Assembly (NCBI RefSeq): GCF_013623775.1
Contig: NZ_JABFAM010000005.1
Span: forward strand, 124,001-188,000
Origin: Rufibacter sp. XAAS-G3-1
Lineage (GTDB): Bacteria; Bacteroidota; Bacteroidia; Cytophagales; Hymenobacteraceae
Length of the DNA stretch: 64,000 nucleotides
Direction of reading: 5' to 3'
Positions 1-64,000 of this stretch are shown one piece after another; position 1 is the first letter of the stretch, and every line of letters starts with the position of its first letter. A program made the translations under genes and the position numbers. The notes beneath the pieces were generated by a model that saw only the letters and a program-made list of their open reading frames with translations, ran no database searches and had not been told where the DNA came from.

Positions 1-809
1 ACCACTACTTTCAACTGACGGTCTACTGTAATCAAACCCCGGTCAAAAGCGCGGTGCAGATTGGGGCACAAGGCGAGCCCATTGGTTACACGGTCATCGT
101 TGCTTCGGCTGAAAGGCACAATATGGCAGGCGTCTACCATAGAGAAGCCGTGGGTAGAGATGAGGCGCATGCCGGTAATACAGCAGGTAAAGTTGTAAAC
201 TTGCGGCACCAGTTTCTTAAATAAGCCGCCTCTCACAAACTGCTGTTCTTCATCAGGTGCAACTTGGGTAATTGTATAGGTGGCCGCACTTTCATTCAAG
301 ATATAATTCTCCAAGTCATGGAGATAACCTCCTTTCTCTTTGCCATGCTGGTAACTTTGCGCAATGGTGGGGAAGTAACGGGCAAGCAAGGTGTTTCGCA
401 GGATATTGCGGGTGTCTGGAGCCAGCAGGAGCGGGTAGAGATCCTCGGCGAGATACGCATACTCTACCAAGCCATTCAGCACACTAAAGCTTTTGATGGC
501 CGAATATACTTCCTTGCCTGGCCAGGTCTTCACGAACCAGAAACCCTCCTTGCCTAAATGGTAAAAGGGCAGATAGAAATCTGGGTTGTGGCCAGTGGTC
601 ACCAGGAGCGCGAAGTTCTCTTTAAAAATGCCTACCAGTTCTGCCGTGATGAAAATCTTGTTTTCCCGTACTTCACCTTTCTCAAACAGGTCTATCAGGC
701 TAAGTAGCAACACCGGTTTGTGTGGGGCCGGGCCGTACTTGGTGCCGCCTTGGCGCAAACGGGTGAATTTGTGGAGGTAGAACTTCAACGGATCCGGGGG
801 AGCAGGCAT
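1..809 (-). CDS. HNH endonuclease, putative restriction-type (3' end beyond window)
   Basis: I translated this by hand from the minus strand; it runs open from an ATG at 809 to the left edge, about 269 codons. The N-terminal half (MPAPPDPLKFYLHKF..., then HKPVLLLSLIDLF) resembles the helical domain found before HNH nuclease domains in Bacteroidota putative restriction endonucleases. The C-terminal part carries an HNH core: CCITGMRL, then VDACHIVPFS, then NGLALCPNLHRAFDRGLI. In this family the His residues bind metal and cut DNA. No methyltransferase is visible because the downstream side lies outside the window. Its target and whether it acts in restriction are unknown; the family call is firm and the role is inferred. 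Confidence 0.85.
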   Translation of the reverse strand, partial: MPAPPDPLKFYLHKFTRLRQGGTKYGPAPHKPVLLLSLIDLFEKGEVRENKIFITAELVGIFKENFALLVTTGHNPDFYLPFYHLGKEGFWFVKTWPGKEVYSAIKSFSVLNGLVEYAYLAEDLYPLLLAPDTRNILRNTLLARYFPTIAQSYQHGKEKGGYLHDLENYILNESAATYTITQVAPDEEQQFVRGGLFKKLVPQVYNFTCCITGMRLISTHGFSMVDACHIVPFSRSNDDRVTNGLALCPNLHRAFDRGLITVDRQLKVV

Positions 810-884
810 GGCAGCTTTTATGTTCAGCCGGAAAGTAAAGGATAATCTGTCTTTTTACAATAACTGTTCCCAGATGATAGCATT

Positions 885-920
885 CGTTTTACAGCGATTT
901 TTTCGAAAACAGGGCTAAAC
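885..920. repeat. palindrome family A, degenerate copy
   Basis: An imperfect copy of the interspersed hairpin: CGTTTTACAGCG, then a T-rich loop, then GAAAACAGGGCTAAAC. A second degenerate copy lies at about 1011-1052. Both sit between the HNH gene and tRNA-Phe. Confidence 0.5.
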
Positions 921-1043
921 TAAGAAGTAAAGCCTCATCCAAATATACACCCCAATAAGATACGTTGCTAGATTGCAAGAAGAGCGCACGTCAAGTCTAA
1001 ACAAAACCTTTCCGTTTCTGCCCTCTTTTCCCCAAAACAGCCC

Positions 1044-1080
1044 AAAAACAAAAATCCCGCTCCATTTCTGAAGCGGGATT
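1044..1080 (-). terminator. intrinsic terminator of tRNA-Phe
   Basis: A perfect 9-bp stem AATCCCGCT/AGCGGGATT with a 10-nt loop is followed on the minus strand by a T-rich tract. It lies 12 bp past the 3' end of the tRNA-Phe gene. Confidence 0.85.
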
Positions 1081-1091
1081 CTCTTTTCTGC

Positions 1092-1167
1092 TGGTGGTGA
1101 TGATTGGAATCGAACCAACGACACAAGGATTTTCAGTCCTTTGCTCTACCGACTGAGCTACATCACC
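1092..1167 (-). tRNA. tRNA-Phe (GAA)
   Basis: A minus-strand cloverleaf. The acceptor stem is GGTGATG/CATCACC, the D arm AGCTCAGTCGGTAGAGC, the anticodon loop ACTGAAAAT with anticodon GAA, and the T arm GGTTCGATTCC. CCA at 1092-1094 appears to be encoded. The terminator hairpin follows directly. Confidence 0.95.
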
Positions 1168-1350
1168 AGCACCTTTCTGGAAACCGTTCCGGAGGCGTTT
1201 CGCTGCCGTTCTGGTTAAAAAGTATGCAAATGTAAGGAGCCTGCGCGGATTTGCAAAACTTAAGGCAAAAAAATCTTTTATGCCCTTTTCAGAATACTTT
1301 GTTAAATTCGTTCGTAGTACAAGCAGTTTCCATGACTAAATTTCCTTTCT

Positions 1351-2703
1351 GTGATCAGTAATATACTCTTTTTGATTGTGGCGGCGCTAGGTATCGGTCT
1401 GTTTGTGTGGCAGATCCGTAAGATAACCCGCAACATTAACATGGGGCGTGACAAGAAGATATCTGGTGACGTTTCTGAGCGAATCAAGACTCTTTTACTG
1501 GTGGCGTTTGGCCAGCAAAAAATGTTTAAGCGGCCTTTGCCTGCCGTGCTCCACCTGTTTGTGTACGTGGGTTTCCTGGTCATTAACGTGGAGGTCATTG
1601 AAATTCTGATTGACGGGATCTTCGGGACGCACCGGGTGCTGGGTGTTCTGGGGCCCGTATACAGTGTGCTCATGGCCATCAATGAAGTCTTGGGACTGCT
1701 GGTGATTGTGGCCTGCGTTATTTTCCTGGCCCGCCGGTACGTGACCAAAGTGCCGCGCCTTACCCGTGGGGCCGAGATGCGGGCCTGGCCGAAGTTAGAC
1801 GCTACCGTGATTCTGGTCACCGAGATTGTGCTCATGCTGGCCTTGTTCGCCTTCAACATCGCAGACCAGAAACTGGCGCAACTAGGCGGACACACGCTGC
1901 CGGGAGTTTTTCCGGTAAGCGGCCCCTTGGTGAACCTGTTCGGGAGCGACGTGAGTACCTTAACTGTCATTGCCGGTATTGGCTGGTGGGTGCACATTGT
2001 GGGCATTCTGGCCTTCATGAACTACCTGCCCAGTTCCAAGCACTTCCATATCATCACGTCTTTCCCCAATGTGTACTACACTAAACTGGAGCCGAAGGGC
2101 CAGTTCAGCAATGTGGAAAGCATTACGCACGAGATCAAAGCCATGCTGGACCCCAGCTACGTGGTGCCGCCTGCCCCCGAGGGAACCGATCCGCAGAAGT
2201 TTGGGGCCAAAGACGTGGAAGACCTCACCTGGAAACAACTGCTGGATTCCTACACCTGTACCGAGTGCGGCCGGTGCACCAGCGTATGTCCGGCCAACCT
2301 CACCGGAAAATTATTGTCGCCCCGCAAGATTGTGATGGATACCCGTGACCGGATGGAGGAGAAAGGCGAGTCGCCGCTCATCTTTGACCCGGCTAAGTAC
2401 ACCGAGGAATCAGAGCGCGTGAAGGCCACGGAGGAACGCACCTTGCTGCGCGGCTACGTGACGCCAGAGGAGCTGTGGGCCTGCACCACCTGCAACGCCT
2501 GCGTAGAGTCTTGCCCGGTGAACATCAACCAACTGTCTACCATCATAGACCTGCGCCGCTTTCTGGTGCTGGAAGAATCGGCGGCGCCGGCGTCTTTGAA
2601 CACCATGTTCAACAACATTGAGAACAACGGCGCGCCGTGGGCGTTCTCGCCCAGTGACCGCTTCAACTGGGCCGACGATTTGTACACCGTTTCCAAAAAC
2701 TAG
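1351..2703 (+). CDS. membrane-anchored [4Fe-4S] oxidoreductase, HdrD/GlpC-like
   Basis: This 450-aa protein starts at GTG. About five membrane segments fill residues 1-240 (for example 1-22, 65-90, 100-128, 150-172 and 205-230). A soluble C-terminal domain holds two classic ferredoxin motifs, CTECGRCTSVCP (Cys 303, 306, 309, 313) and CTTCNACVESCP (Cys 378, 381, 384, 388), so two [4Fe-4S] clusters are expected. It lacks the CCG cysteine domain usually fused to such proteins; the next gene, 96 bp downstream, supplies it. Together they look like a split membrane quinone-linked oxidoreductase that passes electrons between a soluble donor and the quinone pool. The donor (electron-transfer flavoprotein, lactate or glycolate enzymes) cannot be read from this window. 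Confidence 0.9.
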   Translation: MISNILFLIVAALGIGLFVWQIRKITRNINMGRDKKISGDVSERIKTLLLVAFGQQKMFKRPLPAVLHLFVYVGFLVINVEVIEILIDGIFGTHRVLGVLGPVYSVLMAINEVLGLLVIVACVIFLARRYVTKVPRLTRGAEMRAWPKLDATVILVTEIVLMLALFAFNIADQKLAQLGGHTLPGVFPVSGPLVNLFGSDVSTLTVIAGIGWWVHIVGILAFMNYLPSSKHFHIITSFPNVYYTKLEPKGQFSNVESITHEIKAMLDPSYVVPPAPEGTDPQKFGAKDVEDLTWKQLLDSYTCTECGRCTSVCPANLTGKLLSPRKIVMDTRDRMEEKGESPLIFDPAKYTEESERVKATEERTLLRGYVTPEELWACTTCNACVESCPVNINQLSTIIDLRRFLVLEESAAPASLNTMFNNIENNGAPWAFSPSDRFNWADDLYTVSKN

Positions 2704-2799
2704 CCTAAAAACAGAATCTTAGCTAACAAGCAGTAGTATTTGTGCGGCATGCCGAATAAATTGCACAGGAGCACATTTTCTACTTAGCACTTACCCTAG

Positions 2800-3606
2800 A
2801 TGGCAGAGAAAAAACAGATACAAGTACCCGTCATGGCCGACCTGGCCTCCCGTGGCGAAACCCCCGAAGTGTTGTTCTGGGTGGGCTGCGCCGGGGCCTT
2901 TGACGACCGCTATAAAAGCGTTACCCGCGCTTTCGTGCGCATTCTGGAGCACGTCGGCACCAAGTACGCCGTGTTGGGCATGGAAGAAACCTGCACCGGA
3001 GACCCCGCCAAACGTGCCGGAAACGAGTTCCTGTTCCAGATGCAGGCCATGACCAACATCGCCACGCTGGACGGCTACGGCATTAAAACCATCGTCACCG
3101 CTTGTCCGCACTGCTTTAACACCATCAAGAACGAATATCCGGCCCTGGGCGGAAACTACGAGGTGATTCACCACAGCACGTTTTTGCAGAACCTCATCAA
3201 CGAAGGCAAAGTGAAGATTGCGGGTGGCGGCGAGTTCAAGGGAAAGCGCATCACCTTCCATGACTCTTGCTACCTGGGCCGCGCCAATAACATCTATGAA
3301 GCGCCGCGTGAGGTGTTAGCCGCCTTAGACGCCGACCTGGTGGAAATGAAACGCAGCCGCGCCAACGGCCTGTGCTGCGGAGCCGGAGGTGCCCAGATGT
3401 GGAAAGAGCCGGAACCAGGCAACAAAGACATCAACGTGGAGCGCGCCGAGGAAGCCATCGGCACCGGCGCCACCATCATCGCCAGCGCCTGCCCATTCTG
3501 CATGACCATGATGGCCGATGGCGTGAAAAGCCATAACAAAGAAGACAGCGTGCAGGTGTTTGACATAGCCGAACTCATCGCGCAAGCTGAAGGCATTAAT
3601 GCTTAG
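2800..3606 (+). CDS. CCG-domain (Fe-S)-binding protein, heterodisulfide reductase B-like
   Basis: This 268-aa soluble protein has two cysteine-rich CCG modules. The first includes FWVGCAGAF, EETCTGDPAKRAGNE and ACPHCFNT; the second HDSCYLGR, LCCGAGGAQMW and ACPFCMTMM. In HdrB, GlpC and LldE relatives these modules hold unusual [4Fe-4S] clusters at the site of two-electron chemistry. It has no signal peptide and probably docks on the cytoplasmic side of the preceding membrane Fe-S protein, in the same operon. The first module reads CT where many relatives have CC, which is a common variant in this subfamily. The substrate is not known. Confidence 0.9.
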   Translation: MAEKKQIQVPVMADLASRGETPEVLFWVGCAGAFDDRYKSVTRAFVRILEHVGTKYAVLGMEETCTGDPAKRAGNEFLFQMQAMTNIATLDGYGIKTIVTACPHCFNTIKNEYPALGGNYEVIHHSTFLQNLINEGKVKIAGGGEFKGKRITFHDSCYLGRANNIYEAPREVLAALDADLVEMKRSRANGLCCGAGGAQMWKEPEPGNKDINVERAEEAIGTGATIIASACPFCMTMMADGVKSHNKEDSVQVFDIAELIAQAEGINA

Positions 3607-3704
3607 TACGTATCAGGTAGCAAGTATCACGTAGCATGACAAATGTTGCTTTAAGTCTCAACATTCGTACGTAAGTACAGAGACAAAAACACGTATATGA
3701 TCAT

Positions 3705-3791
3705 GTCATCCTGGAAGGGGCTCGTGGGCGAACTAGGAAGGCTTAAATAAGGTGCTATTACCGCTTGCAACCAAGATCCTTTCAGGATGAC
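3705..3791. repeat. 87-bp hairpin repeat F, copy 1
   Basis: The ends are GTCATCCTGGAAGG and CCTTTCAGGATGAC, an inverted repeat, with an interior containing GTGGGCGAACTAG. The copy at 44456-44542 has exactly the same length and aligns along its whole length in the opposite orientation. Confidence 0.8.
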
Positions 3792-3883
3792 AAAAAAATG
3801 TTTGGAACTATTTAGTCCCAAATCAGATAAGAAGGTATTGAAAACCGCAAGCTATAACCTCGCGGCATGAACAAAGAAAAGCT

Positions 3884-3919
3884 GTTTAGCGGCTGTTTTC
3901 AGAAAAACAGCCGCTAAAC
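3884..3919. repeat. palindrome family A, intact copy
   Basis: The arms GTTTAGCGGCTGTTTT and AAAACAGCCGCTAAAC are perfect over 16 bp with a 4-nt loop. The GCGG in the left arm is matched by CCGC in the right, a paired change from the usual GGGG/CCCC. Confidence 0.85.
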
Positions 3920-3979
3920 GTACAATAACAGCAGGGAACAAGTCTTGTGTCTTGCTACCTGCTACTTGATACTACCAAA

Positions 3980-4471
3980 ATGTACGTTCCTTTTGAACAA
4001 TTGCCGGCGTATAGCCGAGTATGGGTGTACCAGATAAACCGACCGCTTACCTTAGAGGAGGAGGCGCGTTTGAACCACCTGTTACGGGATTTCGTAACGG
4101 AGTGGAGCAGCCACGGCCGCAATTTGCAGGCATCTTTCACCATCAAAGAGCACCACTTTCTGTTTCTGGCCACCAATGAAGAAGTGGCCTCGGCCAGCGG
4201 GTGTTCCATAGATAAATCAGTCGCATTTTTAAGGCAATTAGAACAGGAGTTTAACGTTCAATTATTTGACCGTACCCAGTTGGCATTCAGGCACGAAGGC
4301 GGGGTGCGGCTGATGCCCTTGGCGAAAATAAAAGCCGAGGTAGCGGCCGGCGCCTTGGCGCCGGATTCGCTTTATTTTGATACCTTGATTCCCACGGTGG
4401 GGGCGCTCCAGCAACAGTGGCCCAAACCGGCAAAAGATACTTGGCTGGCTCGGTACTTTCAGGGCCAATAA
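3980..4471 (+). CDS. conserved Bacteroidota hypothetical protein, about 160 aa
   Basis: The protein begins MYVPFEQLPAYSRVWVYQINRPLT and is about 163 aa. I chose the ATG at 3980, because the 11 codons upstream in frame derive from a low-complexity intergenic string. The pattern of an acidic start, RVWVYQ, LxxFxxxWxxHG and a later FDRTQLAF matches a conserved Bacteroidota family that databases often mislabel 'ABC transporter ATPase'. There is no Walker motif, signal peptide or membrane segment, so that label is not supported. The stop is 9 bp before the OmpA-family gene, so the two are probably cotranscribed. Function unknown. Confidence 0.85.
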   Translation: MYVPFEQLPAYSRVWVYQINRPLTLEEEARLNHLLRDFVTEWSSHGRNLQASFTIKEHHFLFLATNEEVASASGCSIDKSVAFLRQLEQEFNVQLFDRTQLAFRHEGGVRLMPLAKIKAEVAAGALAPDSLYFDTLIPTVGALQQQWPKPAKDTWLARYFQGQ

Positions 4472-4480
4472 CGCATAGGA

Positions 4481-6415
4481 ATGCACATGATGCGACAGAA
4501 CAGAACCCTTGTACTAGGAGTGGCCTTGTCTTTGGCAGTGGCGGCTTGCGGGCCTTTCCGGAGCTCCGTGCAAAAAGGCAACAAGAACTTTGACAAAGAA
4601 GAATACCAGCCCGCTATTGAGCACTACCAGGCGGCGCTGAGCAAAGGCCGCACCGGGGCAGAGGTCAACTTCAAGTTAGCCGAGGCTTACCGTCTCTCTA
4701 ACCGTCTGCCGCAGGCCGAGCAATACTACAAAGCCGCCTTAGATGCCCGTAAAACCGAGGAAACCATGTTCCGCTACGGCATGGCGCTCAAGGCGAACGG
4801 CAAATACGAAGAAGCCGCCACCCAGTTACAGAGTTATCTGGCGGTAGCCTCTAACAAGACGTTCATCAAACTGGCGCAGCAGGAGGTAAACAACCTCAAG
4901 CAGGTCGCCTCTATTGTCAACACCCCTACCTACCAAATCGTGAAGCCGGTACCGGCTGCCAATACTGCCGCTTCTGAGTTTTCGCCGGTTATTCTCAACA
5001 ACGAGGTCATTTTCTCCTCCAGCCGCGAGGATGTGAAGTACAAAGGCAATGGCGAAGGTTTCCTGAACCTCTACGTGGTGCCCGTCGCAGATACCGGAAA
5101 TGCCGCCGCTTCAACGGTAAGGCCTTTTGCGGCGGCTTTAAATGCCCCGGAAGTGCACGATGCTTCTCCTGCTTTCACCAACGAAGGCCGCACCATGGTC
5201 TTCGCCCGCAGCAACACCGGCAAGAAGAGCGGAACCGCCAACGTAGACCTCTACATCTCGCAATACAAAACCGGCGAATGGTCTGAGCCGCGTCTTGCCA
5301 GTTTCAATGACCCGCTAGCCTGGGATTCTTCCCCCGCTTTCTCACCGGACGGCCGCACCCTATACTTCTCCTCTGACCGCCGGGGCGGACAAGGCGGCCG
5401 TGATATCTGGAAAACCACCCTGGATGCCGGAGGGCGTTTCTCCCGTCCGGAAAACCTGGGGCCCACCATCAACACGCCCGGCAATGAGTCGTTCCCGTAT
5501 GTAGCCGCAGACAGCACCTTGTACATCGCCTCAGACGGACACCCCGGTTTGGGCGGATTGGATGTCTTCCGCATCAGCGGAGATTCTGTGATTAACATGG
5601 GTACGCCCATTAACTCCATCGGCGATGACTTCTCTATCCTGATTACCGGCGAAGACCAGGGTTTTTTCGCCTCTAACCGTGCTGGGGGACAAGGCGGCGA
5701 TGATATCTACTCCTTCGTGAAACGCCAGCCTAAACTGGTCAACTTCTTCGTAGACGGCCGCGTACTGGAACGCAATGAAACCACCAACACCACCACGCCC
5801 ATGGCGAACGTGCGGGTGACCTTGCAGAATGCCCAAGGCGAGAAAGTCACGGAAGCCACCGCCGACGCCCGCGGAAATTTCACCTTCCAATTAGATTCAG
5901 CCAGCGTGTATTCTGTCATTGCGGAGAGAAGCGGTTATTTTGCGGCTCGTCAGCCAGTAGTCACCCAAGGCAAAACGCCGCCACAGAGTCAATTGACGCA
6001 ACCCGTAACAGACATCCGCTTAACCACCACGCTTACGCTTTCCAAGATTGTCCGGAACAGGGCCATTGTGGTGGAGAACATCTTCTACGACTATGACAAA
6101 GCCGATATTAGGGCAGACGCGGCAGTAGAACTGGACAAGTTGGTGCAGACATTGAGAGATAACCCCGCCATCACCATTGAGCTAAGTTCGCATACAGACA
6201 GCCGCGGCGTAGACATCTACAACCAAGACCTGTCGCAACGCCGGGCGCAGAGTGCGGTGAATTACATCATCTCCAAAGGCATAGACGCTAAACGCATCAC
6301 GGCCCGTGGCTACGGAGAGTCCAGACCAGTCGTACGCAACGCCCGCACCGAGGCCCAGCACCAGCGCAACCGCCGCACTGAGTTCACCGTGACACGCATT
6401 GATGAACAGCAATAA
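4481..6415 (+). CDS. OmpA-family lipoprotein with TPR, PD40 propeller and carboxypeptidase-like domain (PorE-like)
   Basis: This 644-aa protein has a lipoprotein signal ending at AVAAC (Cys 23). The order is: TPR repeats (about 30-145), a WD40-like PD40 propeller (about 170-410, with SPDGRTLYFSSDRRGGQGGRD and two further GGxGGxD blades), a CNA-B/carboxypeptidase regulatory domain (about 425-505), and a C-terminal OmpA peptidoglycan-binding domain (about 520-640, with NIFYDYDKADIR and the HTDSRG...NQDLSQRRA motif). This order is that of PorE, a peptidoglycan-linked lipoprotein of the type IX secretion system, and of several related gliding/OmpA proteins. Anchoring between outer membrane and wall is expected; the T9SS role is inference. 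Start candidates are clustered at 4481, 4487 and 4490. Confidence 0.9.
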   Translation: MHMMRQNRTLVLGVALSLAVAACGPFRSSVQKGNKNFDKEEYQPAIEHYQAALSKGRTGAEVNFKLAEAYRLSNRLPQAEQYYKAALDARKTEETMFRYGMALKANGKYEEAATQLQSYLAVASNKTFIKLAQQEVNNLKQVASIVNTPTYQIVKPVPAANTAASEFSPVILNNEVIFSSSREDVKYKGNGEGFLNLYVVPVADTGNAAASTVRPFAAALNAPEVHDASPAFTNEGRTMVFARSNTGKKSGTANVDLYISQYKTGEWSEPRLASFNDPLAWDSSPAFSPDGRTLYFSSDRRGGQGGRDIWKTTLDAGGRFSRPENLGPTINTPGNESFPYVAADSTLYIASDGHPGLGGLDVFRISGDSVINMGTPINSIGDDFSILITGEDQGFFASNRAGGQGGDDIYSFVKRQPKLVNFFVDGRVLERNETTNTTTPMANVRVTLQNAQGEKVTEATADARGNFTFQLDSASVYSVIAERSGYFAARQPVVTQGKTPPQSQLTQPVTDIRLTTTLTLSKIVRNRAIVVENIFYDYDKADIRADAAVELDKLVQTLRDNPAITIELSSHTDSRGVDIYNQDLSQRRAQSAVNYIISKGIDAKRITARGYGESRPVVRNARTEAQHQRNRRTEFTVTRIDEQQ

Positions 6416-6458
6416 GCGATTGCTAGTATCATCCGTTCAACATATCGAAATACAAAAG

Positions 6459-6494
6459 AAAAGCCTCCCATAACCGGGAGGCTTTCTTATTTTT
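6459..6494 (+). terminator. intrinsic terminator after the OmpA-family gene
   Basis: The stem AAGCCTCCC/GGGAGGCTT is a perfect 9 bp with a 6-nt loop and a T-rich tail. Confidence 0.85.
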
Positions 6495-6516
6495 GCGGCA
6501 GCAAAGGACAGAACTG

Positions 6517-6554
6517 CGTTTAGGGGCTGTTTTTGCCAAACCAAGCCGAAAACG
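6517..6554. repeat. palindrome family A, degenerate copy
   Basis: CGTTTAGGGGCTGTTTTT is followed by a decayed right arm, CAAGCCGAAAACGG. It lies just upstream of purM. Confidence 0.55.
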
Positions 6555-6579
6555 GCCTTTGACCTCAACCACTACCACC

Positions 6580-7749
6580 ATGGAAAACCGGTATCTGCAA
6601 CGGGGCGTCTCGGCCTCCAAAGAAGATGTGCACAACGCCATCAAGCACCTAGACAAAGGCTTGTTCCCGAAAGCGTTCTGCAAAATCATCCCAGACCTGC
6701 TGGTGGGTGACCCCGAGTTCTGCAACATCATGCACGCCGATGGCGCGGGTACCAAATCGGCCCTGGCGTATCTGTATTGGCGCGAGACCGGTGACTTATC
6801 CGTCTGGAAAGGAATTGCCCAGGACGCCATTGTCATGAACACCGATGACCTGCTCTGCGTAGGGGCGACCGATAATATTCTATTGTCTTCCACCATTGGA
6901 AGAAACAAGAACCTAGTGCCCGGCGAAGTGATAGCCGCCATCATCAACGGCACCGAGGAAGTTCTGCAGATGCTCCGCGACAACGGCATCGGCATCTATA
7001 GCACTGGCGGCGAGACCGCCGATGTGGGCGACCTGGTGCGCACCATCATTGTGGACAGCACCGTAACTGCCCGCATGAAACGCAGCGACGTTATCTCCAA
7101 CCATACCATTCAGCCCGGCGATGTGATTGTGGGTTTCTCGTCTTACGGCCAGACCACCTATGAAACCGAGTACAACGGCGGCATGGGCAGCAACGGCCTC
7201 ACCTCGGCCCGGCACGATGTATTCGCTCATTATTTAGCCAAGAACTATCCCGAGAGCTTTGACCCGGCCGTGCCGTCTGATTTGGTGTATTCCGGGAACT
7301 GCAACCTCACCGATGTCAACGAGGAAACCGGCTTAACCGTGGGCAAGTTGGTGCTGTCGCCTACCAGAACCTACGCGCCGCTGGTGCAGGCCATCTTAAA
7401 AGACTACCGCAGTCAACTGCACGGCATGGTGCATTGCAGCGGCGGGGCGCAAACCAAGGTGCTGCACTTTACCCAGAACGTACACATCATCAAAGACAAC
7501 CTGTTGCCCGTGCCGCCGCTGTTCCGGCTTATTCAAGGGCAGAGCAATACCAGCTGGCAGGAAATGTACAAGGTCTTCAACATGGGCCACCGGTTGGAGC
7601 TGTACGTACCGGAGGTTATCGCGCAGGATTTAATCAGCATCAGTCAATCTTTCAACCTGGAGGCGCAGGTGATTGGCAGGGTAGAGGCCAGCGAGAAAAA
7701 CGAGCTCACCATCCAGAGCCCGTACGGCCAGTTTTACTACGAGGGATAA
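6580..7749 (+). CDS. purM: phosphoribosylformylglycinamidine cyclo-ligase (AIR synthase), Bacteroidota type
   Basis: This 389-aa enzyme closes the imidazole ring of aminoimidazole ribonucleotide in purine synthesis using ATP. The sequence starts MENRYLQRGVSASKEDVHN and carries the family signatures IMHADGAGTKSALAYLYW, AQDAIVMNTDDLLCVGA and STGGETADVGDLVRT, which bind nucleotide and substrate. It matches the long Bacteroidota PurM form rather than the shorter E. coli form. I chose the ATG at 6580; the open frame continues 87 bp upstream, but that stretch is a family A palindrome. A long hairpin with a T run follows the stop. The gene stands alone here, with no other pur genes nearby. Confidence 0.95.
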   Translation: MENRYLQRGVSASKEDVHNAIKHLDKGLFPKAFCKIIPDLLVGDPEFCNIMHADGAGTKSALAYLYWRETGDLSVWKGIAQDAIVMNTDDLLCVGATDNILLSSTIGRNKNLVPGEVIAAIINGTEEVLQMLRDNGIGIYSTGGETADVGDLVRTIIVDSTVTARMKRSDVISNHTIQPGDVIVGFSSYGQTTYETEYNGGMGSNGLTSARHDVFAHYLAKNYPESFDPAVPSDLVYSGNCNLTDVNEETGLTVGKLVLSPTRTYAPLVQAILKDYRSQLHGMVHCSGGAQTKVLHFTQNVHIIKDNLLPVPPLFRLIQGQSNTSWQEMYKVFNMGHRLELYVPEVIAQDLISISQSFNLEAQVIGRVEASEKNELTIQSPYGQFYYEG

Positions 7750-7777
7750 ACCTTAGCATAGAAGAACACTTAAGAAG

Positions 7778-7838
7778 AATCCTTTCGGTTTAGGGGCTGT
7801 TTTTGGTAAAACAGCCCCTAAACCGAAAGGATTTTTTT
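7778..7838 (+). terminator. family A palindrome acting as a strong terminator of purM
   Basis: Perfect 26-bp arms (7778-7803 and 7808-7833) enclose a 4-nt loop. The inner part is the family A core GGGGCTGTTTT/AAAACAGCCCC; the outer AATCCTTTCGG is private to this copy. A run of T follows, so this copy has the full form of an intrinsic terminator. Confidence 0.85.
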
Positions 7839-7901
7839 GTCTCTATATAGGTTTGGCATACTATTGGATTTAGGCCTTTGTGGCTCTTACTCACTCCTGT
7901 T

Positions 7902-8597
7902 ATGAAACGTCTCTACTTCCTTCCTTTTCTTTTGCTGTGCCTGGTGCCGGTGCTGCACGCGCAGCCTACCCTAGATGCCGCTCTACTGGTGGAAACCCAA
8001 CGCGGCGAATATTTCCACCTGACCATTGGCGGCCGTCTCATCAATCCGGCGCCTTCTACCAGAGTTGCCGTCGCAGATTTACCGGCGGGCCGACACATCT
8101 TGCACCTGCGGGTATTGGGCAGAAGCCGCCGGGCGCAGAACATTACCGCAGAAATCATGTTACAGAGCGGTTTTGAAAGTGTGTATGTGTTGGCGCCCAC
8201 GGTGCCGGGCCGGGCTTTCCCGTTGGTGTTGCGCAAAGTAGAGGACGTGCCTTTGTCTCAGCCTGCTGCCCCGCCAGCTACCGGAAATGACATCTGCCGC
8301 TACGTCATGGAAAAGCCAGATGTAGACCGTGTGCTGCGGTTCATGAAAGAAGAAGGCTTTGACGACCGAAGGCTGGAAATCGCCAAAGGCGAAATAAAAT
8401 TGGCCGGAGGCATCATGACCGAAGACCTCTATTTGCTCATGAAAGCCATCAGTTTTGAAAACCGAAGAGTAGAGTTAGCCAAATTCGCGTATGATTATGT
8501 CTGCGACCGCCAGCGGTTCAGCCGCGTGTTAGATGCCCTAGAGTCCAGTCTCAATAAACGCGAGTTGCAGGATTTCGTTTATAAAGCGATAAAATAG
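7902..8597 (+). CDS. secreted DUF4476 domain protein
   Basis: This protein is about 231 aa. It has a signal peptide (MKRLYFLPFLLLCLVPVLHA) and probable cleavage near AQP. The N-terminal half is a beta-rich stretch with the pattern LPAGRHILHLRV, as in PEGA-like surface domains. The C-terminal 95 residues (from CRYVMEKPDVDRVLRFMKEE through LNKRELQDFVYKAI) form a DUF4476 helical domain. The ATG at 7902 is chosen because it starts the signal peptide directly. Exported, probably periplasmic; function not known. Confidence 0.88.
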   Translation: MKRLYFLPFLLLCLVPVLHAQPTLDAALLVETQRGEYFHLTIGGRLINPAPSTRVAVADLPAGRHILHLRVLGRSRRAQNITAEIMLQSGFESVYVLAPTVPGRAFPLVLRKVEDVPLSQPAAPPATGNDICRYVMEKPDVDRVLRFMKEEGFDDRRLEIAKGEIKLAGGIMTEDLYLLMKAISFENRRVELAKFAYDYVCDRQRFSRVLDALESSLNKRELQDFVYKAIK

Positions 8598-8660
8598 ACG
8601 CTGGTTAGAAGCACAAGACGTTATTCCCAGAAATCGGGCTCCTTTCCAGAAATAGCCCCT

Positions 8661-8702
8661 AAACAGAGCGGCTCCGTTTAGAAAAACGGAGCCGCTCTGT
8701 TT
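8661..8702. repeat. family A-related hairpin with variant arms
   Basis: The arms AAACAGAGCGGCTCCGTTT and AAACGGAGCCGCTCTGTTT are perfect over 19 bp. A half copy of the usual family A arm (TAGCCCCTAAACAG) precedes and overlaps the left arm, so this looks like a rearranged copy. Confidence 0.65.
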
Positions 8703-8760
8703 AAAGCATGTTCAAGGCTTCATGAAGCATAAAGCTTGGCAAGTAGAAATCTTGTGTTAA

Positions 8761-8794
8761 CAACTGATAACTAACAACTGATAACTAACAACTA
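8761..8794. repeat. short tandem repeat, 14-bp unit
   Basis: CAACTGATAACTAA occurs twice in tandem followed by a partial third unit, just downstream of the DUF4293 gene's stop codon. Confidence 0.75.
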
Positions 8795-8798
8795 TCTC

Positions 8799-9275
8799 TT
8801 ACCGCAAACGATCCATAGAACGAACCAAATCTTCATCGCGCTTGATGAAGCGGTTAGCCAGCACGTTCATCAATAAGCCGAAGGCTGGCAGATAAAAGCC
8901 GGACAGGTATTCGCCCTGGGTCTGCGTTTTGACCAGGTCTTCGCCCACGTAAGACGAGAAGTAGAAGGCGCAACCCATCAGGGCGGCCATCACCAGGGAG
9001 TTCAGCAAGCCCAGTTTCATTTGGGTAAGACGGCTCTTGTACTGGAAAATCTCATACAGGGCAATCAAGCCGGCTACGGCGGCCAATATGGCAATAAAAA
9101 TAGTGTTCTTGGAGTCAGCGCCTGCCCCTCCGTTCACAGGCCCCAATGAAAAAGCGGTTAAGGCGTATTCCTGACCATCGGCGGGGTTAGTCTTGGCCCA
9201 AATGGGCAAAAAGAACATGGCCACCATGGCTACTACAATCAAAAACAGGAAAACGCTCTGGACTCTCTGTATCAT
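8799..9275 (-). CDS. DUF4293 family membrane protein
   Basis: This 158-aa protein starts MIQRVQSVFLFLIVVAMVAMFFLPIWA. Four membrane helices are seen, at about 5-25, 57-75, 85-107 and 120-142. The start MIQRxQSxFL and the C-terminal NRFIKRDEDLVRSxDRLR are hallmarks of the DUF4293 family, widespread and essentially confined to Bacteroidota. No catalytic motif is visible. It reads alone on the minus strand. Function unknown; the family assignment is firm. Confidence 0.9.
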   Translation of the reverse strand: MIQRVQSVFLFLIVVAMVAMFFLPIWAKTNPADGQEYALTAFSLGPVNGGAGADSKNTIFIAILAAVAGLIALYEIFQYKSRLTQMKLGLLNSLVMAALMGCAFYFSSYVGEDLVKTQTQGEYLSGFYLPAFGLLMNVLANRFIKRDEDLVRSMDRLR

Positions 9276-9551
9276 AAATTTGTTTTGGTTTCGGTATCAA
9301 TCGCAAAACTACACAAAACTTGTGAATCAAGAATAGCCCTTATTTTATATCCTTCCGCCCGGTAGTAAAGTGAAAGATGTGGTATATGTGTTTGTCCAAT
9401 AAAGGCTTAAGTTCTCTGTAGAGGAGGTGAACTGAACTGCCTGGCTTTTGCCTATCCCCGGAACGGCGGTCGGCGGTTCATAAAAGAGCGTTGGGCTTCT
9501 GTTTTTGGCATGAACGTTGCAAACCCAATGTTAACTCTAAAGCCTAAAAAG

Positions 9552-9995
9552 ATGAAACGATTGGTACTGTTCAGTTTGGTAAGTTTGCTGTTGTTGGGGA
9601 ATGAAGTAGCTTCGGCGCAGCCGATGGAAAAGAACCCTATCATGGAAGCCAGGGCGAAACAAGCTTCCAAAGCAGAGAAGCAGCGCGCCAAAGCACTAGC
9701 CAAGGCTGCCCGCCAAAACGAAGCCTACCAGCAGGAAATGGCGAAGGCCAAGGAAAAGTATGAACGTGACCAAATCAACCTGAAAGAAGATTATAACCGC
9801 AGGCAGCATACATTACATGATAAGCTGGCCAAATCTACCGCCGGAGCCAGGGCCTTTGAGCAGGAAGTGGCCCGCCTCAAAGCCGATTACGAGCACGACA
9901 GGCAGCAGTTGCAGGAGCGTTATGAACGCAAGCGTGACCAGCGGCAAACTGCCTGGCAGTCGCAAAGAAGCTCTGTCTCTTTGGTAAGAATGTAA
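9552..9995 (+). CDS. small exported coiled-coil protein
   Basis: This protein is about 147 aa. It has a signal peptide (MKRLVLFSLVSLLLLGNEVASA) followed by a highly charged Lys/Glu/Arg/Gln-rich helix over nearly all the rest, with heptad-like spacing (KAKEKYERDQINLKEDYNRR). The ATG at 9552 places the signal peptide at the start; an upstream ATG at 9510 would add 14 residues. It could be a periplasmic structural or OmpH/Skp-like helical protein, but no specific Skp signature is visible. A terminator follows. Confidence 0.75.
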   Translation: MKRLVLFSLVSLLLLGNEVASAQPMEKNPIMEARAKQASKAEKQRAKALAKAARQNEAYQQEMAKAKEKYERDQINLKEDYNRRQHTLHDKLAKSTAGARAFEQEVARLKADYEHDRQQLQERYERKRDQRQTAWQSQRSSVSLVRM

Positions 9996-10032
9996 AAAGT
10001 ACTTGTAGGTATGATCCATCCGTCAGCCAGAG

Positions 10033-10060
10033 CGGCCTCTTTGAAAGGGGCCGTTTTTTT
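10033..10060 (+). terminator. intrinsic terminator
   Basis: The stem CGGCCTC/GGGGCCG (one wobble pair) is followed by seven T residues, 38 bp after the stop of the coiled-coil protein gene. Confidence 0.8.
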
Positions 10061-10092
10061 GTGCAGATAACTTTTTGGGAAAGAGCAGAGAC

Positions 10093-10132
10093 CCGTTTTA
10101 GGGCTACTTTCTATAAAACAGCCACAAAATAG
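10093..10132. repeat. palindrome family A, imperfect copy
   Basis: The left arm is CCGTTTTAGGGCTACTTT; the right arm AAAACAGCCACAAAATAG has decayed. It lies between a terminator and truA. Confidence 0.65.
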
Positions 10133-10186
10133 AGTCGCTTTCTCTTTGGGAATGAGGCAGGCCCCGGGACTCAGGACGTATTTGCG

Positions 10187-10194
10187 TATCTTTG
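10187..10194 (+). promoter_or_regulatory. candidate -7 element of truA
   Basis: TATCTTTG fits the Bacteroidota TAnnTTTG consensus and lies only 4 bp before the ATG, which would give a near-leaderless transcript. No matching -33 TTG is seen at normal spacing. Confidence 0.35.
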
Positions 10195-10198
10195 TGGC

Positions 10199-10993
10199 AT
10201 GCGGTATTTTTTAGAAGTGGCGTATGACGGCACCCGGTTTCACGGCTGGCAGACGCAGCCCAATGCGCTGGCCGTGCAGGAAGTGCTGGATGATTGTTTA
10301 CGCAGGGTTTTCAGGTTAGCCCAGGTGGAGACGGTAGGCAGCGGCCGCACCGATACGGGCGTCCATGCCACGCAGCAGTGGGTGCACGTAGACCTGCCGC
10401 AGGTGGTTCAGCCAGAAGAGATCCAGTATAAGCTCAGCCGTATTCTGCCGCCAGATATTTCGGTGGGGCAGGTGCTGCCGGTTGGGCCCGAGGCGCACAC
10501 CCGCTTTGATGCCATCAGTCGGACGTACGAATACCGCATCACGTTGCAGAAAGACCCATTCTTGGTCAGGTACGCCTACTATCTATCCAGAAAGCCCGAT
10601 GTGGTTAAAATGAACGAGGCCGCGCTTGCCTTGCTGCAACTGGAAGATTTCACCACTTTCTCCAAAGTAAAAGGCGATACCAAACATTACCGCTGCACCA
10701 TTACCCAGGCCCATTGGCAGGAAGAAGGCTCGCAACTCATCTTTACCATCAAAGCCAACCGGTTCCTGCGCGGCATGGTGCGGTTGGTGGTAGGCACGCT
10801 GTTAGACGTGGGCAAGGGCAAGCTGACCGTGGCGCAGTTCAGAGAGGTGATTGAGCGGCAGGATCGTCGTTTGGCCAGCGGGGCCGCCCCCGCGCAAGGG
10901 CTGTTTCTGCACCGCGTGGACTATCCGGTAGATTACTTCGCGCAACAGCGGGTGCTTTTTGAGCAGGCGGCGGAAGCTGCCATGGAAGAGTAG
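10199..10993 (+). CDS. truA: tRNA pseudouridine(38-40) synthase
   Basis: This 264-aa enzyme isomerises uridines 38-40 in the tRNA anticodon arm. The start MRYFLEVAYDGTRFHGWQTQPN and the catalytic loop GSGRTDTGVHA (nucleophile Asp 52) are diagnostic. Later TruA motifs are also present: the TYEYRI strand, the basic FLRGMVR helix and the terminal G-A-P-A-Q-G-L-FLHRVDYP segment. The length is normal. The gene is alone; a repeat-filled gap of more than 800 bp follows. Confidence 0.96.
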   Translation: MRYFLEVAYDGTRFHGWQTQPNALAVQEVLDDCLRRVFRLAQVETVGSGRTDTGVHATQQWVHVDLPQVVQPEEIQYKLSRILPPDISVGQVLPVGPEAHTRFDAISRTYEYRITLQKDPFLVRYAYYLSRKPDVVKMNEAALALLQLEDFTTFSKVKGDTKHYRCTITQAHWQEEGSQLIFTIKANRFLRGMVRLVVGTLLDVGKGKLTVAQFREVIERQDRRLASGAAPAQGLFLHRVDYPVDYFAQQRVLFEQAAEAAMEE

Positions 10994-11019
10994 ACTTTAT
11001 CTTTGATTTCGCGGTTTTG

Positions 11020-11730
11020 TGCATGCCGTTTGCTGTTGCTAGCGTAGTGGCTGGTTTGTGCGGTGCCCTTATGCTGAGTTGTTTCATCGTCTCCCTCCGT
11101 GCGCTCACGGCCGCGGGGCCCCGTCTTCCCCTCTCGCACTGCCCTTTCGGCCTGAACTGTCTTTTGCACTTAGCTACTGCCTGTTCAGGGCCAAAAGCGA
11201 GGCACGCTCGGGGAAGACTGGAACTTGGAAAGGAGGAAGAAAGTGTTGACTGAACTTTCTTCCTCTTAGTACATCTGCTTTCTAAAGCAGATACTCCCCC
11301 TTTGGAGGCCCATCTTGTAGGGAAACTTTTGCTGATGTCGCTGTTCGGGAGTTCCACTCCCGAACCTGCCGGGGAGTTCCACTCCGCCGGGAGCCACGGG
11401 CAAAAGAAGGGGAGTGGAACTCCGGAAGAGCGGGTTGATTTTCTGGGATTTTCATAAACTAAATAGCCGCTCATTTTTCCCTGCAAGATTAGCTTTGAAG
11501 GGGGCGAAGGAGGATGTTTACACTAGTTGATCACCCGCATTCCTACAACTGCGTCTCCACATCTACGCAACACCACCCACTCCAAAGACCGCGTAGTGTC
11601 TTTAGACCTACGAGTGTCTGGGTCAGTAGCCGGAGTAAAGCTCCATTTATTCCGTGCTTTATTGCGTACTTTTGTGCCGGAAAGCGTACGTTCTTTCGGG
11701 GGCTTTTTCTGGGAAAGAGGCTCTAAACGC
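11020..11730. repeat. long mosaic repeat C, copy 1 (interrupted by element E)
   Basis: From TGTGCATGCCGTTTGCTGTTG onward this matches the reverse complement of about 54985-55329. Shared blocks include GTTGCTAGCGTAGTGGCTGG, CCCTTATGCTGAG, CTCCCTCCGTGCG, CGGGGAAGACTGGAACT, GCTTTCTAAAGCAGATACTCC, GGATGTTTACAC and a GACCGCGTAGTGTC block. It carries about 90 bp of extra sequence after CCGTGCGCTC and is interrupted by element E at 11296-11504. A degenerate family A copy (11689-11729) ends it. No gene is supported in 10994-11820. Confidence 0.75.
11296..11504. mobile_element. MITE-like element E, copy 1, nested in repeat C
   Basis: This 209-bp element has terminal inverted repeats: CCCATCTTGTAGGGAAA at the left and TTTTTCCCTGCAAGATTAG at the right, flanked by CCTTTGGAGG and CTTTGAAGGG. 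The interior has GGAGTTCCACTCC hairpins. A second copy lies at 15463-15695. The repeat C copy near 55.15 kb reads straight through the same site, giving an empty-site comparison. No coding capacity is seen. Confidence 0.75.
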
Positions 11731-11820
11731 TTTTCCCTGGGTTTGTGCTGCACCTGCTTCTGCCTGTTCTACGTTAGCAGAAACGAAGTGGCACGTTTAT
11801 CATACTAGCGACATCCATCC

Positions 11821-13587
11821 ATGAGTGAAATAGGAGGCAGCAAAACCGGGAGCGCGTTTGACTGGGAAGTGCTGCGGAAGATATTCCGGTTTGTGAAACC
11901 GTACCAGAAGGTGTTTTATCTGGTCATTTTTTTAACGGTCGCCTCGGCGGTTTTGGCAACTGTCCGGCCATTCCTCATCCAGGAAATGGTGGACAAGCAG
12001 ATCCTGCAATACAACTGGCAGGGCGTGAACCGCATGTTCCTGTGGCTTATTGTGCTGCTGGTGGCCCATACCGCCGTGTCATACTTCCACACCTACTTCG
12101 CCGGTTGGCTGGGGCAGTACGTGGTGCGCGACATCCGGGTGAAACTGTATGAACACATCCTCAAGCTTAGGCTGAAGTTCTATGACCGCACGCCCATTGG
12201 GACGCTGGTGACGCGTAACGTGAGCGATGTGGAAACGCTGTCAGACGTGTTTTCTGAGGGTTTGGCCGCCATGATAGGTGATGTGCTCCAGCTTATCTTC
12301 ATCCTGATCTACATGTTCTGGATTGACTGGAAACTCACGTTGGTCAGCCTTTCCATGTTCCCGCTGCTCATCATTAGCACGTACATTTTCAAGGAGAAAG
12401 TGAAAGACTCGTTCCAGGAGGTGCGGGGCGCGGTGGCCAGGCTGAACGCCTTTGTGCAGGAACATATCACGGGCATGATGGTGGTACAGATCTTCAGCAA
12501 TGAGGAGCGGGAAATGAAGAAATTCCAGGCCATCAACAAAGAACACACCCGCGCCAACATCAAGTCTGTTTTGTACTACTCCATCTACTTCCCGGTGGCC
12601 GAGGTCATTGGCGCCGCCGGAACGGGCCTGTTGGTGTGGTACGGGGCCAAAGGCGTGATTCAGGAAACGGTTACCTTGGGGTCGCTCATCGCCTTTATCA
12701 TGTACATAGGCATGTTCTTCAGGCCCATCCGGCAGATTGCCGATAGGTTCAATACGCTGCAACTGGGCGTGGTGAGTTCTGAGCGGATCATGCGGTTGCT
12801 GGAAAGCAAGGAGATGATCTCAGACTCGGGCACCTATGCCCCCAAAGAAATCAAAGGCGCGGTGGACTTTGAGAACGTCTGGTTTGCCTACAATGACGAA
12901 GATTGGGTGCTCAAAGGCGTTTCGTTTGCCGTGCATCCGGGCCAGACAGTGGCGCTGGTAGGTGCCACCGGAGCCGGTAAGACATCTGTCATCAACCTAT
13001 TGAGCCGCTTCTACGAAATCAACAAAGGTACTATCAAAGTAGATGGCCGGGACGTGAAGGAATATGACCTGGAGGTGTTGCGCCAGCAGATAGGCGTGGT
13101 GCTCCAAGATGTGTTCCTGTTCTCCGGCACCATCGCCGACAACATCAGCCTAGGCAACAAAGAAATCACCGAAGACCAGATGTGGGAAGCCGCCCGCCTG
13201 GTGGGGGCCGACAGATTCATTGAACGCCTGCCCGGTGGCCTGCACTACAACGTGATGGAACGCGGCGCGACCTTGTCTGTGGGGCAGCGGCAGCTGATTT
13301 CGTTTGTGCGCGCCATGGTGTACAACCCTAGGATCATCATTCTGGACGAGGCCACTTCCAGCGTAGATTCTGAGACCGAGGAGCTGATTCAGTTCGCCAT
13401 TGGGCAGTTGATGCAGGGCCGTACGTCTATTGTGATAGCCCACCGCCTCTCCACCATCCAGAAGGCCGACAACATCATTGTGCTGGACAGGGGCGAGATC
13501 AAGGAAAGCGGCCGGCATGAAGAGCTTATCCAGTCGGGTGGGTACTACGCCCAGTTACACGAGATGCAGTACAAGAACTTTGTATAG
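11821..13587 (+). CDS. ABC exporter, fused membrane and ATPase domains (MsbA/MdlB-like)
   Basis: This 588-aa half-transporter is expected to work as a dimer. Six membrane helices lie within residues 25-320. The ATPase domain follows, with Walker A GATGAGKTS (from about 381), Q-loop VVLQDVFLFSGTIADNI, signature LSVGQRQ (about 485), Walker B IIILDEATSSVD (about 505) and H-loop AHRLSTI. The substrate (lipid, drug or peptide) cannot be told. It is alone, followed directly by a family A palindrome. A second, divergent exporter of the same class is at 46239-48026 on the other strand. In that one, as here, the signature helix and D-loop are intact, so both should hydrolyse ATP. Confidence 0.92.
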   Translation: MSEIGGSKTGSAFDWEVLRKIFRFVKPYQKVFYLVIFLTVASAVLATVRPFLIQEMVDKQILQYNWQGVNRMFLWLIVLLVAHTAVSYFHTYFAGWLGQYVVRDIRVKLYEHILKLRLKFYDRTPIGTLVTRNVSDVETLSDVFSEGLAAMIGDVLQLIFILIYMFWIDWKLTLVSLSMFPLLIISTYIFKEKVKDSFQEVRGAVARLNAFVQEHITGMMVVQIFSNEEREMKKFQAINKEHTRANIKSVLYYSIYFPVAEVIGAAGTGLLVWYGAKGVIQETVTLGSLIAFIMYIGMFFRPIRQIADRFNTLQLGVVSSERIMRLLESKEMISDSGTYAPKEIKGAVDFENVWFAYNDEDWVLKGVSFAVHPGQTVALVGATGAGKTSVINLLSRFYEINKGTIKVDGRDVKEYDLEVLRQQIGVVLQDVFLFSGTIADNISLGNKEITEDQMWEAARLVGADRFIERLPGGLHYNVMERGATLSVGQRQLISFVRAMVYNPRIIILDEATSSVDSETEELIQFAIGQLMQGRTSIVIAHRLSTIQKADNIIVLDRGEIKESGRHEELIQSGGYYAQLHEMQYKNFV

Positions 13588-13594
13588 AGAGTGC

Positions 13595-13636
13595 CCCGTT
13601 TTAAGGCTGGTTTTAGAAAAACAGCCTTAAAACGGG
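13595..13636. repeat. palindrome family A, near-perfect copy
   Basis: CCCGTTTTAAGGCTGGTTTT pairs with AAAACAGCCTTAAAACGGG apart from one bulged G. It starts 7 bp after the ABC exporter's stop; no T tract follows. Confidence 0.85.
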
Positions 13637-13719
13637 TGGGCCATACAAGCGAGGCATTGGTGTTTATAGGTTACCTTTGCCTTCTTTACAGCAGCTCAAA
13701 AGAAATAAGATAGAATCAA

Positions 13720-14241
13720 ATGAGGAAGTTCTTGATTTACCTGGCGGTAATAGTTGGCGTGGCGTTGGTGGCGTACACGTACATGGGTGGCTTTGCCGAG
13801 GTAAAAGTTTCGCAGGCTATGTCATCGCCAGCGGTGATTGCCGGTAAATATTATGAGGGCAGCACAGATTCAGAGGAGTTGGGGCAGATTTACCAAGAAG
13901 TGGGCAAAGCCGTAGAGCAGAAGCAGCTCACCGGCGACTTTGCGGGCATTTACTACAACAATCCCAACCAAGAGTCTAAAACGGTGAAGGCCTTTATTGG
14001 GGTAGCCGTGCAAGATTCCAGCGTTGCCTTGCCCACCGGGTTTACGGTTAGGGCAGTGCCTGCGGGCAGGCCGGTGTTGAAGGGGGAACTGGATGCCAAC
14101 ATCACCATCGCGCCCAAACGCATTTACGGAGCCCTTTTTGAGTACGCAGAGGAAAACAAGCTTGCCTTGCAGGAGTTCTACGTGGAACGTTTCCCCGAGG
14201 GAAAACCTGCCGTGATTGAAGTAGCCTTGGCAAAGAAGTAA
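13720..14241 (+). CDS. membrane-anchored GyrI-like (effector-binding) domain protein
   Basis: This 173-aa protein has an N-terminal anchor (MRKFLIYLAVIVGVALVAYTYMG). The rest resembles a GyrI-like/AraC effector-binding fold: a strand with a Ser/Ala-Val-Ile-Ala-Gly-Lys motif, a helix (EELGQIYQEVGKAVEQKQL), GIYYNNPN, and an ending LQEFYVERFPEGKPAVIEVALAKK. Such domains bind small hydrophobic ligands; free-standing anchored forms are common in Bacteroidota. A TACCTTTG box lies 40 bp upstream (13672-13679). Family A and a normal terminator follow. The fold call is fair; the ligand is unknown. Confidence 0.75.
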   Translation: MRKFLIYLAVIVGVALVAYTYMGGFAEVKVSQAMSSPAVIAGKYYEGSTDSEELGQIYQEVGKAVEQKQLTGDFAGIYYNNPNQESKTVKAFIGVAVQDSSVALPTGFTVRAVPAGRPVLKGELDANITIAPKRIYGALFEYAEENKLALQEFYVERFPEGKPAVIEVALAKK

Positions 14242-14285
14242 ACGTCTGTTTTAGGGCTGATTTAGCGAAAACAGCCTTAAAACGT
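14242..14285. repeat. palindrome family A copy
   Basis: CTGTTTTAGGGCTGATTT and AAAACAGCCTTAAAACG form an imperfect stem directly after the GyrI-like gene's stop. A second, ordinary terminator follows, so this hairpin is probably not the only one ending transcription. Confidence 0.8.
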
Positions 14286-14293
14286 AGGGCAGG

Positions 14294-14325
14294 GCCTCTG
14301 GGAGTCATTTCCGGAGGCTCTTTTT
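14294..14325 (+). terminator. intrinsic terminator
   Basis: The stem GCCTCTGG/CCGGAGGC (one wobble pair) has a 9-nt loop and a TCTTTTT tail. Confidence 0.75.
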
Positions 14326-14410
14326 GTAGCTGCTTTCAGTTGCTGTAAACTCTTGTCACCCTCTTTCGCAGGCGTACCCGCTGAAGCGGGCAGTTTATAG
14401 AAGTAATGCA

Positions 14411-14450
14411 AAAAAGAAGGATCAGCTTTCTACGGCTGATCCTTTCGTTT
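14411..14450 (-). terminator. bidirectional terminator
   Basis: AAGGATCAGC/GCTGATCCTT is a perfect 10-bp stem. On the minus strand a T run follows (14411-14416), so it serves the 81-aa gene; on the plus strand the tail is TCGTTT. Confidence 0.8.
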
Positions 14451-14511
14451 ACGCGTCATGGCTTGCGCCTTATCTATTATAAATCATCCCCGTGTAGGGG
14501 TACAGGTTCTG

Positions 14512-14757
14512 TTAGCTGCGGGTATTCATAATCCTGAACGCCTCGGCTCTGGTAATCTCTTTTTCCAGCAGCAGTAGGTTGTTCGCATTAATGATCAGGA
14601 GCAGAAATTGGTTTTTCAGGTCATGGTAGTAAATCAACATGGTCAAGTCTTCATAACCACGTTTGAAAATATTTCTGGCCTTTGTTCTTAAATTATATAG
14701 TTCCAATTTTATCTGCCTCAGTTTACCTGCCATAACGCTCAGCCTTCTTTCTTCCAT
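14512..14757 (-). CDS. small hypothetical protein, 81 aa
   Basis: The protein is basic and rich in Leu/Ile/Lys, with predicted helices (GKLRQIKLELYNLRTKARNIF and LLLLIINANNLLLLEKEITRAEAFRIM). Translation could also begin at Met 9. It has no signal peptide and no recognised domain. It is AT-rich compared with neighbours, and a proper terminator follows its stop, which supports a real transcription unit. Recent acquisition is possible. Function unknown. Confidence 0.5.
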   Translation of the reverse strand: MEERRLSVMAGKLRQIKLELYNLRTKARNIFKRGYEDLTMLIYYHDLKNQFLLLIINANNLLLLEKEITRAEAFRIMNTRS

Positions 14758-15122
14758 GGGCTTGTTGAGTAGTTATACTGAAATGGAGGTAATGGGGTTA
14801 CGGTAAAATGATAGAATAAAATTGTATTATGCAGGTGTGATGCCTGGTTTAATTATATGTAACTAGCTTATGTGTTGAACATTGTGAAAAATATTTACTT
14901 GTTCAGGGAAATATTGTTTAGGCTTTTTCTTGGACAATGGTTAGCGAGTAAGAAAGTAGAAGAAGTTGCTGGTCGCTAATTCTCTGCTGCAGATGTATGT
15001 TGTTTGCAAGCAAGGAAAGGTAGGCGCTGCTTTGCCACACCCTTTGATAAATAACATTAGGAGCGGCCCCGCACAGAATGACCCATGGAATGTGAGACAT
15101 TCTGTGCTTGCCTGCTGTTACG

Positions 15123-15280
15123 CACTCCTGCTGGTGGTTCCCGGCGAGTCCGGAGACTCGCTTCAACCCTAGTCACGGGACTGGAGTCTCGCGCCAGTTA
15201 TTTCCATACCTGTGAGGTCTTTAAGACCTCACAGGTATTTGCGGTTTGGGTTCTTTTTATGAAAAACAGGCCCAAAACGC
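15123..15280. repeat. composite three-hairpin repeat B, copy 1
   Basis: Three modules in order: an inverted block starting CTGCTGGTGGTTCCCGGCG and ending GTCTCGCGCCAGTT; a perfect hairpin ACCTGTGAGGTCT/AGACCTCACAGGT (15208-15236); and a family A palindrome (15241-15280, ending CAGGCCCAAAACGC). The same three modules occur at 56941-57099 and, reversed, at 35357-35520. No gene is supported in 14758-15925. Confidence 0.8.
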
Positions 15281-15462
15281 AGCAGTGGGGTTCTCTTCTA
15301 CTGGCTCATCCCACCCCACAGGATTTTTGCGCGCATTTCGTTCCCCCTTTGAGGGCCTAGGATGACAAGGTCAGTTGAGGAACCCAGAACCATGGAGCAA
15401 AGCATAGAACCCCCGGGAGCAGCATCGGGAAGGCGTGAATCTGCACGAGTATTCATCCTCGG

Positions 15463-15695
15463 CCTTTAAAGGCTCATCTTGTAGAGAAAAATCTTTCCTT
15501 GCTGTTCGGGAGTTCTACTCCCGAACCCGCCTGCTGCGGAGTTCCACTCCGCCGGGAGCCACGGGCAAAAGAAGGGGAGTGGAACTCCCCGGCAGTAAGC
15601 TTTCGGAGTGGAACTCCGAAAGCGCGGTTTGATTCTCTGGAATCTTTTGGAAATAAATAACCGTTCCTTTTTCCCTACAAGATGAGCTTCAAAGG
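15463..15695. mobile_element. MITE-like element E, copy 2
   Basis: This 233-bp element has terminal inverted repeats GCTCATCTTGTAGAGAAAAA and TTTTTCCCTACAAGATGAGC, flanked by CCTTTAAAGG and CTTCAAAGG. The interior aligns with copy 1 (GTTCGGGAGTTCTACTCC, GGAGTTCCACTCC, then GGGAGCCACGGGCAAAAGAA). An extra CTTTCGGAGTGG hairpin makes it longer. Confidence 0.75.
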
Positions 15696-15868
15696 GGATA
15701 TCAGATATCGTTCTTCACCATGCTGGACTTATGGGGTAGGGTCAGCTACTGGAGAGGGGCTAGGCTATCTCTAGCGGAAGGTCAGGGGGTAGTAAATCTG
15801 TTAGAAAGTGTTCGGCCAGGGGTGGAAGAATGGGGTGGCTGCGGGAAATAGGGAGGGGAAGGTGGGGC

Positions 15869-15908
15869 AAAAAAAGACCCCAGCACCGGTGAGGCGGGGC
15901 TGAGGTCT
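15869..15908 (-). terminator. intrinsic terminator of the 57-aa gene
   Basis: On the minus strand, AGACCTCAGC pairs with GCTGGGGTCT (one wobble) and is followed by seven T residues. It begins 18 bp after the small gene's stop. Confidence 0.85.
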
Positions 15909-15925
15909 CTGTTCGTGATTCCTTT

Positions 15926-16099
15926 TCAATTCTCTGAGAAGGTATAACCACAGAAGTTATAGATCTCAGCCAGAGGGGCTACTGGTGGCATGGTTTCTTG
16001 CAGCACCAGCGGGGGATTATGGGTTGATTCAAAACCCCAGCGGTTGCGGTTGCAGTAATGCAACTCTTTCGGTAATTCCAGTTTTCGGTGTTGTCCCAT
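15926..16099 (-). CDS. small 57-aa protein with strong ribosome binding site
   Basis: I translated this by hand; it is shorter than the usual ORF cutoff. It reads MGQHRKLELPKELHYCNRNR, continues with a Pro-rich stretch (HNPPLVLQETMPPVAPLAEI), and ends YNFCGYTFSEN. Two Cys are present; there is no signal peptide or membrane helix. AGGAGG lies 7 bp before the ATG, a near-perfect Shine-Dalgarno that is unusual in Bacteroidota, and an intrinsic terminator follows the stop closely. These two signals argue that it is a real monocistronic gene. No family recognised. Confidence 0.55.
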   Translation of the reverse strand: MGQHRKLELPKELHYCNRNRWGFESTHNPPLVLQETMPPVAPLAEIYNFCGYTFSEN

Positions 16100-16509
16100 G
16101 ATATACCTCCTGCTATTAAGATTGAAATACTAGGTGTTACCCCTACCTAAACACGTCACTTTCAATAAATTTACTTTTAGCCCAGGCACCCTTGAACATC
16201 ATTTACGCGCAGAGCACTTATGCCTGCCATGAAAAGAACTTAGGCGGATGGGTGCCACCGCTATCTCTTCTGGGGCACTGGGGCTGGCAATAGTGATATC
16301 ACTAAAACGGCCCTTGGGCGAACAAAGAACGCTGAAAACAGTTCGGCAGTATCTCCTGCGGTTTGCATAGTCCTGCCCCCGGTATTATTTGTTTCCCCTA
16401 CTTTACGGCTGCTTAGCAGGTAATGGAACTAGCCGGTTCCCTGCGGGCATGCCCAGGCATGAGGTCGTAGTTGTAGCGTCATTTGCTAAAAGCATGCCAT
16501 AAACAGAGG
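16100..16509. other. intergenic, nothing recognised
   Basis: I saw no gene, tRNA, family A palindrome or clear terminator here. It presumably holds the promoter of the small minus-strand gene. Confidence 0.5.
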
Positions 16510-16914
16510 CTAGATATGCCTCGTCAAATCTCTGATTCTGCTACGCAGTTGGTCAAGGTGGTTTTGCTGTTGCTTCTGCTTGTCAATTTCCTCCAGTTGG
16601 TGCAGCAGCACCTGCATCTCGGCTAAATAGGCAGATCGGTCTTTCTTTAATCCTGCCGGAGGTACGTTCTCGCCCTCTTTCCCTTCTGTTTTGAACACAT
16701 TGCCTTCGCCATAGATCACCCACCGCGAGTTCAGGTCTGGCAACTGCTTTAGCAAGGCCACCAAGTCATCCATGCAATAGTCTTCTCCCTGCAGAATGCA
16801 GCCCACAATATCTGGAGGCGTTTGGGTGAGTTGGCTTAGTTGGTACACATCTACCTCTTTTATACGCATGTAGAAATTGAGTCTGGCGCTGGTCTGCTGA
16901 AGGTTAATAGCCAT
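16510..16914 (-). CDS. putative XRE-like helix-turn-helix protein with C-terminal coiled coil
   Basis: This 134-aa protein begins NLQQTSARLNFYMRIKEVDVYQLSQLTQTPPDIVGCILQG, a pattern of a small five-helix XRE DNA-binding domain with helix 2-3 at QLSQLTQTPPDIVGCIL. The phrase LPDLNSRWVIYGEGNVF closely resembles the linker 'LNPxWLLTGEG' found after XRE domains in many Bacteroidota phage-repressor-like proteins. The last 40 residues are a Gln-rich coiled coil (LLHQLEEIDKQKQQQNHLDQL), likely for dimerisation. The recognition helix is degenerate, so DNA binding is likely but unproven. Targets unknown. Confidence 0.65.
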   Translation of the reverse strand: MAINLQQTSARLNFYMRIKEVDVYQLSQLTQTPPDIVGCILQGEDYCMDDLVALLKQLPDLNSRWVIYGEGNVFKTEGKEGENVPPAGLKKDRSAYLAEMQVLLHQLEEIDKQKQQQNHLDQLRSRIRDLTRHI

Positions 16915-17326
16915 AGGGTGAGTAGGTTAGAAGTACGGGTAAACGGTACCGCCCGATCTTGGTACAAAGGAAATGGCGTATCAGGAGCGGTGTCAATTCT
17001 TTTTGCTCATACGCAATTTAAGGAACTTGCGTTGAAGTGCCCGCGTCTGCTAGAGGCAGGTTTTACCACCGGGGGCCAAGAAGAATCCCAGCGTTGTTAT
17101 AGTACTTATTACAGGAAAGCCTCTCCAGGAAGAAGAAGCTTTTACGGCTTGAGAATCAGAAAATAGGGGCAAAAGAGAGGCGGTGGCAATAGAACATGGC
17201 CGTAAACACCTGCCTTTTAACTTGATAAAATTAAGTTAAACAAAGATTTACTAAACTTGTATTATATTTGTTCCATAGACACATACGGGTAATTCTGTCT
17301 TGCCCCCTCTATAACAAAGAATTTAT
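16915..17326. other. intergenic, candidate -7 box only
   Basis: TATATTTG at 17263-17270 fits TAnnTTTG and lies 56 bp before the response regulator's ATG. A partner -33 box is not clear. Nothing else is recognised. Confidence 0.35.
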
Positions 17327-17749
17327 ATGAAAACCCAGTTTGAGCCGTTGGATCTGATCATGTTGGTAGACGATGATGACACCACCAACTTTGTGAACAA
17401 GCGATTATTGACCAAACTGGGGGTAGCCCGGGAGATTCTGATCAAAAAGAATGGAGCCGAGGCCTTAGAGTACCTGCAGAAGTCCGCCCAGGATGGCGCG
17501 GCATACCCAGACCTTATTTTCCTGGATATCAAAATGCCGGTAATGGACGGGTTCAGTTTTCTGGACGAGTACCATAACCTTGCGCTGTCTGAGAACGGCA
17601 GCATGATTATCCTGATGTTGACCTCTTCGGCCAGCTTTTATGACCTGGAGCGCCTGAAAGGCTATGCCTCAGTGAAGAAGCATTTCTCCAAAGCATTAAC
17701 GGAGAGCGATGTCCGGGATATCATGAATGATTATTATAAAAAGAACTAG
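17327..17749 (+). CDS. single-domain response regulator (CheY-like)
   Basis: This 140-aa protein is one receiver domain with no output domain. Acidic residues DDDD at 15-18 bind Mg2+, the phospho-acceptor is Asp 67 in LIFLDIKMPVMDG, the switch Thr/Ser is in LMLTSSAS, and the conserved Lys is in KKHFSKALT. This is the Rcp1-like type common in Bacteroidota. It converges tail to tail with the histidine kinase at 18363-19727 and is a plausible phosphate acceptor for it; that link is inferred from position. Output would have to be through protein contact. Confidence 0.92.
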   Translation: MKTQFEPLDLIMLVDDDDTTNFVNKRLLTKLGVAREILIKKNGAEALEYLQKSAQDGAAYPDLIFLDIKMPVMDGFSFLDEYHNLALSENGSMIILMLTSSASFYDLERLKGYASVKKHFSKALTESDVRDIMNDYYKKN

Positions 17750-17845
17750 TACCCCTATTGAAAGACTGGTGCGCCTTAGCAGGAGACGGTGGAGCACCAG
17801 AACCCACCCCTGCCCCTCCAAGGAGGGGAATACGCCTTCTTCTTT

Positions 17846-18264
17846 ATAGCGCGGAGTTATTTCGTGACTTTTGATAAAGCTTCAGTAAGTCACGGAAGTA
17901 CTGCTGATGCGTTTTAGGGCTGATTTTCAGAAAATGGACACTAAACGCATCAACGTGCAGATCAGATGCCAGTAGAGACCAGGCGCTGCCTTGTCTCTAC
18001 TGGCACGCATTGCTTCTACGGTTGGTTTTACTGCGGGTGCAGACATTCGCCCCAGCGTTTTGGGGCTGTTTTGGGGAAAATAGGCAAGAAACGGCAACTT
18101 CCGCGGCATAGTAAATGAGAGTTCCCCCACAAACTTCTGCTCCTTTCCCCAGTTCCAGTCTTCCCCGAGCGCTTACCGCCAAAGATGAAACAATACAGCA
18201 CCTGCACCCACGAAACGAACGGACATCCAAGGGAACACCGTAAGGCGTGCACCTGCCAACCTCT
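17846..18264. repeat. repeat cluster: H-type inverted block, two family A copies, mosaic C copy 2
   Basis: The order is: an inverted block with TTTCGTGACTT and AAGTCACGGAAGTA (17846-17904); family A copy TGATGCGTTTTAGGGCTGAT with right arm ending CTAAACGCATCA (17905-17952); another family A copy (18055-18093); then, reversed, the CGGGGAAGACTGGAACT block of repeat C and its GTGCACGCC end (about 18145-18250). No gene is supported between 17750 and 18362. Confidence 0.7.
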
Positions 18265-18362
18265 CAATAGAAACTAGTCCCAAGCAGAGGCCAAAGCGCA
18301 GAAAAAGCCAATGTATAAGTAGGTCTTTCTCTTTGGTGGGGTACAAGGCTTCCTGATCTACT

Positions 18363-19727
18363 TTATGCAAGAGCACTTATCGGCTGGGGCACCAACTCTG
18401 GCTCAGAGGGCCAGGTGAAATGCATGGCGGTTCCCCGGCCTTCAGACTGCACCCATACACGGCCCTGCTTCTCCTGCATGATTTTGCGGACAATCGCTAA
18501 CCCAATACCGGTGCTGCCCGGGTGGTTCACGTCGTTGGTGGTCTCAAACAACTCAAAGATCTTTTCCTGGTCTTCCGCCGGAATGCCCGGGCCATCATCT
18601 TCCACCACAAACTCCCAGTGCCGGTTCTTCTGGAACGCCTTCACCCACACGTGCCCGGCGGGCAGGTCATGGTACCTAAGGGCATTGCTTAAGAGGTTCC
18701 CGAAAATCTGCTGTAAGTAGATTTCCTCTGCTTCAATAACCGGTAAATCAGGGGGGATGTGCAGCTGGAACCCCGCTGGAACAGTGAGGCTGGCGATCAC
18801 GTTACGGACTAATTGCCCTACTGAGACAGGTTTCTTCTGTATCTGTTGGCGGCCCGTGAGGGAGTACGCCAGAACGTCACTGATCAGGTGCTCCATGCGG
18901 GAGGTCTGCCTCTGAATCATGGGCATCACGGCCAGGGCCTCTTCTTTGTTGTCTTCCTCCAGTAAATCAGTAACCGCAGAGGCCAGGCCCAGGATATTTT
19001 GCAGCGGAGCTTTCAGGTCGTGCGTAATGGTATGGGCAAACTCGTCTAAGGTTCTATTTACCCGCTCTAACTGCTGGTTCTTGGATTCCCGTTCCTGGAG
19101 CAGGGCGTGGATCTCATGGTTAGAGGTTTGCAGTTCCTGGTTCAGGTGCTGGATTTCCTGCAATTGGTATTCGGCCTCAATGGTGCGCACCTGCAGTTGC
19201 TCCATAAGCTCAATGAGCTGCTTGTTCTGGCGTTTTATCTCGGCGTAAGGCGATATCTCAGACTCATTGTTGAAGTAGTTGGCCCACCCCTGGATGATGG
19301 CTTTGTTGATAGGCGGGTGGTTGGCCGGAATACGCTTCTGGAGCCGTACGCGGGTGCCCTTCTCAAAATCACTGTCCAGCGAAAAATAGTCCACCAGTTT
19401 GCGGGAGCTGTAGATGCCCTGGCCTTTGCCTCCGGCGGGGGGGTATTTCCTGTCCAGAATATCCTGCACGTTGGGGATGCCCCGGCCTCTGTCTGCGACA
19501 AACGCCTCCAGAGACAAAAGTCCCCGGTTCTCTACCATGCTAAACCGAATGGTTCCTTCCCCCACGTGCTCCAGAACGTTACGGCAGATCTCAGAGACGG
19601 CCGTGGCAAACTTGGTCTGCGAGGCAACGGGTAGCCCCGAGAACTCAGAAAGCTGCATGGTGCGTTTGTAGGCCAATACCACATCCAGTTCGTTCTGCAG
19701 CTTAATGATAGTGATAGGTTGATCCAT
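18363..19727 (-). CDS. histidine kinase with N-terminal RsbW-like ATPase domain
   Basis: This 454-aa protein has two separate ATPase folds. Residues 1-135 are an anti-sigma-factor-type HATPase (FATAVSEICRNVLEHVGEG, VADRGRGIPN, GGKGQGIYSSRKLVD). A coiled coil covers about 165-225 (QLIELMEQLQVRTIEAEYQL). Then comes a HisKA domain with phospho-acceptor His 236 in TITHDLKAPL, and a catalytic domain with N-box FGNLLSNALRYH, G1 VEDDGPGIP and G2 GSTGIGLAIVRKI. There is no membrane segment. It is the last gene of the stressosome operon, 4 bp after the RsbX-like gene. This suggests it converts the released partner-switch signal into phosphotransfer, in place of sigma-B. Confidence 0.9.
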   Translation of the reverse strand: MDQPITIIKLQNELDVVLAYKRTMQLSEFSGLPVASQTKFATAVSEICRNVLEHVGEGTIRFSMVENRGLLSLEAFVADRGRGIPNVQDILDRKYPPAGGKGQGIYSSRKLVDYFSLDSDFEKGTRVRLQKRIPANHPPINKAIIQGWANYFNNESEISPYAEIKRQNKQLIELMEQLQVRTIEAEYQLQEIQHLNQELQTSNHEIHALLQERESKNQQLERVNRTLDEFAHTITHDLKAPLQNILGLASAVTDLLEEDNKEEALAVMPMIQRQTSRMEHLISDVLAYSLTGRQQIQKKPVSVGQLVRNVIASLTVPAGFQLHIPPDLPVIEAEEIYLQQIFGNLLSNALRYHDLPAGHVWVKAFQKNRHWEFVVEDDGPGIPAEDQEKIFELFETTNDVNHPGSTGIGLAIVRKIMQEKQGRVWVQSEGRGTAMHFTWPSEPELVPQPISALA

Positions 19728-19731
19728 GGGG

Positions 19732-20775
19732 TTAGTCAGTAGCCCGTACCACCACTACCAAAGTATCATCGGTGGTGCGGGTGTTGTCTTTGTAGAGTAC
19801 TGCCGCTATCAACGTAAGATCATGCCTGGTCAGTTCCGGGTACTTGGTTAAATCCCAGCGGCTTTTCAGGCCGTCTGAGTGCAGAATCATGAGATTGCCC
19901 CGTTCCCAGGTAAGCTGTTGGTCATTGAGGGTGTTGGGCATGCTCATGCCCAGGGTGCCATTGTAAGAAAGCAGGCTTTTGGGCTTGTCAGGCATGATAA
20001 GACGGCCCGCAATATTCCCGATGCCGCAAAAAAGCAAGGTGCCGTCCTCGGCATTCCAGTGCGCCAAAGCCCCTACGGCTCCCCGGGTTCTCTTGATGGC
20101 GGCATGTACGGCCCGCAGCATCTCAGAAGGGGCTTGCTTGGGTTGTTGCTGAAAGGCGTGGAGGGCGTTGGTGGCGGCCTCGTGGGCATGTTCCCCGTGG
20201 CCCAACCCGTCCAGCACCATCAGGTAAGCGCCCTGGTGCGACAGGCGCAGGCCCCAGCCATCGCCGCTTACCTTTTCGCCGGGTTTGGGCACCAGCACCG
20301 CGCCCACCTGAAACTTTTGCTCACTTCTGGCCGCCCCCTTAGGGGCTTTCCCCTTCCGGTAAATGCGGGAGAGAATGACCGTGCCTACGCCGCGTTGCGA
20401 GTAGATGTCAAAGAAGTCTGATTGCCGTTTGATGGCACCCAGGCCCTGGCCCATACTGCCAAACGTAGAAACGCCGTCTTCCATCATGCGCTGCGGGTCG
20501 CTCATGCCGGGGCCGTTGTCCAGGCAAAGCAGCTCAATGCCGCAGGCTTTCCCGTTCTCCTGGCAAATAGGTTTGACTAAAAGCTCACCGCCTTTAGAGC
20601 TGGCATGTTTTACCAGATTGGTGGCCATCTCGGTTACCACTAGGCTTACGCGGCCTACTTCGGCTTCTGAGAAGCCAGCGGCTTCGGCTATCTTTCCAAT
20701 GTCACGCCGGACAATGTTTTGGAAGGTGCGGTCTGCGAGCGGGAAGTAGTGATGTTCAGCGAAATTAAAGTCCAT
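19732..20775 (-). CDS. RsbX-like protein: HATPase domain fused to SpoIIE/PP2C phosphatase
   Basis: This 347-aa protein has an N-terminal HATPase domain, residues 1-140 (VVTEMATNLVKHASSKGGE, CLDNGPGMSD, GSMGQGLGAIKRQSDFFDIYS). A SpoIIE-type PP2C phosphatase covers about 155-345, with metal-binding Asp residues in MVLDGLGHGEHAHEAA, ILHSDGLKSRWD and TTDDTLVVVV. In stressosome systems RsbX removes phosphate from RsbS/RsbR and resets the complex. The fused HATPase part resembles RsbT/RsbW and is common in such proteins outside Bacillus. It overlaps rsbT by 11 bp and sits 4 bp from the kinase gene. Confidence 0.92.
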   Translation of the reverse strand: MDFNFAEHHYFPLADRTFQNIVRRDIGKIAEAAGFSEAEVGRVSLVVTEMATNLVKHASSKGGELLVKPICQENGKACGIELLCLDNGPGMSDPQRMMEDGVSTFGSMGQGLGAIKRQSDFFDIYSQRGVGTVILSRIYRKGKAPKGAARSEQKFQVGAVLVPKPGEKVSGDGWGLRLSHQGAYLMVLDGLGHGEHAHEAATNALHAFQQQPKQAPSEMLRAVHAAIKRTRGAVGALAHWNAEDGTLLFCGIGNIAGRLIMPDKPKSLLSYNGTLGMSMPNTLNDQQLTWERGNLMILHSDGLKSRWDLTKYPELTRHDLTLIAAVLYKDNTRTTDDTLVVVVRATD

Positions 20776-21178
20776 TTTTCCACCGGATAATTGTGACCGT
20801 GGTGCCTTTGCCGGGTTCGCTCTTGATGTCGAACTCGTTTACGAGGCGCTTGGCGCCTGGCAGCCCCAGTCCTAAGCTCTTTCCGGTAGAATAACCGTCT
20901 TTCATGGCTAAGGTTACGTCTTTGATGCCCGGCCCTTCATCTGTGAAAATAAGGCGCACCCCGGGTATGCTGTTTCGGCTGACAATCTCTAGCTGCGTGA
21001 TGCCGCCGCCGCCGTAGCGCAGCATGTTGCGCACCAATTCACTGGCCGCCGTAATGAGCTTGGTTTGGTTTACCAGGCTCATGCCAATCTTGGTGGCCAG
21101 TTCTTTGATCCGGTTCCGGAACAAAACAACGTCCTGTTCTTTCTGGATGGAGAGCTTCTCTTTAGACAAAACTATCAT
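20765..21178 (-). CDS. rsbT: RsbT-like serine/threonine kinase (anti-sigma regulatory factor)
   Basis: This 137-aa single HATPase domain has the N-box at ASELVRNMLRYGGGG (Asn 51), D-box FTDEGPGI (Asp 80) and G-box SLGLGLPGAKRLVNEF. The length and the LGLGLPGAKRLxxEFxIxS phrase are those of RsbT. RsbT sits on the stressosome and on stress phosphorylates the RsbS/RsbR STAS domains, then leaves to act on a partner. It overlaps rsbS by 17 bp and the RsbX-like gene by 11 bp, implying translational coupling. Its usual target RsbU is absent here. Confidence 0.93.
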   Translation of the reverse strand: MIVLSKEKLSIQKEQDVVLFRNRIKELATKIGMSLVNQTKLITAASELVRNMLRYGGGGITQLEIVSRNSIPGVRLIFTDEGPGIKDVTLAMKDGYSTGKSLGLGLPGAKRLVNEFDIKSEPGKGTTVTIIRWKNGL

Positions 21179-21560
21179 AGAGGCCTTCTTCGTCAGTGTC
21201 TAGTTGGCCAATTTTGGTGCGCAATAGTTCCATGCCTTGCTCCACGTCTAATGCCGTGTGTACGCCAGAGAGGGTAAGGCCTAATTCTACCAGCGTTATG
21301 GCTACCGCCGGTTGCATGCCTACCACTACGGTGGCGGCATCCATGATTTTGGACATGGACGCAATGTTACCCAAGATGCGGCCCATGAAAGAGTCCACAA
21401 TGCTTACGGCAGAAATATCAATCAATACTCCTTTGGCTTCGGTCTTGCTCACCATGTTGATGAGGTCGTTTTCCAGCGTGAGGGCCAGCCGGTCATACAA
21501 ATCCACTTGGATGGTTACCAGCAAGAAGGGGCCCATCTTTAAAATAGGAATTCTTTCCAT
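21162..21560 (-). CDS. rsbS: RsbS-like STAS domain protein (stressosome core)
   Basis: This 132-aa single STAS domain contains VLIDISAVSIVDSFMGR, in which Ser 57 matches the phosphorylated Ser of Bacillus RsbS (Ser 59). RsbS and RsbR build the icosahedral-like stressosome core. The C-terminal tail (IGQLDTDEEGLYDSFV) is acidic. It lies 11 bp after rsbR and overlaps rsbT. Confidence 0.93.
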   Translation of the reverse strand: MERIPILKMGPFLLVTIQVDLYDRLALTLENDLINMVSKTEAKGVLIDISAVSIVDSFMGRILGNIASMSKIMDAATVVVGMQPAVAITLVELGLTLSGVHTALDVEQGMELLRTKIGQLDTDEEGLYDSFV

Positions 21561-21571
21561 GGAGCGGCTGG

Positions 21572-22459
21572 TTAAAACCCGAAGTTCTGTTTAGAGCCTG
21601 TCTGGCCGGTTTGCGCAGCCTTTGTCACCTGTATGTTCAGCATGGCGAAAGACATCTTCAAGGCACTGGCCAACGAGGCTTTGGTGTAGATGTTGGTAAG
21701 GTCAATGCCCAAGTGCACAATGGTTTGGGCAATCTCGGCCCTGATTCCACTGATGATGCACTCGGCCCCCATCAGTCTGGCGGCGCTTACGGTTTTGATC
21801 AGATGCTGGGCTACCAGTGAGTCAACGGTTGGCACGCCAGAGATATCCAGAATGGCGATGCGGCTACCGGTGGCTACAATCTCCTCTAACAGGGCTTCCA
21901 TCACCACTTGGGTGCGGGCACTGTCTAAGGTGCCAATGATGGGTAACGCCAGAATGCCCTCCCACACCCGGATAACGGGCGTAGAGATCTCGCTCATCTC
22001 ATTGGTCTGGCGCAGGATCACCTCTTCCCTGCCTTTGATGTAGGTCTCCATGGTAACCAGGCTGAGGCTATCCATGATTTTGTTCATGGCGATGATCTCT
22101 TTGTAAAGGATGGCTGGCTCTTCTCTGAAGCGCTCTTCCAGCATCTGGCTCAGCACCTCTTTCAGGCTCAGGATGTACGAGCTGGTTTCACGGGGAGAGA
22201 AGCCCTGGCGTGCCCGGGAAATAGAAATCTCGTTTAGAATATCATGAATGGGCTCATACCCGGCTGAGTCTGTATCTTCGGCCTGCGCAGAGGAAAAGGC
22301 TTTGAGCAGCGAGGTCAGGAATTCTTCTGATTGCTGCTGCAATTCTGCCACACTCATGAGATCATCCCGCAGGGCGGCATCTTTGGTCTGGTTGGCCATC
22401 CAGACCTCCATGATTTGCTTTTTCTTTGCTTTCAGGGCAGCGGCGCTTTCTTTATTCAT
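21572..22459 (-). CDS. rsbR: RsbR-like stressosome protein (RsbRD N-domain plus STAS)
   Basis: This 295-aa protein is the first gene of the operon. Residues 1-150 are a helical RsbRD-type N-terminal domain, not a globin. A linker ISTPVIRVWEGILALPIIGT (about 158-177) follows, then a STAS domain (178-275). By alignment from memory, Thr 160 matches the first phosphosite of Bacillus RsbRA (Thr 171). Ser 214 in SGVPTVDSLVAQ sits at the second (Thr 205), so this is a Thr-to-Ser difference. The N-terminal domain is the likely sensor; its signal is not known. No RBS-like motif is visible; a degenerate family A copy lies upstream (22495-22533). Confidence 0.92.
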   Translation of the reverse strand: MNKESAAALKAKKKQIMEVWMANQTKDAALRDDLMSVAELQQQSEEFLTSLLKAFSSAQAEDTDSAGYEPIHDILNEISISRARQGFSPRETSSYILSLKEVLSQMLEERFREEPAILYKEIIAMNKIMDSLSLVTMETYIKGREEVILRQTNEMSEISTPVIRVWEGILALPIIGTLDSARTQVVMEALLEEIVATGSRIAILDISGVPTVDSLVAQHLIKTVSAARLMGAECIISGIRAEIAQTIVHLGIDLTNIYTKASLASALKMSFAMLNIQVTKAAQTGQTGSKQNFGF

Positions 22460-22494
22460 AAGGGGGTTAGTTGTCGGTTGGGAAGACAGTGTAA

Positions 22495-22533
22495 CGTTTT
22501 ACGCCTCTTTTTCAGAAAACAGCCCATAAACGG
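22495..22533. repeat. palindrome family A, imperfect copy upstream of rsbR
   Basis: CGTTTTACGCCTC and GAAAACAGCCCATAAACGG. This copy is at the 5' side of an operon, so it is not a terminator for rsbR. Confidence 0.6.
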
Positions 22534-22600
22534 TGGGTGCGAGGCTTGCGGGTAAAAGTAAGAAATAAAGCGTCTAAACGGGCGAGATACTTTTTTGTTT

Positions 22601-22654
22601 TTAGAGCATGTTTAAATTTTAGATTGGTAAGCGAGAATTTAAACATGCTCTTAG
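22601..22654. repeat. AT-rich inverted repeat J, copy 1
   Basis: The arms AGAGCATGTTTAAATT and AATTTAAACATGCTCT are perfect over 16 bp with an 18-nt spacer. Related ends (TTAAAGCATATTTAAAATTTG and CCAAAATTCAAATAAGCTC) bracket 36912-37080. Confidence 0.75.
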
Positions 22655-22684
22655 AAAAGCCCTTGCCTGCCAGCGGTAAAAACG

Positions 22685-22717
22685 AAAGTCCCCGCCGGGA
22701 AAACCAGCGGGGGCTTT
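22685..22717 (-). terminator. terminator-like hairpin, minus strand
   Basis: The stem AAAGCCCCCGC/GCGGGGACTTT (one mismatch) is followed on the minus strand by CGTTTTT. It could end the ABC efflux operon. Confidence 0.65.
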
Positions 22718-22759
22718 TGTCCAGAGAGTGGTGAGCCAAACCCAGGCAGGTGGCTGCCG

Positions 22760-22803
22760 TTCTGTTTTGGGGCTGTTTTAGAGAAAACAGCCCTAAAACA
22801 GAA
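22760..22803. repeat. palindrome family A, near-perfect copy
   Basis: TTCTGTTTTGGGGCTGTTTT pairs with AAAACAGCCCTAAAACAGAA with one wobble pair. It starts 4 bp past the stop of the minus-strand permease gene. Confidence 0.85.
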
Positions 22804-22806
22804 GTT

Positions 22807-25218
22807 CTACTCCGTCTTGAGCGCCCGTACCGGATTGGAGACCGCCGCCCGCAGGGCCTGTACGCTCACGGTAGTCAAGGCAATGAATAACGTCAACGCT
22901 CCGGCCGCTAAGAACACCCAATAACTAATGTCTATGCGGTAGGTGAAATCCTGCAGCCATTTGTCCATGAAGTAATAGGAGATGGGGGCGGCAATGACAA
23001 AGGCTATCAATACCAAGGCGGCAAAATCCCTGGAAAACAAGGCCACAATGCTGCCCGAGGAAGCGCCCAGAACCTTGCGCACGCCCACTTCTTTGGTGCG
23101 CTGGGTTACCATGAAAGACACCAGGCCGTACAACCCCAAACACCCAATGAGAATGGCAATGACTGAGAAGATCTTAAAGAGGGTAGCCTGCCGCTGCTCT
23201 TCTTCATAAAAGCCGGCAATGGTGTCGTCCAGAAACTCATAGTCAAACACGTCATGGGGGTAGGCGGTAGACCAGACTTTCTGCAGATGGGCAATGGCAG
23301 ATTTGGCGTCTTTCAGCTCAATTTTGGCGTTGACGCAATAGTAGAAGTAATTCCAGGTTGACATGGCCACGGGGTCAATGGTCTCATGCAGAGAGCCTAC
23401 GTGGTAGTCTTTCACCACCCCCACAATGCGGCCTTCATTCTGCCCGCCGTTCACTACCATTTTCTTGCCTAGGGCTGCAGGGGCGCTTTTTTCCCCTACC
23501 TGTCTCAGGAAAGTCTCATTCACCACAAACTCATTGATGGTGTCAGACTTCGCGTACATGCGGCCCGCTACCAGCGGAATGTTGAACGTCTTGAGGTAAG
23601 ACTCATCGGCAAACCTGAAGTTCACGTTGAAATGGCGTTCTACGGAGTAATCATCATAGCTGAAAGACATGTTCATGGTCACATCTGCCGAAGGCGGTGA
23701 AATGGCAAACGTGGTGGATTTTACACCCGGGTGGGCTTCCAGTTGCTGGCGCAGGGGCATTAAGTCTTCTGCTTTCTGGGCGGGCAACGGAATGGTGACA
23801 ATGGCCTCTTTGTCAAACCCCAGGGGCGCCGTTCTAAAGAACTCCATCTGGTCATGTACTACTATGGTGCAGATGATGAGCACCTGGCAAATGGTAAACT
23901 GCAGCACCACCAACGCCCTGCGCAGGGAAAGACCTGCGGTACGGGCGGTGGCCACCTTGCTTTTCAACGCCGAGATAGGTTTGAAGCCAGAGAGAATGAG
24001 TGCGGGGTAAAGACCCGCAAAAAATGTGACCAGAATGAACACCGCCGCTAAAAAGGCGGCGGCCGCTGTATTCTCCAGAAGGGAGAAGGTGATGTGCAGA
24101 GCCAGCAACTGGTTCAGGTACGGCAACAGTAACTCTGTGAGCACCACAGAAACCAGCAGGGAGGCAAGGGCAATGACGCCAGTCTCGCTAAGGAACTGCA
24201 CGACCAGCTGGCTTCGGCTGGCCCCCAGCACTTTGCGCATGCCCACTTCCTTGGCGCGGCGCATGGCCTGGGCGGTGGCCATGTTCACAAAGTTGATACA
24301 GGCAATCAACACCAGGAATGCCCCAATGGTGGCCAGTGCCCACAGCGTCTTCATGCTTACGGTGCGGTCACTGTAGTTGGAGTATCCCTCATGAAAGTGC
24401 AGGCTGGAAAGGGGCTGTAGCGTAAACCATTCCTTTTCGCCAGGCCTGCGGACACGGTATTTGTTCGCGATTTCATTGATACGGGCCTCCGCTTGCTTGG
24501 CCGAGGCACCAGGGGGAAGGGCAAAATACACCTGCTGACTGCTATTGGTGCTGTTCCAGCCGCTTGTGCTAAACGTGCTTACCTCTTTGCTTACCTCATA
24601 GGGCACTAGCATGACAAAAGGAATGTCTGTGTTGGCGGGGGCGTCTGGGATCACGCCTTTCACTTGCAGGTTGGTCTTGCCATTCATGCGCACCACCTTG
24701 CCCACGGCATTCCCCTCGGGGAAAAACTTTTTGGCAATAGATGCTGTGAGCAGAACAGAGTTGGGGTCTTTTAGCGCTTGCCTTGCATCTACGCCGTTGG
24801 TGGCAAAGTCAAAGAGATCAAAGAAGTCAGGCTCCACAAACATGATGGAACCTTTCTCCCTGAACTTTCTGGGGGCTTGGGTAGTGTCGCTGGGAAGGAT
24901 GGCGAAGGTGCCGCCCTCTTCCTCGTGCATGTGGGTTGCCGGCTTCAACTCTGGGAGCGAGGCCTTGAGGGCGGCCAGCAGGGGAACAGGGGTGCCCGCC
25001 GAGGTGTGGTGCCCATTCTGGTCATCAGAGTCAATGTTGATGCGGTAGATACGGTCTGCCTTGCGGTGGAACCTGTCAAAGCTCAGCTCATGCCGTATCA
25101 CCAGAAACAAAAGCAAACTGCAGGTAATTCCTAGCGCCAGGCCCACCACGTTGAGGCTGGTGTAGCTCAGGTTGCGGCGCAGCGTGCGCACGGCCACCAA
25201 TAGATAGTTCTTAAACAT
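22807..25218 (-). CDS. ABC transporter permease, FtsX/MacB-like, long form
   Basis: This 803-aa permease is of the Bacteroidota long type with two FtsX domains. It begins MFKNYLLVAVRTLRRNLSYT with one helix near 20-42. A periplasmic MacB-like domain follows (about 45-280), then three helices (about 290-430) with EVGMRKVLGASRSQLVVQFL. A second periplasmic region precedes helices at about 680-790, with EVGVRKVLGASSGSIVALFS. The duplicated xVGxRKVLGAS motif contacts the ATPase. Downstream in the operon with an HlyD adaptor and a LolD-like ATPase, it should form a MacAB-like efflux or lipoprotein-handling machine. The substrate is unknown. Confidence 0.93.
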   Translation of the reverse strand: MFKNYLLVAVRTLRRNLSYTSLNVVGLALGITCSLLLFLVIRHELSFDRFHRKADRIYRINIDSDDQNGHHTSAGTPVPLLAALKASLPELKPATHMHEEEGGTFAILPSDTTQAPRKFREKGSIMFVEPDFFDLFDFATNGVDARQALKDPNSVLLTASIAKKFFPEGNAVGKVVRMNGKTNLQVKGVIPDAPANTDIPFVMLVPYEVSKEVSTFSTSGWNSTNSSQQVYFALPPGASAKQAEARINEIANKYRVRRPGEKEWFTLQPLSSLHFHEGYSNYSDRTVSMKTLWALATIGAFLVLIACINFVNMATAQAMRRAKEVGMRKVLGASRSQLVVQFLSETGVIALASLLVSVVLTELLLPYLNQLLALHITFSLLENTAAAAFLAAVFILVTFFAGLYPALILSGFKPISALKSKVATARTAGLSLRRALVVLQFTICQVLIICTIVVHDQMEFFRTAPLGFDKEAIVTIPLPAQKAEDLMPLRQQLEAHPGVKSTTFAISPPSADVTMNMSFSYDDYSVERHFNVNFRFADESYLKTFNIPLVAGRMYAKSDTINEFVVNETFLRQVGEKSAPAALGKKMVVNGGQNEGRIVGVVKDYHVGSLHETIDPVAMSTWNYFYYCVNAKIELKDAKSAIAHLQKVWSTAYPHDVFDYEFLDDTIAGFYEEEQRQATLFKIFSVIAILIGCLGLYGLVSFMVTQRTKEVGVRKVLGASSGSIVALFSRDFAALVLIAFVIAAPISYYFMDKWLQDFTYRIDISYWVFLAAGALTLFIALTTVSVQALRAAVSNPVRALKTE

Positions 25219-25229
25219 AGTAACCGCTA

Positions 25230-25919
25230 TTACAGGATAGCCAGTTCTTTCACATTCTCAGAGATGATCTGCCCGTCAAACAGGTTCACAATGCGGTGGG
25301 CGTAGTCGGCATCGGTGGGGGAGTGGGTGACCATCACAATGGTGGTGCCTTGCTCGTTCAAGGTGCCCAACAACTGCATCACTTCCTGCCCATGCGCCGA
25401 GTCCAGGTTACCGGTGGGCTCATCGGCTAAGAGCAATTTGGGCCTGGCCACCACGGCGCGGGCAATGGCCACCCGCTGCTGCTGCCCACCCGATAATTGC
25501 TGCGGGAAGTGGTTGCGGCGGTGCGCAATCTGCATCTGCTCCAAGATCTGCTCCACGCGCTGTTTGCGCTCGGCGTTGCCCACTTTCAGGTAAATCAAAG
25601 GCAATTCCACGTTTTCATACACCGTCAGTTCATCAATCAGGTTGAAACTCTGGAACACGAACCCCAGGTGCTCTTTGCGCAGATTGGCCCGCTGCCGCTC
25701 ACTGAATCTGGAGATCTCCTTGTCCAGAAAATAGAACTCACCGCTGGTAGGGTTGTCCAGGAGCCCGATGATGTTCAGCAGCGTAGATTTTCCGCAACCC
25801 GACGGCCCCATAATGGCCAGGAACTCGCCCTGTTTCACGTGGAGGTTCACATTCACCAGGGCAGTGGTTTCCACTTCATCAGTGGTATATTTCTTCTGAA
25901 GGTTGACGGTCTTTAACAT
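25230..25919 (-). CDS. ABC transporter ATP-binding protein, MacB/LolD type
   Basis: This 229-aa ATPase has Walker A GPSGCGKST, Q-loop VFQSFNLIDELTVYENVELPL, signature LSGGQQQRVAIARA, Walker B LLLADEPTGNLD and an H-loop in VMVTHSPTDADYAHRI. ADEPTGNLDS is typical of the MacB/LolD/FtsE group. It lies 11 bp before the permease gene, so the two are cotranscribed. It powers the FtsX-type permease next to it. Confidence 0.95.
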   Translation of the reverse strand: MLKTVNLQKKYTTDEVETTALVNVNLHVKQGEFLAIMGPSGCGKSTLLNIIGLLDNPTSGEFYFLDKEISRFSERQRANLRKEHLGFVFQSFNLIDELTVYENVELPLIYLKVGNAERKQRVEQILEQMQIAHRRNHFPQQLSGGQQQRVAIARAVVARPKLLLADEPTGNLDSAHGQEVMQLLGTLNEQGTTIVMVTHSPTDADYAHRIVNLFDGQIISENVKELAIL

Positions 25920-25989
25920 ATAGCTTACTTGTTGATTGTTAATTGCTTATTGTTTTTGTGAAGTGTGTTTCCCCTTGCAGGAACCCTGT

Positions 25990-26064
25990 CTATGGCCCGG
26001 ATTTACTTCCGTGCCTTGAGGAGTTCTCTATATTGTAAGGCACGGAAGTAAATCCGCGGCATAG
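25990..26064. repeat. inverted repeat H
   Basis: The arms GGATTTACTTCCGTGCCTT and AAGGCACGGAAGTAAATCC are perfect, extended on both sides toward CTATG/CATAG with two mismatches. It lies between the ATPase and adaptor genes, about 40 bp before a family A copy. Confidence 0.8.
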
Positions 26065-26103
26065 TTGCGTGCCCAATTCAACGCAGGACTCAGAACTCAG
26101 AAC

Positions 26104-26173
26104 TGGAGCTGAGGTAGTCTGTTTAAGGGCTACTTTCTTAAAAGTAGCCCTTAAACAGACTACCTCAGCTCCA
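26104..26173. repeat. palindrome family A with 33-bp arms overlapping a gene's end
   Basis: Perfect 33-bp arms (26104-26136 and 26141-26173) enclose a 4-nt loop. The inner part is AAGGGCTACTTT/AAAGTAGCCCTT. The right arm runs 14 bp into the last codons and stop of the HlyD-family gene, so the left arm is an inverted copy of that coding end. Confidence 0.9.
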
Positions 26174-27410
26174 ACTTGTCTTTGTCATTGAAGGCGTCAT
26201 AAGAAGAGACAATCACCTGCTCGCCGGGTTTCAGGCCTTCCAGTACTTCGTAGTACTCAGGGTTCTGGCGGCCCAGCCGGATGTTGCGTTTAGCGGCTAC
26301 TTTTCCCGTTTCATCCAGAACGTAGGCCCAGGCGCCGCCGGTGCTTTGGTAGAAACCGCCTCTGGGCAGCAGTACCGCCGGGGCCGGATCAGATAATTGG
26401 AGCCTGATTTGCAAGGTCTGGCCTCGCCTGATGCTTTCGGGCACTCTGCCAATAAACTTCATGTCTACCGGAAACCGGCCGTTGGTTACTTCGGAGTACA
26501 CCAGAGAGATTTCCAGCGGATAGGTTTGGCCGTTGTAAGTGAAGCTGCCCTGCTGCCCGGCAAACACGCGGCTCACGTAGTGCTGGTCTAACTCGGCTTT
26601 TACTTTGAAACCGCTCAAGTCATCAATCTGGCCAATCACCTGCCCCGGCTGCACGGGCGTTCCCAATTCGACCTGAATAGAAGAAAGTTGCCCCGAAATA
26701 GGCGCTTTGATGTACAGGTTCTTGAGGTTGTCTTCCATCATCTGCAGGTTGCGGCTGGTGCGGGCAATGGTGGTCTCCAACTGGGCAATCTGCTGGCGGG
26801 CATTGTTCTCCTCAAACTTCTGCGACTCCAGTTCAATGGCCCGCTCGGCTTTGAGGCGCTCGTATTCTCTCCTGAACCCGAAGAACTCCTGCTGGGAGAC
26901 GGCCTTGGCTTCATAGAGGGAGATATTGCGCTCATACACATCTTTGGCCGCGTCTACCTGCGCGTCCAACGTGGTTAGTCGGCGTCTTAGGTTAAATTTG
27001 TTTTGCTGGAGGCTCAGTTTAGAACTCTGCAGGTTGTTGATGAGGTCGTTCATGAGCGTTTCCTGGTTCATGAAATCCAGCACCAGCCGGTTGTTGGTCA
27101 GTTTGAGGATAAGGTCGCCTTGGCGCACGGGTTTGCCGCCTTCCAGGTACTTCTGGTCTACGGTACCGCCTTCCACGGCCGGAATCATAATGGTCTTGAT
27201 GGGGTGCACCGTGCCGTCTACCGGAATAAACTCCTGAAAAGAACCCTGGCTTACCGAGGCGATGGTGGTCTTTTGGGTCTCTACGTTCAGCTTGGAGCTG
27301 TTGTCGGCAAAGGCGATAAAGTAAGTGACCAGTCCAATCAGAACAACAGCCAGCGCGTAGCCGGCAATCTTCTTAGGGGGCCAGCGCTTCTTTTCTATGA
27401 TACGATCCAT
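26160..27410 (-). CDS. HlyD-family efflux adaptor (membrane fusion protein)
   Basis: This 416-aa protein has one N-terminal membrane anchor (about 15-33, IAGYALAVVLIGLVTYFIAF). A lipoyl/biotinyl-like half (VEGGTVDQKYLEGGKPVRQGDLILKL) comes next, then a long coiled-coil hairpin (about 105-225). The second lipoyl half (IKAPISGQLSSIQVELGTPVQPGQVIGQI) and a beta-barrel (about 255-410) follow. It bridges the inner-membrane ABC pump to an outer-membrane channel in MacA-like systems. It is the first gene of the operon with the ATPase and permease; no TolC gene is adjacent, so a distant channel must serve. The last codons lie inside a palindrome. Confidence 0.94.
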   Translation of the reverse strand: MDRIIEKKRWPPKKIAGYALAVVLIGLVTYFIAFADNSSKLNVETQKTTIASVSQGSFQEFIPVDGTVHPIKTIMIPAVEGGTVDQKYLEGGKPVRQGDLILKLTNNRLVLDFMNQETLMNDLINNLQSSKLSLQQNKFNLRRRLTTLDAQVDAAKDVYERNISLYEAKAVSQQEFFGFRREYERLKAERAIELESQKFEENNARQQIAQLETTIARTSRNLQMMEDNLKNLYIKAPISGQLSSIQVELGTPVQPGQVIGQIDDLSGFKVKAELDQHYVSRVFAGQQGSFTYNGQTYPLEISLVYSEVTNGRFPVDMKFIGRVPESIRRGQTLQIRLQLSDPAPAVLLPRGGFYQSTGGAWAYVLDETGKVAAKRNIRLGRQNPEYYEVLEGLKPGEQVIVSSYDAFNDKDKLELR

Positions 27411-27567
27411 GGGAATACACTCAATTTCGGGTTACCTCTGCCAATTGCTGTGCCATTTTCATAAGATGCTGAGTAACAGCCGGTATTCAAGATTGCTGCT
27501 TTCAAATGTGTCCGCTGGCGTACACTTTTTGTTCATGCCCGCACAGCCTCCAGCTACAATGGACACT

Positions 27568-27609
27568 CCTGTTTTGAGCTGGTTTTAAGAAAAACAGGCC
27601 TAAAACAGG
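27568..27609. repeat. palindrome family A copy in a divergent promoter region
   Basis: CCTGTTTTGAGCTGGTTTT and AAAACAGGCCTAAAACAGG. It lies between divergently transcribed genes, so it does not end either one. Confidence 0.75.
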
Positions 27610-27690
27610 CTAGGCAGAGTAGTTGGTTACACGTGAGGTGCTAAGGCCTTGACAAACCATTAAAAATAAATTTGAAACTTTCGCCTTCTT

Positions 27691-27724
27691 ATGTATGTAT
27701 ATACATTAAATGTACATACATTTG
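27691..27724 (+). promoter_or_regulatory. candidate operator and -7 box upstream of the YceI gene
   Basis: ATGTATGTA (27691-27699) and TACATACAT (27713-27721) form an inverted repeat that contains smaller palindromes ATGTATATACAT and ATGTACAT. TACATTTG at 27717-27724 fits the TAnnTTTG -7 box, so a bound regulator would block it. The regulator gene is not in sight. Confidence 0.45.
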
Positions 27725-27785
27725 TCTTGTTCTCCCAGGGGAACCATAGAAACAATCATTTTCAAACAAAATAGAAAGTAAGATT

Positions 27786-28322
27786 ATGGCAACTACAAAA
27801 TGGGCGCTAGACCCAATGCACAGCGAGGTTCAATTTAAAGTAAAACACCTGATGATCACCACGGTGACCGGTTATTTCCAAAGCTTCAACGTAGAGGCCG
27901 AAACCGCCGATGAGCAGTTCACCAGCGCCGGCAGCGTCATCTTCACCGCCGATGTCAGCTCCATCAGCACCAACAACGAGCAACGCGATACGCACCTGAA
28001 ATCTCCGGATTTCTTTGATGCCGAGACGCACGCGGGCATCCGGTTTGTGGGCACCAACTATGAAAATATTGGCGGTGACCAATACAAACTGCACGGCGAC
28101 CTCACCATCAAAGGCGTGACCAAACCCGTGACCGTGCATGTAGAGTTCGGCGGTATTGTGGTAGACCCTTACGGGCAAACCAAAGCGGGCTTCACCGTAA
28201 CCGGTAAAATCAGCCGCAAGGAGTTTGGTTTGACCTGGAATGCCGTGACCGAGGCTGGAAGCGTGGTAGTAAGCGACGAGATCAAACTGCAGGCCGAGAT
28301 CCAATTGGTGAAACAAGCCTAG
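27786..28322 (+). CDS. YceI-family protein
   Basis: This 178-aa protein has the whole YceI lipocalin-like barrel: start TKWALDPMHSEVQFKVKHLMITTVTGYF, middle KSPDFFDAETHAGIRFVGT and HGDLTIKGVTKPVTV, and end SRKEFGLTWNAVTEAGSVVVSDEIKLQAEIQLV. The fold binds isoprenoid or other long hydrophobic molecules. There is no signal peptide, so it should stay in the cytoplasm. It sits upstream of a pirin/MhqO/MhqD-like set, an order often seen in stress-responsive Bacteroidota clusters. A palindromic operator candidate precedes it. Confidence 0.95.
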   Translation: MATTKWALDPMHSEVQFKVKHLMITTVTGYFQSFNVEAETADEQFTSAGSVIFTADVSSISTNNEQRDTHLKSPDFFDAETHAGIRFVGTNYENIGGDQYKLHGDLTIKGVTKPVTVHVEFGGIVVDPYGQTKAGFTVTGKISRKEFGLTWNAVTEAGSVVVSDEIKLQAEIQLVKQA

Positions 28323-28341
28323 AGTGCTTCTTTGGGCAAGA

Positions 28342-28381
28342 GCCGTTTTAAAGGTCTTTTGCCCAAAGTAAGCTAAAAACG
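28342..28381. repeat. palindrome family A, degenerate copy
   Basis: GCCGTTTTAAAGGTCTTTTG and AAAGTAAGCTAAAAACG, 20 bp after the YceI stop. The remaining gap to 28617 holds a GC-rich block with inverted GAGTGTG/CACACTC but no gene. Confidence 0.5.
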
Positions 28382-28617
28382 AACTTGGCTTAACTTGTTC
28401 ATTCTTAGGCGATGACCGTACAACCCTTCAAAAAACGGGAGTCATATAAAAGTAATGATTTCCCGCGCCCGCGTCCCGCGAGTGTGGGTTGCCTGCGGCC
28501 TCTGGCCGCTTCTATTTCTATCCAATGCGGCGGGACACCGGAGTTATCTCACACTCGCCAGAGGCGAGCGAATGTTAGGTTTATCATTACTTTTCCGGGA
28601 CTACCCCCAAAACGTGT

Positions 28618-29328
28618 ATGCAATTTGAGCGCTATAATCCCGCAGACAGAGGCCTGAAAGACCTGGGCTGGTTGCAAAGCAATTTCATCTTCAGCTTTTC
28701 TGGCCATTACAATCCGGTGCGGGCGGGTTTCGGGTTGCTGCGGGTTTTCAATGATGACTATGTACAGCCTGAGAATGGGTTCGGTATTCATCCGCACGCC
28801 AACATGGAGATTATCTCTGTGATGCTGGCGGGCTCTATGAACCACATAGATTCTTTGGGCTACAAAGAGGTGGTGCACAAAGACTGGGTGCAGATCATGA
28901 GCGCGGGCAGCGGCCTTCGGCACGAGGAGCATAACGTGGGCCAGGCTGAGGTCAATTTTCTGCAGATCTGGATAGAGCCCAAGCTGCAGAACATCACACC
29001 CCGCTACCAGCGCCGGTACTTTCCGGAGGAGAAGCGGGTAAACCAATTGACCACCATCGTGAGCAACGAGGAAGGCCAGGGCCACTGCTGGATCAACCAG
29101 AACGCGAAGCTCTCCTTAGGCTACTTTGCGCAAGGCCAGCCGCTTTCTTATCAGTTCAAGCCGTTGAACAAGGCCGTGTTCGTGTTCAATATCAGCGGTA
29201 CGCTCCAGGTGAATGGCCAGCCGCTACAGCCGCGCGAGGCCATTGGTATTTGGGAAACAGATCAACTTTATTTCACTTTTGAAACCGATAGCCGCTTCTT
29301 ACTCATCGAGGTGCCTATCAATCATTGA
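28618..29328 (+). CDS. pirin family protein
   Basis: This 236-aa bicupin has metal-site residues in FGIHPHANMEIISVML (His in HPHANME) and in MSAGSGLRHEEHNV (His and Glu), all conserved. Pirins with these residues often have quercetinase-like dioxygenase activity, or act as redox sensors. The C-terminal cupin ends FVFNISGTLQVNGQPLQPREAIGIWETDQLYF. It is 7 bp upstream of the MhqO-like dioxygenase, so cotranscribed, which points to handling of quinone or aromatic compounds. Confidence 0.94.
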   Translation: MQFERYNPADRGLKDLGWLQSNFIFSFSGHYNPVRAGFGLLRVFNDDYVQPENGFGIHPHANMEIISVMLAGSMNHIDSLGYKEVVHKDWVQIMSAGSGLRHEEHNVGQAEVNFLQIWIEPKLQNITPRYQRRYFPEEKRVNQLTTIVSNEEGQGHCWINQNAKLSLGYFAQGQPLSYQFKPLNKAVFVFNISGTLQVNGQPLQPREAIGIWETDQLYFTFETDSRFLLIEVPINH

Positions 29329-29335
29329 TACTACC

Positions 29336-30271
29336 ATGGAAAACCAGATTTTAGGTCTGCACCACATTACGGCCATCGCCGATCAGGCCAAAAAGAACGT
29401 AGATTTCTATACCAAGGTGCTGGGCCTGCGTCTGCTCAAAAAAACCGTCAACTTTGACGATCCGGGCACCTATCATTTGTACTACGGCGACGAGAAAGGC
29501 AGCGCCGGTACCATCCTTACGTTCTTCCCGTACGAGGGTGCCCGCCGCGGCAGCGCCGGAACCGGGATGGCCACCAACATTGCCTACTCCGTGCCCGAGG
29601 GCAGCTTTGATTTCTGGATCGACCGTTTTGAGAAATACAACGTCCTCTACAACAAGCCCTCAGAGAAGTTCGGGGAGAAATACCTGACCTTCCTGGATCC
29701 GGACGGCCTGAAACTGGAATTGGTCATCCCCAAAAGCCACGATGCCCGCACCGCCTGGGAAACCGAGGAGGTGAAAGCTGAGGTAGCTACCAAGGGCTTC
29801 CATGGCGTGACCTTGACTTTAAGAGACATCCGGCAGACCGCCGGGGTCTTGACCGAGCTTTTGGGCTACAAACTGCTGGAGCAAAGCGGCCACCGTTACC
29901 GCTACCTCAACGAGAACGTAGCCGCCGCCGCTGTCATTGACCTGGTGCAACTGCCCAACGAAGCCCGCGGGATTGGCGGGGCCGGTACCAACCACCACAT
30001 CGCGTTTAGGGTGAAGGACGAAGACGTGCTCCTGCATTTCCAGAAGAAGATCAGCGGCAGCGGCCTCAACATCACCAACAAGATTGACCGCAACTACTTC
30101 TATTCGCTCTACTTCCGGGAGCCGGGCGGCGTGCTGTTTGAGATAGCCACTGATAACCCAGGCTTTGGGATTGACGAGCCGTGGGATCAGTTGGGCCAAC
30201 GCCTGCTGTTGCCCCCGCAGTACGAGCCGCGCCGCACCGATATTGAGGCTGTTTTGCCAAAACTGGGCTAA
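29336..30271 (+). CDS. ring-cleaving (extradiol-type) dioxygenase, MhqO-like
   Basis: This protein is about 311 aa from the ATG at 29336, and it begins MENQILGLHHITAIADQAKK. It consists of paired vicinal-oxygen-chelate modules. Metal-ligand residues are seen in GLHHITAIA (His), GFHGVTLTLRD (His) and the REPGGVLFEIATD segment (Glu). Those phrases and the length match the MhqO/LinE-like proteins that open hydroquinone rings in Bacillus and others. It follows pirin closely and precedes the MhqD-like hydrolase by 72 bp. The last codons form part of a degenerate family A palindrome. Confidence 0.92.
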   Translation: MENQILGLHHITAIADQAKKNVDFYTKVLGLRLLKKTVNFDDPGTYHLYYGDEKGSAGTILTFFPYEGARRGSAGTGMATNIAYSVPEGSFDFWIDRFEKYNVLYNKPSEKFGEKYLTFLDPDGLKLELVIPKSHDARTAWETEEVKAEVATKGFHGVTLTLRDIRQTAGVLTELLGYKLLEQSGHRYRYLNENVAAAAVIDLVQLPNEARGIGGAGTNHHIAFRVKDEDVLLHFQKKISGSGLNITNKIDRNYFYSLYFREPGGVLFEIATDNPGFGIDEPWDQLGQRLLLPPQYEPRRTDIEAVLPKLG

Positions 30272-30277
30272 AAACGG
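30248..30277. repeat. palindrome family A, degenerate, overlapping a stop codon
   Basis: GGCTGTTTTG and CAAAACTGGGCTAAAAACGG include the last codons of the dioxygenase gene, its TAA and 6 bp beyond. Confidence 0.45.
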
Positions 30278-30343
30278 CAATCGTTTTCATTTACTCATGG
30301 AGTGGTTTTCCCTTCAGACAGCCACCTTTTGACTTGTTAACCC

Positions 30344-30982
30344 ATGTATACGCACCAGAAGAAAGTCATCACCCAGGGCAAACCACTGGCGGAAACCGGT
30401 AAGGCCCTGATCATGATCCACGGCCGCGGTGCCAGCGCGGAGAGTATTCTTTCCTTAGCCGAGCATCTGCCGGTAGATGACTTTTCGCTTTTCGCGCCGC
30501 AGGCCACCAACCATAGCTGGTACCCGTACAGCTTTATGGCACCCGCAGCCCAAAACCAACCGGCGCTAGATTTGGCTTTAGAGCAAATAGACCATGTAGT
30601 GCAAAGCATTTTAGGCGAAGGAGTCAGCAGCCAGGACATTTACCTGTTGGGTTTTTCGCAGGGGGCTTGTTTGACCGCAGAATACGCCACCCGCCACGCC
30701 CAACAGTTTGGCGGCTTGTTGCTGTTCACGGGCGGTTTGGTAGGCCAGCAGTTGGAACCTACCCAGTACCAAGGCGATTTTGCCAGCACTCCGGTGCTCA
30801 TTACCACCGGTGACCCAGACCCGCACGTGCCCGTGGGCCGGGTGGAAGAGACCGTGAAAATCATGGAAGAGCGCGGCGCTGTGGTGACCAAGAAGATTTA
30901 CCAGGGCAGGCCCCACACCATTTTGCAGGAAGAAATAGACCTGGCCCGGCAAATTCTTTCCAAAGCAGCAGCAAATAGCTAA
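30344..30982 (+). CDS. alpha/beta hydrolase, MhqD/carboxylesterase-like
   Basis: This 212-aa hydrolase has oxyanion region MIHGRGASAES, nucleophile elbow GFSQGACLT (Ser), acid in TTGDPDPHVPVGRV (Asp), and His in YQGRPHTI. The family covers phospholipase/carboxylesterases and MhqD, which pairs with MhqO in quinone resistance of Bacillus. Here it directly follows an MhqO-like gene, supporting that role. No signal peptide. A disrupted GNAT gene follows. Confidence 0.93.
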   Translation: MYTHQKKVITQGKPLAETGKALIMIHGRGASAESILSLAEHLPVDDFSLFAPQATNHSWYPYSFMAPAAQNQPALDLALEQIDHVVQSILGEGVSSQDIYLLGFSQGACLTAEYATRHAQQFGGLLLFTGGLVGQQLEPTQYQGDFASTPVLITTGDPDPHVPVGRVEETVKIMEERGAVVTKKIYQGRPHTILQEEIDLARQILSKAAANS

Positions 30983-31010
30983 ATTGAGCCTAACACTAGC
31001 TGTCAACCCC

Positions 31011-31248
31011 ATGGACTTAGCTCACTGCCAATAACGAGGCCGCCCGCCGTTTTGAGATCACACTAGAAGGCCATACCGCTTTCATAGACTATAAACTGCG
31101 GCTGGGCGTAATGACCGTTTTACACACCCAAGTACCAAAAGAGAGGGAAGGCCGGGGCATTGCGGGGGCATTGTCTAAGCGTGCGCTAGAGTACATGGCC
31201 GCATACCTCAAAAAGCCCCCCGAGTACCAGTATTTAGTCAAGCACTAA
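31011..31248 (+). pseudogene. GNAT acetyltransferase (YjdJ-like), frameshifted and internally deleted
   Basis: From 31030 one frame reads NNEAARRFEITLEGHTAFID, then YKLRLGVMTVLHTQVPKERE, GRGIAGALSKRALEYM and AAYLKKPPEYQYLVKH. This is the small GNAT_2/YjdJ-like family. Intact members have a Lys-rich VxPxCPFV segment between 'RALEYA' and 'AYLxxHPEY', which is missing here. The natural start codon (31011, ATG GAC TTA GCT) is in another frame, and an in-frame TAG sits just before the coding run. So it is broken twice. Its TAA overlaps the ATG of the cyclase gene by one base. Confidence 0.75.
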
Positions 31249-32264
31249 TGTTAAAGGCTAAAATAAAGGTGAACGTTAACTCAGTGGCTATGCCCTTCCA
31301 AGTAGATTTCAAAGGCGAGAAGATTGTTCCGGTGGCAGAAGGGCAGTCTATTCTTGAGGCGTCCTTAGCCGCCGGTATCCCGCATTATCATGCCTGTGGG
31401 GGCAAAGGACAATGTACCACTTGCCGGGTGCTGGTACAGGAAGGAGAGGAGCATCTTTCGGAGTTGACCAGCTTTGAGAAAACCATCAAAGCAGTCCGGA
31501 AATTCCCAGATAACATCAGGCTGGCCTGCCAGGCACAGGTAACCGGCGAAGGCGTAAAGGTGCACAGGTTAATAAAAGACGATACAGACCGTTACATTTT
31601 CATTAACAGTGCTGAAGAGAACAGCACTGAGGTCATGGGAGTGCGTAGAAAGCTCGCGCTGTTTTTCATTGATATTCGCAATTTCACCCCCTTTATAGAA
31701 GCGCACCCCCCTTTTGATGTCATCCACATCATGCGTCGGATTTTCACCCTCCTGCGGAACGCAATTGAGCAGTATGGCGGTAGAATTATTGATACCGCCG
31801 GAGATGGCCTGTACGCGGTATTTGGCCTGGAATCCAAGATCAAGAAGGCGGCCGAAGCAGCCGTGTTGGCGGGGCTCAAAATCATGGAAGATGTGAAAAT
31901 CTTCAACAACACCTACATGCGTCCTTACTTTAACCATTTCTTTGAAGTAGGCATTGGCGTGCACGTAGGCAGCGTGATTTATGGCAATGTGGGCATTGGG
32001 CTGAATAATAACTTGACCGTGATGGGCTACCCGGTAAACATTGCCGCCCGATTGCAAGCTGCCACCAAAGAATTGAACAACAGCTTTGTGATCTCTGAAA
32101 GAGCCTTCAGTCTTTTAAAAAATCCGCCTTACGTGACAAGTAGCGCCAACATCAATTTAAAAGGAGTAAGTAGTGCCTTTGAAGTAAGGTTGATTGGGAA
32201 GCCTTTTCAGTACATGGCAACATTCTCAAAGCCAGAACAGGGGCCGGTAGGCAATTCGGGCTAA
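31248..32264 (+). CDS. adenylate/guanylate cyclase with N-terminal [2Fe-2S] ferredoxin domain
   Basis: In this 338-aa protein, residues 15-108 are a plant-type ferredoxin domain with all four cluster cysteines: Cys 50, 56 and 59 in ACGGKGQCTTCR, and Cys 94 in RLACQAQ. Residues 130-320 are a class III nucleotide cyclase domain. It has metal Asp 142 (FFIDIRNFT) and Asp 186 (DTAGDGLYAVFG), the glycine-rich GVHVGSVIYGNVG, and the VMGYPVNIAARLQ Asn/Arg helix. No membrane segment. Redox state or intactness of the cluster probably sets cyclase activity; ATP versus GTP use is not assigned. It sits downstream of the quinone-detoxification genes, a source of redox stress. Confidence 0.92.
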   Translation: MLKAKIKVNVNSVAMPFQVDFKGEKIVPVAEGQSILEASLAAGIPHYHACGGKGQCTTCRVLVQEGEEHLSELTSFEKTIKAVRKFPDNIRLACQAQVTGEGVKVHRLIKDDTDRYIFINSAEENSTEVMGVRRKLALFFIDIRNFTPFIEAHPPFDVIHIMRRIFTLLRNAIEQYGGRIIDTAGDGLYAVFGLESKIKKAAEAAVLAGLKIMEDVKIFNNTYMRPYFNHFFEVGIGVHVGSVIYGNVGIGLNNNLTVMGYPVNIAARLQAATKELNNSFVISERAFSLLKNPPYVTSSANINLKGVSSAFEVRLIGKPFQYMATFSKPEQGPVGNSG

Positions 32265-32300
32265 GGTTTTGCTTTAATGATGTTTTCCAAGTTGATCAGG

Positions 32301-32337
32301 TCTGTTCTAAGCCCCTTTTTTGGAAAACAGCCCAGAA
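32301..32337. repeat. palindrome family A, degenerate copy (reverse orientation)
   Basis: TCTGTTCTAAGCCCCTTTTTT and GAAAACAGCCCAGAA lie 37 bp after the cyclase stop. Confidence 0.5.
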
Positions 32338-32570
32338 GTAGGGGCAATCCCGGGTGGTTGCCCATCGCGCATTTTGTTATCGTGCGAAAAAGGCACCACC
32401 AGGGATTGCCCCTGCATAGTGCAGTGTTCACCAGCGGACACTTTTTGTTCAGCGGTGAACACTGAAATGTCCGCCGGTTTTGTAAATTCACCCTGCCAGC
32501 CGCAAAAACGCATTTCCCTCCATCTGGCACAGTTTAGGTTTATCTTTCTAAAAACGTAACCAAAACCGCC

Positions 32571-33950
32571 GTGGAACAGAGCCTGGGTAAAATCTTGATC
32601 ATAGATGACAACGAGGACATTCTCTTCTCCGCTAAAATGCTGCTGAAGAAACATGCCCAACAGGTACTCATTGAGAAAGATCCGCGCAAAATCCCGTTCC
32701 TGCTCAACCAAGATACCTATGACCTCATCCTGCTGGACATGAACTTCCGGGAAGACACCACCAGCGGCAACGAAGGCTTTTACTGGCTGAAGGAAATCCT
32801 GGCGAGAGACCCCAGTGCCGTCGTGATCATGATTACCGCTTTTGGGGATGTGGAAATGGCCGTGCGGGCCCTCAAAGAAGGCGCGACCGATTTTGTGCTC
32901 AAGCCCTGGCAGAACGAGAAACTGATTGCCACCTTGTCTGCGGCGGCCAAGCTGAAGACTTCCTACAAAGAAATCACCACGCTCAAGAAAACGAACTCGG
33001 CGCTGGCCTCGCAACTGAGCCAGAACGTGAATTTGGTAACAGGGCAAAGCCCGGCCATGCAGCAGTTGTTGCACCTCATGAACCGCGTAGCCAAAACCGA
33101 TGCCGATGTGTTGCTCCTGGGTGAAAACGGAACCGGAAAAGAAGTCATCGCCCGTAGCCTGCACCAGCAGTCGGCGCGCGCCGATAAGGTGTTTATCTCC
33201 GTAGACATGGGTTCCCTCACAGAGACGCTGTTTGAAAGCGAGCTTTTCGGGCACAAGAAAGGCGCTTTTACAGATGCCAAAGAAGACCGTGTGGGTAGGT
33301 TTGAGATGGCCAACGGCGGCACCTTGTTCCTGGATGAGATCGGCAATTTGTCCATGGCCATGCAGGCCAAGCTACTCACCGTGCTGCAACGCCGTGAGGT
33401 GATTAGAGTAGGCACAGGCCAGCCCATTCCCATCAACGTGCGGCTCATCTGCGCCACCAATATGCCCTTGCAACAGATGGTGCAGCAGGGCCGTTTCCGG
33501 CAAGATTTGCTGTACCGCATCAATACCATCGAACTCAATCTCCCTGCTTTGCGCGAGCGGCTGGAAGATCTGCCGCTGCTGGTAGACTATTTCCTGAATC
33601 GCTACGCCCAGAAGTACAAGCAGCCCGCCAAATCGGTGTCGGCGGCGGCGTTGGAGCGGTTGCGGCGCTATAACTGGCCGGGCAACATACGGGAACTGGA
33701 GCACGTGCTGGAGCGCGCTTCCATCATTTCAGAAAACCACATCCTGCAGCCGCAGGACTTCTTCTTTCTGCAGATGCAACCCCCCTCTTTTGCGGAAAAC
33801 GTGCGCCAAACGCATAATCTGGACGAGGTGGAGCGGGCCACCGTGGTCAAGGCCATGGGCAAGCACGATGGCAATATTTCCAAAGCCGCCAAGGAGCTAG
33901 GCCTGTCCCGCGCCTCACTGTACCGCCGTCTGGAGAAGTATGGGCTTTAA
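32571..33950 (+). CDS. sigma-54-dependent response regulator, NtrC family
   Basis: This 459-aa protein starts at GTG. The receiver domain (6-120) has acidic pair Asp 12/13 and phospho-acceptor Asp 56 (LILLDMNF). The AAA+ domain (about 150-385) has Walker A GENGTGKE, the sigma-54 contact loop GAFTDA, Walker B GGTLFLDEIGNL and the arginine region RFRQDLLYRI. A Fis-type HTH ends the protein (GNISKAAKELGLSRASLYRRL). It activates sigma-54 promoters after phosphorylation. The sensor kinase gene overlaps it by 11 bp. Target genes are not visible; no -24/-12 element was found with certainty. Confidence 0.95.
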   Translation: MEQSLGKILIIDDNEDILFSAKMLLKKHAQQVLIEKDPRKIPFLLNQDTYDLILLDMNFREDTTSGNEGFYWLKEILARDPSAVVIMITAFGDVEMAVRALKEGATDFVLKPWQNEKLIATLSAAAKLKTSYKEITTLKKTNSALASQLSQNVNLVTGQSPAMQQLLHLMNRVAKTDADVLLLGENGTGKEVIARSLHQQSARADKVFISVDMGSLTETLFESELFGHKKGAFTDAKEDRVGRFEMANGGTLFLDEIGNLSMAMQAKLLTVLQRREVIRVGTGQPIPINVRLICATNMPLQQMVQQGRFRQDLLYRINTIELNLPALRERLEDLPLLVDYFLNRYAQKYKQPAKSVSAAALERLRRYNWPGNIRELEHVLERASIISENHILQPQDFFFLQMQPPSFAENVRQTHNLDEVERATVVKAMGKHDGNISKAAKELGLSRASLYRRLEKYGL

Positions 33951-35298
33951 GAACTTCCGGTTTCAGGTAATCTTGCGGGTGCTGCTGCTGGTAGCATCGG
34001 TGTTCCTGTTTTTCAGGCTCGATTTTAACTCTTCGTTGGTGGCTACGCAGGTGACCATGGGCATTTTGATTTTGGGGCAGACCGTTGCCCTGATCCTGTT
34101 TATTGAGCGCACCACCGAACGGCTCATCAAATTCCTGAACACCATCAAGTACGACGATTTCTCTGAGGTTTTCTCTTCGCGCGGCGAAGGGAAGGTTTTT
34201 GACGAACTCTACCAACGCTACAATGAGGTCATTGGGAAGTTTAGGGACATCCGCTCAGAGAAAGAAGCCACCACGCAGTACTTTCAAACCGTAGTGCAGC
34301 ACATCGGCATCGGGATTATTACTTTCAAGAAAACCGGCCAGATTCAGTTGGTCAACAATGCGGCCAAGCGGCTGTTGCAGGTACCGCACCTTGCCCACGT
34401 GGAACACCTTCGCCCAGAGGCGCCGCAGTTGGTAGAGCAGCTGCTGCAATTGCCGGCGGGGCAGAGTGTGGTATTGCAGCTGAAGCGCGGCAAAGAGCGG
34501 GTGCCGGTGTCTTTGTTTGTGGTGGACTTGGTCATGCGCGGCGAAGACTTCCGGCTGGCGTCTATCCAGAACATCCAGCGGGAACTGGAAGAGAAAGAGA
34601 TGGAAGCCTGGCAGAACCTGATTAGGGTGCTCACGCACGAGATCATGAATTCGGTGACGCCTATTTCCTCGCTGGCGGGCAGCGTGGCCGCTGACATTGC
34701 AGATTACCTGGAGGCGCAGCCCGGCAACCAGATCCAGTTGCAGCGCGAAGAAACCGAAGACATGGGCGCGGCCCTACAGACCATTGAGCGGCGCAGCCAG
34801 GGGCTGGTGCGGTTTGTGCAGGATTTCCGGAGCCTGGCCCGCGTGCCGGTACCCAGGAAACAGTTCTTTTGGGTGCCCCAGATGCTGAAGCAACTGCAGA
34901 CGCTCTTTCAGGAGGAACTGGCCCATGAGAAAATCCAGCTGTTGGTTACCTGCCCTTCCGCCAACCTGCAACTGCTGGCAGACCGCGAACTGGTAGAGCA
35001 GGTGCTCATCAACCTCATCCGGAATGCTATTCATGCCCTGGCAGATCAACCGGTCAAAACCCTGCAGATAGAAGCGTTTGCAGACCAGGACAGCCGCGTG
35101 GTCATCCAGGTCACCGACAACGGCAGCGGCATTGCCGAAGAGGCGCTGGAGCAGATCTTCCTGCCCTTTTACACCACCAAGCCCACCGGCACCGGCATTG
35201 GCCTGAGCTTGTCCCGGCAAATCATGCGGCTGCACAAAGGCTCCTTAACCGTCAGTTCAGAATTGGGCGAGGGCACTACCTTCACGCTGCGTTTTTAG
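33940..35298 (+). CDS. sensor histidine kinase, NtrB/NtrY-like
   Basis: This 452-aa protein has two membrane helices near the N-terminus (about 8-25 and 32-53) with almost no periplasmic loop, so it senses in the membrane or cytoplasm. A PAS-like region covers about 105-215. The HisKA motif is VLTHEIMNSVTPISSL with His 233. The catalytic domain has N-box NLIRNAIHAL, G1 VTDNGSGIAEEA, F-box IFLPFYTTK and G2 GTGIGLSLSRQI. It overlaps the response regulator gene, so the pair is translationally coupled. Its signal is unknown. Confidence 0.94.
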   Translation: MGFKNFRFQVILRVLLLVASVFLFFRLDFNSSLVATQVTMGILILGQTVALILFIERTTERLIKFLNTIKYDDFSEVFSSRGEGKVFDELYQRYNEVIGKFRDIRSEKEATTQYFQTVVQHIGIGIITFKKTGQIQLVNNAAKRLLQVPHLAHVEHLRPEAPQLVEQLLQLPAGQSVVLQLKRGKERVPVSLFVVDLVMRGEDFRLASIQNIQRELEEKEMEAWQNLIRVLTHEIMNSVTPISSLAGSVAADIADYLEAQPGNQIQLQREETEDMGAALQTIERRSQGLVRFVQDFRSLARVPVPRKQFFWVPQMLKQLQTLFQEELAHEKIQLLVTCPSANLQLLADRELVEQVLINLIRNAIHALADQPVKTLQIEAFADQDSRVVIQVTDNGSGIAEEALEQIFLPFYTTKPTGTGIGLSLSRQIMRLHKGSLTVSSELGEGTTFTLRF

Positions 35299-35356
35299 GC
35301 TGTTTTAGGGAATCTACGCAAAAAGAGAGCAACGGAGAGGAGGAAGCCCCGCTGAT

Positions 35357-35520
35357 GCGTTTTAGGGCTATTTTGCAGAAAACGGGCCCAAAACCCGAAA
35401 ACCTGTGAGGTCTCCAAGACCTCACAGGTTTAGAATCAACTGGCGCGAGACTACCGTCTCGTGCCAAAGGATGAAGCGAGTCTCCAGACCCGCCGGGAAC
35501 CACCGGGGCAGGAGGGCGTT
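35357..35520. repeat. composite three-hairpin repeat B, copy 2 (reversed)
   Basis: The order is inverted relative to the other copies: family A (35357-35395), then hairpin ACCTGTGAGGTCT/AGACCTCACAGGT (35401-35429), then the block AACTGGCGCGAGACT to GGGAACCACCGGGGCAGGAG. A second family A copy follows at 35516-35554. The gap 35299-35616 holds no gene. Confidence 0.8.
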
Positions 35521-35616
35521 TTTAAGCTGTTTTAGGAAAAAGAGGCTAAAATCGGGAAGCCGGGGCTGTAGGAAATATGGGGCAGATGTGTATCTTTCCT
35601 GAGCTAAGTCTCTGCT

Positions 35617-36900
35617 ATGTCTTTTATGGCCCTTAAACCTGCCCGCCTACCGTTCTTTCTGGTGTCTCTGTGGCTGCTTTGGTTCTGCCCAGAGCAGACC
35701 GCGTACGCCCAAAGCGGCGGACATGGAAGCGTGGCCGGAACCGTGGTAGATGCGCAGACAAAGCAGCCGCTGGGGTTTGCCACCGTCTTCATCGCCCAAA
35801 CCACCTATGGCACCAACTCTGCGGAAAACGGTACCTTTAAACTGACTTCTTTGCCCGCGGGTAGCCATGAACTGGTGGTGTCTTTTCTGGGCTATGAAAC
35901 CCTGTCGCATACTTTTACGCTGCAGGCAGGGCAGCAATTATCCTTCCGGTTTGAGGTAAAGCCCAAGGCCAATACGCTGCAGGAGGTGGTGGTACGGGCA
36001 GACACCAACTGGCGGCATAACTACGGCGTCTTCCTGAAGAACTTCCTGGGCCAATCGGCCAATGCGGCCCAGACCGAAATCATCAACGCCGAGGTCTTGT
36101 ATTTTCACTTTGATCCGCAGGAACGGGTCTTAACCGCTGAGGCCGCCCAACCTTTGATTATTGAAAGCAAGGCTTTGGGCTACCGGCTGCACTTTGTGTT
36201 GGAGGCGTTTAGGGCAGATTTCAAGAATTCGCACGTTTTTCACGCGGGTCACCCCCGGTTTGAGGCCCTGAAGCCCCGCAGCAAGGCCCAGCAGAAACGG
36301 TGGGATGCGGCGCGGCTGAGAGCCTACCGTGGGTCGCTCATGCACTTTACGCGCGCGCTATACAACAATGCCCTGGAGGCCGAAGGGTTCAATGTAAGGC
36401 GGCTGCAGCGGTTACCCAACCCCAACAGGCCGCCGGAGGCAGAGATACAGGCCGGGTTAAAGCGGGCCAGAAGCCAAATGGGCGCAGGCATGACGGTCAC
36501 CTATGCGGGGAATGAGAAAGAAGACAGCCTCACGTATTGGATCCGCATGTCCCGGTTGCCTAAGACGGTGGCTTACTTGCACAAAGATCCTGTTCCGTAT
36601 GACCAGCTGGTGGTGCGGGAAGCCGGTAGCGGCAAGCGCCGATTGCAGTTTGTAGACCACCTGAACGTGGTGTACACCAAGGAGAAGGAAGAACTGAACT
36701 ACCTGCACCAAAGCGCCTTCGCCAAACGCCGCACACCCACTTTCCAGACCTCCCTGCTCACCCTGTTGGAGCCTTACACCTATATTGAGCCCACCGGCAT
36801 GATCCTGAATCCTTACTCACACCTGGTGGAAGAGTACTGGGCTTTTGAGAAACTGGCCGAGATGCTTCCCCTGGATTATACTCCTGCAACAGAAGAATAA
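35617..36900 (+). CDS. exported CarboxypepD_reg-like (DUF5686-like) protein
   Basis: This 427-aa protein has a signal peptide (FFLVSLWLLWFCPEQTAYA). A carboxypeptidase-regulatory beta-sandwich lies at about 30-125: GSVAGTVVDAQTKQPLGFA, then GTNSAENGTFKLTSLPAGSHE, FLGYET, and an ending LQEVVVRA. This domain opens many Bacteroidota TonB-dependent and DUF5686 proteins. The remaining 300 residues show no TonB barrel signature, so this is a shorter secreted or outer-membrane-associated protein. Met at residue 1 or 4 could be the start. Function unknown. Confidence 0.85.
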   Translation: MSFMALKPARLPFFLVSLWLLWFCPEQTAYAQSGGHGSVAGTVVDAQTKQPLGFATVFIAQTTYGTNSAENGTFKLTSLPAGSHELVVSFLGYETLSHTFTLQAGQQLSFRFEVKPKANTLQEVVVRADTNWRHNYGVFLKNFLGQSANAAQTEIINAEVLYFHFDPQERVLTAEAAQPLIIESKALGYRLHFVLEAFRADFKNSHVFHAGHPRFEALKPRSKAQQKRWDAARLRAYRGSLMHFTRALYNNALEAEGFNVRRLQRLPNPNRPPEAEIQAGLKRARSQMGAGMTVTYAGNEKEDSLTYWIRMSRLPKTVAYLHKDPVPYDQLVVREAGSGKRRLQFVDHLNVVYTKEKEELNYLHQSAFAKRRTPTFQTSLLTLLEPYTYIEPTGMILNPYSHLVEEYWAFEKLAEMLPLDYTPATEE

Positions 36901-36911
36901 ACCAGGCAGCC

Positions 36912-37080
36912 TTAAAGCATATTTAAAATTTGCCTTTCGTGCTGCAAACAGCCATAGAGAGAACCTGCGTTCGCGTTTTCCTTGCCTTCGTAACGCTGCT
37001 GCTAGGCTCAAAAACCGCTTCCGCAGAACCTTAACTTGCCGGTTGAGCTTACGAATCCAAAATTCAAATAAGCTCTTATT
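36912..37080. repeat. inverted repeat J, copy 2 (long spacer)
   Basis: TTAAAGCATATTTAAAATTTG at the left and CCAAAATTCAAATAAGCTC at the right bracket 130 bp. The ends resemble inverted repeat J at 22601. The rest of the gap to 37450 is AT-rich with no gene seen. Confidence 0.5.
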
Positions 37081-37450
37081 GGAAAAGGACAAAATCTGCG
37101 GGAGCGGAAGAAATCACGCGAAATATTTTCTGGATTCTTGGCGCACATAGTAGTTTATAACTGGAATAGTTACATATTGTGTCCAAATTCCAGAGAGAAA
37201 ATAATTTATCCTGTTTTGTGAAAAAGAGAAGGTAACTCAGCGGGAAGTTGGCGCGTGCGTTGCTTCGCCTTTACGTGTCTGTTGCCTTCAGTATAAAAGT
37301 ATTACCCTATTCATGCGCGCTTCCAAGGGAGCCTTGCGGCGGGTTGAATTAGATATAAAAATAAGATTAATTCCTGTTTTCTCTTCAAGAGAAGCTATTC
37401 CTGTAGTACATACTATAACTTATTGAATACATACCTAAAACGCCCGCTCT

Positions 37451-39487
37451 ATGCCCAACTCTACCCTTTTTAACACGCGGTCATACCTGACCGTGGCCTT
37501 CTTTCTTTTCTATTTTACGGCTTTCGGCCAGGAAACCCCGGTTAAATTCGGGAAGGTGACCGAAGAAGAACTCAACATGAAGGTGTATGACAAAGACACC
37601 AGTGCCGCCGCCGTTATCTTGGCAGATTACGGCCGTTCTTACTTCACCTACAACCAAGGTTTCAAAGTGAACTTTGAGCGGATTCTGCGCATCAAGATTC
37701 TAAAGAAAACCGGCTATGACTGGGCCAACATGGTGGTGCCCTACTACCAGCGGAACAGCAGAAAGGAGCTGGTAACCAACATCAAGGGAGTGACCTACAA
37801 CCTGGAAGCCGGCAAGATGGTGAAAGTGAAAATGGAAGACAAAGCCGTTTTTGACGAGAAAGAGTCGGCTAACTGGTTTAACAAGAAATTTACCCTGCCG
37901 ACGGTAAAAGAAGGGTCTGTGCTGGAGATAGCCTACACCGTTACCTCAGATTTTATCTTCAACCTGCGCGACTGGGCCTTTCAATCTTCTATTCCGGTGG
38001 TGTACAGTGAGTACCGGGCCTCTATTCCGCAGTATTTTGAATACAAACAGGTACCCCAGGGCTATGAGCCTTTCGTGATCAATGAGGCCTTGCCCGGAAA
38101 CACTAATTTCACCGTGCGCTATAGTGGTCAGAATGTGGGGAGTGGGTTTAACTCCTCTCGTACTCCCGGTGGTTCAGAGACCATCAATGCCACTACCGTT
38201 GACCACCGGTGGGTGATGAAAGACGTACCGGCCATTGCGCCAGAAGCCTTTATCACCACGCTCAATGATTACGTGTCTAAGATTGAGTTTGAATTGGAGT
38301 GGGAGCGCTATCCAAATGAAATCCCTAAAAGACACGCCGGCAACTGGAATGACCTCACCGAAGAGTTGATGGCCGATGAGCAGTTCGGGCTGCAGCTGAA
38401 CCGCACGGGTTTCTTCAAAAACGAAGTAGCGGCGCTGCCTGCCACCACAGATACCCTTACCCGGCTGAACACCATCTATGAGTTCGTGAAGAAATCAGTG
38501 AAATGGAATGGCCGGGGCGGTAAATACACCACCAACACCCTCCGCAAGGCCTTTGACACCAAAACCGGGAATTCGGCAGACGTTAACCTGCTGCTGGTGT
38601 CTATGCTGCGCGATGCCGGGTTTGAGGCTCATCCGGTGATTCTAAGCACCCGCGACAATGGGCGCGTTCCGTTCTCCCCGGTGTTGAGCAAGTTCAACTA
38701 TGTGGTGGCCCATGTCAAGGTGGGGAACAAAGCAATCTTGATGGATGCCACAGATCCTTTGATGCCCTTGGGCTTGCTGCCTAAATACTGTCTCAACGGG
38801 CAGGGGTGGCTTGTCTCTAAAACAGCCAGCGATTGGGTGGAACTCCAGGCCTTAGACCGCACCACCGAACTGGTGAACGCCGAACTTCAGGTGTTACCCA
38901 CCGGAGTACTAAACGGGAAAGTAACGGAGTCCAGAAGTGGCCTCTGGGCGGTGAGCCAGCGGCACAGCGTGCAGGAAACCGGCGAAAGCAAGTACCTGGA
39001 GAAACTGGTCAGCAACCAGAACCAGTTTGAACGCAAAGCGCCCGTGCTACAGAACCTTAAAGAAGTACACAAACCCTTTGGTGTGCAGTATGAATTAACC
39101 AGCGTGGGAGATGATCAAGCCAAAGACATCATTTACCTGAACCCCATGCTCTTGAAGGCCCAGCAGGACAACCCGTTCAAGAACGCCTCCCGCAAATATC
39201 CCGTGGACTTCGGGTATCCTACGGAAGAGGTCTACATCTGTAACTTTACCATCCCAGAAGGTTATGCGGTTGAGGAGATGCCAAAGAACATAGTGCTGGC
39301 CCTGCCTGAAAACGGCGGAAGGTTCACGTACATGCTACAGGTCATTGGGAACAGGATTCAGGTCATGAGCAAAGTGACCATCTCCAAGCCTGTTTTCTAT
39401 GCCGGCGAGTACGAATACCTGAAGCAGTTTTACACCCAGATGGTGGCAAAGCACGCGGAGCAGATTGTCTTGAAAAAGAAAGGGTAA
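37451..39487 (+). CDS. DUF3857/transglutaminase-like exported protein, paralog 1
   Basis: This 678-aa protein has a signal peptide (MPNSTLFNTRSYLTVAFFLF, ending near FGQ). A DUF3857 domain follows (about 60-260, including RILRIKILKKTGYDWANMVVPYY and KVKMEDKAVFDEK). A transglutaminase-like core covers about 330-420 (LNTIYEFVKKSVKWNGR...AFDTKTGNSADVNLLLVSMLRDAGFEAHPVILSTR). Where active transglutaminases have Cys in 'GDCK', this protein has GNSADVN, so the catalytic Cys is absent. A beta domain ends it. First of three tandem relatives; closely related to the third. Probably a periplasmic scaffold or binding protein. Confidence 0.9.
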   Translation: MPNSTLFNTRSYLTVAFFLFYFTAFGQETPVKFGKVTEEELNMKVYDKDTSAAAVILADYGRSYFTYNQGFKVNFERILRIKILKKTGYDWANMVVPYYQRNSRKELVTNIKGVTYNLEAGKMVKVKMEDKAVFDEKESANWFNKKFTLPTVKEGSVLEIAYTVTSDFIFNLRDWAFQSSIPVVYSEYRASIPQYFEYKQVPQGYEPFVINEALPGNTNFTVRYSGQNVGSGFNSSRTPGGSETINATTVDHRWVMKDVPAIAPEAFITTLNDYVSKIEFELEWERYPNEIPKRHAGNWNDLTEELMADEQFGLQLNRTGFFKNEVAALPATTDTLTRLNTIYEFVKKSVKWNGRGGKYTTNTLRKAFDTKTGNSADVNLLLVSMLRDAGFEAHPVILSTRDNGRVPFSPVLSKFNYVVAHVKVGNKAILMDATDPLMPLGLLPKYCLNGQGWLVSKTASDWVELQALDRTTELVNAELQVLPTGVLNGKVTESRSGLWAVSQRHSVQETGESKYLEKLVSNQNQFERKAPVLQNLKEVHKPFGVQYELTSVGDDQAKDIIYLNPMLLKAQQDNPFKNASRKYPVDFGYPTEEVYICNFTIPEGYAVEEMPKNIVLALPENGGRFTYMLQVIGNRIQVMSKVTISKPVFYAGEYEYLKQFYTQMVAKHAEQIVLKKKG

Positions 39488-39490
39488 TCT

Positions 39491-39528
39491 CGTTTATAGC
39501 CTATTTTTCTCAAAACCATGCAAAAACG
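39491..39528. repeat. palindrome family A, degenerate, spanning a start codon
   Basis: CGTTTATAGCCTATTTTTCTC and AAAACCATGCAAAAACG fill the 30 bp between two DUF3857 genes; the ATG of the second lies inside. Confidence 0.4.
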
Positions 39529-41431
39529 ATTTACAGTACTCCTGCTCTCCCTGCTGGTGAGTGCCACCTCCTGGGCCGGAGACACGCCTTCTTATGCGGC
39601 GTTCACCATCAATGCGGCCTTGTCTACAGGTGCTGATGCGGTGATCCGCACTGAGGAAACCACGTTTACCGTGAACTCACCCAAATCTGCCACTGAGAAA
39701 ATAAAGGTGGCGATAACGGTGCTGAATGAAGAGGGGAAAAAGCACGCCCAACTGGTGGTGCGGTATGACAAACTCAGGAAGGTAGACTACATCAAAGGAG
39801 CCGTCTATGATATGCTGGGGAAGAAAACCGGAACTCTGAAAGCGTCTGATATCAAGGATTACAGCGCGAACGGTGACGGAACCCTTTTTGGCGATGATAG
39901 GGCAAAAGTGGCAGGGATCTCTCATGCATCCTATCCTTTTACGGTAGAGTATGAGTACCAGACCACTACCAGTAATATGTTGTTTTATCCTTTCTGGAGC
40001 CCGGTTTCAGCAGAAAAAGTAGCCGTAGAGCATGCTTCTTTTGTGGTAAACATGCCAACAGACATGGTATTGCGCTACAAAGAGCAACACATGCCGGGGC
40101 AAGCCAAAATAAGCCAGGAGGGAAACCAAAAGGTATACCGGTGGCAGGTAAAGGATGTGGCACCTATTGAAGAAGAAATGTACGGCCCTGAGTTCTTTGA
40201 CATCATTCCGGTGGTAAGAACCGCGCCTACTGCTTTTGAGGTAGAGGGCTATGCCGGCACCATGGAATCTTGGCATACGTTGGGAGAGTTCCACCACAAG
40301 CTGAATGCCGGCAGAGACCAATTGCCGGAAGCAACCAAACAGCAAATTCTGGCGCTCACCAAAGGCATCACCAATCCCAAAGAGAAAGTAAAGGCTATTT
40401 ACCAGTTCATGCAGAACAAGACCCGGTATGTGTCTATTCAATTAGGGATTGGTGGGTGGCAGCCCTTTGAAGCCTCTATGGTAGACAGCAAAGGGTATGG
40501 AGACTGCAAAGCCTTGAGTAATTATACCAAAGCCTTGTTGGAGGCGGCTGGCATTCCCAGCCATTATGCCATCATCTATGGTGGGGCAGACAACCAGCCG
40601 GTAATAAAAGATTTCCCCAGTAGGCAATTCAATCATGTGGTGTTGTGTGTACCCATGGCGAAAGACACTGTTTGGTTAGAATGTACCAGCCAGACAGATG
40701 ATGCGGGCTATACCGGTTCGTTTACGGGTGATCGGTACTCGCTACTGGTTACCCCTACCGGCGGAAAACTGGTTTCAACACCGCGGTTCACTGCGTTAGA
40801 TAATGTGCAGAACCGCGCTGTTAAAGTGAAACTTAACGCACAGGGGGCCGCCACCGGAGAGGTTTTCACCAATTACACGGGCCTTCAGCATGAGGGGCGT
40901 AACAGATTGGTTCAGAGTTATAGTCCAGAAGAGCAACTGAAATGGCTCTACCGAAACACCCAAATCCCCGCGTTCGAGATCAAGAGTTACAACCTGGAGA
41001 AAGTGAAGGACACGCCGCAGGTAAAAGAGAAACTGCAACTGGAGTTGCCCAAACTGGCATCGGTGAGCGGCAGACGCCTTTTCATTACCCCCAACCTCAT
41101 GAACCGCTGGACGAGCGTGCCCGCCACAAACGAAAGCCGCAAGCAGGACGTGATCTGGCCCATGTCTTTCCATGACGTAGACAGTGTGGAGTACGACCTA
41201 CCGGCCGGGTACAAAGCCGAAAACATGCCCAAGCCCGTGAAAATCGCCTCGGCCTTTGGCGAGTACCAGGCGCAGGTGCAGATAAATGGCAGTAAACTCA
41301 TCTACGTGCGTCAACTTACCATGCACAAAGGCCGGCATGCCGCCGCCAAGTACATGGAACTGGTGAACTTCCTGAAACAGGTGTCCCGCGCCGACCAGCA
41401 GCAAGTGGTGCTGGCCGCCGAAGCCACCTGA
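39518..41431 (+). CDS. DUF3857/transglutaminase-like exported protein, paralog 2 (catalytic triad likely present)
   Basis: This 637-aa protein has a signal peptide (MQKRFTVLLLSLLVSATSWA), a DUF3857 domain (about 30-250) and a transglutaminase core (about 285-380). Unlike its two neighbours it keeps the active-site Cys region: MVDSKGYGDCKALSNYTKALL, followed by FNHVVLCVPM with the His and VWLECTSQTDD with the Asp region. It could therefore be a working protease or amidase of the transglutaminase fold. The stop is followed by a clear terminator. It sits between two catalytically altered paralogs. Confidence 0.9.
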   Translation: MQKRFTVLLLSLLVSATSWAGDTPSYAAFTINAALSTGADAVIRTEETTFTVNSPKSATEKIKVAITVLNEEGKKHAQLVVRYDKLRKVDYIKGAVYDMLGKKTGTLKASDIKDYSANGDGTLFGDDRAKVAGISHASYPFTVEYEYQTTTSNMLFYPFWSPVSAEKVAVEHASFVVNMPTDMVLRYKEQHMPGQAKISQEGNQKVYRWQVKDVAPIEEEMYGPEFFDIIPVVRTAPTAFEVEGYAGTMESWHTLGEFHHKLNAGRDQLPEATKQQILALTKGITNPKEKVKAIYQFMQNKTRYVSIQLGIGGWQPFEASMVDSKGYGDCKALSNYTKALLEAAGIPSHYAIIYGGADNQPVIKDFPSRQFNHVVLCVPMAKDTVWLECTSQTDDAGYTGSFTGDRYSLLVTPTGGKLVSTPRFTALDNVQNRAVKVKLNAQGAATGEVFTNYTGLQHEGRNRLVQSYSPEEQLKWLYRNTQIPAFEIKSYNLEKVKDTPQVKEKLQLELPKLASVSGRRLFITPNLMNRWTSVPATNESRKQDVIWPMSFHDVDSVEYDLPAGYKAENMPKPVKIASAFGEYQAQVQINGSKLIYVRQLTMHKGRHAAAKYMELVNFLKQVSRADQQQVVLAAEAT

Positions 41432-41440
41432 TTTTATCTG

Positions 41441-41477
41441 AGCCTGCAAGAAAGAAACTCCTTGCAGGCTTCTTTTG
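41441..41477 (+). terminator. intrinsic terminator between paralogs 2 and 3
   Basis: AGCCTGCAAG/CTTGCAGGCT is a perfect 10-bp stem with a 10-nt loop and TCTTTTG tail. Paralog 3 may thus have its own promoter. Confidence 0.85.
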
Positions 41478-41511
41478 CCTCCAACCTCAAAGACTAACCC
41501 CTTTCCTCTAT

Positions 41512-43527
41512 ATGACCAACGTTTTAAAACCCTGGCTGGCCCTGCTGTTGTTTGTGCTAGGCGCAAGCACGCCCGGTTATTCTGAAGATCCTTTCAAGCT
41601 GGGCCAGGTTACGCCCGAAGAACTGAAGATGACCGCTTACGCCCCAGACACCAGCGCCGCGGCCGTGGTCTTGTATGACCTGGGCGAGTCTTCCTTCCTT
41701 TTCTCCAAAGGCACCCAACTGCAGTTCAAACGCATCACCAGAATCAAGATCCTGAAAAAGAACGGCCTGGATCAGGCCGATTTCGTTATTCCGTACTACC
41801 GCCGCGCCGATGGCAATAAGGAAGAGGTGCTCAACGTGAAAGGGGTGACCTACAACCTGGAGAACGGCGAAACGGTGAAGCTGAAGCTAGAGGACAAAGC
41901 CATCTTTGACGAAAAACAGGATGCCAACTGGTACCTGAAAAAGCTGACCCTGCCCGGCGTAAAGGTGGGTTCTGTGATTGAGTTGACCTACACCATCAAA
42001 TCAGACTTTATCAAGCTGCTGCGGGAGTGGGAGTTCCAGCACACCATTCCGGTGAAGTGGAGTGAGTACCGGGTGGGCATGGTGCCTTTCTTTGAGTACA
42101 GCCAGGTCTTGCACGGGTTTCATCCGTTTCACATCAAAGACGCCAAAATTGAGCGGAAAACAGTAGCCATCACCTGGAAAGATGAGGTGGGCCTGGCCAA
42201 TATTGAGCAAAGGGGGGCGCTCTCCATGTCGGTGGTGCAGTACCAGTGGGTCATGAAAGATGTGCCCGCCTTCACCCAGGAGCCTTTCCTTTCCAGCGCC
42301 AAAGACTACCTTTCCAAACTGGAGTTTGAACTCTCCAAAGTGCAGTACCCAGAACAGAAGCCGCAGTTTGTGTCAGGAGACTGGGAAAGTTTCACCAAAG
42401 AGCTCCTGAAGGAGGAGGAATTTGGCGGACAACTCACCAATACCGCCTACCTGAAGAAAACCGCCGATGGTTTGGTGGCCGGGAAAACCGATTCGTTGGC
42501 CAAGGTGAAGGCCGTGGTGGAGTTCGTGCAACAAAACATGCACTGGGACGGCAAGCACCGCATCTACACCGAGAACCTGCGCAAAGCCTTTGACAAACAA
42601 CGGGGGTCTTCTTCTGAGGTAAACCTGCTGCTGACCGCTCTCCTGCGCGAAGCGGGCGTAGCCGCGCAACCCATGCTGGTGAGTACCCGCGAGCACGGCC
42701 GGCCAATGGTGGGTTCGCCCATGATCAGCAAGTTTGACTACGTGATTTCCTACGTGTCTGTGGGTGGCAAAAACTACCTGCTGGATGCCACTGAAAAAGA
42801 CCTGCCCTTCGGGATGCTGCCTTTGCGGTGCCTGAACGACCAAGGCTGGGTACTGCAAGCCCCCGCCGGAAAATGGGTGCCCCTCACGGGCGTAGAGAAA
42901 AACGTGCAGTTGGTTTCCGGTCGGCTTAAAATACAGCCCAACGGCGAAGTAACCGGTACCTTAACCGAAGATTACCTGGGCGTGCCTGCCTTGCGCGCCC
43001 GTTCCGCCATCCGGAGCAAAGGACAGGAAACGTACCTCAAAGAGTTCGCCAATGCCGGGCCAGACTGGGTGCGGGAAGGAATAAAGATCCAGAACCTGGA
43101 GAACCTGCAGGAGCCTTTCAAGAAAGAGTACCAACTGAACAGAACCGGAGACAGTGCCCCGTCTTCGTTGCTCTACCTTTCGCCCATGCTCACCCACGGG
43201 CAGGACGAAAATCCGTTTAAACTGGCCACCCGCCAGTTCCCCATTGACTTCGGCACGCCAGTAGAAGAAACGTATATGTTCACGTACCAATTACCCGAGG
43301 GCTATGAACTGGAAGAGGTGCCGCAGTCTTCGGCCGTCACCTTGCCCGGCAACGCCGCTAAATTCTCGTATATGACGCAGATGGTCAACGGGCAACTGCA
43401 AATCATCAGCAGGCTCAACATCAACAAAACCTTTTTTGAGGCCTCTGAGTACGGGAACCTGCGGGAATTCTACAACCGGATGGTCGCCAAACACGCCGAG
43501 AAAATTGTGCTGAGGAAAAAGGGGTAG
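41512..43527 (+). CDS. DUF3857/transglutaminase-like exported protein, paralog 3
   Basis: This 671-aa protein has a signal peptide (MTNVLKPWLALLLFVLGAST). DUF3857 includes FKRITRIKILKKNGLDQADFVIPYYRR. The transglutaminase-like core reads VKAVVEFVQQNMHWDG...AFDKQRGSSSEVNLLLTALLREAGVAAQPMLVSTR, again with GSSSEVN at the place of the catalytic Cys, so this copy is likely inactive as an enzyme. It is similar to paralog 1 over its whole length, including the FYNRMVAKHAEKIVLRKKG ending, which points to duplication. Confidence 0.9.
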   Translation: MTNVLKPWLALLLFVLGASTPGYSEDPFKLGQVTPEELKMTAYAPDTSAAAVVLYDLGESSFLFSKGTQLQFKRITRIKILKKNGLDQADFVIPYYRRADGNKEEVLNVKGVTYNLENGETVKLKLEDKAIFDEKQDANWYLKKLTLPGVKVGSVIELTYTIKSDFIKLLREWEFQHTIPVKWSEYRVGMVPFFEYSQVLHGFHPFHIKDAKIERKTVAITWKDEVGLANIEQRGALSMSVVQYQWVMKDVPAFTQEPFLSSAKDYLSKLEFELSKVQYPEQKPQFVSGDWESFTKELLKEEEFGGQLTNTAYLKKTADGLVAGKTDSLAKVKAVVEFVQQNMHWDGKHRIYTENLRKAFDKQRGSSSEVNLLLTALLREAGVAAQPMLVSTREHGRPMVGSPMISKFDYVISYVSVGGKNYLLDATEKDLPFGMLPLRCLNDQGWVLQAPAGKWVPLTGVEKNVQLVSGRLKIQPNGEVTGTLTEDYLGVPALRARSAIRSKGQETYLKEFANAGPDWVREGIKIQNLENLQEPFKKEYQLNRTGDSAPSSLLYLSPMLTHGQDENPFKLATRQFPIDFGTPVEETYMFTYQLPEGYELEEVPQSSAVTLPGNAAKFSYMTQMVNGQLQIISRLNINKTFFEASEYGNLREFYNRMVAKHAEKIVLRKKG

Positions 43528-43530
43528 AGG

Positions 43531-43570
43531 TTGTTTTAAGGCCGTTTTGCTGAAAAAGCCCCTGAAACGA
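43531..43570. repeat. palindrome family A, imperfect copy
   Basis: TTGTTTTAAGGCCGTTTTG and AAAAAGCCCCTGAAACGA, 4 bp after the stop of paralog 3. Confidence 0.65.
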
Positions 43571-43604
43571 CCCAAACAGATAGTCTCTGCTTATATGGCC
43601 ACGT

Positions 43605-43642
43605 ACAGGAGAAGCCTTGCCTATTGGTAAGGCTTCTCCTGT
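43605..43642. repeat. perfect stem-loop
   Basis: ACAGGAGAAGCCTT/AAGGCTTCTCCTGT, a 14-bp stem with a 10-nt loop, lies upstream of the DUF2490 gene. No T tract on either side, so a termination role is doubtful. Confidence 0.7.
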
Positions 43643-43698
43643 GAAAAGGAGAGGACTTATAGCCTGCGCTACAGAGGGAAGAAAATAAAAAGAGTAAG

Positions 43699-44382
43699 AT
43701 GAAGGTAAGGCTGTTCCTGTTTTTTATACTAAGTGGGCTGTTCCTGTCAAAGGAGAGTGCGGCCCAACCAGACAACTACAATTACTGGCTGCAGTATTCC
43801 GGCTCGTATTGGTTCAGCCCCCGCTGGGTAGCCACCGCCAACCTGCAGTACCGCACCTACAACCCTATAAAAAACCCTCGGGTAATTTTTACCGGGGCTG
43901 AGGCTACGTACAACTTCAAAGAAGCACCTGTTTCCTTGACTGCCGGGTATGCCCATCTGTTTAACCGCAACTACGTCACGGCTGAAAAAACCGAGTTCGC
44001 CCATGAGAACCGGTTGTACCAATCCATCGCCATCCGGGGTAATCTCTGGAAGGCTGGCATCACGCACCGGTACCAGGTAGAGGAACGCTGGCTCACGCAA
44101 GGTTACCAAACGCGTTTCCGCTATTTGGTGGCTCTCCGCATTCCTTTGGGGCCGAAAGAGCAGGAAGTGCGCCCGTGGTACGGTATCCTGCGCAACGAGG
44201 TGAGGGTGATTATCCGTGACCAACCCTTTGACTCCAACCGCGTCTTCGGCGGACTGGGCTACACGTTCAGCAAGCACTTCACGCTGGAAGGTATGTGGAT
44301 GTCTCAATTACATGGCGGCGGCACCAAGCACCAACACTTTGCCATGTTCACGCTCAAACATGATTTCGGGCAGATGGAGTAG
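43699..44382 (+). CDS. DUF2490 outer-membrane beta-barrel protein
   Basis: This 227-aa protein has a signal peptide (MKVRLFLFFILSGLFLSKESAA). Strands alternate through the rest (NYWLQYSGSYWFSPRWVATANLQYRTYNP, VSLTAGYAHLFNRNYV, GITHRYQVEERWL), ending HFAMFTLKHDFGQME; the last residues are close to the pattern of an outer-membrane barrel end. The NYWLQY start and HRYQVEERW are typical for DUF2490. Role unknown. Confidence 0.88.
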   Translation: MKVRLFLFFILSGLFLSKESAAQPDNYNYWLQYSGSYWFSPRWVATANLQYRTYNPIKNPRVIFTGAEATYNFKEAPVSLTAGYAHLFNRNYVTAEKTEFAHENRLYQSIAIRGNLWKAGITHRYQVEERWLTQGYQTRFRYLVALRIPLGPKEQEVRPWYGILRNEVRVIIRDQPFDSNRVFGGLGYTFSKHFTLEGMWMSQLHGGGTKHQHFAMFTLKHDFGQME

Positions 44383-44455
44383 GTCGTGGAGTATTGGTTT
44401 GGCTTTCTTATTTATTCAGTACGCGGGCAAAATTAGTTTGACTTACTTTTCTGTT

Positions 44456-44542
44456 GTCATCCTGGAAGGATCTTGGTCGCGAACGGCAATAGCGTTCCAT
44501 CAAAGCTATTCTAGTTCGCCCACAAGATCCTTCCAGGATGAC
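44456..44542. repeat. 87-bp hairpin repeat F, copy 2
   Basis: Ends GTCATCCTGGAAGGATCTTG and CAAGATCCTTCCAGGATGAC are a perfect 20-bp inverted repeat. Same length as the copy at 3705-3791 and alignable to it in reverse. The 25-bp string just upstream (44429-44453, AAATTAGTTTGACTTACTTT within it) recurs at about 57779-57803. Confidence 0.85.
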
Positions 44543-44695
44543 AAATAGTATAAAGTAATCCTGTCTCAGTACTTAGAAATATATAGTTGTTAGAAAGTTG
44601 AGTTATTACTTACTCAAATACTGGATGTTTGACACTATGCATATTGATAATGACATATGTGTTTGCATTAGTACTATCAAAGATGGTATTGACCG

Positions 44696-44767
44696 AAAGG
44701 AAACTAAAATTCATCTTAGTTTCCTTTCAGTGCCGAAAGGAAACTAAGATGAATTTTAGTTTCCTTT
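44696..44767. promoter_or_regulatory. nested perfect palindrome upstream of fic (candidate operator)
   Basis: Perfect 33-bp arms (44696-44728 and 44735-44767) are separated by 6 bp. Each arm is itself an inverted repeat of AAAGGAAACTAA and TTAGTTTCCTTT around 8 bp. So four copies of the GGAAACTAA half-site lie within 72 bp, ending 26 bp before the Fic ATG. The position suits autoregulation by the Fic protein's C-terminal winged helix. Confidence 0.75.
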
Positions 44768-44793
44768 GTGCGTAAGTGTAACTAGCCGAATTT

Positions 44794-45939
44794 ATGATAG
44801 AATTAGAAAGATATAAGTCAGGCCGTTTTGAGAAAGGTGTTGGAGGGTATAAGTACTTTATGCCCACTCTTATAAATGAGCAGTGGACTTGGAGTAGTCC
44901 TGAAGTTAACGCGTTATTAGAAAAGGCTGCTGTAAAGTTAGGGGAGCTGAACTCATTTGCCCGCATGGTACCAAACATTGGGTTATTCATTCATCTCCAT
45001 GTTACTAAAGAAGCAGTAGTGTCAAGTAGGATTGAAGGAACTCAAACAAATATGGGAGAGGCACTTTTACCAGAAGAAGACATTTCTCCTGAGCGGAGAG
45101 ACGACTGGAGAGAGGTGAACAATTATGTCAAAGCTATGAACATAGCTATAGATGAATTAGAAAGGCTTCCAATATCTTCTCGCCTTTTAAGGCAAACGCA
45201 TGGCATCTTATTGAATAGCGTGAGAGGGGAGCATAAGCAACCCGGTGAATTTAGAACTAGCCAGAACTGGATTGGTGGGAGTAGCCCTTCTGACGCGGTT
45301 TTTGTGCCACCCCATTTTGAATACATTGGTCAGCTAATGAGTGATTTGGAGAATTTTCTCCACAACACAGATATTGCAGTTCCTGCCTTAGTCAGAATTG
45401 CTATTGCGCATTACCAATTTGAGACAATCCATCCGTTTCTAGATGGAAATGGGCGAATAGGGAGGCTACTGATAACTCTCTACTTGGTGAGTGAGCAAAT
45501 CTTAAGCAAGCCTTTGTTATACCTTTCTAGCTACTTTGAAGAAAATAGAAGCTTGTATTATGATAACCTAACTTTTGTAAGAACTAAAAATGACATGACT
45601 CAATGGCTTAAATATTTCTTGGTAGGCATTGAGCAGACAGCTACAAAAGCAGTAAGCACCCTTCAGCAGGTACTAGAGCTAAAAGACAAGTTAGAGCAAC
45701 AAATCACAGCTGATTTCGGGCGTAAATCAGGATCTGCACTGGTGGTGCTTCAGCATCTATTTCATAATCCTGTTCTCCATGTAAGTGATATTGTTGAGGC
45801 ATGCCAGTTAGGTAAAAAAGCCGCAAACTCTGTAGTAGCTGACTTTGAAAGGATTGGGGTGCTTAGGGAAATGACGGGGCAAAGCAGAAATCGCGTTTTT
45901 GTTTTTGATCAATATTTAGATTTATTCTCTACAAGATAG
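44794..45939 (+). CDS. Fic family protein (AMPylator) with inhibitory helix and C-terminal winged helix
   Basis: In this 381-aa protein the N-terminal inhibitory motif is SSRIEG (Ser 77, Glu 81, Gly 82), of the class II form that blocks ATP binding until relieved. The Fic motif HPFLDGNGRIGR begins at catalytic His 213. The end (about 310-375, VLQHLFHNPVLHVSDIVEACQLGKKAANSVVADFERIGVLREMTGQ) reads as a winged helix-turn-helix. Fic enzymes transfer AMP to Tyr, Thr or Ser of target proteins. The gene is clearly more AT-rich than its neighbours, suggesting transfer. No separate antitoxin gene is seen. A large palindrome lies just upstream. Confidence 0.94.
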   Translation: MIELERYKSGRFEKGVGGYKYFMPTLINEQWTWSSPEVNALLEKAAVKLGELNSFARMVPNIGLFIHLHVTKEAVVSSRIEGTQTNMGEALLPEEDISPERRDDWREVNNYVKAMNIAIDELERLPISSRLLRQTHGILLNSVRGEHKQPGEFRTSQNWIGGSSPSDAVFVPPHFEYIGQLMSDLENFLHNTDIAVPALVRIAIAHYQFETIHPFLDGNGRIGRLLITLYLVSEQILSKPLLYLSSYFEENRSLYYDNLTFVRTKNDMTQWLKYFLVGIEQTATKAVSTLQQVLELKDKLEQQITADFGRKSGSALVVLQHLFHNPVLHVSDIVEACQLGKKAANSVVADFERIGVLREMTGQSRNRVFVFDQYLDLFSTR

Positions 45940-45940
45940 G

Positions 45941-45976
45941 TTTATCCCTGTTTTTCAGAAAGCAGGGGTAAAACAG
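45941..45976. repeat. family A-like palindrome after fic
   Basis: TTTATCCCTGTTTTTCAGAA and AGCAGGGGTAAA; the core is CCCTG rather than GGGCTG, one bp after the Fic stop. Confidence 0.55.
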
Positions 45977-45983
45977 GAGTGCA

Positions 45984-46022
45984 GAAAAAAAGCCCGTTGC
46001 TCTGGAAAGAACAACGGGCTTT
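45984..46022 (-). terminator. terminator of tRNA-Pro
   Basis: AAAGCCCGTTG/CAACGGGCTTT is a perfect 11-bp stem; a T run follows on the minus strand. It may also end fic on the plus strand (tail CTGCTTTT). Confidence 0.85.
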
Positions 46023-46032
46023 CTGCTTTTCG

Positions 46033-46106
46033 TCGGAATGGCAGGATTTGAACCTGCGACCTCCAGCACCCCATGCTGGCGCGATACCAGGCTACGCTAC
46101 ATCCCG
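46033..46106 (-). tRNA. tRNA-Pro (TGG)
   Basis: A 74-nt minus-strand gene. Acceptor stem CGGGATG/CATTCCG, D arm TAGCGTAGCCTGGTATCGC, anticodon loop around CATGGGGTG with anticodon TGG, T arm CAGGTTCAAATCCTG. CCA is not encoded. The Pro-type CGGG 5' end and anticodon agree. Confidence 0.94.
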
Positions 46107-46196
46107 ATTAGTAGTATCTGCTGCAAATAAAACAAAAAATGAGAAGCCAGAAAAGCAGATGCAAAAATTGTCTGGTAAAATTTAAGAAAGAAACAT

Positions 46197-46236
46197 GCGT
46201 TTTGGGCCTACTTTCCTAAAAACAGGCCCAAAACGG
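46197..46236. repeat. palindrome family A copy
   Basis: GCGTTTTGGGCCTACTTT and AAAACAGGCCCAAAACGG, starting 3 bp past the minus-strand ABC exporter stop. Uses GGGCCT/AGGCCC instead of GGGCTG/CAGCCC: both sides changed. Confidence 0.8.
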
Positions 46237-46238
46237 GT

Positions 46239-48026
46239 TTATTCCATGTCCTCGGTCTGGAGTTGGCGCTCATACAGGGCGCGGTACAGGCCGTCGGGTT
46301 CCAGCATCAGTTCTTCGTGGGTGCCGTGCTGCACTACTACGCCATCGTCTAAGACCAGAATGCGGTTGGCTAGTTTCACCGAACTCACGCGGTGCGAGAT
46401 AATGATGGAGGTGCGGTTGGCCATCACGCGTTGGAGGCTGTTCAAAATGGCATTCTCCGTTCTGGTGTCTACCGCCGAGAGCGAATCATCCAGAATCAGA
46501 ATTTTAGGTTCCCGGGCCAGGGCGCGGGCAATGGACACGCGCTGTTTTTGGCCGCCGGAAAGCGTGATGCCGCGCTCACCCAACACGGTGTCAAACTGCG
46601 CCGGGAAGTGTATGATGTTTTCGTAGACATCGGCATCTTTGGCGGCCTGTCGCATTTTCTCCTCGGGCAGGGCGTCTACCCCAAACCCGATGTTGTTTCT
46701 GATGGAATCTGAGAACAGGAACACGTCTTGCGGCACGTACCCAATCTGGCTGCGCAGGTTGGTGATGTTGTAGTTTCTTATGTCTTCGCCGTCAATCAGA
46801 ATCCGTCCGCCGGTGGCGTCATACAGGCGGCACACCAACGCCGCGATGGTGCTCTTGCCGGAACCGGTGTTGCCAATCACCGCCAGCGTATCGCCGGGAT
46901 TAATCTGGAACGATAGTTTCTTCAAGGCCTGGATGCCGGTATCTGGGTACACAAAATCCACCTCGTCAAAGACAATGGCCCCTTTGATGTCTTTCTCCAG
47001 GTTCTGTTGCGAGATGATATCGGTTTTGGTGTTCAGGAACTCATTGATGCGCTGCTGCGAGGCGGCCGCCCGTTGCACCAAGGAAGTCGTCCAGCCCAGC
47101 GCCGTAACGGGCCAGGTAAGCATGTTCACGTAGATGAGGAACTCGGCAATAACCCCCGGCGTAATGTCCCCGTTGATGACTTCCTTTCCGCCGTACCACA
47201 CGGTAATGATGGTACTCAGGCCAATCAGAAACAGAATAAGCGGGAAGAACAGCGAGTTCACGAAGTTCAGCTCCAGCGATTTGTCTTTGTACGTGTCGCT
47301 GGCTTTGGTGAAGTTGGCGTGCGAATCCTGCTCCCGCACAAACGATTTCAGTACCCTGATGCCCGAGAACGCCTCCTGCACAAACGTGGTAATGCCGCTC
47401 AGGCTTTTCTGAATCTCGTCAGACTTCCGCTCAATGATGTTGTTCACGTAGTAAATGCTCACGCTCAGAATAGGCAGCGGCAACAGCGTGTAAATGGTCA
47501 ACTCCACGTTCACCGAGAGCATGTACGGAATCACCATCAGGAACAAAACCAAGAGGTTGATTCCGTACATGATGGCCGGGCCCAGGTACATGCGCACGCG
47601 GCTCACGTCCTCAGAAATGCGCGCCATCAAATCGCCGGTGTTGTTGCGGCGGTAGAAGGAGAGGGGCAGGGTCTGGTAGTGGGCGTAGATTTCGTTTTTG
47701 AGGTCGTTTTCAATCAAGCGGCTCATGACAATGATGGTCTGCCGCATGAAAAACAGGAAAATGCCGCGTAACAAGGCCATGAGCACAATCACAGCCCCAT
47801 AGAACAAGGTGCTGCGCGCGAAAGAGTCATACACACGCTCCTGCTGGGCGAAACCCTCGTGCAGTTGGTACATGGTAATGCCCTCGCGCACCAGGTCAAA
47901 CGCGTGCCGCACCACCTGGGCTGGAATAATGGCGAAGATGTTGGAGACAATCACAAACACAATGCCCCAGAAGAAGCGGAACTTGTATTTGAGCAGATAT
48001 TTATTGAGGTATTTAAGCGATTTCAC
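46239..48026 (-). CDS. ABC exporter, fused membrane and ATPase domains
   Basis: This 595-aa half-transporter begins MKSLKYLNKYLLKYKFRFFWG. Six membrane helices lie in residues 18-320 with the ABC-exporter coupling helices. ATPase motifs: Walker A GNTGSGKST, Q-loop YVPQDVFLFSDSIRNNI, signature LSGGQKQRVSIARA, Walker B ILILDDSLSAVD, H-loop SHRVSSVKLA. Walker B ends in DD instead of DE: in the reading LILDDSLSA, the catalytic Glu is replaced by Asp. This is seen in the weaker half of heterodimeric exporters, so it may need a partner or have low ATPase activity. Substrate unknown. Confidence 0.92.
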   Translation of the reverse strand: MKSLKYLNKYLLKYKFRFFWGIVFVIVSNIFAIIPAQVVRHAFDLVREGITMYQLHEGFAQQERVYDSFARSTLFYGAVIVLMALLRGIFLFFMRQTIIVMSRLIENDLKNEIYAHYQTLPLSFYRRNNTGDLMARISEDVSRVRMYLGPAIMYGINLLVLFLMVIPYMLSVNVELTIYTLLPLPILSVSIYYVNNIIERKSDEIQKSLSGITTFVQEAFSGIRVLKSFVREQDSHANFTKASDTYKDKSLELNFVNSLFFPLILFLIGLSTIITVWYGGKEVINGDITPGVIAEFLIYVNMLTWPVTALGWTTSLVQRAAASQQRINEFLNTKTDIISQQNLEKDIKGAIVFDEVDFVYPDTGIQALKKLSFQINPGDTLAVIGNTGSGKSTIAALVCRLYDATGGRILIDGEDIRNYNITNLRSQIGYVPQDVFLFSDSIRNNIGFGVDALPEEKMRQAAKDADVYENIIHFPAQFDTVLGERGITLSGGQKQRVSIARALAREPKILILDDSLSAVDTRTENAILNSLQRVMANRTSIIISHRVSSVKLANRILVLDDGVVVQHGTHEELMLEPDGLYRALYERQLQTEDME

Positions 48027-48073
48027 AGGCTACGTTTAAAGAAAATACGTACTAACACTTGTTAGGAATTTTC

Positions 48074-48103
48074 TTGGTCTTCAAAAATATAAACCTAATT
48101 TTG
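48074..48103 (+). promoter_or_regulatory. Bacteroidota-type promoter of the leucine dehydrogenase gene
   Basis: TTG at 48074-48076 and TAATTTTG at 48096-48103 are 19 bp apart, matching the TTG-N19-TAnnTTTG consensus. The ATG is 71 bp downstream. Confidence 0.65.
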
Positions 48104-48173
48104 CATCAAAATTACCGATTCGCTTCCCCAATATCTAACAAAAGAAAGTCGGTATTTCAAGGTAAAACAAATC

Positions 48174-49274
48174 ATGATAGAAGTTAAAGAACTAACCGCT
48201 GAGCAGGAAACGTCCGTTTTCAGCCAAATAAGTGAATACAACCATGAGCAAGTGGTGTTCTGCCACGACCATGACACCGGCCTAAAAGCGATCATTGGCG
48301 TGCACAACACCGTGCTGGGGCCTGCTTTGGGCGGTACCCGTATGTGGACATACGCAACTGAGGCAGAAGCGCTGCGCGATGTGCTGCGTCTTTCACGCGG
48401 GATGACGTTTAAATCGGCCATCTCGGGCCTGAACCTGGGTGGCGGAAAGGCCGTGATCATAGGCGATTCCAAGAAAGACAAGACCGAAGCCCTGATGCGC
48501 AAGTTCGGGCGGTTTGTGAACAACCTGAACGGCAAGTACATCACCGCCGAGGACATGGGCATGACCACCCAAGACATGGCCTACATTGGCATGGAAACCA
48601 AGTACGTGGCCGGTTTGCCAGAATCACAAGGCGGCAGCGGTGACCCCTCGCCGGTAACGGCGTACGGAACGTACATGGGCATGAAAGCCGCCGCCAAAAA
48701 AGCCTGGGGCAATGACAGCCTGGCCGGAAAGAAAATCTCAGTACAAGGCACGGGCCACGTAGGGGGTTATTTGATTGACTACCTGGTGAAGGAAAACGCC
48801 CAACTGTTCATCACCGACATGGATCAGGATCGCTTAGCGCGCATCTCAGCTGCTACCGGTGCCACCGTGGTGGGCTTAGATGAAATCTATGACGTAGACG
48901 TGGACATCTATTCGCCGTGTGCCATGGGCGCCACCATCAATGACAATACCTTGTCGCGCCTGAAATGCCAGGTGATTGCCGGTTGCGCCAACAACCAGCT
49001 CAAAAACGAAGACGTGCACGGGCCCGCCTTGGTAGACATGGGCATTGTGTACGCGCCAGACTTCCTCATCAACGCCGGAGGTATCATCAACGTGTATTCA
49101 GAAGTGAAAAAACTGAACCGCGAGTGGGCCATGCAGCAGACCGAGCGGATTTACCACACCACGCTGAACATCTTCGCGAAGGCCGAGGCCGATGGGACGC
49201 ACACGCAAAGAGCCGCCACAGAACTTGCGCAGAAACGCATTGATGACATAGCCAAAATCAAGCAAACCTATTAA
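48174..49274 (+). CDS. Glu/Leu/Phe/Val dehydrogenase, leucine dehydrogenase type
   Basis: This 366-aa enzyme catalyses NAD-linked oxidative deamination of branched-chain amino acids. The substrate domain has VLGPALGGTRMWTY and the catalytic Lys in SGLNLGGGKAVIIG; the Rossmann domain has VQGTGHVGGYL. The C-terminal part has CAMGATIND, VIAGCANNQL and FLINAGGIINVYSE. The length and the LGPALGGTR pattern fit leucine/valine rather than glutamate dehydrogenases. A clear promoter lies upstream. It stands alone and may start leucine, isoleucine and valine breakdown or feed branched fatty acids; that role is inferred. Confidence 0.92.
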   Translation: MIEVKELTAEQETSVFSQISEYNHEQVVFCHDHDTGLKAIIGVHNTVLGPALGGTRMWTYATEAEALRDVLRLSRGMTFKSAISGLNLGGGKAVIIGDSKKDKTEALMRKFGRFVNNLNGKYITAEDMGMTTQDMAYIGMETKYVAGLPESQGGSGDPSPVTAYGTYMGMKAAAKKAWGNDSLAGKKISVQGTGHVGGYLIDYLVKENAQLFITDMDQDRLARISAATGATVVGLDEIYDVDVDIYSPCAMGATINDNTLSRLKCQVIAGCANNQLKNEDVHGPALVDMGIVYAPDFLINAGGIINVYSEVKKLNREWAMQQTERIYHTTLNIFAKAEADGTHTQRAATELAQKRIDDIAKIKQTY

Positions 49275-49307
49275 TTCCCACCTCCCAAAGGAGGAGTAAA
49301 GACAGTG

Positions 49308-49355
49308 AATGCGTTTTCGGACTGGTTTGAAAAAACCGGGCCGGAAACGCATTCT
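49308..49355. repeat. palindrome family A copy with extended arms
   Basis: GAATGCGTTTTCGGACTGG and CCGGGCCGGAAACGCATTC, with inner GGTTT/AAACC. The outer GAATGCGT/ACGCATTC pairs are specific to this copy. 33 bp after the dehydrogenase stop. Confidence 0.75.
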
Positions 49356-49463
49356 GCCTTTATAGCTTTTCCACTGCCGTAAGTTTCCAGATACGTGCCT
49401 ATGGATGATGGATAATCTCTGACTACCCCCGCTGCGTTAGCAGCTACATTTCGCCATCCCGCT

Positions 49464-49583
49464 GGCTCAAAAGACCTCGTAGTGTCAGAAGGTTCTGCGA
49501 GCGTCTATGCCAATAGCCTTTCCGTTACGCCAATCATCAATACCCGTTTTGAGGCTGTTTTTTACAAAACAGCCTCAAAACGG
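49464..49583. repeat. D block of mosaic repeat plus perfect family A palindrome
   Basis: GACCTCGTAGTGTCAGAAGG and CTGCGAGCGTCTATGCC match the block at the end of repeat C near 55.06 kb. Then comes family A, CCGTTTTGAGGCTGTTTT/AAAACAGCCTCAAAACGG (49544-49583), nearly perfect. No gene is supported in 49275-49749. Confidence 0.75.
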
Positions 49584-49749
49584 CACAGCCTTGGAAAGGA
49601 AATAAAAAGAATACCGTTTGCTTCTTGGGCACCAAGTTCAGACCTTTGCGGCTGAATTGGGGACAGAGGCGTATAAGGCTGTAAGGCCAGTGCGTCAACC
49701 TCAACATTTACCGTAATTTTCACGTTCACCACGTTCTTTCCTTATTATC

Positions 49750-50922
49750 ATGCTCAACCGCAGAATACTCCGAATCAAAGCGATGCAAGCCATTTACGCC
49801 TACGTGCAGGCCGAAGGGTCTGACTACCAGTTGGCCCTGGACTTGATTTCGGACAGGTTTGCCCCCGACCTGATGGCCATTGAGGCGCAGGACAGAAGAA
49901 AGCTGGAAGGCCAGAAGCAGATTGCCAGCCTGCTGTTCAAAGAATGGTACCAGACCCGCAAATTTGATACGGAAGAAAAAGACCGTGAAATCTTAGATGC
50001 CACCCAGGCCGCCGTTAACTTCTACCAGAACTCGCTCCGCAAAGACCTCAAGTTCTTCGGGAACCAGATGCTTGCCGCCGCAGAGGAAATCTATGACCGC
50101 TACCTGCTCACCCTAATGGTGGCCCAAGAACTGGTGCACCAGATAGAAAACGAAGAGCAGAAGGCCGCCACCCGGTTTACCGAACGAAAAGACGTGAACC
50201 TGCGCAAACTGCTGGACAACAAAGCCCTGCAAAAGCTGCTCGGCAACAAATTCCTGGAGCAGCGCGTGATCCGGAGAAACCTGAGCTGGGCCGGAGACAT
50301 GGAGGTGATCCAGAAAATCTACCGCAACAACCTCAAGAAAGACGAGGAAGTGCTGGCCTATCTGGAGATGGTGGAGCCAACCTATGCCCAAGACCACGAA
50401 TTGCTCAAACATATCTTCAAAAACGTTATCTTTAAGGACGAGAACCTGCAGACCCTGTTTGAGGAGAAAGACCTGAACTGGGTAGAGAACAAGTCGGTGG
50501 TGAAGAACCTGGTGAACAAATCCATCAAGATGCTGGAGGAGAACACCGATGAGCACCTCGCCCTGCTTGATCTGTCGGCCAGTTGGGAAGACGACAAGGC
50601 TTTCTTTGAGGAACTGTACTACGAGACCCTGAAGGACGACGAGAAGTACGAGGCCATGATCGCTGAAAGCGTGCAGAACTGGGATGTGGAGCGGGTGGCT
50701 TTGATGGACAAGATCATCTTGAAGATGGCCCTCTGCGAGATGCATATTTTCAGAAGCATTCCCGTGAAAGTGTCTATTAATGAATACATTGACATCTCCA
50801 AGGTGTACAGCACGCCTAAAAGCAAGCAGTTCATTAACGGGGTTTTGGACAAACTTTCACAGGATCTGCTCGCGAGCGGTGCCATCCGGAAATCGGGGAG
50901 AGGCTTGCTGGATAACAAATAA
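49750..50922 (+). CDS. nusB: transcription antitermination factor NusB, long Bacteroidota form
   Basis: This 390-aa protein has a core NusB domain split by family-typical extra length. N-terminal MLNRRILRIKAMQAIYAYVQ carries the Arg-rich RNA-binding helix. The C-terminal part (about 300-380) has VERVALMDKIILKMALCEMHIFRSIPVKVSINEYIDISKVYSTPKSKQFINGVLD, the classic NusB end. Between them lies a charged helical insert (about 60-290), present in Bacteroidota NusB but absent from the 139-aa E. coli protein. It binds boxA RNA and S10 for rRNA antitermination. Start of a housekeeping run to coaE. Confidence 0.93.
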   Translation: MLNRRILRIKAMQAIYAYVQAEGSDYQLALDLISDRFAPDLMAIEAQDRRKLEGQKQIASLLFKEWYQTRKFDTEEKDREILDATQAAVNFYQNSLRKDLKFFGNQMLAAAEEIYDRYLLTLMVAQELVHQIENEEQKAATRFTERKDVNLRKLLDNKALQKLLGNKFLEQRVIRRNLSWAGDMEVIQKIYRNNLKKDEEVLAYLEMVEPTYAQDHELLKHIFKNVIFKDENLQTLFEEKDLNWVENKSVVKNLVNKSIKMLEENTDEHLALLDLSASWEDDKAFFEELYYETLKDDEKYEAMIAESVQNWDVERVALMDKIILKMALCEMHIFRSIPVKVSINEYIDISKVYSTPKSKQFINGVLDKLSQDLLASGAIRKSGRGLLDNK

Positions 50923-50964
50923 TCCCGGCGGGTTTTCGTTCGTAAGAGTAGAATGGGCATTCAA

Positions 50965-51012
50965 CGCTGCGTTTTGGGCCTGTTTTCATGAAAACAGGCC
51001 CAAAACGCAGCG
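50965..51012. repeat. palindrome family A, perfect 48-bp copy
   Basis: The sequence is its own reverse complement over 48 bp with no spacer: CGCTGCGTTTTGGGCCTG, TTTTCA at the centre, then the mirror. It separates nusB from the ytxH-like gene in a run of genes on the same strand. Confidence 0.9.
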
Positions 51013-51054
51013 TAGGCCCACAGATAAGAACCTATTAAACACTACCTATACACT

Positions 51055-51360
51055 ATGGGCAAAAAAACCAATGCTATCCTTGCCTTTTCCAGCGGTATCG
51101 CCACAGGTGCGGTACTGGGCATCCTGTTTGCGCCGGAAAAAGGCCGTGAAACCCGTGATAAACTGAGTTTTCAATTAGAGAAATACCGCGCCAGGCTTTT
51201 AGAGCTTTCCAACGACCTGATTGCCGGAAGGGAAGAGCAGGGTTCTGCCGCCAAAACCGAGGGGCAGCGCGTGATCAAGGACGCCCGTGACAAAGCCGAG
51301 CGCCTTCTGATGGACGTGGACTCCCTGATCAATGAAATAAACAGTAAAAAGGAAATATAA
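51055..51360 (+). CDS. YtxH domain-containing protein
   Basis: This 101-aa protein has an N-terminal membrane segment (NAILAFSSGIATGAVLGILFAP) followed by the YtxH signature FAPEKGRETRDKL, then a charged amphipathic helix. The Gly-rich helix plus PxxGxxTR is the Gas-vesicle GvpP/YtxH family. Proposed envelope or stress role in other bacteria; not assigned here. It is 9 bp upstream of the isocitrate dehydrogenase gene. Confidence 0.9.
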   Translation: MGKKTNAILAFSSGIATGAVLGILFAPEKGRETRDKLSFQLEKYRARLLELSNDLIAGREEQGSAAKTEGQRVIKDARDKAERLLMDVDSLINEINSKKEI

Positions 51361-51368
51361 GCCTGCCC

Positions 51369-52367
51369 ATGACAACCGTTACCCTTATTCCCGGCGACGG
51401 GATAGGTCCTGAGATCACAGAAGCCGTGAAGGCGATCTTTGCAGCCGCACAAGTGCCCATTACCTGGGAAGAAGAAAATGCCGGTCAAACCACGTTTGAC
51501 TCCAAAGGTGAGTTGATCCCGCAATCGCTTATTGACTCGCTGGAACGCAACAGAATCGCCTTGAAAGGGCCTATCACCACGCCGGTGGGCAAGGGCTTCA
51601 AGAGCATCAACGTGCAGTTGCGCCAGAAATTTGACTTATACTCCAACGTGCGCCCGGCCAAAACCACGGCCGGCGTGAAAACCCGCTTTGAGAACGTAGA
51701 CCTGGTGCTGTTCCGGGAGAACACCGAAGGCCTGTACTCCGGTCTGGAAACCTATGATGAGCGCCTGGGTATCTCAGATTCTATTGCCCGCGTGACGGTA
51801 GAAGGCTGCCACAAAATTGTGCGCGCCGCGTTCCAGTACGCCGTGAAGCACAACCGCCCCAAAGTAACCGTCGCCCACAAAGCCAACATCCTGAAATCGG
51901 CGGGAAGGCTTATTCTAGAGGCTGCCGCCGATGTCTCCAAAGAGTTTCCGGAGGTGCAGTGGGATGAGAAAATCATTGACAACATGTGCATGCAGCTGGT
52001 AAGCAAACCAGAGCAGTTTGAGGTGATTGTGACCACCAACCTGTTCGGGGATATCCTTTCTGACTTGTGCGCTGGTCTGGTAGGTGGCTTAGGCGTGGTG
52101 TCTGGGGCCAACATTGGCGATGACATGGCCATTTTTGAAGCCGTGCACGGCTCTGCGCCGGATATTGCCGGCAAAGGTCTGGCCAATCCTACGGCGTTGC
52201 TGCGTTCGGCCCACATGATGTTGCAGCACATGGGCTTGCACGAACAAGCCGACAAGATTGAGAATGCGCTGGAGAAAACCCTGCTCAACAAAGAACAATG
52301 CACCCGTGACCTAGGCGGAACGGCCTCTACGTCAGAATTTGCGCAGCATATCATTTCTAATTTGTAA
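51369..52367 (+). CDS. NAD+-dependent isocitrate dehydrogenase
   Basis: This 332-aa protein is of the isocitrate/isopropylmalate dehydrogenase fold. Start TLIPGDGIGPEI; substrate Ser in KSINVQLRQKFDLYSNVRP (Ser and three Arg for isocitrate); catalytic Tyr/Lys in ENTEGLYSG and VAHKANILK; metal Asp in TTNLFGDILSDLCAGLVGG; and NAD-binding loop EAVHGSAPDIAGKGLANP. The SINVQLRQ loop, in place of the leuB loop, and the NAD-type HGSAPDIAGKG support isocitrate with NAD+. Feeds 2-oxoglutarate in the TCA cycle. Cotranscribed with ytxH. Confidence 0.9.
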   Translation: MTTVTLIPGDGIGPEITEAVKAIFAAAQVPITWEEENAGQTTFDSKGELIPQSLIDSLERNRIALKGPITTPVGKGFKSINVQLRQKFDLYSNVRPAKTTAGVKTRFENVDLVLFRENTEGLYSGLETYDERLGISDSIARVTVEGCHKIVRAAFQYAVKHNRPKVTVAHKANILKSAGRLILEAAADVSKEFPEVQWDEKIIDNMCMQLVSKPEQFEVIVTTNLFGDILSDLCAGLVGGLGVVSGANIGDDMAIFEAVHGSAPDIAGKGLANPTALLRSAHMMLQHMGLHEQADKIENALEKTLLNKEQCTRDLGGTASTSEFAQHIISNL

Positions 52368-52398
52368 CTTGTCCTATTCATTAATAGGCTTAATTTTT

Positions 52399-52947
52399 AT
52401 GAAAAAGCAATTTATAATCGCGTTACTAGTAGCCGGCGGCCTTTGGACCTCTAGCTGCGAGAAAAAAGCAAGTACAGATGAGACCGCTACTGCCACGGAG
52501 CAGAACGCGTCTGAAGGCAGCGCCCCGGTGGCCGCCAACGATCCCGCTACCAACCCCAACGTGGCCAGCCAGGAAGCCGTGAACCCCAATGCCCCTAAAC
52601 CGGTCATGACGTTCAAGGAAACCGAGTTTGACTTCGGGGACATCACCGCAGACAAAAAAGTAGAGCACACGTTCACCTTCACCAACACCGGTCAGGCTCC
52701 TTTGGTCATTGAGAACGCCTCTGCTACCTGCGGCTGTACTGTGCCGGAATGGCCACATGAGCCCATTGCCCCCGGCCAAACCGGCAAAATAAAGGTGGTA
52801 TATGACCCAACCGGAAGAACTGGTCAGCAGTCTAAGCAAATCACCATCACCGCTAATACTGACCCGCAGATAAACCAGGTAAGTATCAAAACCAACGTCA
52901 TCGGCACAGTGCCACAGGCAGGAGCGCAAGGGCCTGTTCGTTTATAA
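52399..52947 (+). CDS. DUF1573 lipoprotein
   Basis: This protein is about 182 aa. The ATG at 52399 starts a lipoprotein signal (MKKQFIIALLVAGGLWTSSC); Cys 20 is the lipid site. A low-complexity linker (about 25-75, TATEQNASEGS..NPNVASQEA) precedes a DUF1573 Ig-like domain. That domain contains FGDITADKKVEHTFTFTNTG, IENASATCGCTVPEWPHEP, IKVVYDPTGRTGQQSKQITI. The conserved CGCT motif is intact. Common in Bacteroidota; role unknown. Conserved neighbourhood with yajC and coaE. Confidence 0.93.
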   Translation: MKKQFIIALLVAGGLWTSSCEKKASTDETATATEQNASEGSAPVAANDPATNPNVASQEAVNPNAPKPVMTFKETEFDFGDITADKKVEHTFTFTNTGQAPLVIENASATCGCTVPEWPHEPIAPGQTGKIKVVYDPTGRTGQQSKQITITANTDPQINQVSIKTNVIGTVPQAGAQGPVRL

Positions 52948-52963
52948 TTCTTAGAACAACCTT

Positions 52964-53293
52964 ATGCTAACCATATTATTGCAAGCCACCCCAGAAGGGG
53001 CAAACCTTTACTCTAATTTCCTGTTCATCGGGCTAATCATTCTGGTGTTTTACTTCTTTATGGTGCGCCCGCAGCAGAAGAAAGCCAAAGACCAGAAGAA
53101 GTTCCGTGAAGAGCTGAAGCGCGGCATGAACGTAGTCACCGTTGGTGGCCTGCATGGCCGTCTGCTCAGCGTAGACGATGACACCGTTTGGATTGAAGTA
53201 GACAAAGGCCTTAAACTGAAATTTGACAAAGTAGCCATTGCGGTAGAAGCCACCAGCCGGGTGAATGCCAATACCACCACAGAAACCACTTAA
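52964..53293 (+). CDS. yajC: preprotein translocase subunit YajC
   Basis: This 109-aa protein has one N-terminal helix (about 18-40, FLFIGLIILVFYFFMVRPQQKKA), directly followed by the basic stretch KKAKDQKKFREELKRGMNVVTVGGLHG typical of YajC. It associates with SecDF in the inner membrane to aid Sec export. 16 bp after the DUF1573 gene and 15 bp before the YbbR gene, so one operon. Confidence 0.95.
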   Translation: MLTILLQATPEGANLYSNFLFIGLIILVFYFFMVRPQQKKAKDQKKFREELKRGMNVVTVGGLHGRLLSVDDDTVWIEVDKGLKLKFDKVAIAVEATSRVNANTTTETT

Positions 53294-53308
53294 CCCGTAA
53301 ACACCACC

Positions 53309-54289
53309 TTGCCATTCAATAGAACAAAGCACGCCCTCCTCTGGTTACTGAGACCCTTTTCGCCCAAGCAGAAACAGTACTGGAGGGTGGTAGTGCTTTG
53401 TTTTCTTACGGCGGCTACGTTCTGGCTCCTGAATGCGCTAAACAAGAGTTACACGGCCCAGGTCTCTTATCCCATCCAGTTCAAGTATGACCCCCAGGCC
53501 CTGGTGCCGGTAAAACCGTTGCCTGAGGAGGTGGTCATCAACGTGACCGGGAAGGGATGGAAACTGCTCCGGAAAAACCTGCTGTTCAAGGTGAGGCCGG
53601 TAGAACTCACCATCCGGAACTTGCCGTACGTAAAGCGGTTGCCCGGCCCGGCATTACGCCCAGCTATCTCCAACGTGCTGGACGGCCTGAGCCTGAACTT
53701 TGTGGTGACCGACACCATCAGCTTTGATTTTGACCGCCTGGTCACCCGTAAATTCCCGTTGGCTATTGACACCAGCCAGGTAAAGGTAGCAGCGGGGTAT
53801 GTGTTTTCTGGCCCTGCCCAGGTGCGCCCAGATTCAGTGACCTTTACCGGCCCAGAACAGATCCTGAACCAGTTTCCTAGCCCTTTCCTCTTAGCGCTTC
53901 CTTCTGAAAACCTCACCACGCCGTTTAACGGCGATGTGCCGGTAAACCATGAGTTTACCTCTTTGGTGAAAGCAGACGTGAGCGAGGCCGAAGTGCAATT
54001 CAATGTCATTGCCCTGGAGCGGAAAGAGATAATGGTGCAGCCCGTTCTCCAGAATTTTCCGGCGGGGTACCTTTTGCGGTTAGTAAACGGGCCCGTAGTG
54101 CTGCACTATTCCTATCTGCCCCAAAACCGGAGTTTAATGCAGCCTGATCTTTTTCAGGTCGCGCTGGATTTCCAGAAGTTCAACCCGGCAGATTCTACCA
54201 TTGTGCCCACGGTGCTGCAGAAATCGCCAAACGTAAGACAGGTAGCGGTGATGCCCGGCAAAGTGCAGATTTCCTTAACGCCCCAGTAG
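53309..54289 (+). CDS. YbbR-like (CdaR-like) domain protein
   Basis: This 326-aa protein starts at TTG, the only suitable start before the membrane helix (about 27-45, VVVLCFLTAATFWLLNALN). The rest is extracytoplasmic with YbbR repeats (KPLPEEVVINVTGKGWKLL; PDSVTFTGPEQIL). In Firmicutes YbbR/CdaR regulates the c-di-AMP cyclase CdaA; no cyclase gene is adjacent here. Gene order YajC-YbbR-CoaE is conserved in Bacteroidota. Ends 3 bp before coaE. Confidence 0.9.
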   Translation: MPFNRTKHALLWLLRPFSPKQKQYWRVVVLCFLTAATFWLLNALNKSYTAQVSYPIQFKYDPQALVPVKPLPEEVVINVTGKGWKLLRKNLLFKVRPVELTIRNLPYVKRLPGPALRPAISNVLDGLSLNFVVTDTISFDFDRLVTRKFPLAIDTSQVKVAAGYVFSGPAQVRPDSVTFTGPEQILNQFPSPFLLALPSENLTTPFNGDVPVNHEFTSLVKADVSEAEVQFNVIALERKEIMVQPVLQNFPAGYLLRLVNGPVVLHYSYLPQNRSLMQPDLFQVALDFQKFNPADSTIVPTVLQKSPNVRQVAVMPGKVQISLTPQ

Positions 54290-54292
54290 CCC

Positions 54293-54904
54293 ATGTTAAA
54301 AATAGGCATTACCGGCGGCATAGGCTCAGGCAAGAGCATAGTATGCAAATGCTTCCAGTTGCTGGGCGTACCGGTGTATGACTCTGACACCCGCGCCAAG
54401 TGGGTCATGAACCATGACCCCGAACTGCGCGAACAACTCATCTCCACGTTTGGGCCAGATACCTTTGATGCTCAGCAGCACCTGAACCGCCCCTACCTAA
54501 GCCAGAAAGTTTTCCATAATGCCGCAGAACTGGCAAAGCTGAATGGGCTGGTGCACCCGCAGGTTCGCAAAGACTTCTACCGGTGGGTTGACCAGCAGCC
54601 ACAAGCGCCTTATATTCTGAAAGAGGCGGCCCTCATGTTTGAGTCCAACGCCTACACGCAGGTAGACCACGTGCTTACCGTTTCGGCCCCGTTGCCCCTC
54701 CGGTTAACCCGCACCCTCCAACGCGACCCGCACCGTACCACCGCCGAGGTAGAAGCCATCATGGGCAAGCAACTCTCAGAAGAAGAACGCGTCACCCGTG
54801 CCCCATTCGTGCTGTACAACGATGATACCCACCTGGTACTGCCCCAGGTAGCGCACCTGCATGAAACTTTCTTGAAGTTAGCTGCTGGCAAAAGCGCTTG
54901 CTAG
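54293..54904 (+). CDS. coaE: dephospho-CoA kinase
   Basis: This 203-aa enzyme makes the last step of CoA synthesis, phosphorylating the 3' hydroxyl of dephospho-CoA. Walker A GGIGSGKS at residues 8-15, substrate loop VPVYDSDTRAKWVM (catalytic Asp), HPQVRKDF, the KEAALMFES turn, and the VTRAP lid. Length normal. Last gene of the nusB-coaE run, with only 3 bp from the YbbR-like gene. Confidence 0.96.
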   Translation: MLKIGITGGIGSGKSIVCKCFQLLGVPVYDSDTRAKWVMNHDPELREQLISTFGPDTFDAQQHLNRPYLSQKVFHNAAELAKLNGLVHPQVRKDFYRWVDQQPQAPYILKEAALMFESNAYTQVDHVLTVSAPLPLRLTRTLQRDPHRTTAEVEAIMGKQLSEEERVTRAPFVLYNDDTHLVLPQVAHLHETFLKLAAGKSAC

Positions 54905-54984
54905 TTTATCGGGATGCGTTTTATGGGGGTTTTTCTCATTTGAGCGTAAATCTGCTCGTGTACCTGCCTCCCCATGTGATAGCT

Positions 54985-55329
54985 CACCTGTTTTTGGGGG
55001 AGTTTGGGGAAAACAGGCTTAAAACGGAATTGGCGTAGACGCTCGCAGATCCTCCGGACGCTACGAGGTCTCTTGAGTAGGCGGTATTGCGTGAGGAGGC
55101 GCAGATGTAGAAATGCGTGAACCTACAGGTGTAAACATCCCCCTTCGCCCCCTTCAAAGAGGGAGTATCCGCTTTAGAAAGCATAAGTATCAAACCAATG
55201 GAAATGTGCTCTACAACTTTCCCCAGTTCCAGTCTTCCCCGGGCGCACGGAGGGCAGCAATGCAACAATCAAGCATAAGGGCTTCGCATTAACCAGCCAC
55301 CACGCCAGCAACAGCAAAAGGCGTGCACC
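54985..55329. repeat. long mosaic repeat C, copy 3 (uninterrupted)
   Basis: Reading on the minus strand: TGGTGCACGCC start, GCTGTTGCTGGCGTGGTGGC, CGGGGAAGACTGGAACT, GCTTTCTAAAGCGGATACTCC, then CTTTGAAGGGGGCGAAGGGG without element E, GGATGTTTACACC, the D block GACCTCGTAGCGTCCGGAGG, and a degenerate family A copy (54988-55026). No gene is seen in 54905-55421. Confidence 0.8.
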
Positions 55330-55378
55330 AAAAGCATCAAAGAAAACATACCATCTTTCCTTAGGAGAAAGCTATTCC

Positions 55379-55416
55379 GTTTTAAGGCTGTTTTATGAAA
55401 ATCAGCCCTAAAACAG
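55379..55416. repeat. palindrome family A copy
   Basis: CGTTTTAAGGCTGTTTT and AAAATCAGCCCTAAAACAG, 6 bp past the minus-strand gene's stop. Confidence 0.75.
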
Positions 55417-55421
55417 CAACC

Positions 55422-56588
55422 TTACTTAATAATTGGGTACCGGGTGAACGGTTTGGACGGATCAAATATCTTGCGGTAAGTGACGTGGGTTTTGTAGATA
55501 CGGGCTCCTAAACCACGGGTTACCAACATCATTTTCGGGTTGAAATCTCCCACCCAGTTCATCTCAATCTCGCGGGCACCGTACGCGTTCAGGGGGCCTT
55601 GGGCATGCACGATCATGTAGGAATCCACTCCTTTGGCCTGGAATTCGGGCACCACGCCAAAAATGACCCCAAATACCTTCTTGTCTGTTCGTTTGTTGTA
55701 GCGCCAGCGGTGATAGAGAAACTTAAGCTTAGCAGCGAAGTTGAACTTGCCGTTCAGGTGTTTGAAGAGCTGGTTCAATTCCGGCAGCATGATGAAAAAG
55801 GCAATGGGTTTGCCTTCAAAATAAACGAAGTTGAGGAGCTGTTCCACCATCACGGGTTTCATGCTCTTCACCATCTTCATGGCCTTTTCCAGCGTCATCT
55901 CATTGATGCCCGAGTGCCCGGCCCATGCTTTGTTGTACACCTCCAGAAAATCCTGCGCCAGTTTTTCCAGGTTGTTTTTGGAAGGGTGTTCAAAACTGTA
56001 GCCGGGAATGGCATCCAGCGCTTCGGACCGTTGATACACCTTGTCGCCGAACCGGGCGTGCGTATCCATGTAATAGGTGTACTGCTTGAAATACACCTGA
56101 AACCCGTAATTCTCAAACAGCTGCTGGTAATAGGGCGCATGGTAAAACATGCCGTAATTGGGCTGGGTGAACCCCTGCACTAGGAGCCCCCACCACCGGT
56201 CTCGCTCCCCGAAGTTGATAGGGCCGTCCATGGCTTCCATGCCCTGCGCGGCTAACCAGTTTTTACAGGCATCAAACAGCATATTGGCCGCCGTCTGGTC
56301 ATTGACACATTCAAAGAAGCCCATGCCGCCGGTCACGTACTCAGACGCATTCTTGGTTTTGTTGTTCACAAAAGCGGCAACCCGGCCAATGGTTTTTCCC
56401 TGGCTATCCTGAAGAATCCACCGGATGGCGGTGCCGTTCTTGAAGTTAGGGTTCTGTTTGGGGTCAAAAACCTGTTCAATGTCCTTGTCTAGCGGCCTGA
56501 TCCAGTTGGGGTGGTCTTGGTAGAGGGCCGAAGGAAGATCTAAAAAGGCTCTGACGGTGGCAGCGTTTTTTACTTCAAGTAAGTGCAT
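55422..56588 (-). CDS. GNAT-like acyltransferase family, conserved hypothetical (388 aa)
   Basis: The start MHLLEVKNAATVRAFLDLPSALYQDHPNWIRPL and the GRVAAFVNNKT / MGFFECVND pattern are typical of a long Bacteroidota family with acyl-CoA N-acyltransferase fold, often 370-390 aa. GPINFGERDRWWGLLVQGFTQPNYGMFYHAPYYQQLFENYGF is the most conserved region. The C-terminal half holds FGVVPEFQAKGVDSYMIVHA, similar to the second GNAT core (acetyl-CoA pocket), then IEMNWVGDFNPKMM. No signal peptide. Substrate unknown. Upstream a TAGTTTTG -7 box is seen on the minus strand (56611-56618). Confidence 0.85.
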   Translation of the reverse strand: MHLLEVKNAATVRAFLDLPSALYQDHPNWIRPLDKDIEQVFDPKQNPNFKNGTAIRWILQDSQGKTIGRVAAFVNNKTKNASEYVTGGMGFFECVNDQTAANMLFDACKNWLAAQGMEAMDGPINFGERDRWWGLLVQGFTQPNYGMFYHAPYYQQLFENYGFQVYFKQYTYYMDTHARFGDKVYQRSEALDAIPGYSFEHPSKNNLEKLAQDFLEVYNKAWAGHSGINEMTLEKAMKMVKSMKPVMVEQLLNFVYFEGKPIAFFIMLPELNQLFKHLNGKFNFAAKLKFLYHRWRYNKRTDKKVFGVIFGVVPEFQAKGVDSYMIVHAQGPLNAYGAREIEMNWVGDFNPKMMLVTRGLGARIYKTHVTYRKIFDPSKPFTRYPIIK

Positions 56589-56665
56589 AGACGGGTGGGG
56601 CTAAGAAAGACAAAACTACGCAATTGCGGTAGAAGTGCCATGGCCACGCCACGCTCTCTTTGGGC

Positions 56666-56708
56666 AAGGCGGCCCTGCCTGGTGCTGTGGGCATGGCAGC
56701 ACCAGGCA
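56666..56708. repeat. GC-rich stem-loop
   Basis: GCGGCCCTGCCTGGTGCTG pairs perfectly with CAGCACCAGGCAGGGCCGC around a short loop. It lies about 80 bp upstream of the acyltransferase start; no T tract. Confidence 0.75.
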
Positions 56709-56940
56709 GGGCCGCTTTGAATGCATATTGCGGGTGATCATGCGGGCTAATGAAAGCCTCTTCTGAATATCAATGCCTGGCATGTATACGGGTTTGGGCA
56801 TAATTGCCAACCTTTTTCCAGTAAGATGTGAGGGGCTTCTTCCGTGGTAGCCATCTGATATAACTATCTCTTCTCCTTTCAGGAGGACAAAATAGATAGC
56901 TCATTTGTCCTGCTACTTATAGGCTAAGTAACTGATGTTC

Positions 56941-57099
56941 CGTCCTCCTGCTGGTGGTTTCCGGCGGTCTGGAGACTCGCTTCATCCCCGGTCACGAGAC
57001 CGGAGTCGCGCGCCAGTTAACTCTAAACCTGTGAAGTCTTGGAGATCTCACAGGTTTCCGCGTTTTAGGGCTGTTTTCCGAAAAGCGGCCCCAAAACGC
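56941..57099. repeat. composite three-hairpin repeat B, copy 3
   Basis: CTCCTGCTGGTGGTTTCCGG, then GTCTGGAGACTCGCTTCATC, then the hairpin ACCTGTGAAGTCT/AGATCTCACAGGT, then family A GCGTTTTAGGGCTGTTTT/GCGGCCCCAAAACGC (57060-57099). The rest of 56589-57322 has no gene; TACTTTTG at 57236 is a possible -7 box for the next gene. Confidence 0.8.
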
Positions 57100-57322
57100 A
57101 TCCCCAACTCCTCTCCCACGAGTGGGGGGCGAGGCTTCAGCGGAAGGGCAGTCATGAAGTATCAAATGGTTGAAGTGCACCGATTTTTATAACTATAAAC
57201 CAAAATTATATTAGAGCAGATTGCTCACCTCTGTATACTTTTGTGAAAAGTAGCATCAAACGTTTGGCAACTCTCTGTGGTTGTTGACGTTTTGGTATTG
57301 GATTATATCCTTTCCGCCCCAC

Positions 57323-57718
57323 ATGAAAGCACTGCAGAAATTTGTTCACCTAAGTTTGATGGTCGCCCTCTCCCTGGCTTCTATGGGCTTCCGCGGGGCT
57401 GTTTCGCAATGTTCTGGTGGGGAAGGGAGTGCAGTAGGCTTTTTCGCAGAGCCAAACTGTTGCTGCAAAAAGGCAGCGAAGAAGCCCATGGAAGCCTGCC
57501 ATGACCTGTCCTGTGTCATGCAGCGGGGAGTGGCCACGCAGGCAACCTTTACTGCCGCTACCCAACAAATAGCCAAGGTTGAGAAGGAGCCTATCACGTT
57601 CCCTGACTTTGCCGAACGAATGCGGCCTTCCATTCTTGAAACCGAACCCCATTTCACTTTGCCGCCTCCGTCCTCCGGCAGGTTCATTGGCATTCTATAT
57701 CAAACTTTCCTTATTTAG
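57323..57718 (+). CDS. small exported Cys-rich protein at the head of the metal efflux locus
   Basis: This protein is about 131 aa from the ATG at 57323, which directly starts a signal peptide (MKALQKFVHLSLMVALSLAS). The mature part has clustered cysteines (QCSGG, EPNCCCKK, MEACHDLSCVMQ), then a Pro-rich tail (EPHFTLPPPSSGRF). The Cys and Met/His pattern suits metal binding, and the gene is the first on the strand before the HMBD-cusA-cusC-cusB set, so a periplasmic metal role is likely. No named family recognised; the first Cys do not sit in a lipobox. Confidence 0.65.
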   Translation: MKALQKFVHLSLMVALSLASMGFRGAVSQCSGGEGSAVGFFAEPNCCCKKAAKKPMEACHDLSCVMQRGVATQATFTAATQQIAKVEKEPITFPDFAERMRPSILETEPHFTLPPPSSGRFIGILYQTFLI

Positions 57719-58000
57719 TATTCCCTTCCCTGTCTAGGAGCGCCAGCGATTCCTCTCTGTTCATGCTAAGTAAGCGGACAAAATTAGTTTGACTTACTTT
57801 TCTCCCAGACCGTAAATTCCTTAAGGCCGTTTTTTAAGAAAAGCCAGGATCCTTCTTGGTCATGTTGCTGGCGTTCATGCCCCGGTATGCCCGGTTCTTC
57901 CCTGTAGAACCAGCAGTTGGCCAGGGATGATCAGGTCTGGAATTTACGCCCGCCCTATACCCGTGTTTTGGACTGCATCACGCAGCCCTACAGTATTCCT

Positions 58001-58035
58001 CTTTGAGAGCTTCTGGCTGAAAGAAGCTCTCAAAG
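58001..58035 (+). promoter_or_regulatory. leader stem-loop upstream of the metal efflux operon
   Basis: CTTTGAGAGCTTCT/AGAAGCTCTCAAAG, a perfect 14-bp stem with a 7-nt loop; a CTCTCTTTTTC tract follows 11 nt later, and the HMBD gene starts 42 bp after the stem. It could be an attenuator or an end for the upstream gene. The gap 57719-58077 also has a decayed family A copy (about 57820-57845) and no gene. Confidence 0.5.
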
Positions 58036-58077
58036 GGGAAAAACTCTCTTTTTCATTCATCTATACATTTCCATTTC

Positions 58078-58356
58078 ATGAGAACCCTGAAATCAAACTT
58101 TGCCGTGGCCTTCTTTGGCCTAACCCTATTCTCCGCCTGCAACGGTTCCGCAACCGAGCCGAAAGCCGTAGAAGGAACAGAGACAAACCAGCAGGTGGCC
58201 GGGGTCACCTACACGTGCCCCATGCACCCCGAGGTGGTGAGCAACGAGCCCGGCAAATGCCCTAAATGCGGCATGTTCCTGGAAGAAGTGAAGTCCGGCG
58301 AGGAGCTGGACTCTGCTGCGGCCGCCCATGGGCATGAAGCGGGCGATCAGCATTGA
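58078..58356 (+). CDS. heavy-metal-binding domain (HMBD) lipoprotein
   Basis: This 92-aa protein has a lipoprotein signal ending at LFSAC (Cys 20). The single HMBD reads YTCPMHPEVVSNEPGKCPKC then GMFLEEV, with the two CxxxH/CPxCGM metal-ligand groups. The tail is His-rich (HGHEAGDQH). Such domains bind Cu or related metals in CusB-type adaptors; here as a separate lipoprotein, probably periplasmic. It precedes cusA by 54 bp. The same domain is repeated in the CusB adaptor of this locus. Confidence 0.92.
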   Translation: MRTLKSNFAVAFFGLTLFSACNGSATEPKAVEGTETNQQVAGVTYTCPMHPEVVSNEPGKCPKCGMFLEEVKSGEELDSAAAAHGHEAGDQH

Positions 58357-58410
58357 TTTTTTCCATTCCTTCTTCCCGGCGGCTAGGCCGGGGGATTTTC
58401 CCTCCAAGGC

Positions 58411-59688
58411 ATGATTGCTAAACTAATTTCCTTCTCCCTGCGCAACAGATTGGTAGTCCTGCTGATTGCGGCGGGCATGTTCGGCTGGGGAGTGTATTCG
58501 GTGACCACGAGCAAGGTAGACGCCATCCCTGATTTATCGGAAAACCAGGTGATCGTGTTTACCGAGTGGATGGGCCGCAGCCCTCAGATCATAGAGGATC
58601 AGGTGACCTACCCGCTGGTGACCAACCTGCAGGGCATGCCGCAGGTGAAATATGTGCGCGGCGTGTCCATGTTCGGGATGAGCTTCATCTACATCATCTT
58701 TGAAGACCAGACCGATATCTACTGGGCGCGGGAAAGGGTGCTGGAGCGCCTCAACTACGCCAACCGCCTGCTGCCCCAGGGCGCCATCCCCACCCTGGGG
58801 CCGGACGGAACCGGCGTGGGCCATATTCTCTGGTACACCCTGGACGCGCCGGGCATGGATCTGGGCGAGCAGCGGGCCATCCAGGACTGGTACGTGAAAT
58901 TCTCGCTCCAGAATGTGGCGGGCGTGAGTGAGATCGCCTCGTTCGGGGGCTTCCAGAAACAGTACCAGATCACAGTAGACCCCAACAAGCTAACTTATTA
59001 CAACCTGTCGGTGCCGCAGGTGATGGCGGCGGTACGGGCCAACAATAACGAGGGCGGGGGCAGCAAGTTTGAGCTGAGCGACATCGGGTACATCATCAAA
59101 ACCACCGGGTACCTTAAATCCACCGAGGAGATAGAGAACATCCCCATCACCACGCAGAACACCATTCCGGTAAGCGTGCGTGACATTGCCACCGTGCAGA
59201 TGACGGGCGAAACCCGGTTGGGGATTTTTGACCTGAACGGCGAAGGCGAGGTAGTGGGGGGCATTGTGGTGATGCGCTACGGCGAGAATGCCGAGGAGGT
59301 GATCAGGAACGTCAAAACCAAGATGGAGGAGGTCTCCGCCGGGTTGCCCCAGGGCGTCAAGTTCAACATCGTCTATGACCGCAGCGGGCTGATCAATGAA
59401 TCGGTGAACTCGGTGAAGACCACCCTGCTAGAGGAGATGCTGGTGGCCTCCTTTATCGTGTTCCTCTTCCTTTTCCACTGGCGCAGTGCGCTCATCATCA
59501 TCATCCAACTGCCCCTTTCCATCGCCATCGGCTTTATCCTGTTGAATATGTTCGGGATCACCTCCAACATCATGTCCCTGACGGGGATCGCCCTGTCCAT
59601 TGGGGTGATTGTGGATGACGCCATTGTGATGGTGGAGAATGCTCACCGGCATCTGGCCGATGCCCAAACCAAAGAAGACTATGGATAA
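58411..59688 (+). CDS. cusA: CusA/CzcA-type RND metal pump, N-terminal fragment (frameshifted)
   Basis: This 425-aa fragment begins MIAKLISFSLRNRLVVLLIA and holds the first membrane helix, the porter region (ENQVIVFTEWMGRSPQIIED, QVKYVRGVSMFGMSFIYIIF) and helices 2-4. It ends after GVIVDDAIVMVENAHRHL, the proton-relay helix with its Asp pair, at a TAA. The rest of the protein continues at once in the +1 frame (next entry). One extra base near 59680-59689 would explain the break. CusA pumps Cu+/Ag+ or other metals out of the periplasm through CusC with adaptor CusB, all present in this locus. If real, the pump is inactivated; if an error, it is a full-length pump of about 1050 aa. Confidence 0.85.
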   Translation: MIAKLISFSLRNRLVVLLIAAGMFGWGVYSVTTSKVDAIPDLSENQVIVFTEWMGRSPQIIEDQVTYPLVTNLQGMPQVKYVRGVSMFGMSFIYIIFEDQTDIYWARERVLERLNYANRLLPQGAIPTLGPDGTGVGHILWYTLDAPGMDLGEQRAIQDWYVKFSLQNVAGVSEIASFGGFQKQYQITVDPNKLTYYNLSVPQVMAAVRANNNEGGGSKFELSDIGYIIKTTGYLKSTEEIENIPITTQNTIPVSVRDIATVQMTGETRLGIFDLNGEGEVVGGIVVMRYGENAEEVIRNVKTKMEEVSAGLPQGVKFNIVYDRSGLINESVNSVKTTLLEEMLVASFIVFLFLFHWRSALIIIIQLPLSIAIGFILLNMFGITSNIMSLTGIALSIGVIVDDAIVMVENAHRHLADAQTKEDYG

Positions 59689-61573
59689 CGAAACGCGCCT
59701 GTCCATTATAGAGAAAGCCGCCAAGCAGGTGGGCCCCAGCGTATTTTGGAGTACGATCATCATCATCACCTCTTTTCTGCCGGTGTTTCTGCTGACTGGG
59801 CAGGAGGGGCGGCTGTTCAGCCCATTGGCCTGGACTAAGACCTTTATCCTGATTGTGGATGCTTTCGTGGCCATCACGGTTACCCCGGTGCTGCTTTCCC
59901 TGTTGCTCAAGGGCAAGTTCAAGCCAGAGAGTGCCAACCCCCTTAACCGCGCGCTGGAACGGGTCTATGGGCCTGTGCTGCGCTGGTGCCTGGAATGGCG
60001 CAAAACCACCATCGGGGTCAACCTCCTGGCCCTGCTCATGAGCATTCCCATGCTCATGAGCCTGGGCTCTGAGTTTATGCCGCCGCTGAATGAGAGCTCC
60101 ATCCTGTTCATGCCGGTGACCCTGCCCGATATCTCCAACGCTGAGGCCAAGCGCATTTTGCAGGTGCAGGACAAGATCATCAAATCGGTGCCAGAGGTGG
60201 CGCAGGTGCTGGGCAAAGCCGGCCGGGCCAGCACCGCCACCGACAACTCCCCCATCAGCATGATTGAGACCATCATCCAACTGAAGCCGGAATCTGAGTG
60301 GCGGGAGGGGATGACCAAGGCCAAGATCATCGCTGAGCTGGACCAGAAGCTGCAGATTCCGGGCGTGATCAACGGCTGGACGCAGCCCATCATCAACCGC
60401 ATCAACATGCTGGCCACCGGTATCCGGACAGACGTGGGGGTGAAGGTGTACGGCCAAAGCCTGGATTCCATCGCGGTGGTGTCAGAGAGGGTGCGCAATG
60501 CCCTGCAAAACGTGGAAGGCGTGGAAGATCTGTACATAGAGCCCGTGACCGGCGGAAAGTACCTGGAGATCCAAACCCGGCGCGGGGAGTTGGGGCGTTA
60601 CGGACTGTCGGTGGATGACGTGAACAGCGTGGTGGAATCGGCGTTGGGCGGCATGACCATCGGGAATACCATTGAGGGCCGCCAGCGTTTCTCCATCAGC
60701 CTGCGTTTGGCCCAGGAATACCGCAACAGCCTGGGGCGCATCGGCCGCATTCCCCTCCAGTCGGCCACGGCTGGCACAGTGCCTTTATCGGCCGTGGCCG
60801 ATGTGCGGTTTGTGGACGGGCCTCCCATGATCACCTCTGAGAACGCGCAGTTGCGGGGCGCGGTTCTGTTCAACGTGCGAAACCGCGATCTGGGCAGCAC
60901 CGTGCAGGAGGCGATCCAGAAGCTCAACGGGGAATTGACAGACCTCCCGAACGGGTATCGGCTGGAGTGGAGCGGGCAGTGGGAAAACCAGATCAGGGCC
61001 ACGCAGACCCTGAAGATCATCATTCCGCTGGTACTCCTCATCATCTTCCTGATCCTGTACTTCTCCTTCAAGTCCTTCAAGGAGGCCTTGCTTAACCTGG
61101 TCACCATTCCTTTCGCTTTGGTGGGCGGGGTATTCATTATCTATTTCTACGGCATCAACCTGTCGGTGGCGGTGGCGGTGGGGTTCATTGCCCTGTTCGG
61201 GATGGCGGTGGAGACCGGGATGCTGATGGTGGTGTACCTGAATGAGGCCATGAATGCGTTGGTGGCGGCAAAAGGGAATTCCAGCCAAACCATCAGCAAG
61301 CAGGACATCCGGGAATACGTCTTCCAGGGGGCGGCCAAAAGACTGCGGCCCAAGATCATGACCGTTTCCGTCTCGCTCTTTGGCTTGATTCCCGTGCTGT
61401 GGGCCACCGGGGTGGGGACAGATGTGATGCTACCCATTGTACTGCCCCTGATTGGAGGGGTGTTCACTTCTTCCATCCACATTCTGCTGGTGACGCCCGT
61501 GGTGTTTGAGATGACCAAGCTCTACGAGTTAAAGAAACACGGCAAACTAGAGATCTACGATGTTAAACACTAG
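59639..61573 (+). CDS. cusA: CusA/CzcA-type RND metal pump, C-terminal fragment (frameshifted)
   Basis: The open frame begins at 59639 but the homologous region begins only near NETRLSIIEKAAKQVGPSVFW (about residue 17), joining the upstream fragment. It has helix 5-6 (STIIIITSFLPVFLLTGQEG), the second porter half (ending QNVEGVEDLYIEPVTGGKYL), and the last five helices (to AVAVGFIALFGMAVETGMLM and VMLPIVLPLIGGV). The motif TITVTPVLLS-like, here VAITVTPVLLSLLL, is normal. The overlap with the previous ORF is 50 bp in another frame. The TolC gene overlaps its end by 14 bp. Confidence 0.85.
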   Translation: MLTGIWPMPKPKKTMDNETRLSIIEKAAKQVGPSVFWSTIIIITSFLPVFLLTGQEGRLFSPLAWTKTFILIVDAFVAITVTPVLLSLLLKGKFKPESANPLNRALERVYGPVLRWCLEWRKTTIGVNLLALLMSIPMLMSLGSEFMPPLNESSILFMPVTLPDISNAEAKRILQVQDKIIKSVPEVAQVLGKAGRASTATDNSPISMIETIIQLKPESEWREGMTKAKIIAELDQKLQIPGVINGWTQPIINRINMLATGIRTDVGVKVYGQSLDSIAVVSERVRNALQNVEGVEDLYIEPVTGGKYLEIQTRRGELGRYGLSVDDVNSVVESALGGMTIGNTIEGRQRFSISLRLAQEYRNSLGRIGRIPLQSATAGTVPLSAVADVRFVDGPPMITSENAQLRGAVLFNVRNRDLGSTVQEAIQKLNGELTDLPNGYRLEWSGQWENQIRATQTLKIIIPLVLLIIFLILYFSFKSFKEALLNLVTIPFALVGGVFIIYFYGINLSVAVAVGFIALFGMAVETGMLMVVYLNEAMNALVAAKGNSSQTISKQDIREYVFQGAAKRLRPKIMTVSVSLFGLIPVLWATGVGTDVMLPIVLPLIGGVFTSSIHILLVTPVVFEMTKLYELKKHGKLEIYDVKH

Positions 61574-62810
61574 AATATACGTATCGGCCTTGCTGCTGTT
61601 GCTGGCGGCGGGAGGAGCCTGCGCCCAAACCCCGGTGCTGCCCTTGGACACCGTGCTGAACCGAATTTACCGGAACAACCCCATGCTGCAAGAGTTTGAG
61701 CTTAGGGCCCAGGCGCAGAATGCCATGGCAAAGGGAGCCCGCAGCCAGATGGCCCCCATGGTGGGGGCCGGCGTGTTCATGTATCCCTACCCGGGGCAGA
61801 CGATCATGGAGGAGCGGGACAAGGGCATGCTGATGACGGTGGTGGAGCAGGACATCACCAACCCCGCCAAGCTGAAGGCCCGGGAAAAGTACCAGCTTTC
61901 TAAGGTGGCCATGGAAGAGGCCGGGCGCGATAACACCTTCAACCAGCTCAGGGCGCAGGCCAGAACGGCTTATTACCAGTGGGTGGTGCTGGAAAAGAAA
62001 AATTCTGTGCTGCTGGAAAGCCAGCGCATCATGCAGTTCATGCTCAAGCTGGGCAAAGTCCGCTATCCTTATAACCAAAGTTCGCTGGGCAGTATCTACA
62101 AGGCCGAAGGACGGTTGGCGGAAGTGGAGAACATGCTGGTGATGAACGACAGCGAGATCACTAGGATGAACATCCAGCTGAACCTGCTGATGAACCTGCC
62201 GCCGGAAACCCGCTTCCGCATTGATACCACGGTTCAAACCTCGGTGCTGACGGTTCTGCCCGACACCGTCTCCTTAAGTGCCGCCCGCAGCGACATCCGC
62301 CAACTAGACCGCACCATTGAATCCATGCAACTCAACCTACGGTTGGAGAACCTACAGCGGAAGCCCGATTTCGGGATACGGTTCGAGAACATGATGCCCC
62401 GCGACAAGATGATGCCCCAGGTGTTCACCGTGATGGGGATGGTGTCTATTCCCATCGCGCCCTGGTCTTCCAAGATGTACAAGGCCAACGGCAAAGCCAT
62501 GCACCTAGAGATACAGGGCATGCAGAAAGGGCGGGAGAACCTGATGAACGAGGCGCGCAACATGGTGGCCAGCATGGCTCTGGAACTGCAGACCAAGCGC
62601 ATCCAAGTGCAGAACTACGAGCAGAAGATCATCCCGGCTTTGCGGCGCAACTATGAAACCACGCTCCTCAGCTATGAACAGAACACGGGGCAGCTGCCGC
62701 TGGTGATTGATGCCTGGGAAGCCTTGAACATGGCGCAAATGGAATACCTCAACAACCTGGAGCAACTCTACCTGATAGGTGTCAATTATGAGAAAGAACT
62801 GGAAAAATAA
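61560..62810 (+). CDS. TolC-family outer membrane channel (CusC-like)
   Basis: This 416-aa protein has a signal peptide (MLNTRIYVSALLLLLAAGGACA). Long helical hairpins with the TolC-family pattern (LDTVLNRIYRNNPMLQEFELRAQAQ; VAMEEAGRDNTFNQLRAQARTAYYQWV; YLNNLEQLYLIGVNYEKELEK) are duplicated as in outer-membrane efflux proteins. It has many Met residues (MAPMVGAGVFMYPYPG; MMPRDKMMPQVFTVMGMVSI), more than usual, which fits metal efflux. It forms the exit channel for the CusA pump. Overlaps cusA by 14 bp and the adaptor gene by 23 bp. Confidence 0.93.
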   Translation: MLNTRIYVSALLLLLAAGGACAQTPVLPLDTVLNRIYRNNPMLQEFELRAQAQNAMAKGARSQMAPMVGAGVFMYPYPGQTIMEERDKGMLMTVVEQDITNPAKLKAREKYQLSKVAMEEAGRDNTFNQLRAQARTAYYQWVVLEKKNSVLLESQRIMQFMLKLGKVRYPYNQSSLGSIYKAEGRLAEVENMLVMNDSEITRMNIQLNLLMNLPPETRFRIDTTVQTSVLTVLPDTVSLSAARSDIRQLDRTIESMQLNLRLENLQRKPDFGIRFENMMPRDKMMPQVFTVMGMVSIPIAPWSSKMYKANGKAMHLEIQGMQKGRENLMNEARNMVASMALELQTKRIQVQNYEQKIIPALRRNYETTLLSYEQNTGQLPLVIDAWEALNMAQMEYLNNLEQLYLIGVNYEKELEK

Positions 62811-64000
62811 AGTAAGATGGCTGCTGGTTTTGCTGGTGCCACTCACTTTCTCCGCCTGCCAGGACAAAAGCCACGAAGAAGCCGAAGCTGCCCATGCCCT
62901 GGAATACACCTGCCCCATGCACCCGCAGATTGGGCAGGACAAACCCGGTTCCTGCCCCATCTGTGGGATGGACTTGGTAGCCAAACAGCTGGCCAATGCC
63001 CCCACCGTGGCCGTCAGCTCAGACCTGGATTATCTGCTGCAACCCACCAACCAAGCGGTGGTCTCCTCCATTCAGACCACCCAGCCGGTGCAGCGGCAAG
63101 TAGAGAACGAGATTACCATGAGCGGGGTGGTAACCTATGACACGCGCCGCCAATACCTGATTCCGGCCCGTTTTGGGGGAAGAGTGGAAAAACTGTACGT
63201 ACAGTTCAACTACCAGCCGGTACGCAAAGGGCAGAAGTTGTACGATATCTACAGCCCAGAGCTGGTGACGGCGCAGAAAGAACTGCTGTACCTCCTGCAA
63301 AATGATGCTGGCAATTCAACCCTGATCGCCGGGGCGCGGCAGAAGCTTCGCTTGCTGGGTGCCACGGAAGCCCAGATCAAACAACTGACCCGGACGGGCC
63401 GGGAATCCTATACCTTCTCGGTGTACAGCCCTTACACGGGGTACGTGCTGGACCCTTCCGTGACGGCGGCTCCCACCCTTGCCCCTGCCAATGCTAGTAG
63501 TGGAGATGGAATGGGCGGCATGGGAAGCTCCTCCAGCCCGGGTGGTACTGCGGGCGGCGGAAGTATAACAGCGGCACCTGCGCAGGGTACGGGTTTTGCC
63601 ATCCGGGAAGGCATGTACGTGACCACCGGGCAGGCCCTGCTCAAAGTGGTAGACGCCTCGCAGGTGTGGGCCCAGTTCAACGTGCCCAGCGGCTTGGTGG
63701 GCCAGCTCCGGAAAGGAACCCCTATCACCATCACCTTCAACCAACAGCCCGGCGGCGACCCGGTGCAGTCCACCGTGAACCTGGTGGAGCCGGTCTATGA
63801 GGCCGGGCAGAACTTTGCCCAGGTTAGGGCTTCGCTCCCGGCGCGGGGAAAATCCATTTTGATCGGCCAACTCCTCACGGGCAAAACCGCTTACAGCACC
63901 GGCGCAGCCTTATGGGTTCCCCAAGAGGCGGTACTGGACTTAGGCACCCAGTCCGTCGCCTTCCTTAAAGTCAAGGGGGTATTCAAGCCAACGGCTGTCC
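62788..64000 (+). CDS. cusB: CusB-type metal efflux adaptor with HMBD (3' end beyond window)
   Basis: I translated this by hand from ATG 62788; 404 codons remain open to the edge. A lipoprotein signal ends LTFSAC (Cys 24). An HMBD follows (YTCPMHPQIGQDKPGSCPIC then GMDLV), then a CusB-type membrane-fusion core: RFGGRVEKLYVQFNYQPVRKGQKLYDIYSPELVTAQKELLYLL, the hairpin, and YTFSVYSPYTGYVLD. Between the lipoyl halves is a Gly/Ser/Met-rich insert (about 230-265, GDGMGGMGSSSSPGG) of uncertain role. The adaptor delivers metal from the periplasm to CusA. Last gene visible of the operon. Confidence 0.93.
   Translation, partial: MRKNWKNKVRWLLVLLVPLTFSACQDKSHEEAEAAHALEYTCPMHPQIGQDKPGSCPICGMDLVAKQLANAPTVAVSSDLDYLLQPTNQAVVSSIQTTQPVQRQVENEITMSGVVTYDTRRQYLIPARFGGRVEKLYVQFNYQPVRKGQKLYDIYSPELVTAQKELLYLLQNDAGNSTLIAGARQKLRLLGATEAQIKQLTRTGRESYTFSVYSPYTGYVLDPSVTAAPTLAPANASSGDGMGGMGSSSSPGGTAGGGSITAAPAQGTGFAIREGMYVTTGQALLKVVDASQVWAQFNVPSGLVGQLRKGTPITITFNQQPGGDPVQSTVNLVEPVYEAGQNFAQVRASLPARGKSILIGQLLTGKTAYSTGAALWVPQEAVLDLGTQSVAFLKVKGVFKPTAV

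What the first reader, a model, noticed from the sequence alone, without database searches (positions are those of the whole stretch)
44696..44767. 72-bp nested palindrome directly before a Fic gene
Four GGAAACTAA half-sites are arranged as two inverted repeats that are themselves inverted, with perfect 33-bp arms. It ends 26 bp before the ATG of a self-inhibited Fic protein with a C-terminal winged helix. The simplest reading is autoregulation by cooperative binding; an alternative is an RNA hairpin in the leader.
Basis: partly seen in the sequence, partly recalled or inferred. Interest (0 to 1): 0.65.

Follow-up and report, generated by a model that had tools for sequence, protein, structure and literature searches.

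The report
Fic toxin's own operator array
The palindrome in front of this SoFic-like Fic (AMP-transferring) gene is one case of a widespread row of evenly spaced sites that the Fic protein itself very probably grips to keep its own production low; the perfect hairpin shape looks like a later by-product.

Summary
In detail: 44696-44767 is a 72-bp palindrome (33-bp perfect arms, 6-nt loop) of four 12-bp half-sites, ending 26 nt before the ATG of an intact SoFic-like Fic. The autoregulation reading is supported. Relatives with records from several phyla carry, before fic, half-sites on alternating strands at 20-bp pitch (97 of 139 scored loci; 48 of 51 at >=60% Fic identity), though the half-site sequence diverges. 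It follows the Fic's own predicted recognition helix: Lys341, its first residue, goes with ACTA in 12 of 12 loci against 4 of 80 others, and in 4 of 4 against 1 of 38 in loci fetched afterwards; a tree-aware test agrees (combined LR 57). So Fic itself very probably binds. The RNA-hairpin alternative is disfavoured: half-sites that could not pair are as alike as those that could. The perfect outer palindrome is separate: 5 of 51 four-site stretches, all from the window's own family, whose sampled DNA is rich in perfect hairpins; template-switch correction is likely. True SoFic genes show TGTCGA arrays on the same 40-bp grid. CccR (two sites) is the precedent; I found no report of the array or the helix-operator link. 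Binding and repression are inferred, not shown.

The parts
44696..44767 (.). operator array: four half-sites on alternating strands, 20-bp pitch, here perfected into a 72-bp palindrome
44696..44707 (+). half-site 1, AAAGGAAACTAA
44716..44727 (-). half-site 2
44736..44747 (+). half-site 3
44756..44767 (-). half-site 4; ends 26 nt before the fic ATG
44794..45939 (+). fic gene, 381 aa, SoFic-like: Fic_N + Fic domains and C-terminal winged helix
45022..45039 (+). codons of SSRIEG (residues 77-82), N-terminal inhibitory motif of class II Fic proteins, (S/T)xxxE(G/N)
   Evidence: sequence; S77, E81, G82 invariant in 127 aligned proteins; motif as worded in PMC9755527
45430..45465 (+). codons of HPFLDGNGRIGR (residues 213-224), Fic catalytic motif
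45718..45906 (+). winged-helix domain, residues 309-371
   Evidence: AlphaFold2 model, mean pLDDT 91.1; SoFic fold
45814..45852 (+). predicted recognition helix, residues 341-353; Lys341 co-varies with ACTA in the half-site

Best explanation
The palindrome is the operator of an autoregulated, SoFic-like class II Fic protein. The C-terminal winged helix of each Fic subunit reads one 12-bp half-site (family consensus AAAGTAAAATAA, here AAAGGAAACTAA); two subunits of a dimer take neighbouring half-sites on opposite strands 20 bp apart, and further dimers can join on the same 20-bp grid, so arrays of three to seven sites occur. A filled array, lying next to or over the fic promoter, shuts fic transcription and keeps a potentially toxic AMP-transferase scarce. 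Shown by calls: the array, its conservation and pitch, and co-variation of one recognition-helix residue with the operator. Inferred: physical binding, cooperativity, promoter occlusion, repression. Separately, the mirror symmetry of the spacers (the perfect 33-bp arms) is most likely produced by template-switch correction of a near-palindrome in a lineage where perfect hairpins are common, and is not needed for function.
For: Array before fic beyond 200 shuffles (<=2/200) in 97 of 139 loci, 48 of 51 at >=60% identity (a few rows are near-identical copies); score >=0.80 in 75 of 137 upstream stretches, 9 of 137 downstream, 0 of 140 coding. Pitch scan peaks at 20 bp: 0.638 against 0.513 shuffled and 0.505 downstream. 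Adjacent half-sites exactly 20 bp apart in 119 of 146 convergent and 90 of 116 divergent neighbours. K341 with ACTA 12 of 12 against 4 of 80; tree-aware LR 37.8, p 1e-7, 0 of 3000 simulations as strong; top of 21,428 residue x 4-mer pairs (phi 0.88, next 0.70; I had noticed it by eye first); later loci 4 of 4 against 1 of 38; combined 16 of 16 against 5 of 117, LR 57. Between the window and its nearest relative the 48 half-site bases are identical while third codon positions of fic are 68% identical and the upstream flank does not align. Sites unique in the genome. True SoFic genes have TGTCGA arrays on a 21/19-bp, 40-bp-period grid. CccR, a class II Fic with a C-terminal HTH, is a demonstrated autorepressor (PMC9755527).
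Against: No binding or expression data. 42 of 139 loci miss the threshold, mostly below 55% identity, and searching 2.6 kb further up rarely helps. The shuffle test is not clean: 20 of 137 downstream and 6 of 140 coding stretches also pass, though at least five of the nine strong downstream ones carry the same half-site as upstream. Domain-level co-variation is weak and not specific: partial r 0.24 for the winged helix, 0.16 for the catalytic part, and residues 41-80 score as high (0.25-0.28); K341 is not in the top 25 of that distance-based column scan. Y341 with TAAAATA fails on the tree and N342 with GAGATA is one clade. Only 5 supported independent pairs exist, too few for the sign test. 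No TANNTTTG promoter box in the window's own upstream.
Confidence: 0.8

Rival explanations
1. The element works as an RNA hairpin in the fic leader (terminator-like or translational control).
For: As RNA it folds at -52 kcal/mol, z -11.8, 0 of 200 shuffles as stable. Between the window and its nearest relative all four arm differences are compensated in pairs.
Against: Identity between half-sites is the same for pairs that could form a stem (convergent neighbours 0.846, n=146) and those that could not (same strand 0.864, n=173). Outside family f1, 0 of 46 four-site stretches have fully complementary spacers. Arrays with 3, 5 or 7 sites occur (39 of 92). Bases follow the protein's recognition helix. 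No Rfam family reaches its gathering score at the element. Whether the element is transcribed is unknown.
Confidence: 0.06
2. Another regulator of the host, not Fic, binds the array.
For: Such a regulator would explain an upstream operator too; binding by Fic was not tested.
Against: Array accompanies fic in records from several phyla, sites are unique to fic in the own genome, and co-variation is with the Fic's own residue 341.
Confidence: 0.06
3. The palindrome is a mobile-element end, REP or MITE-like repeat that happens to lie before fic.
For: fic is an insert at this place (2 of 14 genus genomes), with lower GC (41% against 52%); a REP-like inverted repeat lies nearby at 44454-44544.
Against: No other copy in the genome; position and pitch conserved before fic while half-site sequence changes.
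Confidence: 0.02
4. The perfect symmetry itself is selected: a cruciform or single-strand hairpin is the form recognised, at least in the window's family.
For: All 5 four-site stretches from family f1 are perfect, with different spacers; two double compensated changes between the window and G063.
Against: Perfect hairpins are common in the family's DNA in general (16 in 200 kb of 10 regions, against 3 in 180 kb of 9 regions of other families). Two further f1 loci (L008, L010) have arrays without it. Template switching is known to make and mend such stems (PMC8794818, abstract).
Confidence: 0.1

Closest known systems
CccR of Yersinia pseudotuberculosis (PMC9755527; passages, section 9, section 10 part 1 read)
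   Same: Class II Fic with N-terminal inhibitory motif and C-terminal HTH that binds inverted repeats before its own gene and represses it; dimer needed.
   Different: Operator is two 10-bp sites, AGATAATCAT-N26-ATGATAATCT (36 bp centre to centre), not an alternating 20-bp array; T6SS effector; back-to-back dimer; no multi-site or helix-operator comparison in the parts I read.
SoFic / EcSofic anti-phage Fic (PDB 3eqx, 3zcn; PMC12249575, parts 1-2 of 4 read)
   Same: Closest solved structures by sequence (E 6e-39) and fold (E 5e-19); PADLOC SoFic model E 5e-119; dimer through the N-terminal helix, C-terminal domain coupled to toxicity.
   Different: Far below the NCBIfam SoFic cut-off (174.6 of 550 bits); no AS1-like gene fits in the 92 nt between fic and tRNA-Pro; PMC10628234 (passages) states that DNA binding by SoFic had not been shown.
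CbFic2 of Coxiella burnetii (PMC10628234, passages read)
   Same: Class II Fic with a C-terminal winged helix that binds DNA.
   Different: Binding studied on random DNA; DNA there shifts the enzyme toward a deAMPylating dimer; no operator known. Relevant only to the novel case.
Autoregulated toxin-antitoxin operators
   Same: A toxin-linked DNA-binding domain on repeated inverted sites before its own gene (general knowledge, recalled).
   Different: Here one protein would be toxin, inhibitor and repressor; no separate antitoxin gene seen at the locus.

Membership tests
SoFic anti-phage defence protein | match to PADLOC SoFic model | tested here: met
   395.9 bits, E 4.9e-119, residues 18-379 (the library gives no cut-off)
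SoFic anti-phage defence protein | NCBIfam equivalog NF046030 above its cut-off | tested here: not met
   174.6 bits, cut-off 550: SoFic-like, not filed as SoFic
SoFic anti-phage defence protein | protects against phage | not testable with these tools
   needs a plaque assay
Class II Fic adenylyltransferase | N-terminal (S/T)xxxE(G/N) inhibitory motif and HxFx(D/E)GNGRxxR motif | tested here: met
   S77-G82 and H213-R224; S77, E81, G82, H213, D217, N219, G220, R224 invariant in 127 proteins
Class II Fic adenylyltransferase | AMP transfer and autoinhibition | not testable with these tools
   biochemistry
CccR-type autorepressing Fic | C-terminal winged helix / HTH | tested here: met
   residues 309-371, helix 341-353
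CccR-type autorepressing Fic | two inverted 10-bp sites separated by 26 bp | tested here: not met
   four sites, 20-bp pitch, 8-bp gaps
CccR-type autorepressing Fic | binds and represses its own promoter | not testable with these tools
   supported indirectly by co-variation
Type II toxin-antitoxin / Sofic-AS1 pair | adjacent small antitoxin gene | tested here: not met
   fic ends at 45939, tRNA-Pro at 46032-46106: 92 nt, too short for a 47-codon gene; upstream neighbour is DUF2490; genes elsewhere not examined
Known structured RNA | Rfam match at or above gathering score | tested here: not met
   44350-46300: only tRNA reaches its gathering score

The most novel reading that the evidence does not exclude
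The array is more than a repressor site: it is the brake on the enzyme. Fic dimers lined up on the 20-bp grid are held in an inactive or deAMPylating state, so that the DNA plays the antitoxin's part, and events that strip or dilute the array during phage infection (degradation, replication, competing DNA-binding proteins) both free active Fic and raise its synthesis: a one-gene toxin-antitoxin system whose antitoxin is its own operator. Basis: extensible arrays, sites also after fic in some loci, coupling of the C-terminal domain to toxicity in EcSofic and of DNA binding to dimerisation and deAMPylation in CbFic2.
Probability: 0.13. Interest if true: 0.85.

Novelty: new variant of a known kind. 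Interest (0 to 1): 0.6.

Why it matters
PMC12249575 says that how Sofic is kept quiet remains unsolved, and PMC10628234 that DNA binding by SoFic had not been shown. A conserved operator array with a readable link between one helix residue and one base step makes both directly testable, predicts the operator of many uncharacterised Fic proteins from sequence, and suggests how a self-contained AMP-transferase can move between phyla with its own control. It also separates two things that look alike in raw sequence: a functional half-site array and a mutationally perfected palindrome.

Tried and rejected
Rejected: RNA leader element; repeat family or mobile-element end; wider regulon in the own genome.

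Gave little: domain-distance co-variation was confounded and not specific to the winged helix; Y341-TAAAATA and N342-GAGATA did not hold on the tree; independent-pair sign tests lacked power; the promoter-box scan (TANNTTTG 30 seen against 12.6 shuffled in loci with 3 or more sites) does not hit the window's own upstream. Direct repeats at 20 bp also scored above shuffles (0.574 against 0.465); I did not resolve why. Motif orientation is uncertain for several divergent loci, so the K341 test was made orientation-free. The genome-wide hairpin comparison used 19 regions of 20 kb and no significance test. L147 (a Sinorhizobium plasmid stretch) was fetched and not used. Literature on the array was sought, all in the open-licence PMC library only; most subscription papers are not held.

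Rows dropped: L067 too short; duplicates named in the scripts; L163 had no usable start and was not in the SoFic spacing table; L200, L205, L234 removed as duplicates; L244 has no residue at 341, counted as 'other' and left out. The later loci were found with two K341 proteins as queries (L064, L058).

Full report
What is there. The 12-mer occurs exactly four times in the genome, all here, and the paired pattern only here; one-mismatch copies are no commoner than a reversed control.

The gene. The 381-aa product has Fic_N and Fic domains, the class II inhibitory motif SSRIEG and the catalytic motif HPFLDGNGRIGR, and is nearest to SoFic among solved structures by sequence and by fold of an AlphaFold2 model with mean pLDDT 91.1. 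PADLOC's SoFic model matches at E 4.9e-119, but the NCBIfam SoFic cut-off is missed by far, so I call it SoFic-like. The model gives a winged helix at residues 309-371 with helix 341-353 in the recognition position.

Setting. fic is an insert. Of 16 genus genomes, 14 have the upstream DUF2490 gene; two of these (the window and G063) carry fic after it; in 11 the DUF2490 gene is followed by tRNA-Pro without fic within the stretch held; one (L186) differs. fic is 41% GC in a 52% GC window. In the family, 7 of 150 genomes have a close fic. Between the window and G063, fic is 87% identical in DNA and 68% at third codon positions, 298 nt upstream of the array do not align, and yet the 48 half-site bases are identical.

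The array in relatives. I took 80 loci from genome contigs, 24 from viral contigs and loci from the genome search. Upstream stretches show alternating half-sites. A motif-free scan peaks at pitch 20 (0.638; shuffled 0.513; downstream 0.505; neighbours at 17 and 23 reach 0.59-0.60). Per locus, 97 of 139 pass <=2 of 200 shuffles: 48 of 51 at >=60% Fic identity, 17 of 22 at 55-60, 28 of 46 at 50-55, 2 of 6 at 45-50, 2 of 14 below 45. The three misses at >=60% are L013, L036 (a run of N lies in its array) and L099 (only part of the query matched). In 57 later loci 42 pass, including 8 of 14 below 45%. Controls: 20 of 137 downstream and 6 of 140 coding stretches pass the same test; at a score of 0.80 or more the counts are 75 of 137 upstream, 9 of 137 downstream and 0 of 140 coding. 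At least five of those nine downstream stretches (L018, L038, L064, L078, L136) repeat the half-site found upstream of the same gene (by eye), so some are real second arrays. Among 92 chained loci, 46 had four sites, 26 three, 11 five, 3 six, 2 seven, 1 two and 3 only one.

Which protein reads it. Half-site sequence varies much: AAAGTAAAATAA is commonest, but ACTTGAGATAA, CTGCGAATATAA, CTCCATTATAA and others occur. By eye, then by count, Lys at residue 341 goes with ACTA in the half-site: 12 of 12, against 4 of 80 without Lys (15 of 16 against 4 of 88 at a looser array threshold; the exception is L114). Two of the four exceptions on the other side (L029, L121) have ACTA in another register. 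On a tree of residues 1-300 a dependent model beats independence by LR 37.8 (p 1e-7) and 0 of 3000 simulated traits do as well. Among 21,428 residue-by-4-mer pairs the top one is K341-ACTA (phi 0.88; next 0.70). In loci fetched after the rule was written it held in 4 of 4 against 1 of 38; combined 16 of 16 against 5 of 117, LR 57. Supported independent pairs are only five; on average 4.4 go the same way and none the other. Results against: whole-domain distances do not single out the winged helix, and two other residue-base rules that I guessed did not hold on the tree.

True SoFic. Ten of 274 genomes of the class around G542 have a Fic above the SoFic cut-off. Nine of these loci were examined: exact TGTCGA cores lie on alternating strands 21 bp (9 pairs) and 19 bp (10 pairs) apart, same-strand cores 40 bp apart (7 pairs), with further pairs displaced by about one helical turn (30, 49, 51 bp). 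That is the same 40-bp period with another half-site. This part is descriptive, on few loci.

Why the palindrome is perfect. In 51 four-site stretches (47 loci) the two outer spacers are fully complementary in five: L005, L006, L007, L009 and L011, all of the window's own family f1; L039 reaches 0.88 and all others 0.62 or less; mismatched loci give 0.19%. Two other f1 loci (L008, L010) have arrays without it, and so does L024, a MAG labelled Hymenobacter. Perfect hairpins (arms >=16, loop <=8) number 16 in 200 kb of ten f1 regions, 3 in 180 kb of nine regions from other families, and 8 in 503 kb of the 80 genome-contig loci. So the outer symmetry looks like a lineage habit. Template switching can make and mend such stems (PMC8794818, abstract seen). 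I believe f1 is Hymenobacteraceae, but that is recalled; no call names it.

RNA or DNA. The strand folds at -52 kcal/mol, as any such palindrome would. If pairing were selected, convergent neighbours should be more alike than same-strand copies; they are not (0.846, n=146, against 0.864, n=173).

Precedent and novelty. CccR (PMC9755527) shows that a class II Fic with a C-terminal HTH can repress its own gene, through two sites 26 bp apart. EcSofic (PMC12249575, parts 1 and 2) is a dimer whose C-terminal domain affects toxicity; DNA binding is not raised in the parts I read. PMC10628234 (passages) says SoFic DNA binding had not been shown and reports that DNA drives CbFic2 toward a deAMPylating dimer. 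PMC3667792 was seen in passages only. Seven searches of the open-licence library showed no listing that describes an alternating array before fic genes or the residue-base link. I file it as a new variant of a known kind.

Noticed in passing
window 26104-26173, 7778-7833, 50964-51013, 8660-8703, 49544-49583, 15206-15238, 3884-3919: Seven more long perfect hairpins (arms 16-33 nt), outside ORFs of >=100 aa apart from a 14-nt overlap at one end; such hairpins are commoner in family f1 regions (16 in 200 kb) than in other sampled families (3 in 180 kb)..
   Followed up: partly
window 44454-44544: REP-like inverted repeat (43-nt arms, 84% complementary, TGTCATCCTGGAAGGATCTTG) between the DUF2490 gene and the operator.
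   Followed up: no
window 44383-46031: fic is an insert between DUF2490 and tRNA-Pro in 2 of 14 genus genomes; 11 others lack it there.
   Followed up: yes
L018, L038, L064, L078, L136 downstream of fic: A second half-site array with the same half-site lies just after fic; L079, L086, L098 and L137 have a downstream array without a significant upstream one.
   Followed up: partly
L128 and L139, about 640 bp upstream of fic: Array-like triple lying far upstream, with an open reading frame between it and fic.
   Followed up: no
L150 upstream of fic: Three direct copies of TTTTC(C)TATACAC(A/G)TC before a SoFic-like gene, a different layout.
   Followed up: no
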